From positions 1 through 33,031 of the forward strand of contig JAPKXR010000180.1 of assembly GCA_026394715.1 (NCBI GenBank): a DNA stretch of 33,031 bases. The letters run 5' to 3'. A program made the position numbers and the translations under genes. Positions 1-33,031 of the stretch are shown piece by piece (within the stretch, counting starts at the first letter, position 1; every line of letters starts with the position of its first letter). The stretch comes from Methanomicrobiales archaeon (GTDB taxonomy: Archaea > Halobacteriota > Methanomicrobia > Methanomicrobiales > Methanospirillaceae). The notes beneath the pieces are model-generated. The model was not told where the DNA came from. It made no database searches and saw nothing but the letters and a program-made list of their open reading frames with translations.

Positions 1-2049
1 GAAGCGGAAGGGTACGGGCTGCTGAAAAATCACGGGATTCCCGTACCCCTGTTTTCGGTTGCCCGGTCCCGCCAGGATGTGGCGGTCGCCGCAGAACGTA
101 CAGGATATCCGCTGGTGATGAAGGTAATCTCTCCCCAGGTGGTCCATAAAAGTGATGCGGGGGGTGTGATCACCGGTATCCGGTCAATTGTTGAAGCTGA
201 AGCTGCGTATGATACAATAGTCCGCAGCGTGCAGGCATTTGATCCATCCGCAATTATTCTGGGTCTTATCATTGAACAGCAGAAGGAAAAGGGACTTGAG
301 ATCCTGATCGGTGGCAGGGTTGACCCGACATTCGGAAAGGTAATAACGGTCGGTATGGGGGGGACCCTGGTTGAACTGATCAAAGATGTCTCAATCCGGG
401 TGCTTCCGGTCAATCCTTCCGATATCAATGCCATGGTCCATGAATTGCAGGCCTATCGTCTGATCAAAGGGTTCCGGAATGAACCGGCACACGATATTAA
501 TGCGCTGATTACGTTGATCGAGTCTGTTGCACGCATGTTCCTGGAACGATCTGAAGTTGTAGAATTCGATCTCAATCCTGTTTTTTTATACGGGAATGGG
601 GCGTGTGTTGTTGATGCCCGGTTCTATGTGACGGATGAGGGTGCGGTGCCGGAAGGTAAGCAGGAGCCGGTGATGCCGGCGGAGCTCCTTCATGTTGAGT
701 CAATTGCGGTTATTGGCGCATCCCCGGACCCCAACAAGGTCGGGTATTCAGTCCTGCGTAACCTCCTTTCATTTCCGGGCCTCCTGTATCCCGTGAATCC
801 GAAACACGAGAAAATCCTCGGGAGGGCCGTGTATCCCACTCTTTCGTCCATTCCAGGCCCGATCGATATTGCCGTTGTTGTGGTCCCGTCGCATTCTGTC
901 CCTATGGTAGTCGAAGAAGCCGGAGTCCGGGGGGTCCCACTTGTCGTCATTATATCCTCAGGATTCCGGGAGTCCGGGGAAGCCGGATCGGTTCTTGAAG
1001 ACCAGGTACTCACGATTGCCCGGCACTACGGCATCCGGATCGTAGGCCCGAACTGCCTTGGTATTATGCTCCCCCACCAGGGGATCAATACAACATTCGA
1101 CCCCATATCTCCAAGGCCTGGTAGTATCGCATTCATTTCGCAGAGCGGTGCCATCATCTCTACTATGGTGGACTGGAGCCTGCCTGAGGAGATCGGTTTT
1201 TCTGCTGTTGTCAGTATCGGAAACCAGGCAGATCTTACCTTTGAAGATTTCCTGCTGTACGTCGCGGATGATCCCAACACCCGGGCAATTATCCTGTATA
1301 TTGAGCAGATCCGCGAGGGACAACGCTTTATGAAGATTGCCCGGGAAGTCACGCAAAAAAAACCTGTCGTTGCGATCAAGTCCGGGTCATCCCGGATCGG
1401 ACAGATGACCGCGGCATCCCATACCGGTTCGTTATCAGGCAGTTATGAGGTATATATGGCAGCATTCTGGCAATCCGGAATAATTCCCGTGCGGTCCATG
1501 CGTGAAGCGTTTCAGACGGCCGAACTCCTTTCATCTGAAGGATATCCCAAAGGTACTCGTGCTATCATCATCAGCAATGCCGGGGGCTTTGCAGTACTCT
1601 CCTCTGACTATGCAGAACAGTTCGGGATTGAAATAGTGGAGTTTTCACCCGCAATCATCCAGGAACTTGACGCCATCCTGCCGGTTGACTGGAACCGGCG
1701 CAACCCGATTGACATGGTGGGGGATGCGACGGCTGACAGGTTCGCCCGGACGTTCGACGTGATGATAAAAAATCAGGATGCCTGGGATATCGCATTTGTA
1801 ATTAATGTGCCATCAGCAATATCAGACCCTATACGAGTCGCAAACGAGCTGGTCAGGTTCTCGAAAAATACCCACAAGATGATCGTCGGGTGCATGATTG
1901 GCGGTGACTCCATGAAGACACCGCTGCGGATCCTGAAGGATTCAGGGATACCAAATTTCCCTGACTTAGAAGACGCCTTCAAAGCGGTAGGGAATATATG
2001 CCGCCACATATGCTGGGAAGAATTTCATGGGAAACGGTGCGGACGTTAA
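1..2049 (+). CDS. ADP-forming acyl-CoA (acetyl-CoA) synthetase, 5'-truncated
   Basis: The reading frame is open from base 1, so the start lies upstream; the homologous family begins only a few residues before what is visible. 682 residues remain. Domains in order: ATP-grasp nucleotide-binding (beta-type, about residues 1-220, with KVISPQVVHKSDAGGV), CoA-binding Rossmann (from about 228, SIAVIGASPDPNKVGYS), then succinyl-CoA-ligase-like flavodoxin domains (SQSGAI; SHTGSLSG). The histidine in SHTGS (residue 474 here, codon at 1420) aligns with the phosphohistidine loop of this superfamily. Family role: reversible acyl-CoA + ADP + Pi to acid + CoA + ATP, in the cytosol. Beta and alpha parts are fused in beta-alpha order. 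Substrate cannot be told from sequence. Convergent with thiC, 64 bases apart. Confidence 0.9.
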   Translation, partial: EAEGYGLLKNHGIPVPLFSVARSRQDVAVAAERTGYPLVMKVISPQVVHKSDAGGVITGIRSIVEAEAAYDTIVRSVQAFDPSAIILGLIIEQQKEKGLEILIGGRVDPTFGKVITVGMGGTLVELIKDVSIRVLPVNPSDINAMVHELQAYRLIKGFRNEPAHDINALITLIESVARMFLERSEVVEFDLNPVFLYGNGACVVDARFYVTDEGAVPEGKQEPVMPAELLHVESIAVIGASPDPNKVGYSVLRNLLSFPGLLYPVNPKHEKILGRAVYPTLSSIPGPIDIAVVVVPSHSVPMVVEEAGVRGVPLVVIISSGFRESGEAGSVLEDQVLTIARHYGIRIVGPNCLGIMLPHQGINTTFDPISPRPGSIAFISQSGAIISTMVDWSLPEEIGFSAVVSIGNQADLTFEDFLLYVADDPNTRAIILYIEQIREGQRFMKIAREVTQKKPVVAIKSGSSRIGQMTAASHTGSLSGSYEVYMAAFWQSGIIPVRSMREAFQTAELLSSEGYPKGTRAIIISNAGGFAVLSSDYAEQFGIEIVEFSPAIIQELDAILPVDWNRRNPIDMVGDATADRFARTFDVMIKNQDAWDIAFVINVPSAISDPIRVANELVRFSKNTHKMIVGCMIGGDSMKTPLRILKDSGIPNFPDLEDAFKAVGNICRHICWEEFHGKRCGR

Positions 2050-2107
2050 CATTGTGGGAGAACAAGGAAAATTAACCCGCGTCAGGTCCTTCGAACGCAC
2101 CGTTGGG

Positions 2108-2113
2108 AAAAAA
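2108..2113 (-). terminator. Oligo-T tract after thiC
   Basis: On the minus strand the TAA of thiC is followed directly by TTTTTT, the usual form of an archaeal intrinsic terminator. No strong hairpin precedes it. Confidence 0.4.
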
Positions 2114-3391
2114 TTAGAATTTGAAATTTTTATTTACGATTTTAATCGCACAATAGTCCCCGCACATCGTGCAGGCATCGGTATCAGCGGGTGATCGTTC
2201 GTCCCGGATTGTCTTTGCCCGTGCGGGGTTCATGGCAAGCTGGAACTGGCGGGTCCAGTCCAGGTCACGGCGGGCATGGCCCATCTCGAGGTCTGCCTTA
2301 CGGGTCTTTTTCAGCTTGATCATGTCCCCGACGTGTGCAGCAATCCTTGAACTCATGACACCTTCGTAAACTTCCTCAACAGTCGGCAGGGCAAGGTGCT
2401 CAGCCGGAGTGACGTAGCAGATAAAATCTGCACCAAGACTCGATGAGATGGCGGCACCGATGGCGGCAACCCGGTCATCGTAACCGGGGGCAATGTCCGT
2501 AACCAGGGGCCCGAGCATGTAGAACGGCTTATTGTTCGTCACACGCTTCATCAGTACTACGTTTGCCTCGATCTCGTCAAGCGGGATGTGTCCGGGTCCT
2601 TCAACGATCGTCTGGACGCCTTCTGCATGGGACTTGTCCGCGAGCTCGGCATTGATCAGGAGTTCCTGCACCGCCGCACGGTCAGTTGCATCATGGACAG
2701 CACCGGCCCTCATACCGTTACCCATTGACAGGGTGACTTCATGCTCCTTCATGATCTCGAGGAGGTAATCGAACTCGGCATACAGTGGGTTCTCCTTCTC
2801 GTTGTGGAGCATCCATGCTGTCATGAATGCACCGCCGCGGGAGACCAGGCCCCCATGCCGTCCCTGGTTTTTCAGCCGCTTTATCGTCTCAAAGTTGATC
2901 CCGGTGTGGATCGCCATGAAATTTGTCCCGAGTTTTGCCTGTTCAGCGGTGATGCGGAAGAGGTCATCCTCTTTCATGTGGATGACTGCACCGTCTTTCC
3001 TCGCCGCCTCGATAAACGCCTGGTAGAGTGGGACGCTCCCAACCGAGAGGGTGGTGGCCGCAACAACGCGTCTTCTGATCTCGGCGAAGTCTCCTCCTGT
3101 TGAGAGCTCCATCAGTGTGTCAGCCCCGGCAAGTTCGGCCTGCCGGGCCTTTGCAACTTCCATATCGATATCAACGATGTCAGAGGACGTCCCGATAGAG
3201 GCATTGACCTTGGTTGTCAGTCCTTCACCAATACCGCACACCTTGACCTTCCGGTATGGTGATACCGGGATAACAATATGGCCCCCGGCGACCCCTCTCC
3301 TCACAAATTCCTCGGTGACATCCTCTGCCTTCGCAACGGCCTGCATTTCCTGGTTAATGATGCCTGCCCTGGCATCGCTGATCATACTCAT
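2114..3391 (-). CDS. thiC: Phosphomethylpyrimidine synthase ThiC (radical SAM, thiamine HMP-P synthesis)
   Basis: 425 residues, the short archaeal/clostridial length rather than the 600+ of proteobacteria. It converts aminoimidazole ribotide to HMP-phosphate, the pyrimidine half of thiamine. Family landmarks: MELSTGGDF, VPLYQAF, EGVQTIVEGPGHIPLDEI, MLGPLVTDIAPGYD, and the C-terminal cluster motif CTMCGDYC (Cys 407, 410, 414). The cluster spacing is Cx2Cx3C, one residue shorter than the Cx2Cx4C of long ThiC, so the paralogue that makes hydroxybenzimidazole (BzaF) is a less likely alternative. The start ATG at 3391 is followed closely by a second ATG at 3385. Its stop is followed by a T6 run on the sense strand. 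A palindrome sits 7 bases before the start; see the control-region entries. Confidence 0.93.
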   Translation of the reverse strand: MSMISDARAGIINQEMQAVAKAEDVTEEFVRRGVAGGHIVIPVSPYRKVKVCGIGEGLTTKVNASIGTSSDIVDIDMEVAKARQAELAGADTLMELSTGGDFAEIRRRVVAATTLSVGSVPLYQAFIEAARKDGAVIHMKEDDLFRITAEQAKLGTNFMAIHTGINFETIKRLKNQGRHGGLVSRGGAFMTAWMLHNEKENPLYAEFDYLLEIMKEHEVTLSMGNGMRAGAVHDATDRAAVQELLINAELADKSHAEGVQTIVEGPGHIPLDEIEANVVLMKRVTNNKPFYMLGPLVTDIAPGYDDRVAAIGAAISSSLGADFICYVTPAEHLALPTVEEVYEGVMSSRIAAHVGDMIKLKKTRKADLEMGHARRDLDWTRQFQLAMNPARAKTIRDERSPADTDACTMCGDYCAIKIVNKNFKF

Positions 3392-3396
3392 ACCAT

Positions 3397-3406
3397 CACA
3401 ATTGTG
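3397..3406. promoter_or_regulatory. 10-bp palindrome CACAATTGTG just before thiC start
   Basis: A perfect palindrome lies 5 bases upstream of the thiC ATG, in the context CCACAATTGTGATGGT-ATG on the sense strand. A closely similar block, CCTCAATTGTTGTT-ATG, precedes thiD at 28707-28720. Archaeal thiamine genes are known to be controlled by the ThiN-HTH repressor ThiR in several lineages; calling this an operator is inference. Confidence 0.35.
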
Positions 3407-3428
3407 GAATGAACAAGATAAAGGCTTG

Positions 3429-3438
3429 TTTTAAAAAT
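3429..3438 (-). promoter_or_regulatory. Candidate TATA element of thiC
   Basis: The minus strand reads GATTTTTAAAACAAG, an A/T block 38-47 bases before the thiC start codon. With initiation 25-30 bases downstream, it would give a short leader carrying the CACAATTGTG palindrome. Position and composition are the only support. Confidence 0.35.
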
Positions 3439-3468
3439 CGCAGACTAAATTTAGCTTGTTAAGTGATC

Positions 3469-3503
3469 AAGTAAAATTGTTTTGCATTTACACAATTTTA
3501 CTT
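3469..3503. repeat. Perfect 12-bp inverted repeat (AAGTAAAATTGT / ACAATTTTACTT), 11-base loop
   Basis: Arms are 3469-3480 and 3492-3503, perfectly complementary, in the spacer between the DUF5661-like gene and thiC (both minus). It lies about 80-110 bases before the thiC start and 85-120 bases after the upstream stop. It may be a terminator hairpin for the upstream gene (though A/U-rich), a dyad operator, or an element of a longer thiC leader. The ACAATT half matches the core of the palindrome next to the start. Confidence 0.7.
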
Positions 3504-3588
3504 TATTATTTTTTGGAATTACCCAAAATGGCCAGCCCTGTAGCCTTAATCTCCATAAAAGTATGTTGATTGATAAATTGGGGGATGA

Positions 3589-3861
3589 TTAATCTTCCTT
3601 TCCCCAGAAAAGGTCTGCTTCTTTCTCCATTTTCTCAAGGCGCGAATAATAGTCCGGGAACTCGTTCAGGTGTGCAAGCGCGATCTTTCCGGTCATCACC
3701 GGGTCATCACTGGTCACATTGGTGGCCGGGGCTGAAAGGCCATGTTCAAGTTCCACATCGAGGCCCAGCCTGAACTGTTCCATGTCAAACTCTGACCAGG
3801 TAATCCCAAGTGTTTTGCCAATTCTTGCGGCATCTTCGGTAGTAAAATGTTTCTTCGACAT
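3589..3861 (-). CDS. Small DUF5661-like protein
   Basis: 90 residues from the ATG at 3861. The N-terminal part, FTTEDAARIGKTLGITW followed by SEFDMEQFRLGLDVELEHG, matches the pattern of the DUF5661 family (helical, function unknown). The middle part ends in LAHLNEFPDYYSRLEKMEKEA, a charged helix. The frame stays open upstream; an ATG at 3900 with GGATGG about 8 bases before it is a possible earlier start that would add 13 residues, but the family begins near FTTE. It is divergent from nrdG by 179 bases. No catalytic residues are evident. Confidence 0.7.
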   Translation of the reverse strand: MSKKHFTTEDAARIGKTLGITWSEFDMEQFRLGLDVELEHGLSAPATNVTSDDPVMTGKIALAHLNEFPDYYSRLEKMEKEADLFWGKED

Positions 3862-4040
3862 TCGCGTTTCCCAATAGTAATGGGTGCTTGCCTTTGACAT
3901 AATTTTTTCCATCCAGGTAAAATAATACCCGGACGCCGACGTAATCTGGTGATGAAAAATTATGCCCGGGGCCACTTCACTACATTGAATACCACACTTC
4001 GCCATACTACTGAGCACAGATTTGATTTCTGGCGAGCACG

Positions 4041-4763
4041 ATGGATGTCAATTTCGGTGGTTTTGTCCCAATCAGCACGGTAGACTGGAGGGGAAAAGCG
4101 GTATGCACGGTATTTTTACGGGGTTGCCCGGTACGGTGCACGTACTGCCATAATGCGTCCATCCTGTCAGGGAATGACACAAGACCGGTAGAAGAGGTCA
4201 TCGGGATGATCAGGTCGTCCCGGCTCCTTATTTCCGGGGTGGTATTTTCAGGTGGTGAGCCGACCATGCAGGAAGAGCCCCTGGTAGCACTGGCAGGTGC
4301 GGTAAAAAAAATGGGCCTTCTTGTGGGTGTACAGACAAACGGCGTATACCCTGATACCCTTGAAGTCCTCATTGAACAGGACCTCGTTGACCGTATCGCA
4401 CTCGATATAAAGGCCCGGTGGCAGCGTTATGACAACCTGATGAACGTGCCCTGTGTCAGCAAGGTGCAGCGTTCACTGTCAATTTGCAGGGCTGCCAGTA
4501 AGGGGGGAAAAATTTCTGAGTTCGAGGTGGTAATTACCCTTTTCCGGGGCTACGAGGACGAGGTCCCGTATATCTCCCGTGAATGCAGCGACGTTGACCT
4601 TGTTATCCAGCAGGGTGTGCAGGGAGACATCCCCCCGATGTCCTGCAGTGAGTTAACAAAGATTGCAGACCAGCTCAACCGGCCGGTCAGGATCAGGACC
4701 CGTGAGGGAGGTGAGATTTCGTATGAAGGTAGTAGGGATCGTTGGATTACCCGCGAGCGGTAA
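4041..4763 (+). CDS. nrdG: Anaerobic ribonucleotide reductase activating protein (radical SAM)
   Basis: 240 residues. The radical SAM cluster motif is RGCPVRCTYC (Cys 29, 33, 36; Cx3Cx2C) and the SAM-binding GGEP sits at 71-74. The N-terminal NFGGFVPISTVDWRGKA is typical of the archaeal activases annotated as NrdG. Family role: reductive cleavage of SAM to install the glycyl radical on the class III reductase NrdD. No nrdD is in this window, so the partner must be elsewhere, and a different glycyl-radical partner cannot be excluded. It is the first gene of a plus-strand operon; its 3' end overlaps the next gene by 41 bases. Confidence 0.85.
   Translation: MDVNFGGFVPISTVDWRGKAVCTVFLRGCPVRCTYCHNASILSGNDTRPVEEVIGMIRSSRLLISGVVFSGGEPTMQEEPLVALAGAVKKMGLLVGVQTNGVYPDTLEVLIEQDLVDRIALDIKARWQRYDNLMNVPCVSKVQRSLSICRAASKGGKISEFEVVITLFRGYEDEVPYISRECSDVDLVIQQGVQGDIPPMSCSELTKIADQLNRPVRIRTREGGEISYEGSRDRWITRER
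4705..4714 (+). promoter_or_regulatory. Shine-Dalgarno site fixing the start of the UPF0200 gene
   Basis: GGGAGGTGAG lies 8 bases before the ATG at 4723, inside the nrdG coding region. It favours 4723 over in-frame upstream codons and implies internal translation initiation on the operon mRNA. Confidence 0.7.
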
Positions 4764-5271
4764 GGGTGAATTCTCACGGATTGCGTTATCGTTGGGCATT
4801 CCCGTGATTGTTATGGGAGATGTGATCCGAAAGGCCGTGCAGGACGCGGGCCTCCCCTGCACGGATAAGAACCTCGGTGAGACTGCCGGGCGGATCAGGG
4901 CGGAACACGGCATGGATGCGATCGCCCGGCTCTGTGTCCCGGAGGTCAGGGGCCAGGACGCGCCGCTGGTGATTGTTGACGGGATCAGGGGTGATTCGGA
5001 AGTCCAGGTATTCCGGGACAGTTTCCCCGGCTTTGTCCTTGTCCGGATCGATGCGCCGTTCGGGACACGCGCGAGTCGTATTACCAGCCGGGGACGACCC
5101 GATGATAACCTTGACGGGGATGCACTGAAAGCAAGGGACGAGCGTGAACAGGCATGGGGCCTTGGAAAAGCTCTGCTCGGTGCGGATTACCGCATCGATA
5201 ATGACAGCAGCCTGGAGTCCTTCATACGGAAGGTCATGGCACTCCTCGAAAAAGTGAAGGAGGTACCATGA
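4723..5271 (+). CDS. UPF0200 family P-loop nucleotide kinase-like protein
   Basis: 182 residues. The Walker A motif GLPASGKGE starts at residue 8, followed by MGDVIR and RAEHGMDAIARLC, the hallmarks of UPF0200, which resembles dephospho-CoA and adenylate kinases. DGIRGDSEV at about residue 86 is the second acidic motif and the SRGRPDD segment acts as a lid. The true substrate of the family is not settled; dephospho-CoA or a nucleotide is the usual guess. The start is set by the strong ribosome site at 4705. The stop overlaps the next ATG in an ATGA, so it is translationally coupled. Confidence 0.87.
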   Translation: MKVVGIVGLPASGKGEFSRIALSLGIPVIVMGDVIRKAVQDAGLPCTDKNLGETAGRIRAEHGMDAIARLCVPEVRGQDAPLVIVDGIRGDSEVQVFRDSFPGFVLVRIDAPFGTRASRITSRGRPDDNLDGDALKARDEREQAWGLGKALLGADYRIDNDSSLESFIRKVMALLEKVKEVP

Positions 5272-6041
5272 GTACTACTCCGTATTTCTCTTCGTCGGCC
5301 AAGGTCTGGGACTCCATTGAATGGGTATCCGGTATCCCGGACGCAGGGTACAGCGGGTGGGAGGTCGTTGCAGATGGCCGGTACCGCCTTGACAACCCTG
5401 CCAACAGGAAGGATATCCGTGAAGCAATTGCGAGTACAGACCTTGCGATAACGGTCCATGCACCTTACGGTGACTTAAACCTGGCCACCCTGAACCACCC
5501 GATCTGGGAGGAGTCCATCAGGCAGGTCTGTGTCTGCGTCACAAATGCTGCTGAATTCACGGACCGGGTGACCGTCCACCCTGGCTACCTGTCACCGGTG
5601 GGAAAACTGCTCCCCGATAAGGCATGGCAGCTCCAGAAAGAGGCCCTGGTCAGGATCGGGAAAGTCGCAGCGGACTGTGGTGTCATTGCATGCCTGGAAA
5701 ACATGATTGGGATCCGGGAGTTCCTCTGCCAGAGGCCCGAGGAGATCCTCGGGATGACCGAAGGTATCGAGGGGATTGGGATCACCATCGATTTCGGGCA
5801 CGCCAACACGGTCGGAAGGGTTAAGGAATTTTTACCCCTCCTGCCCCATGCAACACATATCCACATCCATGATAACCATGGTGTATCAGATGAGCACCTG
5901 GCTCTCGGGACAGGGACGATACCGTGGAATATCGTTGGGCCTGCAGTCCGGAAGGATTATTCAGGGGTCGTCGTGGTTGAAGGGAAGTCACCTGAAGAAG
6001 GAAAGAAGAGCCTTGCCGTATACCAGAGGTGGTTTGTATAA
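5268..6041 (+). CDS. Sugar phosphate isomerase/epimerase family TIM-barrel protein
   Basis: 257 residues in the xylose isomerase-like / AP endonuclease 2 fold. Typical metal-site strands are visible: ITVHAPYGDLNL, TVHPGY, ACLENM, ITIDFGHANT, THIHIHDNHG and the terminal VVVEGKS. These supply His, Glu and Asp ligands for divalent metal. Family members isomerise sugars or act as endonuclease IV; the short loops and lack of the full endonuclease IV ligand set favour a small-molecule isomerase, but substrate is unknown. It begins in the ATGA overlap with the UPF0200 gene and overlaps or abuts RNase Z. Confidence 0.8.
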   Translation: MSTTPYFSSSAKVWDSIEWVSGIPDAGYSGWEVVADGRYRLDNPANRKDIREAIASTDLAITVHAPYGDLNLATLNHPIWEESIRQVCVCVTNAAEFTDRVTVHPGYLSPVGKLLPDKAWQLQKEALVRIGKVAADCGVIACLENMIGIREFLCQRPEEILGMTEGIEGIGITIDFGHANTVGRVKEFLPLLPHATHIHIHDNHGVSDEHLALGTGTIPWNIVGPAVRKDYSGVVVVEGKSPEEGKKSLAVYQRWFV

Positions 6042-6976
6042 CCGGGGAGACGTTGCAGGTATATTTCCTTGGTACTGCCGGGGCCCTCCCTACCCCGCAG
6101 AGGAACCCCCCCTGCTTCATGATCAGGCGAGGGTCTGATACGATCCTCTTTGACTGCGGGGAAGGCGCCCAGCAGCAGATGATGAGGGCAAGGACCGGGT
6201 TTACCGTGGACGCCATTTTCATCACCCACTGGCATGCCGACCATTTTCTTGGTGTCATCGGTCTTGTGCAGACACTCTCATTCAACGGCCGGAAAGAACC
6301 ATTGACTATCTACGGCCCGGCATGGGTGCACGAGTTTGTCACGGAGCTGCGTCATCTCTGCCGGTTTAATATAAAATTCCCGATCCTGTCAGAAGAGCTG
6401 GTCCATGGGGTGTCCATTCCGTTCGAAGGGTACCAGGTGAGGGCATTTGCGACTGATCACGGGATGGAGAGCCTCGGGTACGCACTCGTGGAAGAATCAA
6501 GGCCTGGTCGTTTTGACCGGGAATCTGCAATTGCACTTGGTGTACCCCCCGGCCCCCTCTTCGGGCGCCTCCAGCGGGGGGAACCCGTGAGCATTCTGCA
6601 GGATGGTGTAACGGTCAGTATCACCCCTGAACAGGTGATGGGTCCTCCACGGCCTGGGCGGACCGTTGTATATACCGGGGACACGCGTCCGGTGATAAAA
6701 GACCTCCTTGCCGTGGTGGACCATGCGGACCTCCTCATTCACGACGCGACGTATGATGATGCCGCAATGGAACGGGCACGGGAAGTATTTCACTCAACTT
6801 CGGGAGAGGCAGGGGATATTGCAGGGAGGTTGTCGGCAGACACGCTGGCGCTGGTGCATCTGAGTTCCCGTTACACCAGTACAGCAAGCCATATCAGGGA
6901 TGCAGCGAAAAGGTTTTATGGTAAGGTAATCGTCCCCGATGATCTTGATATGTTCGAAATACCATTCAGGGGATAG
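6029..6976 (+). CDS. rnz: Ribonuclease Z (tRNA 3'-end processing)
   Basis: 315 residues. The metallo-beta-lactamase motif HWHADH (67-72) and LGTAGALPTPQRNPPC, FDCGEGAQQQM, TGDTRP and LVHLSSRYT identify RNase Z. It cuts tRNA precursors after the discriminator base, which matters here because the tRNA-Pro in this window lacks an encoded CCA. No ATG is available: GTG at 6029 overlaps the previous gene by 13 bases and keeps GETLQV, which I recall as conserved near the family N-terminus; TTG at 6053 with GGGGAG just before it is the alternative. It is the fourth gene of the operon. Confidence 0.93.
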   Translation: MVCITGETLQVYFLGTAGALPTPQRNPPCFMIRRGSDTILFDCGEGAQQQMMRARTGFTVDAIFITHWHADHFLGVIGLVQTLSFNGRKEPLTIYGPAWVHEFVTELRHLCRFNIKFPILSEELVHGVSIPFEGYQVRAFATDHGMESLGYALVEESRPGRFDRESAIALGVPPGPLFGRLQRGEPVSILQDGVTVSITPEQVMGPPRPGRTVVYTGDTRPVIKDLLAVVDHADLLIHDATYDDAAMERAREVFHSTSGEAGDIAGRLSADTLALVHLSSRYTSTASHIRDAAKRFYGKVIVPDDLDMFEIPFRG

Positions 6977-7055
6977 CCCTGTACTACCTGATATACGAAA
7001 ATTCGCCGGGACTGCACCGGGATCTGCAGGAATGAAATGTACGAGGATTTGGAAA

Positions 7056-8897
7056 ATGGAAGATAACAATGAAATAATTGTATACCGCCTGGGTGCATCA
7101 TGTGACCTTGGTGACGTGGAAGAAGGGAAGACATATGCAGGGCGTGTGCAGGGGTTCGCTACGTTTGGGACCTTTGTCCAGCTGAATGAACGTGTAAAAG
7201 GGCTTGTACACAAGAGTAATGTAAAGACTGAGCACAAGGAGCGCGAAACGGTACTGGTCCATGTCAGGGCGATCCGGAGCAATGGGAATATCGACCTCGA
7301 AGAGGTCGTCATCCCGGTATACCAGGTGCGTGCCATTGAGAAGAAGAGTACCGCGGTACTCCTTGCAGAACTGGGTAAAAAAATCGGGCGGACTGTCCGG
7401 ATAGAAGGCGAGATCGCACAGGTCAAGCAGACCAGCGGACCGACGATATTCACCATCGTTGACGAATCCGGGACAGAAAACGCGGCGGCATTTGTAGAGG
7501 CAGGAGTCCGTGCATACCCGGAGGCGGAGCTCGGCGACCTTGTCCGTATCGTTGGCGAGGTAATGCAGCGGAACAACCAGCTGCAGATTGAAGTTGACTC
7601 ATTATCGGTTCTCACCGGCCCCGATGCCCAGGACGCCAGGGATCGGATCGACAAGGCACTGGACCTGCGTTCAGAGCCCGCGGACATCCCGCTCCTTGTC
7701 CCAAGCCCGGTCCTTGAAAAACTCAGGCCCGAGATGCGGAAGATCGCAAAGATCATCAGGCGGGCGGTCTTTACGTCCCAGCCGATTATTCTCCGTCACC
7801 ACGCGGACGCGGATGGCATCTGCTCTGCCGTGGCAATAGAGCAGGCGGTCACCGCGCTGTTACGGGAGTCAGGGGGAGATTTCGATTCGGATTACTACCT
7901 TTTCAAGCGGGCCCCATCAAAAGCTCCGTTCTACGAGATAGAGGATATCACGCGGGACCTTGATTTCTCGCTGAAGGACCATGCCCGTTTCGGGCAGAAG
8001 ATGCCCCTGATCCTCCTGACTGATAACGGGTCGACCGAGGAAGACCTGCCGGCCTACCGCATGGCACAGGTCTATGATCTATCAATTGCCGTGATTGACC
8101 ATCATCACCCGGACGCAATTGTAGACCAGTTCCTTATCGGTCATGTGAACCCCTATCATGTCGGCGGGGATTTCGGGATCACCGCCGGGATGCTCGGGAC
8201 TGAAGTGGCGAGGCTCATTAATCCTTCGGTTGAACCCAATATCCGGCATATCCCTGCGATTGCAGGGGTCGGTGACCGGAGTGAGGCACCTGAACGTGCG
8301 TTGTTCCTCGACCTGGTCAGGGAGTCATACAGCGAGGACGAATGCAAAAATATTGCGCTGGCTCTCGACTATGAGCAGTTCTGGCTCCGGTTTAACGACG
8401 GGCGTGAACTGGTCAAGGATATCTTAAACTTAACGAACAACCCCGAGCGGCACAAGAAACTTATTGCCCGACTGGTTGAAGGGGCAAATTTAATGATCGA
8501 GGACCAGATGAATGCCAGTATGCCCCATGTGAAAGAGAGGCAACTAAAAAATGGTGCCCTGCTGTTCCTTCTTGATGTCGAGATACATGCCCACAAGTTT
8601 ACCTTCCCGCCCCCGGGTAAGACCTCGGGCGAAGTCCATGACCGGTTATGCCGGCAGCATGTCGGGAGCCCGGTTGTTACGATCGGGTTTGGCCCCGACT
8701 TTGCCGTCCTCCGATCAAGGGGTGTCATGATGAACATCCCGAGAATGGTCCGGGAACTGAGAGACGAGCTCAAGGGTGGGGGTATCAGTGGCGGTGGTCA
8801 CCTTGTCGTCGGGAGTATCAAGTTCGTTGAAGGCATGCGGAACGAGGTGCTCGAAGCGCTGGTGGAAAAGATTTCCAACGATTCAACCGGCACATAA
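7056..8897 (+). CDS. RecJ-like DHH-family exonuclease with S1 and OB domains
   Basis: 613 residues. Domains in order: S1-like RNA-binding (about 22-85, YAGRVQGFATFGTFVQL), OB-fold (about 110-185, RIEGEIAQVKQTSGPTIFTI), DHH phosphoesterase (about 240-420) with HHADADG (248-254), LLTDNGSTEED (320-330) and DHHHPD (348), then a DHHA1-like C-terminus with GGGISGGGHLVVG. This matches archaeal RecJ-like proteins, some of which join the GINS/MCM assembly or act as 5'-3' nucleases. ATG 7056 has GAGG 9 bases upstream; ATG 7032 is possible. It is last in the operon, 79 bases after rnz. Genes for two replication partners, GINS and PriS, lie at 18.6-20.4 kb. Confidence 0.9.
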   Translation: MEDNNEIIVYRLGASCDLGDVEEGKTYAGRVQGFATFGTFVQLNERVKGLVHKSNVKTEHKERETVLVHVRAIRSNGNIDLEEVVIPVYQVRAIEKKSTAVLLAELGKKIGRTVRIEGEIAQVKQTSGPTIFTIVDESGTENAAAFVEAGVRAYPEAELGDLVRIVGEVMQRNNQLQIEVDSLSVLTGPDAQDARDRIDKALDLRSEPADIPLLVPSPVLEKLRPEMRKIAKIIRRAVFTSQPIILRHHADADGICSAVAIEQAVTALLRESGGDFDSDYYLFKRAPSKAPFYEIEDITRDLDFSLKDHARFGQKMPLILLTDNGSTEEDLPAYRMAQVYDLSIAVIDHHHPDAIVDQFLIGHVNPYHVGGDFGITAGMLGTEVARLINPSVEPNIRHIPAIAGVGDRSEAPERALFLDLVRESYSEDECKNIALALDYEQFWLRFNDGRELVKDILNLTNNPERHKKLIARLVEGANLMIEDQMNASMPHVKERQLKNGALLFLLDVEIHAHKFTFPPPGKTSGEVHDRLCRQHVGSPVVTIGFGPDFAVLRSRGVMMNIPRMVRELRDELKGGGISGGGHLVVGSIKFVEGMRNEVLEALVEKISNDSTGT

Positions 8898-8910
8898 ACC
8901 AACGGATAAA

Positions 8911-8932
8911 TTTTTTTTCTTTTTTTCTTTTT
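8911..8932 (+). terminator. T-rich terminator of the nrdG-recJ operon
   Basis: A run of T8-C-T7-C-T5 begins 14 bases after the stop codon at 8897. Poly-T alone terminates archaeal RNA polymerase, so this is a good terminator for the plus-strand operon. Confidence 0.75.
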
Positions 8933-9108
8933 CCCCTGTGTTTCCAGGCCACCGGCTATGCCTTTCTCCTGTTATGTAGCGTAACGGTTTAATACTGGTA
9001 ATTGTTGCCCCACGGTACCCTGGTTCCCCGGTTCAAAAGTCTGAAAATTCGTCCTTTGTCGAAGTGCAGTTCATAAAAGACTTGAAATTATGGAATGAGA
9101 AATAGTTA

Positions 9109-9118
9109 TTTATATATA
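9109..9118 (+). promoter_or_regulatory. TATA box TTTATATATA
   Basis: A near-consensus archaeal TATA box is centred 49 bases before the ATG at 9162. Initiation near 9140 would leave a leader of about 22 bases holding the Shine-Dalgarno site at 9146. Confidence 0.7.
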
Positions 9119-9145
9119 CGAGTGGCAGTGATAATTCAATATCTC

Positions 9146-9154
9146 AGGAGGTGA
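9146..9154 (+). promoter_or_regulatory. Full-length Shine-Dalgarno AGGAGGTGA
   Basis: Nine bases complementary to the 3' end of archaeal 16S rRNA, 7 bases before ATG 9162. Together with the strong TATA box it suggests high expression of the downstream small protein. Confidence 0.8.
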
Positions 9155-9161
9155 GAGATTC

Positions 9162-9416
9162 ATGTCTTCTACAAGACGCATCGCCGATACATACAACGAG
9201 TCACAGGCACGGATTATTGCATGCCTGAACTCGGGTGTCACAAAAGGCAAGCACTACTTTAAGTCAAAATATATTGCAAAGGAGCTCGGCCTCTCGTCAA
9301 AGGAGGTCGGTACTAATATGGCAATTCTATCTGTAATATGCCAGGAGTTATCAATCATACGCTGGAGCTATTCGAATAGCACGACCTGGATGGTTAAGTC
9401 GAGGTCGGCATACTAA
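9162..9416 (+). CDS. Small winged-helix-like protein resembling DUF7123
   Basis: 84 residues, basic. The segments KHYFKSKYIAKELGLSSKEVG and, near the C-terminus, RWSYSNSTTWMVK follow the pattern of the DUF7123 family of archaeal winged-helix proteins: a helix-turn-helix about residues 36-58 and a beta wing at the end. Whether it binds DNA or ribosomes is unknown. It carries the strongest promoter and ribosome site in the window, fitting an abundant protein. A T-rich stretch follows at 9431-9439. The family assignment is from memory of the motif and is the least certain part. Confidence 0.75.
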   Translation: MSSTRRIADTYNESQARIIACLNSGVTKGKHYFKSKYIAKELGLSSKEVGTNMAILSVICQELSIIRWSYSNSTTWMVKSRSAY

Positions 9417-9445
9417 TAAATCATGATACACTATTTTTCTAGGCT

Positions 9446-9640
9446 ATGACTAAGGTTGCAGAACTGGAATCAACAATTGAGTTCATTGCAGATATCAATG
9501 AATGCAAAGACTGCCTGATGTCTCAGGACGCCACGTCTACCGACCCGGCCTGCCTCTGGTTTAATATTGACGTGCTGAAAGGCCACAATATCAGGGCCGG
9601 GGACCGGGTGCGCGTAACCGTCGAAAAAATCGACCCCTGA
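9446..9640 (+). CDS. Small cysteine-containing protein, unrecognised
   Basis: 64 residues, acidic. A CKDC pair (residues 20-23) and a later Cys at 36 could hold a metal, and the C-terminal half IRAGDRVRVTVEKIDP looks like a short beta-barrel end. No family was recognised. It lies 29 bases after the winged-helix gene with only a weak ribosome site, so it may be co-transcribed. A 6-bp hairpin with no T tract follows the stop. The codon pattern is like its neighbours. Confidence 0.55.
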   Translation: MTKVAELESTIEFIADINECKDCLMSQDATSTDPACLWFNIDVLKGHNIRAGDRVRVTVEKIDP

Positions 9641-9641
9641 T

Positions 9642-9660
9642 CCCCTGCGTATGCCAGGGG
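9642..9660 (+). terminator. Hairpin CCCCTG / CAGGGG after the 64-residue ORF
   Basis: A perfect 6-bp stem with a 7-base loop begins 2 bases after the stop codon. No U tract follows, so termination is uncertain; it may instead protect the 3' end of the transcript. Confidence 0.35.
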
Positions 9661-9760
9661 GACAGCCGGCACGTGTGAGCCCCCATCAGAAAAAGGGGTA
9701 GCGGACTCTTCATCGGGACAATAAGGTAGATATGGGATATTGACGAATGAGTATGAGTGC

Positions 9761-9833
9761 GGGGCCATAGGGTAGCCTGGCATCCTAGGAGACTGGGGGT
9801 CTTCTGACCTGCGTTCAAATCGCAGTGGCCTCA
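9761..9833 (+). tRNA. tRNA-Pro (anticodon GGG)
   Basis: The 73-base cloverleaf folds cleanly by eye: acceptor GGGGCCA/TGGCCTC (one G-U), three-pair D stem GGG/CCT, anticodon stem GGAGA/TCTTC with loop CTGGGGG, four-base variable loop, T stem CTGCG/CGCAG with loop TTCAAAT, discriminator A at 9833. The anticodon GGG reads CCC and CCU proline codons. No CCA is encoded and there is no intron. An upstream TATA-like stretch (about 9729-9741) is weak. The cognate synthetase gene is at 26220 in the same window. Confidence 0.97.
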
Positions 9834-9874
9834 CTAACTTATTTTCTGAATGTGGTACCCGGGGTTTTTACGAA

Positions 9875-10729
9875 ATGAAACTCGATGATCGGTGTTTTGA
9901 CTGTTTGCTCTCCAGGGTAGCCTTTGAATGTAAACTCTCGGCTGCAGGACCATTCCTTACGGATGAGACGGTGCGTTCATGTGCAGACCTCCTCTCGAAG
10001 ATCCGCAATGATCCCGTGAGCCACCCTGAGATTGCAAGCGCGGTCCACCGGCATGCCTACGGGATGCTGAATAATACTGACCCCTTTAAGGATTTGAAGG
10101 AGCAAAGCAATGTCGAAGCATTATCCGTCTGTAACCGCGTGCGGCCGTCACTCCGGAATTTCCGCGACCTTGTCCTTGCCAGTATTATCGGTAATACGTA
10201 CGATTACGGGGTAAAAACCCACCAGGTAACAAAAAATTTCGATGAATTTTTCACCACGATGTTTTCAAGGGGCCTGACAATTGATGATACGGATAGGATC
10301 CTACCGCTGACAAAGCGGGTGGTCTATTTTACAGATAATTGCGGGGAAATCGTTTTTGACCGGCTTCTCCTGGAATATCTCCATGCGAACGGGTCGGAGA
10401 TCACCCTGGTGGTCAGGGACGCACCGATTTTAAACGATGCAACGATGGAAGAAGCTGAACAATTCGGCCTCCGGGACTTTGTAACCACTCTTACTACTAC
10501 CGGATGCGGGACTGAGCTTGGTGTGCGGCCCGACCTCTGCCCGCCGGTCCTGAAGGAGGCACTTGGGCGTTGTACCTTGATCATCTCGAAAGGAATGGCA
10601 AATTACGAGTCTCTCTCCCTTGAAAAGGACCTTCCCCCGGTCGCCTACCTGATGGCGGTAAAGTGCGAACCCATTGCAGATGATATTGGCGTACCAAAAG
10701 GTTCACTTGTCGCGAAACTGTGCATGTAA
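9875..10729 (+). CDS. DUF89 family (ARMT1-like) metal-dependent phosphatase
   Basis: 284 residues. The N-terminal helical part holds Cys 7 and 10 (CFDC), as in archaeal DUF89 proteins. The catalytic domain has VYFTDNCGEIVFDRLL (metal and phosphate site, about residue 150) and IISKGMANYESLS (about 235). Family members are thought to be damage-control phosphatases acting on small phosphorylated metabolites with Co, Ni or Mg. Specific substrate unknown. It follows tRNA-Pro by 41 bases with the ATG at 9875; no clear ribosome site. Confidence 0.88.
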   Translation: MKLDDRCFDCLLSRVAFECKLSAAGPFLTDETVRSCADLLSKIRNDPVSHPEIASAVHRHAYGMLNNTDPFKDLKEQSNVEALSVCNRVRPSLRNFRDLVLASIIGNTYDYGVKTHQVTKNFDEFFTTMFSRGLTIDDTDRILPLTKRVVYFTDNCGEIVFDRLLLEYLHANGSEITLVVRDAPILNDATMEEAEQFGLRDFVTTLTTTGCGTELGVRPDLCPPVLKEALGRCTLIISKGMANYESLSLEKDLPPVAYLMAVKCEPIADDIGVPKGSLVAKLCM

Positions 10730-10938
10730 TTCTTTTTTGGAGTTGCCAGGGATAATACCCCGGGGAAAAAAGAGGAACTTACCCGGAATTCATGATACTT
10801 GAGGGGTCCTTTATCGGCACTGGTAAGATTGAACGCTAGAGGATACTAAAACACCAGGGCCATTGAAAATGATGGCGGAGACAGGACCATACACGAAATA
10901 ACTGCGTCCCTAATCGTCCGGTCCAACGTTGTAATCCA

Positions 10939-12384
10939 TCAGATATGAAGGAGGTAAGGGAGCGCTACCAGTGATACGAGAATCACGAGCATGATGGTGC
11001 TGATGGAAGTAGCGACAAAGGCCGCATATTTCTCCACTTTCCTTCCCTGAAACAGTCTCTCGATGCCTTCTTTTAAGATGTACCCGCCGTCAAGCGGGAC
11101 CATCGGGATTGCATTGAATATACCCACGTTGATGTTGATCCACCCGCACCAGAAGAGCAGGTGCACGAGGCCCCAGAAAATTGCGGGATAGGGCACGGTA
11201 TAATACCCGGTATCCGGCGTCTCAAAGGCAAGGACCCTCAGGTACTGGCCTCCTGCCGACATGTCAAACGGTACGCTGATCAGGCGGAGGAAACCGATCG
11301 GGGAGAACATGTTTCGGACGGTATCGATTACGGGTCCACCGTCATAATAAAACACACCCATGAACCCTGATCCATGCGCCCCGAACTCCGCCGGCCAGGC
11401 GGTAAGGTTGAGCGTGTAATCTTTGATCGTGCTGTCCTTCTGGATCTGCAGCACGGCCGTATCACCGGGATGACTCGAGTTGAGGATCGCACTTACCTCG
11501 TCACGGGTTGCTACCGGGACACCATTCACCGCCATAATGAGTGAGTCCTGCGGCAGTCCTGCACTGTACGCCGAATAGTTCTGGTAGACCCCATGGATAA
11601 CCGGTGCATTGGTGGGGACGGCCGCCCCCATCACAAAAATAAGGAGGACGAAACAGATCGCACCAACCACGAGGTTATTCATGATGCCTGCACCGAACAT
11701 CCTCATTTTAGGCATACCTTTTGCCTTATCGAGTTCCTCCTCATCAGGTTCTACAAAAAATCCAATCGGTATGACGGCAATGAGGGCCCCGATCCCCTTC
11801 ACCTTGATATTTTCAACCCGGCAGAGGATCCCGTGGCCGAATTCGTGGACTGCGATCGTCAGGACGAATGCAAACCAGACGGCAAACGTCGAGGGCACGT
11901 ATTCATTGATCCCTGGCAGCAGGAGGATGTTCTGGGGCTTGTAGATCCCGGTTGGCTCAGGCTGGAGCACAAGGGTGTATTGCAAGGCGAAAAAAAGCAG
12001 GAATGTAATAAGGACTGATACCAGTACCACAATGATCACGCCGATCGAGCCATAGATACGCAAAATTGGGCTTACACGGGTGAACCAATCAAAAAATGCT
12101 GTTTTATTGGTTTTTATTGCCATTATCGGGCCATAAAAAGTAACATGGTCCTCTAAAAATTTTTTCGTAGGGGTAGTAGTATACGCTGGAGAGACGGGGG
12201 TGTATTGTATGATATCGCCCTCCTTCGCTGGTACCAGAATTTCTTTCGATTGGGTAGCTATTGTTTCAGGAGGGGGTGGAAAAATTAAAAACCCTGTTTT
12301 AAGGTACTTATAGACAACAATTGCCACGGCTGCATAGATAGCGACCAATAAAATGAGGATCTGCAACCCGTTCATTCTATACAT
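10939..12384 (-). CDS. Site-2 protease family (M50) membrane metalloprotease with PDZ
   Basis: 481 residues, integral membrane. A first helix spans about 5-25, helices at 113-140 and 165-188 follow, with the zinc motif HEFGH at 180-184 and the third ligand in PLDGG at about 430-434. A PDZ-like domain lies between (about 265-345, SAYSAGLPQDSLIMAVNGVP), so regulated intramembrane cleavage or membrane protein quality control is likely. The last helix ends at the C-terminus. The ATG at 12384 and the in-frame ATG at 12375 are both possible. It follows rnhB by 67 bases on the same strand. Confidence 0.9.
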   Translation of the reverse strand: MYRMNGLQILILLVAIYAAVAIVVYKYLKTGFLIFPPPPETIATQSKEILVPAKEGDIIQYTPVSPAYTTTPTKKFLEDHVTFYGPIMAIKTNKTAFFDWFTRVSPILRIYGSIGVIIVVLVSVLITFLLFFALQYTLVLQPEPTGIYKPQNILLLPGINEYVPSTFAVWFAFVLTIAVHEFGHGILCRVENIKVKGIGALIAVIPIGFFVEPDEEELDKAKGMPKMRMFGAGIMNNLVVGAICFVLLIFVMGAAVPTNAPVIHGVYQNYSAYSAGLPQDSLIMAVNGVPVATRDEVSAILNSSHPGDTAVLQIQKDSTIKDYTLNLTAWPAEFGAHGSGFMGVFYYDGGPVIDTVRNMFSPIGFLRLISVPFDMSAGGQYLRVLAFETPDTGYYTVPYPAIFWGLVHLLFWCGWININVGIFNAIPMVPLDGGYILKEGIERLFQGRKVEKYAAFVATSISTIMLVILVSLVALPYLLHI

Positions 12385-12451
12385 ATGGAATGGCGAGCTA
12401 CATAATGCTGTGGAAACCTGAAGTCTGCATGGGATTTTTCTTTGGAGCCAA

Positions 12452-13093
12452 TCAGGAGAAATCCAGAATACTCGCTTGTGACCGCTCCGCGATCATCTTC
12501 TCCACCGTTTTCCAGCTGGCCCTGGCAAACACGGGCGGCCTCCCGGAACGTTGTATTGCTGCCGAAAGGAAGTTGACCGTACGCATGTCAGAGGGGTAAC
12601 CGCTTCCTATATCCCCGTATTTTTTGGCAAGTTCCAGAATTTCCCTGTCGCGTATTACCTTTGCCACGATACTCGCGGCTGACACAAGCGGGAATGATTC
12701 ATCGGCGTGGTGTTCGGCTACAATGCGGCATTCACAACCGAGGAAACCAGTCACCATATGGCCATGCCTCGCCGCGATGACATCACACGCATCGACATAT
12801 GCAAGGTCGGGGGCGAGGTCGGTGATCACGGCGGCATGCAGGCGGGCAAGCAGGACATTCAGCGTCATGGATTTTCTGCCCAAGTCTATCTCTCCTGCGC
12901 TTACTACCCGCAACGCGATGGAACACGTGCTCTTGATCTCTTCATAGAGTCCGGCCCGTTTTTGCGGGGATAACTGCTTCGAGTCCTTAATGCCGATATC
13001 TGGGAGGATATCCTCGTGATCGGAGCCCACTGCAGCGACGACCATCGGGCCGAGCACTGCCCCCTTACCTGCCTCGTCTACCCCGCAGAACAT
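12452..13093 (-). CDS. rnhB: Ribonuclease HII
   Basis: 213 residues from ATG 13093. Catalytic acids are visible: GVDEAGKGAVLGP (Asp 6, Glu 7), DSKQLS, YVDACDV, and FPLVSAASIVAKVIRDRE. It removes RNA from RNA-DNA hybrids and single ribonucleotides from DNA. The frame is open upstream to 13180, but the family starts at the GVDEAG strand, and a TATA-like TTCAAATATC on the minus strand is centred 27 bases before 13093, as expected for a leaderless mRNA. An ATG at 13135 is the alternative. Confidence 0.92.
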   Translation of the reverse strand: MFCGVDEAGKGAVLGPMVVAAVGSDHEDILPDIGIKDSKQLSPQKRAGLYEEIKSTCSIALRVVSAGEIDLGRKSMTLNVLLARLHAAVITDLAPDLAYVDACDVIAARHGHMVTGFLGCECRIVAEHHADESFPLVSAASIVAKVIRDREILELAKKYGDIGSGYPSDMRTVNFLSAAIQRSGRPPVFARASWKTVEKMIAERSQASILDFS

Positions 13094-13116
13094 GAGTACT
13101 GTGGTACCGGGTGCAT

Positions 13117-13126
13117 GATATTTGAA
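13117..13126 (-). promoter_or_regulatory. TATA-like element of rnhB, leaderless spacing
   Basis: The minus strand reads TTCAAATATC centred about 27 bases from the rnhB ATG, the archaeal TATA-to-start distance. No ribosome site precedes the ATG, which agrees with a leaderless transcript. Confidence 0.45.
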
Positions 13127-13209
13127 TAATGGCATGGGTGGAATTCCCCGTTTGTCTGCAGGGCCGGACGTTCCTGGCACCGGTAAAAAAAGAATTAATT
13201 GTTCCTATT

Positions 13210-13389
13210 TCAGATAATGCCGAAAAAAACCATTCCTGTGGTCGTGACCATGATGATAAGGATGACTACTGCAATTTTTGACTGGGTGCTGGAGCTGATC
13301 CCCGAAGGGGTGACCTCATGCCCTTTTGCATGGTCTTCTTCGAGGTGACTGGTATTTTCGGATTTCTTTGGTGATTCGTGCGTTGTCAT
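13210..13389 (-). CDS. 59-residue tail-anchored membrane microprotein, unrecognised
   Basis: Starts MTTHESPKKSENTSHLEED, an acidic, His/Lys-rich soluble half. A single hydrophobic helix from about residue 39 (IAVVILIIMVTTTGMVFFGI) runs to the end, so the protein is probably C-tail anchored with the polar part in the cytosol. A TATA-like GTTAATATTC (13411-13420, minus) is centred 26 bases before the ATG, giving a leaderless start without a ribosome site. It is upstream of rnhB on the same strand, 116 bases away. It does not look like Sec61-beta. Small size limits certainty. Confidence 0.6.
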   Translation of the reverse strand: MTTHESPKKSENTSHLEEDHAKGHEVTPSGISSSTQSKIAVVILIIMVTTTGMVFFGII

Positions 13390-13410
13390 TGGTACTTATT
13401 TCGGCAGATT

Positions 13411-13420
13411 GAATATTAAC
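13411..13420 (-). promoter_or_regulatory. TATA box of the 59-residue membrane protein
   Basis: Minus-strand GTTAATATTC centred 26 bases before ATG 13389. The spacing is exactly that of archaeal leaderless genes and supports the ORF as real. Confidence 0.5.
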
Positions 13421-13641
13421 CTGTTGAAAATACCAGGCGCTGATGCACCGGATACACCTCCAACTGAGTATCAAGAAACCTCCCTGGTACCCGGGGTGTT
13501 AGAAAACCGGTTACTAACTTTGGGTCCCATCACGTTTTACATGACGCCTGATTGTGCCAATCCCGGAACAATACAGTCCGGCCCCTTTCGAGAAAAAAAT
13601 GGCATGCTTTTCCCTGCCTCTTTGGTTTCACTAACCGTTAC

Positions 13642-14109
13642 CTATCCCCCGAGTTTCAACGGTATGGTGGTGACTTTTGAGAACGGGACCTGCGGGGCAA
13701 TACCGAAGAAATCCGGTGACGCGGTACCGTTCACCTGCAGGGTGACCTCCCCCCGGGCAAGTGCGCCAACAAGGGCGCCCGGAATTGCAGAAGTTTTTAT
13801 GCTCACCGGAACCGTCACTTCATTCATCCCTGGTTTAATGTTGAAACTCCCTTTCTCACCATGTGAAATGAAGACCCATTCATTCCCCTTCTGGTAAAAT
13901 ACGTCAAAATTTATTGACTTAAAGTTAATACCTATGGGATTTGGGTTATCAATGCTCAGCGTTACCAGCAGGCCGATATTTGAAAAGTCAAGGGACTCTA
14001 TTGCAACATCTTTTACATCAATACCCGGGTTTTTTATGAGCAGTCCGCAACCGGAGAAGAGAAGCGCTGCAGTTATCAGCAGACAGAGAAGTGCCAGATA
14101 TCCATGCAT
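13642..14109 (-). CDS. LEA type 2 (WHy-domain) lipoprotein
   Basis: 155 residues. An N-terminal signal helix ends in the lipobox-like LLFSGC at about residue 21, so a membrane-anchored lipoprotein facing outward is likely. The rest is a water-stress WHy/LEA2 beta-sandwich: VAIESLDFSNIGLLVTLSIDNPNPIGI, with the NPNP signature, and FNIKPGMNEVTVPVSI. These domains are linked to desiccation or membrane stress, but the archaeal role is unknown. It stands alone, 252 bases upstream of the small membrane gene on the same strand. Confidence 0.85.
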   Translation of the reverse strand: MHGYLALLCLLITAALLFSGCGLLIKNPGIDVKDVAIESLDFSNIGLLVTLSIDNPNPIGINFKSINFDVFYQKGNEWVFISHGEKGSFNIKPGMNEVTVPVSIKTSAIPGALVGALARGEVTLQVNGTASPDFFGIAPQVPFSKVTTIPLKLGG

Positions 14110-14587
14110 AAGCAGTAATGATCCGGCTTCCTATTTTAGGTTGTGTCCCCTCCTCCAACGTCCCGGGCCCCCTGGTAACTTGTCCTTTGGGTCTTTGTTA
14201 TTGGTGCAATTGGTTACATGCGTAAATTCAGGAGAAGGGGTAAAATTGAAGTAATCTTAACGTTTCTCAAGTTTCGCTTCCCTTTCTTCAAAGTCCCGTT
14301 CCAAGGTTAAGTCGTGTGTCAATATCCACATCTGCACTTGTTCCCTGGGTGAATCCGAAGGGGTCGTCCATAAGTTCGATCAGGAGGTCATGAATAAAGG
14401 GTATCATGTGATGTATCTAAGGTGGTATTCGGTGGCAGGGATTCAAAAGGGCCAAGACTGATTGGGAATAGTAAACCGGTCAGGACAGGGGTGGATGGGA
14501 CGCGATAATACCGTTAAAACCCCGGGGGTTACGGGGACAATCGGGATTAAGCACTGGGAATAACCAAAAAAAGCGGCGAAAATGAAG
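14110..14587. other. 478-base spacer, short minus-strand coding-like fragments only
   Basis: No complete gene is supported. On the minus strand a 39-codon frame begins at 14406 (MIPFIHDLLIELMDDPFGFT) and an overlapping +1 frame ends near 14258 with LERDFEEREAKLEKR, a charged helix-like tail. The two could be pieces of a frameshifted small gene. Otherwise the stretch shows no repeats, RNA gene or strong promoter. Confidence 0.3.
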
Positions 14588-15784
14588 TTATGTGATCAGG
14601 TTTTTTAACACCGCAAGTTCGAGTATGAGTTTTGGGTTTCTCTTGAGGAGCTCTTTTGCCAGCTGGAGCGTGGAAAACTCTTTTAAGTTGATAGATGTGG
14701 CGGTCTGGATGATCGCGTTCAGTTTTGCGTCTGTGAGGTTGATCATGTACTCCTTGATATGGTAGTTCCGCTCGATGGTCTTGCCCATTGTTGATTCCCG
14801 CCACTGCTTATCATAGGTCATGAGGGCATCTTTGCTGGTATCGCCCTTTTCGATCGCGTCAATTGCGACCTTTGCTGCAAGGTCACCGGTATACATCGCA
14901 TTGTAGATGCCACCACCCGTGAGCGGGTCAACAACCCGGGCCGCATCACCCGCGATGATAAGCCCGTCCGCCACGGTACAGGCAAGTGGCCGGCAGACTG
15001 ACACTCCGCCGACGATCCACTCGATAGTCTTTCCATTGGGGAACTTTGAAGCCATGTACCGGTCAAGATAGTCCTTTGCCCGGTGCCCGTTCCCGCTTTT
15101 TATTCCGCTGATCCCGATACCCACGTTTGCCGTACGGTCGCCTTTCGGGAATACCCAGAGATATCCCTGGGGGGCCACGTTGTTCCCGAGGCAGAATACC
15201 GTGCAATGAGGGTCGATATCGATATCGGTCACGATGTATTGTGCGGAGGACATGATCTCCCGGAGTGGCACCGTCGTGTCGACTCCGCACCATTTTGAGA
15301 ATTTCGACTCGACACCATCAGCGGCGACAACGACGTCAGCCATTACGTCGGTCTTTGTCCCGCAGAACTCCAGCGTTGCCCCGCAGATTTTTCCGTCACT
15401 CATGATCGGGGCACTTGCCCGTGTCTTGACTGCCACGTCTGCACCTGCTTCGGCTGCCTGCCAGACCAGTTCACGGTCAAAGACTTTCCGGTCGAGGACA
15501 TACCCGACTTTCCCTCCTGCACTCTCTGAGTCGAGCATCATGGTAGTGCCGTCAGGTGCAACAACAGCCGCACGCTGCATCTCTGCAGAGATGAAACAGG
15601 GGTCTGGTTCAACAAACTCTGCGAGGCTTTCCATGCCGATACCCTCCGCACACCTGACCGGAGCACCAATCGCAGGTCTTTTCTCAACAATGCAGGCAGA
15701 AAGCCCTGCCTTTGCAGCAGTTCTCGCGGCAATTGCTCCCGCGGGCCCTCCCCCGATCATGAGGAGGTCGTAATGCTTCTTCAT
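14588..15784 (-). CDS. Geranylgeranyl reductase family flavoprotein (archaeal lipid saturation)
   Basis: 398 residues. The FAD dinucleotide motif [10 protein letters not shown] begins at residue 11; PVRCAEGIG, a GD-type FAD motif [14 protein letters not shown] and a long C-terminal helical part match digeranylgeranylglycerophospholipid reductases. Role: hydrogenation of the isoprenoid chains of archaeal ether lipids at the membrane. The ATG at 15784 overlaps the ferredoxin stop in an ATGA, with GGAGGT 8 bases ahead. A ferredoxin donor is established for related Methanosarcina enzymes, which fits this pairing. Exact substrate is inferred. Confidence 0.9.
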
Positions 15785-15954
15785 TCGCGCCCGACCTCCA
15801 GTGCCCCGACTGGACATGCCTTCGCGCAGACACCGCAGTCCGTGCAGCCTGGTCCAACTTCGAGGTACGCATCGATCAGTTCAAGCGCCCCCTCTTTGCA
15901 GACCGATACACAGCACCCGCAGTAGCCACAGATATCCCGGTGAACCTTCAACAT
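15781..15954 (-). CDS. Two-cluster [4Fe-4S] ferredoxin, probable donor to geranylgeranyl reductase
   Basis: 57 residues from ATG 15954. Two CxxCxxCxxxC motifs: Cys 9, 12, 15, 19 and Cys 37, 40, 43, 47. The first lacks the usual following Pro (Lys instead), the second has it (CP). An extra Cys at 14 sits inside the first motif. The frame extends upstream to a TTG at 15981, which is less likely. It overlaps the reductase by 4 bases, so equal co-translation is likely and the two probably work as a pair. Confidence 0.88.
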
Positions 15955-16039
15955 CCTGATAAAGTTGTCCTGCAACTCCAATAATAGTTACTCTCGGTGG
16001 GGTGACCCCGGGGCCTGAACGTGGGGCCGCGTGAAGTCC

Positions 16040-16047
16040 CTTATAAG
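16040..16047 (-). promoter_or_regulatory. Candidate TATA box CTTATAAG for the ferredoxin-reductase pair
   Basis: The best TATA-like sequence upstream of the ferredoxin gene. Initiation near 16017 would give a leader of about 60 bases. The site is palindromic, so direction is not fixed by sequence alone. Confidence 0.35.
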
Positions 16048-16202
16048 TGTTGTCCAGGGTCCTCTCCGCATGTCCTTTGGAACCCTGGATGGGTGAGATT
16101 TCCCGGAATACCCGGAAGAGAGGCGTATCATCTGATTCTCCTCCGGAAAAGGATTCTTCTGCAGAAATGGTATGAGCATGAAATGAAGCTTCAGAAAATC
16201 TT

Positions 16203-16210
16203 AAAAAAAA
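16203..16210 (-). terminator. T8 terminator of the L44e-PAC2 operon
   Basis: On the minus strand the run GGTTTTTTTTAAG lies about 147 bases after the PAC2 stop, with no gene between. Poly-T is sufficient for archaeal termination. Confidence 0.45.
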
Positions 16211-16356
16211 CCAGGTCTGATAATGAGCTGGTGTACCCTTGCCCCCAACTTCTCCAGATGGGATGAACAGGCTTCCTACATCGTTATCCCGGGCAATCTG
16301 CTCTAGAAAGGTTGTTGTCAGGGATGTTGAGGTCTTGTGCGTTAACCTGGGGCATG

Positions 16357-17112
16357 TTACCCGATGTATCTCAGTTCCTCGTCCTGGACGCCCCGTTCAC
16401 CCTCGATGAGTTTCTGGACCATCCGCTCCATCTCGACCCCACGTTCGACGAGTTTCGTCGCATCGATCCCGAGTCCGATGAGGTTCGAGAGAACTTTTAA
16501 CAGGCTGGTAGCGCTTTTAGGGTCGACGAGGTACCCGGAGGTCTCTCCCATCAGGCAGATCCCTTCAATATTACGGCTCGCACTGAGGCCGGGCAGGAGG
16601 CCTGCGGCCCCGATGATCCCGCCTATTGGTTCACCATTGTCAAAGGTTGCTCCGGCTTCCGCCGCCTCCTCTTTCAGTTCAATCCTGTTTACTGCACCAA
16701 GCACCCGCGGTTCTTCCACCAGGTGACCGACACCGAAACCCCCGAGGGTATAAATCCGGCGGACCCCTAATTCTTCTGCAATCTTCAGGTACTGGTCGGC
16801 GAGCAGGTAATGCCCTTCGTTGGAGGTACTCTGGAAGTCACCGACAAGGAAGAGGACCTGGTGGGTATCACTCTTGTAGAAAAAAATCTCGTTATTTGCG
16901 AGACGGATCACGCTGTCCTCCCCGATAATCACCTGTGGTGGAAAATAGACCGAATGGATCTGCGCGATTTTTATCGCGCCGAGCTCGTGAATGATATGTT
17001 CAGCCACCAGTTTTCCGACATGACCGATCCCCGGGAGCCCTTCAATAAGGACGGGTGAGTCCACCTCATCCTTAGAAAAATTATCAAGAAAACGGATTGT
17101 TATATCTTCCAT
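16357..17112 (-). CDS. PAC2-family proteasome assembly chaperone-like protein
   Basis: 251 residues. LIEGLPGIGHVGKLVAEHIIHELGA at 22-46, IYTLGGFGVGHL near 119 and GIIGAAGLLPGLSASRNI near 163 are typical of the PAC2 / PbaB-like family. The C-terminus is a charged helix. Archaeal members have been linked to 20S proteasome assembly, but not all have been shown to act so. The ATG at 17112 lies inside the 3' end of nop10 (13-base overlap), so it is the last gene of the aIF2-alpha operon. This neighbourhood is common in euryarchaea. Confidence 0.88.
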   Translation of the reverse strand: MEDITIRFLDNFSKDEVDSPVLIEGLPGIGHVGKLVAEHIIHELGAIKIAQIHSVYFPPQVIIGEDSVIRLANNEIFFYKSDTHQVLFLVGDFQSTSNEGHYLLADQYLKIAEELGVRRIYTLGGFGVGHLVEEPRVLGAVNRIELKEEAAEAGATFDNGEPIGGIIGAAGLLPGLSASRNIEGICLMGETSGYLVDPKSATSLLKVLSNLIGLGIDATKLVERGVEMERMVQKLIEGERGVQDEELRYIG

Positions 17113-17261
17113 TCTTTAACCCGTCTCCGGTACTCTCCAAGCCTGTCTTCCGGTGAAAATCGGGCCGGGTGTGCAGTCCTCGTCGCGCCGCCACAGGCCG
17201 GACACTGGCTTTTCAGTGTATAGGTCCTGTCTTTTTCGCAACGCTTAATATGACCACTCAT
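17100..17261 (-). CDS. nop10: H/ACA ribonucleoprotein protein Nop10
   Basis: 53 residues: MSGHIKRCEKDRTYTLKSQC then a CxxC (Cys 20 and 23, with Cys 8) and the ending HPARFSPEDRLGEYRR. This matches archaeal Nop10, the small zinc-binding partner of Cbf5, Gar1 and L7Ae in guide-RNA-directed pseudouridylation of rRNA and tRNA. The ATG overlaps the aIF2-alpha stop in an ATGA and the stop lies 13 bases inside PAC2, so it is nested at both ends. Easily missed because of its length. Confidence 0.95.
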   Translation of the reverse strand: MSGHIKRCEKDRTYTLKSQCPACGGATRTAHPARFSPEDRLGEYRRRVKEWKI

Positions 17262-18046
17262 GAACTCTTACCGGATTTCGGTTTCTTAACAAACTTACCT
17301 TCGCCGCCTGCCCGTTCGACTACGCCAATTGCAGCGCTTGCGGCCCTCTCAATTGCCTTCTCTGCAGTTTTGTAATCCGGGGCGGTGACTTTGATCCGGT
17401 AGGCCGGTGCACCAATGTAGGTGAGCTCGATCTCCACGTCCGCGATCTTTGGTTCGGCACTGCGGAGGGCCCGGCGAATAATGTTAACGCCATCCGGCTT
17501 TGGGGAGGTGAGGATGATATTCCCTGCCACGGTAACTTTCGGGATTCTTACGTTCTCTTTGGCAACCGCAACCAGTGCATCGACACTCGTTTCGGGAAGC
17601 CCCAGTTCCCCGACGACACCTGCCCCGTTCATGACGATATCTTCAAACGCCGTATACAGGTCCCCATATTTTTTGTATAATGCGGTCTCAACCGCATCAG
17701 CTGACCCGCCTGAAGCTTCCGCGGCGAAACTGATCCACTTGGCGGCCTTCGATTCGTTCTTCCACTCCCGGATCGTCTCCCGGCGCTGGTGTTCATTGAC
17801 ATCCTTTAATGAAAGGTCGATATGACCCCGAGACGTGTCTACGTTGAGGACCTTGCAGACCACCTTCTGGCCTTCCCTGATGTGGTCCCGGATATACTTG
17901 ATCCACCCCGTCGCGATCTCGGAGATGGGGATCAGGCCTTCACGCCCGTTATACTCATCGAGTGAGACGAATGCAACAAAGTCCTTCACATGCTGGACCG
18001 TGCAGACGACGAGATCCCCTTCCTCCGGCCATTCTTCTCCTTTCAT
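17258..18046 (-). CDS. Translation initiation factor aIF2, alpha subunit
   Basis: 262 residues from ATG 18046. The N-terminal S1 domain (about 10-85: GDLVVCTVQHVKDFVAFVSL, EGLIPISEIATGWIKYI, VDTSRGHIDLSLKDV) is followed by the helical domain and the alpha-beta C-domain that binds aIF2-gamma. The complex delivers Met-tRNAi to the small subunit. The S1 loop with ISEIATGW takes the place of the phosphorylated Ser loop of eIF2-alpha. A GTG at 18055, directly after the S27e stop, is an alternative; AGTGAG about 9 bases before ATG 18046 favours the shorter form. Confidence 0.95.
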   Translation of the reverse strand: MKGEEWPEEGDLVVCTVQHVKDFVAFVSLDEYNGREGLIPISEIATGWIKYIRDHIREGQKVVCKVLNVDTSRGHIDLSLKDVNEHQRRETIREWKNESKAAKWISFAAEASGGSADAVETALYKKYGDLYTAFEDIVMNGAGVVGELGLPETSVDALVAVAKENVRIPKVTVAGNIILTSPKPDGVNIIRRALRSAEPKIADVEIELTYIGAPAYRIKVTAPDYKTAEKAIERAASAAIGVVERAGGEGKFVKKPKSGKSS

Positions 18047-18055
18047 GTACGGCAC

Positions 18056-18244
18056 TCACTTATACACTGCAAGTTTTTCAACCTGGATGCCTGCCTTGCC
18101 ACCCGTTGGCTCGGCGAGCACTTTTCCGCAGACTACACAATCCACTTTGGTGGATGCCTTGTCAAAGACCAGCTGCTCATTTTCGCAGTCCGGACATTTG
18201 ACCCTGATAAACGTACTCCTGTTATCCCTGTGCTGACGTACCAT
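18056..18244 (-). CDS. rps27e: 30S ribosomal protein S27e
   Basis: 62 residues. Zinc-ribbon ligands CPDC (about 17-20) and CVVC (about 36-39) and the order [18 protein letters not shown] match S27e. ATG 18244 has GGAGTGA 8 bases upstream, inside the end of L44e. The stop is 9 bases from the aIF2-alpha ATG. The L44e, S27e, aIF2-alpha, Nop10, PAC2 order is conserved in many euryarchaea. Confidence 0.96.
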
Positions 18245-18252
18245 TGTTACAC

Positions 18253-18531
18253 TCACTCCGTCAGTTCAAATTTCGCAATTCTGTATCCCGGGCGCAGATG
18301 TGCCTTTTTGCAGGTCTTGCAACGGTAACGGACATTGATTTTCTTGGTCGGTTTGTCCCCACCGGGCACTTTTGAGAATTTCCCCATATTCCCGACGTGG
18401 CCTCTTCGTGCCTTCTGCCGGTCGATCCAGTGGAGACCGGTCGTCTTGCTCTTCTTTACCTTCTCGACCTCGTGCTCCTGATGATTCCTGCAAAATGGGC
18501 AGTAGGTCTTAAATTTGGCGGGCATTTTCAT
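18253..18531 (-). CDS. rpl44e: 50S ribosomal protein L44e
   Basis: 92 residues. Zinc ligands CPFC (11-14) and CKTC (about 72-75); [30 protein letters not shown] and the C-terminal YRIAKFEL are typical of L44e. Two ATGs are close (18531 and 18525); 18531 has AGGTG 7 bases upstream. It is the first ribosomal gene after the probable internal promoter at 18583. Confidence 0.96.
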
Positions 18532-18569
18532 GAGATTTACACCTATGGTAATAGTAACAAATACCAGTA

Positions 18570-19214
18570 TTAATTTCCCGGAGTTATATTTAACACTATG
18601 TTGCGTTCGTTTAAGACTTCCGCATTCCTCCGGGGAAGTGTCACTATATCTTCTTTCATAAGGTGATAAATTCTCCCATCCACGCCCATAAATGGCTCCA
18701 TCGTGTCCAGGACCCGGGCGAGGATATACCCCTGTCCGGGCAGGGGTGCTGTTTCCCCGGATCCGGGTGCAGGTTCGCCGGTTGTTTCATCGCCCGCTTC
18801 GGGAAATTCTTTCAAACCTGACGCAACAGCCATGTGGTCGTGCCGGGTGATAATGCAGATCTCACGATTTTTTGCGATTGCCCCGGTAACGGTATCAAAC
18901 ATCTCGCGCTCGGCGGGGAGCATCTTTTTCAGTTCATCTTTTTCAAGCGGGTGGCCCTCGATATGGCCCGATGAGAGGGTGAGTATTTTCTCTGCCCTGG
19001 TCCGGAAGAGGTCCTGGAGCGTCTCGCGTATGCTTGACGCCCGTTCTATCAGCACACGGGTGCGATCGCTGAAAGGGTCTTCGTTTGCATGCACATCTGA
19101 TGTCAGCTCCTCCAGTTCCGTTTTTGTCGTTTCAAAAATATCGGACGGGATACTGGTCAGCCTGCCGGTCTCGCGCTCTGAAAGGAGAATTGTCCGGAGT
19201 TCCTCGAGGTGCAC
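18570..19214 (-). CDS. Archaeal GINS subunit (Gins51-type) of the replication helicase
   Basis: 214 residues. An N-terminal helical A-domain ([22 protein letters not shown]) is followed, after a Pro/Gly/Glu-rich linker near 140-160, by a C-terminal beta-rich B-domain: [43 protein letters not shown] before B is the Gins51 (Sld5/Psf1-like) order. GINS joins MCM and, in archaea, RecJ/GAN-type proteins. Start is GTG 19214 with GGGGGTGG 7 bases upstream. It is 3 bases downstream of priS, as in many archaea. Confidence 0.9.
18583..18594 (-). promoter_or_regulatory. Internal TATA box GTTAAATATAAC before L44e
   Basis: It lies within the last codons of the GINS gene (stop at 18570), centred 57 bases upstream of the L44e ATG. 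Initiation near 18562 would leave a leader of about 31 bases with its AGGTG site. It suggests that ribosomal proteins and aIF2-alpha have their own promoter inside the longer minus-strand block. Confidence 0.5.
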
Positions 19215-19217
19215 GGC

Positions 19218-20363
19218 CTATCCACCCCCGGAGATCTCTGCCATCCCGCGGCAGCAGAGGAATACTGCAAGGGCCTCGGGCACGTTGAAGGACGATTTTT
19301 CCAGCGCGTAGGTGTTCCCGAGAAGTTTCATTGAACCCTTCACCGTGCAGTCAACCAGGATATCTTTCTCACCAAAGACGACCGCATCGACAAGCGGATC
19401 GAAGTCCGCGAGCTCGCCGGGTAACAGCCGTGTCACCCGGAACCCGCTTCCCCCGTGCAGCGAGGAAGGCAGTCGTATCAGGCGTTTCACATCGGTTGTC
19501 ACCGGTTCGTCAGCAAGGGCAGCCCCCTGTTTCAGGCGGGTGGCAAATGCACCATCCGGCGCTGAGGTCAGGGCCCGTATGACCGGCCAGATGACGCGGT
19601 CATTCTGGTTGACCGGTACCCCCTCCCTGATCTTTCGCAGCATTTCCGGGGCTGCTGCGAGGAAACGCTCCGCTGCTGTCTCGCTCACCCCATCCAGCCG
19701 TTCGATTTCAGCCATTGCCTCCTCTGCGGGCAGGCCCTGCAACCATGAAAGATACTCGGACATCGCAGCTATATAACGCCGCCGCCATCCGCGGGGTGAA
19801 GGTGAACTGGCTGCGAGGAAACGACCGGGGTCGATCCCGATCCCGCAGACATAATCGATCATTTCACGCCGCTCTGCGCTCCCCCATCCCCGGACGGCAG
19901 GATCTTTTACATGGATGTGGTACCCCCTCCCTCCTGAAAAGACCACCTCGATTTGGTCCATTGAAAACCCGAGCTCATCGGTGAGCATCGCGAGTAGTTT
20001 TATGGTCTCCTCCCTGACGCGGGTGAGCATGAGATCATAGGCCCCCCGGACGATATGGTCGGCATCGAGGTCAAAGATCAGGTCAGCACCAGCCCAGTGC
20101 TTTGCGTCCATCGTTGGTGCGCCGGGAGTCTCGTAATAGGCACCGGAATAGTAAATATGCGCCGGGGTGAACGACCGTACATACTCCCCGACCTCCTGGC
20201 TGCTCCCGAAAGCGATGTGGCGCCGCATCCGCGTCTCTCCTGACGCGTCGAACATGAGAAAACCCCATTCCCGCCGGGTGAGTGACGAAGGTGGGACAAT
20301 CGTCTCCTTCTGGTAGTGACCCGAGAACCGCTGCCTCAAAAATTCCAGGGTTGACGCTTTCAT
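19218..20363 (-). CDS. priS: DNA primase small (catalytic) subunit PriS
   Basis: 381 residues. The catalytic LIFDLDADH has Asp 98 and 100; SGGRGYHIHV near 155 binds the nucleotide; the third acid is in the late ILVDCTVKGSMKLLGN segment. SLHGGSGF also fits. It synthesises RNA or DNA primers together with PriL, which is not in this window. ATG 20363 shares one base with the Elp3 stop, with AAGGA 6 bases before it. Its tight link to GINS marks a replication unit. Confidence 0.95.
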   Translation of the reverse strand: MKASTLEFLRQRFSGHYQKETIVPPSSLTRREWGFLMFDASGETRMRRHIAFGSSQEVGEYVRSFTPAHIYYSGAYYETPGAPTMDAKHWAGADLIFDLDADHIVRGAYDLMLTRVREETIKLLAMLTDELGFSMDQIEVVFSGGRGYHIHVKDPAVRGWGSAERREMIDYVCGIGIDPGRFLAASSPSPRGWRRRYIAAMSEYLSWLQGLPAEEAMAEIERLDGVSETAAERFLAAAPEMLRKIREGVPVNQNDRVIWPVIRALTSAPDGAFATRLKQGAALADEPVTTDVKRLIRLPSSLHGGSGFRVTRLLPGELADFDPLVDAVVFGEKDILVDCTVKGSMKLLGNTYALEKSSFNVPEALAVFLCCRGMAEISGGG

Positions 20364-21970
20364 CACAGTTCCTTCTGCATATATGGGCCCCGCTTCTCAT
20401 AACCATGGTTCCGGTAATACGGCCTGACCCCGATCCCGCTCATGACTGAGATCCTGTGGTACCCCTGGCAGCGAGCGATATCTTCAGCAGCGGAAAGCAG
20501 GGAAGACCCGGCACTACGGTGCTGCTGCTCTCCGCCGGAGGGCCCGTGGCCGATGGGGACGATGCTCCCGTATACATGGAGCTCGCGGAGCAGGGCACTC
20601 TCCTCCAGTTCTTCCCGAAACATTGTGCATGGGTACCGGAGCCGCGCAAAGCCGATAAGTGAGTCTCCTGCGACGGACGAGATGAAGTGTTCAGTGCCCC
20701 CGGCGCACTCGTAGGTGTCAGTCCGGAGTTCAGGCGTCTCTGCGGACGGGTGACGGCCGATCTCACGGCACCGGATGCAACGACAGTGTCCGCCATTGGC
20801 GGTGAGCCTGGCAGATGCCAGCTGCCGGAAATTACTGTGCTTTGACCCTGCAACGATCAGCTTGGCAGGGATATCCCGCTGGATCCGCTGGAGCCGGACA
20901 TAGACCGGAAGGAGTGATTTCCCATAGGCGATGAGGTCGATTTGTTCTTCTTCGCTGTAGGGTGAATACCTGCCGTCTTTCCAGAGCGCTTCAATTTCTG
21001 ATCCCGGCGTGACAAGCGTAGGGTAGATCTTCAGGAAATCCGGCCTGAACCGCGGGTCATCGAACAATGTCCTGAACAGCTCCCGGTCCTTTTCAATGCT
21101 GCTCCCCGGGAGGTTTGGCATGATATGGAACCCGACCTTGAGGCCGGCATCCCGGAGGAGCCTGTTCGCTTCCGCGCTATCCTGCACGGTGCAGCCCCTC
21201 CGGTTCACCGTAAGGACCTCATCGTCGACATGCTGGACACCTATTTCAACTTTGGTTACGCCAAGGCCGAGCATTGAATCAATATGCTCCTTTTTACACC
21301 AGTCGGGGCGGGTCTCAAATGTGATGGCGACACACCGCACGCGGGCGTGTTCGTTTTCAGAAAACTCATGTTCCCGGTCAACTGCAACCTGCATCTCACC
21401 CGGATCTCCGGTAAAAGGGGGTCCGGGGTGGGGTGTCCGGTTGGTACCGTAGTCATTCATCGCCCGGATGCACCCGGTGACAAACCACTCCTGGTATTCC
21501 TTAGGGCGCGCCGTGATGGTCCCGCCCATTACGATCAGTTCTGCTTTACCCACGTGGTGTCCCAGGGTCTCAAATTGCGAAAGCCGGGCACTCACCTGTC
21601 GGTATGGGTCATACTGGTGTTCCCTGCCGCGTATGGCCGCCGGCTCTTCACCGGTATAACTCTGGGGTGACTGGAACGGGTGGTCCGGACCCCCCGGGCA
21701 GGGGAGGCATTTTCCATGCGGGCAGGGAGAAGGCGATGTCATGACCGCAACCGGCGCCACGCCCGAAAGTGTCCGCGTAGGTTTTACCAGGAGTACCAGG
21801 CGGAGCAGCTCCCGCTCCTCCGGTAGCGCATACGAAAGCAGGAGAGAATTTTTCGGAACTGTCCGAAGCTTGTATTTCCTGCAGATTTCGATCCGTGCCT
21901 GGCTGATATCCAGGTCATTTCGGGAGAAGAAGAGGGAAATAATTTCCCTGCAGACCAAATGTTCGTCCAT
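20363..21970 (-). CDS. elp3: Elp3: radical SAM / GNAT tRNA U34 carboxymethyl-forming enzyme
   Basis: 535 residues from ATG 21970. The radical SAM motif CPHGKCLPCPGGP gives Cys 83, 88, 91 (Cx4Cx2C). KVEIGVQHVDDEVL, GFHIMPNLPGSS and ERDIPAKL-like segments match Elp3. The C-terminal part is an acetyltransferase domain ending in GVRPYYRNHGYEKRGPYM. In eukaryotes it acts in Elongator; in archaea it works alone to modify wobble uridine. In the acetyl-CoA loop QHRSAGSSLL, the first conserved Gly of the usual QHxGxG is Ser. The start lies 7 bases after the UPF0058 stop. Confidence 0.94.
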   Translation of the reverse strand: MDEHLVCREIISLFFSRNDLDISQARIEICRKYKLRTVPKNSLLLSYALPEERELLRLVLLVKPTRTLSGVAPVAVMTSPSPCPHGKCLPCPGGPDHPFQSPQSYTGEEPAAIRGREHQYDPYRQVSARLSQFETLGHHVGKAELIVMGGTITARPKEYQEWFVTGCIRAMNDYGTNRTPHPGPPFTGDPGEMQVAVDREHEFSENEHARVRCVAITFETRPDWCKKEHIDSMLGLGVTKVEIGVQHVDDEVLTVNRRGCTVQDSAEANRLLRDAGLKVGFHIMPNLPGSSIEKDRELFRTLFDDPRFRPDFLKIYPTLVTPGSEIEALWKDGRYSPYSEEEQIDLIAYGKSLLPVYVRLQRIQRDIPAKLIVAGSKHSNFRQLASARLTANGGHCRCIRCREIGRHPSAETPELRTDTYECAGGTEHFISSVAGDSLIGFARLRYPCTMFREELEESALLRELHVYGSIVPIGHGPSGGEQQHRSAGSSLLSAAEDIARCQGYHRISVMSGIGVRPYYRNHGYEKRGPYMQKEL

Positions 21971-21977
21971 CCCGGGA

Positions 21978-22244
21978 TTAAGGTTCAACCGCGATCTTGC
22001 CTTGCGTAATGTCCGAGGTGTAATTAACCACCATTGGCTGCTGGAGCCGTACATGGGTTACGATCTCATCCCCGAGGGCGAGAATCGCATCTTTATGACA
22101 CTTCTTGTTTTTGTGGATGTGGACAGGAGAGACTTCCAGCGCATCATAGCGTTCTGTTGGAATTTCATCATTGGTGATGTTCTCGTAGTATTTTTTAATA
22201 TGTACCATCAGCATGTGTAAATGCAGCAATTCTTCCTTTTGCAC
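21978..22244 (-). CDS. UPF0058 family protein
   Basis: 88 residues from GTG 22244. The sequence QKEELLHLHMLMVHIKKYYE, then YDALEVSPVHIHKNKKCHKDAI, is the UPF0058 signature: a small helical archaeal protein of unknown role with conserved histidines. GGAAAGGTGAT precedes the GTG by about 5 bases. It is first in the minus-strand block, 7 bases ahead of elp3, so a tie to tRNA modification is possible but unproven. Confidence 0.88.
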   Translation of the reverse strand: MQKEELLHLHMLMVHIKKYYENITNDEIPTERYDALEVSPVHIHKNKKCHKDAILALGDEIVTHVRLQQPMVVNYTSDITQGKIAVEP

Positions 22245-22283
22245 AGTATCACCTTTCCTCAAAATTTACTATTTCCGAGAGCA

Positions 22284-22291
22284 GATATAAC
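22284..22291. promoter_or_regulatory. Shared TATA element GTTATATC / GATATAAC
   Basis: On the minus strand it lies 43 bases before the UPF0058 GTG, predicting a 17-base leader with a ribosome site. On the plus strand it is about 31 bases before GTG 22319 of the glycohydrolase pseudogene. A second plus-strand TATA-like TTTATATC lies at 22304-22311. Confidence 0.45.
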
Positions 22292-22318
22292 TTATTGGTG
22301 ACCTTTATATCCGGTGGT

Positions 22319-23194
22319 GTGAACGCGGTGGGAGCCCTGACGGGGCTCGCAATTGGGGATGCAATGGGTGCGCCCTTTGAGGGGTACCCCCCATCCCTGA
22401 TGCCAGTGACAAAAATGCAAAGCGACGGGCTGCGTAAACGAAATGCAGGCCATTACACAGATGACACGCTCCAGGCGATCGCTGTTGCCGAATCGCTGAT
22501 TCAATGCAGGGGCTTTTGCCCAAACGATCTCATGCAACGCCTTATTGTCGGTTATAAGCGCTATCCTGAATATTACGGCCCCACTTCGCGTGCAGTGTTT
22601 GACCTGGTGGAGTCGGGTATCCCCCCTTAACGTGCGGCAGAGATCGTCCATGAACGAACGGGAGGCAGCCGGAGCAACGGGAGTGTAATGAGGGGTCCAC
22701 CAGTAGGAATATTTTTTTCCGGGCCTTCCCTGCGCGAGGTGAGTCTCCGGTGTTCACAGCTGACCCACCATGACAGGACGGCAGCCGAGTGTTCGGCCTG
22801 GGTGAACCAGATGGTATCTGACATGTGTCGCGGTTATTCCCGTGCAGGGGCATTCGCCCGTGCTCTTCAACGCTGCAATGACGACGACGTCATCAGGGTG
22901 CTCGGGGCGTACCACCGGTATGACCCGGAGCCTGCCCTTGATGCGCTCCTCGCAACGCATGCAGCACTCAAGGTCTTTATGGACAGCCGGTCATTTGAAG
23001 GGACGATTGTCCGGGCAATTGGTCTTGGTGGCGATACTGACACGGTAGGTGCCGTTGCCGGAGCCCTTGCCGGTGCCTGGTCAGGTACCGGGGGCATCCC
23101 CTGCAGGTGGCTCGTGGACCTCGAGGACTGCGGGATGATCACATCTCTTGGGGCCCGGCTCTGGACGGTATCGCAGTCGACCGGGCATCGGTAG
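22319..23194 (+). pseudogene. ADP-ribosylglycohydrolase family gene with one in-frame TAA
   Basis: One reading frame runs from GTG 22319 (TTG 22295 and GTG 22328 are alternatives) to 23194, broken only by TAA at 22628-22630. Both halves carry intact family motifs: GLAIGDAMGAPFEG, GHYTDDTLQAIAVAESL, then RAAEIVHERTGGSRSNGSVM after the stop, LTHHDRTAAECSAW and GGDTDTVGAVAGALAG, which supply the Mg-binding acids. These enzymes remove ADP-ribose from proteins or nitrogenase reductase. The 103-codon first part lacks the second metal site. The result may be a recent pseudogene, a sequencing error, or readthrough; the pyrrolysine codon is TAG, not TAA. Confidence 0.88.
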
Positions 23195-23261
23195 CATGGT
23201 CACCACCTGCTGGTGAGGCACTGGAAAAGTCCGGGCCCCTGCCGGAAAAAAAAGGACTTGC

Positions 23262-23708
23262 TCAGGGGGACATCAGGTGAACGAGCTGGAGCGTCCGACT
23301 TTTTTCACAGGGATACGGGGCGTTGCCGATTACTTCCACGACAACATATTTCTCACCCTCAAGGATCCCGTCCGGGTGGCACAGGGAGTAATTTGTACAG
23401 TCTTCCTTAGTGCAGGTGTACTCGTAGCGTATCCTGCTGTTTTTAATCACCATTTCTGCATTCAAAAGGGCAGCGATGGGCGACTCTACCACTTCAACCG
23501 CACAGGTGCCGTCCCGGTGGACCAGGCAGTCATGTTTCGCCGGCCGGACATTCACAATACGGTACCGCTTCCCTTCCTTCAAGTTATTGCAGGCCTTTTT
23601 AAGCGGGCAGGGCTTGCATTCATCGAGTGATCCTTCATAGACAAATTCGAGCCCAACCTTTGCAAGCCTGGTCCCGATCAGGGTAACTTTCGGTTTCGCT
23701 TCTGCCAT
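23262..23708 (-). CDS. UPF0179 family cysteine-rich protein
   Basis: 148 residues from ATG 23708. Two cysteine groups, CKPCPLKKACNNL near 32 and YTCTKEDCTNYSLC near 97, suggest a bound metal or Fe-S cluster; VTLIGTRLAKVGLEFVYEG at the start is typical of archaeal UPF0179. Function is unknown. GGAGTGA overlapping the G1P dehydrogenase stop serves as its ribosome site, so the two genes are coupled. Confidence 0.9.
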   Translation of the reverse strand: MAEAKPKVTLIGTRLAKVGLEFVYEGSLDECKPCPLKKACNNLKEGKRYRIVNVRPAKHDCLVHRDGTCAVEVVESPIAALLNAEMVIKNSRIRYEYTCTKEDCTNYSLCHPDGILEGEKYVVVEVIGNAPYPCEKSRTLQLVHLMSP

Positions 23709-23713
23709 CCCGT

Positions 23714-24793
23714 TCACTCCCGGTAGAGCATTCGTACGAGTTCCGACGCAGATTCCTCGTTTAGTCCCATATCAAGTATGGTGAAGCGCTCCGGGCGGAT
23801 AGTCTTTGCCATAAGGAGCGCGTCCACCGCAACCGAATCCGGAATATCAAGTTCGGCCGGGGTGACCGGGGCACCAACGCTTCGCAATGCCTCACGGATC
23901 GTCTTCCAGTCACCGCCATGCAGGTACATTGCGATGATTGTCCCGATACCGCATGCCTCGCCGTGGAGTGCTTTACCGGGCGCGAGGTGTTCAAGGGCAT
24001 GACCGAACTTATGTTCACTCCCGCTGCCAGGTCTCGATGAACCTGCAATGCTCATTGCGACGCCGGAAGAGACGAGCGCCCTTGTGACAAACCAGGCGGT
24101 CTCCTCGTTATGGGGTTTTAGCACGTGGGCATTTTTCATCAGCAGTTCTGCGGTCATTTTCGATAAGGCAACGGCATACTCTGATACCTTCTCTCCACGC
24201 AACCGGTGGGCGAGCTCCCAGTCGAGTATCGCGGTGTAGTTTGAGATAATATCGGCACACCCGGCCGCAAGAAGACGGTGGGGGGCCGCGGCAATGATCC
24301 CCGTATCGGCGACTATCGCGATCGGGGGCTGCGCCTCGAGCGACCCACGCCCCTCTGTGGTCGGTACGCTGGCCCTCGCTGACGCGATACCATCATGAGA
24401 GGCCGCAGTAGGGACGCTGATGAACTGGCGGTCAAGGTTATAGGCGGTGATCTTTGCCGTATCGATGACACGGCCACCACCTACCCCGATGAGAAAATCC
24501 ACATCTTTTGCAGCATTTTCTGCCAGCCTGATCACTTCGGGGTTGATTGTTTCGGCGGTGAAGGTGGTGATGTCGCACGTGTCTGCCATGATCGCCCTGA
24601 CCTGTTCCCCTGCAATATCCCGGGTATGGCCGCCGGAAACGATGAGGACGGAATGACCTATCCTGAGATCCTCACAGACGGCCGGGAGCTGGGTGAGCAC
24701 GTCGTGTCCGATTACGACGTCCCTTGGCAACTGCATCCACTTGGATTTTGCAAAAATTTTATTTTTCAGTACTTTTATACTTCCGGCACTCAT
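23714..24793 (-). CDS. egsA: sn-Glycerol-1-phosphate dehydrogenase
   Basis: 359 residues. NAD(P)-binding GVGGGRVIDTAK and zinc ligands in TAASHDGIAS, SEHKFGHALEH and LHGEACGIG identify G1P dehydrogenase, which reduces dihydroxyacetone phosphate to sn-glycerol-1-phosphate and so sets the stereochemistry of archaeal lipids. The geranylgeranyl reductase at 14588 acts at the last step of the same pathway. ATG 24793 is only 11 bases from the divergent DUF63 ATG, so its promoter must lie inside that gene; TAGTATTTGTAG (minus, 24822-24833) is a candidate. Confidence 0.95.
   Translation of the reverse strand: MSAGSIKVLKNKIFAKSKWMQLPRDVVIGHDVLTQLPAVCEDLRIGHSVLIVSGGHTRDIAGEQVRAIMADTCDITTFTAETINPEVIRLAENAAKDVDFLIGVGGGRVIDTAKITAYNLDRQFISVPTAASHDGIASARASVPTTEGRGSLEAQPPIAIVADTGIIAAAPHRLLAAGCADIISNYTAILDWELAHRLRGEKVSEYAVALSKMTAELLMKNAHVLKPHNEETAWFVTRALVSSGVAMSIAGSSRPGSGSEHKFGHALEHLAPGKALHGEACGIGTIIAMYLHGGDWKTIREALRSVGAPVTPAELDIPDSVAVDALLMAKTIRPERFTILDMGLNEESASELVRMLYRE
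24772..24780 (+). promoter_or_regulatory. TATA box CTTTTATAC of the DUF63 gene
   Basis: Centred about 29 bases before ATG 24805 and inside the 5' coding region of egsA. There is no Shine-Dalgarno site before the ATG, so the transcript is probably leaderless. Confidence 0.5.
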
Positions 24794-24804
24794 TCTTATC
24801 TGAG

Positions 24805-25650
24805 ATGATTAGGGAATTCATCTACAAATACTACATCGATCCGGTCAGGTTTGATCAGCCCTACAACCCGGTTGAAACCCTTACTTATGCAATATTCCTC
24901 ATCATCGGGGTGTACGCGGTATATCGCTGGCTACGGTATGCAAAGGTCCCTGTCGACGGGCGTTTCATCCTTGCTACACTTCCGTACGTGGTGTTTGGCG
25001 GGGTTATCCGGGTCGTGCAGGACGCACACCTGATCAGTTCGGACTGGCAGTTTCTCCTGACGACGCCGCTGATATTTTTTGTCATCTTCTTTGTTACCGC
25101 CGGCGTGCTCGTCATTACCACGACACTCGCTCGAAAGGGTGTCATAACGGATTATATCCCCTGGTATGCGGGAACGGGAGCGGCGGCAGCGCTCGTGGCA
25201 TTCTCCATTCTCGTATCGTTCGGGCTCTCGCGCGGGATACTTCACCCTGAAGTTGCCGTCATTATCCTCACGCTTGCCGCCGTTACAAGCCTGCTCGTGT
25301 ATGGCGTGCTGCGGTATCTTTTCAGGTGGGAATATGTCGCTGACCCGCTGTACAAGGTGCTTATTTTCGGCCAGCTGCTTGATGCGAGTGCCACCAGTTA
25401 TGGTATCGACCTCCATCCGCTGGCCTATATCGAACAACATGTCGTGGGGTCTAACCTGATAGAATGGACCGGTACCGCGTTTGTGATGTTTCCGCTCAAA
25501 CTTGTGGTAATTATCCCGGGGATCTGGGTCCTCGAGCGGTACCGCCACGAGGGGAGCAGCGACCTCTGGCACCTTATCGTCCTCGCGATGATTGTGGTCG
25601 GACTCGCGCCCGGGATCCGGGATATGGTCCGGATGATGTTCTATGTCTGA
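24805..25650 (+). CDS. DUF63 family polytopic membrane protein
   Basis: 281 residues. The N-terminus IREFIYKYYIDPVRFDQPYN and the strongly hydrophobic rest, with about seven or eight membrane helices, match DUF63, an archaeal integral membrane family of unknown function. PYVVFGGVIRVVQDAH and QLLDASATSYGIDLHP, with conserved charged residues, are the family landmarks. It is first in a plus-strand cluster and overlaps the SpoIIM-like gene by 8 bases. Confidence 0.88.
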   Translation: MIREFIYKYYIDPVRFDQPYNPVETLTYAIFLIIGVYAVYRWLRYAKVPVDGRFILATLPYVVFGGVIRVVQDAHLISSDWQFLLTTPLIFFVIFFVTAGVLVITTTLARKGVITDYIPWYAGTGAAAALVAFSILVSFGLSRGILHPEVAVIILTLAAVTSLLVYGVLRYLFRWEYVADPLYKVLIFGQLLDASATSYGIDLHPLAYIEQHVVGSNLIEWTGTAFVMFPLKLVVIIPGIWVLERYRHEGSSDLWHLIVLAMIVVGLAPGIRDMVRMMFYV

Positions 25651-26209
25651 ATGGAAACTCAGTCAGGTCCTCCTGATCGCCTTAGTGATTTTTTTAGTTT
25701 CGCTGGCGGTGGGAGTTTTGATAACGGTGATAGAGCCTTCAATCGGCCAAAATTTACTTGTCCTGTTCAAAGATGCGGTTGTTGATGATATCACGGGATA
25801 CCCTGCACCACTCCTTTTTGTTATGTTGTTCCTGAATAATTTCCAGGCATGCCTCCTGCTCTTTCTCGGGGGCGCTACGTTCGGGGTGGTCACCCTGTTT
25901 ATCCTCTTAACGAATGGCCTGATCATCGGTTCGATTGTTGAGCTGGTGCGGGAACAACAGGGCACGGTCTTTGTGATAGCCGCTGTCCTGCCCCATGGTA
26001 TTTTTGAGATCCCGTCGTTCCTCCTGTCAGGTGCACTCGGCCTCCTCCTCGCGAAATCGCTCTATGATGAATGGAACGGGGCCGGTGATGCGGCGGTGGA
26101 GGCTGCGCACCATGGCCTGAGGTTCATTAGGTATGTTATTCCTCTTGTGCTTCTCGCGGCGTTTGTAGAGGCATTTATTACGCCTGAAATCATACGAATG
26201 GTGACGTAA
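25643..26209 (+). CDS. SpoIIM-like (DUF95) membrane protein
   Basis: 188 residues with about five hydrophobic helices. [15 protein letters not shown] and [19 protein letters not shown] are the hallmarks of the stage II sporulation protein M family; the HGIFEIP loop is highly conserved. Archaea do not sporulate, so the role here is unknown; envelope or transport functions are suspected. Overlap with the DUF63 gene and a 10-base gap to proS suggest one transcript. Confidence 0.88.
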
Positions 26210-26219
26210 GGAGTGGGAT

Positions 26220-27653
26220 ATGGAAGAAGAACGCGGCGCATTACCGCCCAAACTGGACTTTTCTGCATGGTACAATGATCTTCTGTGGCAGTCGGAGATC
26301 ATGGATGTCCGCTACCCGGTCAAGGGGCTTTATGTCTGGTACCCCCACGGGTTCGCGATCAGGAAACATGTGTACGCCTGGCTCCGCGAGCTCATGGACC
26401 GTGAGCACCAGGAAACCCTGTTCCCCCTCCTGATCCCGGAACATGAGTTCATGAAGGAGGCAGAGCACATCAAGGGGTTTGAGGATGAGGTATACTGGGT
26501 CACTCACGGGGGAAAAGACCCGCTTGATGTACCGCTCGCGCTCCGCCCCACGAGTGAGACGGCTATCTATCCGATGTATGCCCTCTGGGTCCGTTCACAT
26601 GCGGACCTGCCGATCCTGCTGTACCAGGTCGTGAATACCTTCCGGTACGAGACGAAGCACACACGCCCGCTGATCAGGCTTCGGGAGATCACCTCGTTTA
26701 AGGAGGCTCACACGGTCCACGCCACCTGGGAACAGGCGGAGGCCCAGGTTGAGAAGGCCATTGCCCTCTACCTGGAGTTCTATGCAAAGCTCTGCATTCC
26801 TGTTGTCGTCTCAAAGAGACCCGAATGGGACAAGTTCCCGGGTGCTGATTACACGATGGCAGTTGATACGATTATGCCCGACGGGAAGACGCTCCAGATT
26901 GGAACGGTGCACCATCTCGGGGACCATTTCTCCAAGACGTTCTCGATTACCTTCGAGGACCCGGAAGGGGTGCAACGGTATGCGTACCAGACTTGTTACG
27001 GGATCTCTGAACGGTCGATTGCCGCCCTGATCAGCCTTCACGGTGATGACAAGGGACTGGTGCTCCCGCCAGGCATGGCCCCGGTGCAGGTTGTCATTGT
27101 CCCGATCACCATCGGTAAACGGAAAGATGATGTGTCCGCGGCTGCGTTGTTGGTGGAATCCACACTTAAATCTGCGGGAATCCGTGTGAAAACCGATAAC
27201 CGTGACCTGAGGCCGGGTGCGAAGTATTACTACTGGGAGATGCGGGGTGTCCCCGTCAGGCTTGAAGTCGGGCCAAGAGATATCGATGCAGGCCAGGTGA
27301 CCGTGGTAACAAGGACCGGAGAACGGTCTGTTATCCAGATCAGTGACCTTGTAAACGGCGTTTGTAGTGTGTTAGCTGGGGTCCACGAACGGTTGCGTGA
27401 GAGTGCGGAGTCCCAGATGCGATCGCGTCTTATCGTTTCGGTATCGGTCGAAGAGGCAGTGAACGCTCTTGCCCAGGGTGTGGCAGTCGTCAACTGGTGC
27501 GGGGAACGCATGTGCGCTGATGTGATGGAGGAACGCCTCGGTGCAAGTGTACTTGGTACCGGAGCCCGGTCCCCATACCTGAATGAAACGAAAGGTAACT
27601 GCATTATCTGCGGGAAGCCAGGGAAAACGACGCTTATTGGCAGGGCGTATTAA
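26220..27653 (+). CDS. proS: Prolyl-tRNA synthetase, archaeal/eukaryotic type
   Basis: 477 residues, the usual archaeal length. Class II motifs: motif 2 [20 protein letters not shown] near 140, motif 1 region [16 protein letters not shown], and [12 protein letters not shown]. The HGII-type anticodon-binding domain follows, and the C-terminal zinc-like domain has WCGERMC and CIICGK and ends in Tyr (IGRAY), as is typical of archaeal ProRS. It charges tRNA-Pro, including the GGG species at 9761. Start is ATG 26220 with AAGGAGTG 4 bases before it. Confidence 0.96.
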
Positions 27654-27844
27654 GCGTTTCTCCCACCACCTTTTTTCCTGTACCTGAAAATGACCCTGGT
27701 GATGAAGGCCCGGATGCAAATGGTCTTCGCCGGATTCCGGCGGCTGTTACTGACTCATGCTACCAATACCGCGCCGCGTTTTGGCAGAGAACTGTTAAAA
27801 AAGTAAAGACCAAACGGTCAGGATTGCAACATAGTCCCCCGGGG

Positions 27845-28306
27845 TCAATGGTCCCGGGAACAGATATAACTGATTTCAAACTCCGGGCTTGTCAGGTCAC
27901 CGGAGAGCACTTTTCCCCCCCCCCGGAAGAAGAACTTTCCACATCGGGAACACTTTTTAGGCCTTACCCGGTCACTCAGGTTCATCGGGAGGCCGAACTC
28001 AAATTTCGTCCGGGGGAACTCGCCGGCAACCGGGTTCAGGCAGCATTCGTCAAGTCCGGCAATCAGTTGCATTACCTGCAGTGGGCTTGCACCCAGTTCA
28101 TCGAATTTTTTGAAGAGGAAGTAGTTGAACACCAGCCATGAGAAATCGCTCCGCTCGATCATCTCATCCATATCTCCGGCCTGGTCCACGAAGTCCTCAA
28201 GGGTACACCCGCAGAGGGGGCACCGGCCCCTGACCAGTTCATCGAGGAATACTTCCTCCTGGCATCCCGGGCATGTTGTGTGAGGAGCGAGCATACGTGA
28301 AGTCAT
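27845..28306 (-). CDS. Zinc-ribbon protein, function unknown
   Basis: 153 residues. An N-terminal ribbon has CPGC (13-16) and CPLCGC (about 30-35); a C-terminal ribbon has CSRCGK and a last Cys in ISYICSRDH. The middle is helical (DEMIERSDFSWLVFNYFLFKKFDEL). The composition suggests a nucleic-acid or protein-binding adapter; no family was recognised with certainty. It is convergent with proS and stands alone. ATG 28306 or 28294 may start it; no clear ribosome site. A TTTAAG sequence on the minus strand near 28380 may be its promoter. Confidence 0.72.
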   Translation of the reverse strand: MTSRMLAPHTTCPGCQEEVFLDELVRGRCPLCGCTLEDFVDQAGDMDEMIERSDFSWLVFNYFLFKKFDELGASPLQVMQLIAGLDECCLNPVAGEFPRTKFEFGLPMNLSDRVRPKKCSRCGKFFFRGGGKVLSGDLTSPEFEISYICSRDH

Positions 28307-28596
28307 GGTGGTTCATTCCAAAAGATCGAGAGGCATTGGATACCTCTCTGCCTGCCACTTGTATTGGTTTCCGGCATACTTAAACCTATACGAAGTGGCC
28401 ATCTTTTCAGCTGGAATGGTTAAATTCGTCTTAAATAGCGGCGGGTGGGACGGTTGAGCTGTATGTCCTGCCAGTACTCTGTTCAGGGGGGGGTGACACA
28501 TTTTGGGATGGTGAACGGCCCGGCACCGGAGCGCATCCATTCGCACGAAGGCACCCCCATGGTGATGAGTGTCAGAGCAGGGATCATGACCTGATA

Positions 28597-28605
28597 CCTT
28601 ATATC
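28597..28605 (+). promoter_or_regulatory. Candidate TATA box for thiD
   Basis: CCTTATATC predicts transcription starting near 28630, leaving a 90-base leader to ATG 28721 or 27 bases to the in-frame ATG 28655. Confidence 0.4.
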
Positions 28606-28709
28606 TGATGAATGATGCAACCCGTTGGTATGGATGTCCGACTGAGCAGGCATTATGGCATGGTTCCGGATCCCGGATGTAATGAAAAGGTTCATCCTTC
28701 AATCCGCCT

Positions 28710-28715
28710 CAATTG
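28710..28715. promoter_or_regulatory. CAATTG core shared with the thiC start region
   Basis: CCTCAATTGTTGTT directly precedes ATG 28721, and CCACAATTGTGATGGT precedes the thiC ATG. Nine of the first ten bases agree. Common regulation is inferred, not shown. Confidence 0.3.
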
Positions 28716-28720
28716 TTGTT

Positions 28721-29521
28721 ATGGAGATACCACCGGTACCATGTGCCTGCACGATTGCCGGGTCTGACCCATCAGGCGGGGCAGGTATCCAGTCAGATAT
28801 CAGGACCTTTGGTGCACTGGGGGTGTTAGGGCTGTCAGTTATCACCGCTGTGACTTCCCAGAATGCAAAGATCGTTCGGGGTACCTGGAATGTACCTGAA
28901 GATGCCATCCGGTTGCAACTGGTGACACTTCTTGAAGATTTTGATGTGATGGCGTTTAAGACCGGGATGCTTCCCGACCGCGGGGCTGTTGCCGCTGCAG
29001 TATGGTGTGTCCCGAAGGGTATACCCCTTGTCGTGGACCCTGTCATGGTCGCATCAAGCGGACGTCCCCTCATGGACCCGGAGGCCGTAAGCATGCTGAT
29101 CGATAAACTCATTCCAGTGGCGACCCTTGTTACCCCAAACCTGGCTGAAGCAGAAGTGCTTTCAGGCAGAGGGCCGATCAGAACGGTTGACGAAATGCGT
29201 GCCGCTGGCCGGTGTATTATGAGGGAAGGCCCCTCCTATGTGCTGGTGAAAGGGGGGCACCTCCCAAAAGCCGGGGGTGTTGTACCGGACCTGCTGATCG
29301 GCGATGAGGGTGAATGGGTCTTCTCCGGTGAACGCATGCCATTCGAAACGCATGGTTCCGGCTGCTGCCTTTCTGCAGCGATTGCCGGGCACCTTGCCCT
29401 TGGGAAGGATATCCCTGCCGCATGTGCTGCAGCGAAAGTGTTTGTCGGGCATGCCATCGGTACATCGGTCACGACGAAAAGTGGGTGTCGTATGGTAAAT
29501 CCCGGGTACGGTAGGGTATGA
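28721..29521 (+). CDS. thiD: HMP / HMP-phosphate kinase ThiD
   Basis: 266 residues. Ribokinase-fold motifs: CTIAGSDPSGGAGIQSDI (11-28), ITAVTSQNA, FKTGMLPD, VVDPVMVASSG, TPNLAEAEVLSG, VLVKGGHL and the catalytic-anion-hole HGSGCCLSAAIA. It phosphorylates the pyrimidine made by ThiC to HMP-PP for thiamine phosphate. Unlike many archaeal ThiD proteins it has no ThiN domain fused, so thiamine phosphate synthase must be elsewhere. The Gly-Ser-Gly-Cys-Cys loop has Cys where many members have Thr. ATG 28721 fits the family start; ATG 28655 and 28682 are in frame but weaker. Confidence 0.93.
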   Translation: MEIPPVPCACTIAGSDPSGGAGIQSDIRTFGALGVLGLSVITAVTSQNAKIVRGTWNVPEDAIRLQLVTLLEDFDVMAFKTGMLPDRGAVAAAVWCVPKGIPLVVDPVMVASSGRPLMDPEAVSMLIDKLIPVATLVTPNLAEAEVLSGRGPIRTVDEMRAAGRCIMREGPSYVLVKGGHLPKAGGVVPDLLIGDEGEWVFSGERMPFETHGSGCCLSAAIAGHLALGKDIPAACAAAKVFVGHAIGTSVTTKSGCRMVNPGYGRV

Positions 29522-29529
29522 AAAAAGGT

Positions 29530-29572
29530 CTGCTACCTGATTTATATCATGGGGTGGTACATGTTGTAGCAG
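29530..29572. repeat. Inverted repeat CTGCTAC / GTAGCAG around the kinase promoter
   Basis: Perfect 7-bp arms at 29530-29536 and 29566-29572 flank the TATA box TTTATATC (29541-29548), and the right arm covers the predicted transcription start. Such an arrangement suits a dimeric regulator, or a terminator of thiD. Function is inferred. Confidence 0.45.
29541..29548 (+). promoter_or_regulatory. TATA box TTTATATC of the PAS kinase
   Basis: Consensus-like, 63 bases before ATG 29607. Predicted start near 29571, with a leader of about 36 bases that contains the ribosome site AGGGGGAA next to the ATG. Confidence 0.55.
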
Positions 29573-29606
29573 GCGCAGTGTACCGGGATCGATTCAGTAG
29601 GGGGAA

Positions 29607-30641
29607 ATGATGGGACCAGATTATAACCAGTTATACCGGGAAGTTTTTGAACGGGCCCCGGATGCAATGGCGATTTTGGATACTGCGGGGGTCATTATCC
29701 TCCTGAACCGGAAGGCGCTTGATATAACCGGTTATCAGGAAGAAGTCGAACTTCGTGGTAAGAATATTACCCAGGTCCTTGTTGGGACTGACCACCCGCG
29801 GTTCAGGGAATACCTCAGCCAGGCCTTCTCTTCCGGCAGGGTGGGAGTGCAGGAATTTGGTCTCCAAAGAAAGAAAGGCCCTGTTATTGCCGGTGAATTT
29901 TTGCTTTCTTCCGGGGCCGGGGGTACCGGGAGTTCCGGGACGGTGATTGTAACAATCCGTGACCTTTCTGCCCGTTTACTTGGGGAAAAAGCGTTAATCG
30001 CGGCAGTCAGGATGCTAAACCAGTTTAACAGTATCAACCGCCATGATATCATGAACCAGTTGACGATCCTTCTTGGTTACCTTGAACTTTCACATGACCT
30101 GGTTACGGATGCCACATTAAAAGAGTTCATTGCAAAAGAAGAGGGTGCTGCCGAATCGATCAGGCGTCAGGTCGCCTTTACCAAGGACTACCAGGATGTT
30201 GGCATCAATGTACCGGTGTGGGTTGATCTGCCGGTAGTGATCAGGGAGACCGCATCGGTTATCGACCATCCGGGGATGAAGGTGGAAGTCGGCATAAGTC
30301 CCGGGGTTACGGTCTTTGCAGACCCGCTGATCCGGAAAATTATTTCAAATATTATTGAGAACACCGTCCTGCATGGAAAGACGGCTACATCCATTACCAT
30401 TACCTCCAGGGAACAAGATGGCGGACTTGTGATCACCTTTTGTGATAATGGTTGCGGCGTACCTGCCGGGGAAAAGGAACGAATTTTCGCCCGGGGCACA
30501 GGGAGTAAACGGGGATATGGACTGTACCTCGCCAGAGAAATTCTTGCCCTTACCGGGATGACGATTTATGAGACAGGGGAAGCGGGCAAAGGGGCACAGT
30601 TCGAGGTTACGGTGCCAAAGGGCGGGTACAGGGTTTCGTAA
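29607..30641 (+). CDS. Cytoplasmic PAS-domain sensor histidine kinase
   Basis: 344 residues, no membrane helix. PAS domain at about 8-118 (FERAPDAMAILDTAGVIILLNRKALDITGY). The phosphoacceptor box is SINRHDIMNQL with His 146. The ATPase domain has N-box IISNIIENTVLHG (Asn 252), G1 DNGCGVP (280) and G2 GYGLYLARE (303). The RHDIMNQL box is the type common in methanogen kinases. No response regulator is adjacent, so it is an orphan; its signal is unknown but a soluble PAS suggests redox, gas or small-molecule sensing. Start ATG 29607 or 29610. Confidence 0.92.
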   Translation: MMGPDYNQLYREVFERAPDAMAILDTAGVIILLNRKALDITGYQEEVELRGKNITQVLVGTDHPRFREYLSQAFSSGRVGVQEFGLQRKKGPVIAGEFLLSSGAGGTGSSGTVIVTIRDLSARLLGEKALIAAVRMLNQFNSINRHDIMNQLTILLGYLELSHDLVTDATLKEFIAKEEGAAESIRRQVAFTKDYQDVGINVPVWVDLPVVIRETASVIDHPGMKVEVGISPGVTVFADPLIRKIISNIIENTVLHGKTATSITITSREQDGGLVITFCDNGCGVPAGEKERIFARGTGSKRGYGLYLAREILALTGMTIYETGEAGKGAQFEVTVPKGGYRVS

Positions 30642-30746
30642 TTGAAAAAACAGGAGTCCTGATTTTATACATGAAATTCGGGTCTCACTTTTTACTGGCA
30701 GATCGTATTTGGAATGGTCTGCTATCCCGTCATTTTTTTCATCTAC

Positions 30747-30849
30747 CCTTCGCCCCTCTCCTCTCAATACATCCAACCGCCAACCGTGAACAGCACGGGG
30801 GAAGCAAAATCCGGGATCGCCAGGCTGACGGCGAACGAGTGTGGTCGCA
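30747..30849 (+). repeat. Dispersed repeat, copy 1
   Basis: Begins CCTTCGCCCCT and ends GTGGTCGCA, with core GGGATCGCCAGGCTGACGGC identical in copy 2. The copies are about 228 bases apart, direct orientation, and differ by scattered substitutions and one or more small gaps. Short repeat ORFs read in both look spurious. Confidence 0.75.
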
Positions 30850-30974
30850 CGAATACATTGTATCAACTGTTCGCAATCACGGCTCACCGGGGCAATCGGG
30901 ATCGCAAGGGCCTAACCCTAATTTCTCCAAGTAATCCCCAGGCACCCCTTCACTCCCTCGTCCCGGTCCTCCAA

Positions 30975-31069
30975 CCTTCGCCCCTACCCATACAAAAAGC
31001 CGCTAATCGCGAACAGCATGGGAGCCAGACCCGGGATCGCCAGGCTGACGGCGAACAAGTGTGATCGCA
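30975..31069 (+). repeat. Dispersed repeat, copy 2
   Basis: Same boundaries as copy 1 (CCTTCGCCCCT to GTGATCGCA). The central 25 bases are unchanged while the flanks have diverged, so the core may be under constraint or recently copied. A 5-bp stem TCGCC/GGCGA lies inside the core. Confidence 0.75.
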
Positions 31070-31766
31070 AAGGTTGATCAGAGTCGAATATAGCAAGCGC
31101 TGCTCACAATGGTAAGTAAAAAGGACAATTAGACCTAAATGTCCTGTATCAAAAAATTTCCGGAGGTACAAGTTCCGCAGTAGGAACGAAAAAATATGCT
31201 GTGCTTGTATCGGGGTTTCAAATGTTCAAATTGAAAGGTTGGAATTTTGTGGGATGGATCTTGAAATCATTCGAACTTCCGGCCATGAGCCTATAACTGT
31301 CAACCAGGGTATCCAAAGATGTGGCGTCTTTTGGTTGCTGCCGGAATCAAATGGAGATCAACAACCAAAAAAAAGGGGGTCCATAGTTATCCCACAACAT
31401 CAAAGGTCTTCGAGAACGAGGACCACCGTTATGTCCTCACCGATGTTGAATGGCCATTCGCCATGAGGTCCTTACCGATTGAATTTACATACCCGAGCTC
31501 GGTAGTCGTACCAATCCCAATCAGACTCCTCGCACCAAAGCTGAAGGACCCGGTACCAGACCCCTGAGCCAATTGCCACAAAGCTAAACGCATCCGGAAA
31601 ATCCAGGTCCATCTAGTCATCCAACAATACCTGCAGGCACCCTGGCTTACCTACGTTACCCCAAAATCATTAAATTCCTCTATTATGCGCCCGAATTATC
31701 GAAACGATACACGCAGGAGGGTATACACACCCCACCCCAACTTGTAAAATCCATTCTCGTTCGTTT

Positions 31767-31827
31767 AAATCGCCCGCATTTGGCTCCGATTGGGCTAGAT
31801 GCTGAATACGGCTAAACTGGGCGATTT
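31767..31827. repeat. Inverted repeat AAATCGCCC / GGGCGATTT
   Basis: Perfect 9-bp arms at 31767-31775 and 31819-31827 separated by 43 bases. It could be the ends of a miniature element or a structured RNA. No open frame spans it. Confidence 0.55.
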
Positions 31828-31885
31828 TAGTAAGATTAAGGGGAAAATTGGGGTTTTATTGGGTTTTATCCCTTTTATGATCTTC

Positions 31886-31905
31886 GTGAAAACGACTATT
31901 TTCAC
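31886..31905. repeat. Hairpin GTGAAAA-cgacta-TTTTCAC
   Basis: A perfect 7-bp stem with a 6-base loop, embedded in a stretch where TTTTATGA occurs on both sides (31874 and 31920) and a T7 run follows at 31929. It resembles an intergenic repeat unit; transcription terminator is an alternative. Confidence 0.55.
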
Positions 31906-32392
31906 CCCCGAAATGGCGCTTTTATGACTTTTTTTCTTACTAAATAGCATTCCGGAGAAAGGCCATACCGGTGTTCAATGGTATCTCATCGAAAAGAGAT
32001 CGAGGTTCCCCGGCAGTGAGACTGCTGACTTCCTCTCCTCCGATCTTCAATAGTCCATTTCCGTGATTTCGTCGGGCGGAATTCTTACGTGCAGTCCGAA
32101 CAGTCGCGGACAAGGAAACGCCGGTGGTATGGCCCGACCCGTTCGGCTTGGTAGGATGGGGAGCGGAGCAGGAGTCGCTCGGAAAAACGAAAAAATGCAG
32201 CACCCTGGCGCTGTTCATTTTAAAGATCTACCCCAAAGGGTATAACGTAGGTGAACCGCGTAACAGAAATCACAAAATCACAATTTACGGCGTATATCTG
32301 GCATTTTATTAACGTATCAACGAGAAAGTGATAAAGGATCACATCGCGAAAGTAGTAGTAAAAGCCATATGAATTCCTTGTGAGTGTCCAAC

Positions 32393-33031
32393 ATGCCCCA
32401 TCTCCAGACATTTGCTGAAATGAAAAATTTATTGCAGGCAGGGTTTGAAGATAACGAAGAGTCGTTGTCCCACTTCGGCGCCACTCACTCGATACAGTTG
32501 AAAGCAAACCTGATTGAGAGCAATCTGACATTGAGTGAACTCCCCTGTCCTGAGGGATATGGCCGGTGGAAAAAACTGGATGTTGAGCATTGGCATGTGA
32601 ATGAGGGTGGCCATTCACCGGGATCGCTCCTGCTGGATTCAACACGAAAACGGGTTTGGATTTTGTATAGCCTTCTCGATGCCAGTGAATCAGAGGCCGC
32701 GATTACCAAATGGGTCGAACGTACGAAAGGGCTTGACCGGTGCTGGTTGTCCCGCAACCAGTTGTTATCACTTGGAGCAGTCGAGTCATGGAAAGAGAAA
32801 GGGGTTGGGCTGAAATTCTCCGATGGGCTCACCCCTGAAGAAAACGCGGGTAATTTCAGTTTGAAAGCCTGGTATGGTGGGGCGACACGTCAAATCCAGG
32901 GGCTTGAAGATGTCCTGACGCTTGCAAAGGAAAAATTCGCAATTTACAGTACACGGTGGCAGAAGATTAGCGGGGGATCGGTTGCGATTTCTGCGGAATG
33001 GTACAGCACGGGTAAAGTGACCATCAACCGG
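32393..33031 (+). CDS. Unrecognised protein, 3'-truncated by the window end
   Basis: 213 codons open from ATG 32393 to the last base, without a stop. No family was recognised. The protein is soluble-looking and Trp-rich: YGRWKKLDVEHWHV, KRVWILYSLLDASESEAAI, DRCWLSRNQLLSLGA, FSLKAWYGGATRQIQGLEDV, SAEWYSTGKVTIN. Alternating aromatic strands and helices suggest a mixed alpha/beta fold, and SLLLDSTRKRVW could be a substrate- or nucleic-acid-contact segment. It follows the gene-poor repeat region, so acquisition by transfer is plausible. A TATA-like CCATATGAA lies about 25 bases before the ATG. Confidence 0.7.
   Translation, partial: MPHLQTFAEMKNLLQAGFEDNEESLSHFGATHSIQLKANLIESNLTLSELPCPEGYGRWKKLDVEHWHVNEGGHSPGSLLLDSTRKRVWILYSLLDASESEAAITKWVERTKGLDRCWLSRNQLLSLGAVESWKEKGVGLKFSDGLTPEENAGNFSLKAWYGGATRQIQGLEDVLTLAKEKFAIYSTRWQKISGGSVAISAEWYSTGKVTINR

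Follow-up and report, generated by a model that had tools for sequence, protein, structure and literature searches.

A recent nonsense mutation has likely inactivated, or is inactivating if the site is polymorphic, a gene of the ADP-ribosylglycohydrolase (ARH) family that is otherwise kept at its locus in the Methanomicrobiales. The window, by which the whole analysed stretch of 33,031 nucleotides is meant, is contig C327 of genome bin G000 (3.25 Mb, 402 contigs, 98% complete), and the closest relatives by the ARH gene are uncultured Methanomicrobiales and Methanoregulaceae bins. The forward-strand frame 22319-23194 reads as a single ARH-family protein broken by one TAA at codon 104 and terminated by a TAG ending at 23194. 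The features of the locus are as follows.

20363-22054, minus strand: elp3, intact (TIGR01211, 675 bits)
21978-22262, minus strand: UPF0058 gene, divergent neighbour, intact (PF01893 and synteny)
22319-22627, plus strand: ARH N-terminal half, 103 codons, carrying E21 and the metal motif TDDT (PF03747 profile 1-110)
22628-22630, plus strand: in-frame TAA, codon 104, whose aligned residue opens helix 103-113 of the sister-ortholog model (sequence and model)
22631-23194, plus strand: ARH C-terminal half, 187 codons plus the TAG, carrying SNGxxMR, TH and the metal motif GGDTDT (PF03747 profile 118-286)
22688-23194, plus strand: longest downstream open reading frame with a start codon (ATG), 168 aa, lacking N120-G121 and the first metal motif
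23262-23717, minus strand: UPF0179 gene, convergent neighbour, intact (PF03684)
23714-24793, minus strand: egsA, glycerol-1-phosphate dehydrogenase, intact (NF002022, 509 bits)

The two halves match PF03747 separately, with E-values of 2.2e-22 upstream and 3.6e-26 downstream of the stop, and a search of the whole genome joins them in one match spanning "1 TAA" at 184.6 bits (cut-off 26.2). They lie in order and in one frame, with no frameshift between them, and since the TAA has in-frame parts of a single family profile on either side, its position within an ARH frame is not due to chance. Every motif is kept, namely E21, TDDT (47-50), SNGxxMR (119-125), TH (149-150) and GGDTDT (237-242). The window gene also shows the residues that do not vary in an alignment of 17 diverse homologs, among them E21, D48, D49, D239, D241 and T242. 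An earlier note on this DNA had described a single in-frame TAA splitting an ARH gene that keeps its family motifs, including both metal sites, and the profile halves and the motif reading confirm that description. The listed start is the GTG at 22319; because a start codon is missing at that place in the sister species (G001), the true start is uncertain, and another codon between 22295 and 22328 may serve instead.

Compared with its intact orthologs, the window gene carries a disabling lesion that is its own. When the intact G001 protein was searched against 108 genomes of the family, some match was found in 102, and among the 81 full-length orthologs counted (at least 47% identity, the query's own genome included) a mid-gene stop occurs only in the window's copy. 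This count leaves aside five genomes whose match is partial or split (G003, G068, G121, G122 and G130), of which the G068 match is interrupted by unknown bases while the G003 copy is truly broken. A TGA flagged for four other orthologs is the ordinary terminal stop, read through by the alignment. The codon aligned to the TAA is a sense codon in all 19 in-frame relatives fetched and falls in a variable column (E, D, S, Q, H, F, L, L, Y, G, S, L, P, H, H, S, H, H and F). With no mid-gene stop in 80 of the 81 orthologs and a sense codon in the 19 relatives, the TAA counts as a derived lesion and not as a conserved recoding site.

The place of the gene is fixed across the order, in the arrangement elp3 - UPF0058 - ARH - UPF0179 - egsA. 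All parts are present in the same order in 19 of 20 fetched relatives from the genus and family, the remaining one (L037) stopping at a contig edge, and extra DNA separates ARH from UPF0179 in some of them (L046, L047, L050 and others). The order is also kept in 18 further loci (L014-L031) that include other families of the order, visible only in part within the stretch covered for L024, L028 and L031. Past elp3 follow PriS, a GINS-like protein, L44E and aIF2-alpha, the PriS and GINS Pfam matches being below the gathering score. PriS comes next after elp3 in 24 of 33 loci searched; the other nine, without a PriS match (L037, L132-L139), have sequence that stops at or before that place. The ARH gene (22319-23194) is divergent from the aIF2-alpha / L44E / GINS / PriS / elp3 cluster (17258-22262), an arrangement kept in relatives. 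The cluster beyond elp3 matches one described in a 2008 context study (PMC2643942), where regulation of archaeal replication by ADP-ribosylation is put forward as an untested proposal.

To estimate selection on the window gene, six species were fitted with a Goldman-Yang branch model, in which the stop codon was masked and G003 was entered as separate pieces. Omega on the G000 branch is 0.241 against a background of 0.188 (2dlnL 0.63, not significant), a value that cannot tell a gene lost yesterday from one not lost, and omega = 1 on that branch is rejected (2dlnL 19.0). The omega profile drops 1.9 units near 0.43, and with this upper bound no more than about 31% of the branch can have been neutral. 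Omega is somewhat higher in the half after the stop (0.28 vs 0.15), again not significantly (2dlnL 2.2). In G003, whose tree position is weakly supported (84 and 56), selection is likewise not relaxed (omega 0.13), and the other arrangement gives a G000-branch omega of 0.243. The window gene was therefore under purifying selection until recently; it lacks the relaxed selection expected of a pseudogene, and if it is one, it must be recent, as no relaxation is seen on its branch. The earlier proposal of a very recent loss is accordingly supported by the single lesion, the retention of all motifs, the branch omega near background and the sense codon in 19 orthologs. Dating by stop count was tried and found uninformative, with about 2.2 stops expected even on a wholly neutral branch. 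In the flanking genes elp3, UPF0179 and egsA (19221-22054 and 23262-24793) omega is raised on the G000 branch (0.148 vs 0.072, 2dlnL 11.3), perhaps through scattered errors or a reduced population size. This rise, and the presence of just a single lesion in the ARH gene, weigh against the main reading.

The alternative that survives best, though rather unlikely, is that the organism carries an intact gene and that the stop in its metagenome bin comes from an error in the consensus or from an assembler that fixed a minority allele. Such an error or mixed-strain call is possible because the species is represented here by one genome consensus; the division of the bin into 402 contigs and the unrelaxed dN/dS on the G000 branch speak for it, and by our own estimate even a very low error rate yields about one false stop per genome once thousands of genes are scanned. 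Against it, unique deviations at near-invariant columns of the locus number 1 in 698 for the window, compared with 4, 1 and 3 in G001-G003, the flanking genes are free of frameshifts and stops, and independent lesions in the same gene of a congener, described below, fit a real tolerance of loss. The nonsense lesion is probably real in the organism.

Interrupted genes were also sought elsewhere in the bin. Sampled G000 contigs were compared by homology with open reading frames from a third of contig C1 of G016, giving 75 non-redundant matches over 257,109 unmasked bases, the window included. Two of these were judged by eye to be genuine genes interrupted by an in-frame stop, namely the window ARH and an ABC transporter (L156, 5247, TGA). 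The remaining flagged matches were taken as shadow open reading frames or gene ends, save one in L162 at 1181, so that the G000 pseudogene rate is a rough one. In the ABC transporter, which we take to belong to a bacteriocin-export-like pair, the TGA (G000:C321, 5247-5249) stands just after the AHR of the ATPase domain, and homology runs on past it. A codon-usage scan of sampled contigs for interrupted genes was discarded; it gave 86 G000 candidates, by our reading mostly antisense shadow open reading frames, and missed the window ARH.

That the protein is still made, either because the UAA is read through or because the halves are translated separately and assemble, is very improbable. The retention of all motifs, a branch omega well below 1 and an in-frame ATG 57 nt past the stop would agree with it. 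Readthrough, which the earlier note had listed as an option, fares poorly: none of the 19 in-frame relatives has a stop at this site, so the conservation expected of a readthrough stop is missing, TAA is the terminator of 14 of the 28 window genes counted, and among 39 tRNA matches no UAA-decoding anticodon appears in the 38 that could be read (L269 lacks a readable anticodon). A split enzyme, in turn, would lose N120-G121, invariant across the 17 diverse homologs, upon re-initiation at 22688; an ARH acting as two separately translated chains is a still bolder reading than the repeated loss discussed below. A phase-variable or programmed on/off switch, also raised before, is scarcely credible despite the C6 tract just ahead of the stop, since the gene equals its intact orthologs in length and the TAA is a base substitution not reversible by slippage, which in the C6 tract would shift the frame and not remove an in-frame stop.

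If the nonsense mutation has taken effect, the product would be cut short at about 103 residues. In the ARH fold, metal ligands are drawn from both sides of the break (E21 and TDDT before it, DTDT after it), and for this reason neither fragment is expected to be active. According to PMC6309922, ARH1 and ARH3 require both metal ions, and changing one metal ligand leaves them inactive. The model of the intact G001 ortholog, from CAIJED010000168.1, is a single helical domain of 290 residues (mean pLDDT 95.5, pTM 0.94), with the Thermus ARH-related structures 2yzv/2cwc closest among solved structures (TMq 0.87), followed by MJ1187 (1t5j), DraG (2woc) and ARH3. The activity of this enzyme would thus be lost.

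Identity of the enzyme as DraG or as the Tri1 ADP-ribosylarginine hydrolase was rejected, the intact sister ortholog scoring 84 bits against a cut-off of 337 for TIGR02662 and 99 bits against 490 for NF041672. The intact partner set that had been placed next to the gene is not supported, as the neighbours are elp3, UPF0058, UPF0179 and egsA. DraT was matched in none of the four genomes of the genus, in a search to which the control genomes were silent as well, and searches of the G000 genome for a macrodomain, DarT and KptA found none; the only DarT match came from G001. The NifH search gave strong matches in every genome, nitrogenase and NifH-like proteins being pooled. G000 also has another ARH-family gene, which is intact and longer, its protein bearing a long N-terminal extension (L001, contig C250, 1423-2877), so some ARH activity may remain there.

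The same gene is broken independently in a congener. In G003, a 65% complete bin, the ARH copy (L034, G003:C193, about 3270-3993) carries a 7-nt tandem duplication, which shifts the frame and ends the protein after 164 codons, and further on a 141-nt deletion, with the flanking genes at full length. It shares no lesion with the window copy, and two broken copies are thus found among four species of one genus. In the genus g13, the family search with the G001 protein found no ARH ortholog in 12 genomes; in six inspected g13 genomes and in G009 of genus g7, UPF0058 directly adjoins UPF0179, and the locus elp3 - UPF0058 - UPF0179 - egsA is kept without ARH (L132-L138). As the ARH-bearing locus is found across the order, loss in g13 and G009 is the simpler reading, and a gene missing from an otherwise kept locus in seven inspected genomes indicates that its loss is tolerated. 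An ARH-family paralog in a related genus (L007, G036:C49, minus strand) has one in-frame TAG. Repeated, recent loss of the ARH gene is the best reading of the pattern. The bold claim of a repeated and recent loss, within one genus, of the ARH that stands beside the replication-translation cluster throughout the Methanomicrobiales is, at present, quite unlikely.

Single-stop gene losses are common in prokaryotes, and the loss event in the window is ordinary for that reason. The lesion is ordinary in kind, and parallel loss within the genus is its only unusual feature. A literature search found no published account of this ARH gene or of its loss. The added value lies in the gene, an uncharacterised ARH whose place beside elp3 and the primase/GINS/aIF2-alpha cluster is fixed throughout the order and whose natural presence/absence pairs offer a way into the proposed control of archaeal replication by ADP-ribosylation; if the repeated loss is true, there would be natural null strains in which such control of archaeal replication or translation can be tested.

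Among known systems, the window gene resembles the PF03747 ARH family in that its two halves together cover the full profile, and differs in being interrupted by a TAA. It shares the ARH3-type motif pattern E...TDDT...DTDT set out in PMC6309922, and all three elements of the dinuclear metal site (E, TDDT and DTDT) are in place. Members of the family form a single uninterrupted helical domain, about 290-360 residues long according to PMC7050489; the sister ortholog does so with its 290 residues and the window gene, cut at codon 104, does not. Judged by its sequence, the latter is a broken member of the family and not a working one. A recent nonsense pseudogene or null allele is matched by the one in-frame stop and by the intact motifs and selection signal, the difference being that a congener has its own, independent breaks in the same ARH and that a related genus lacks it.
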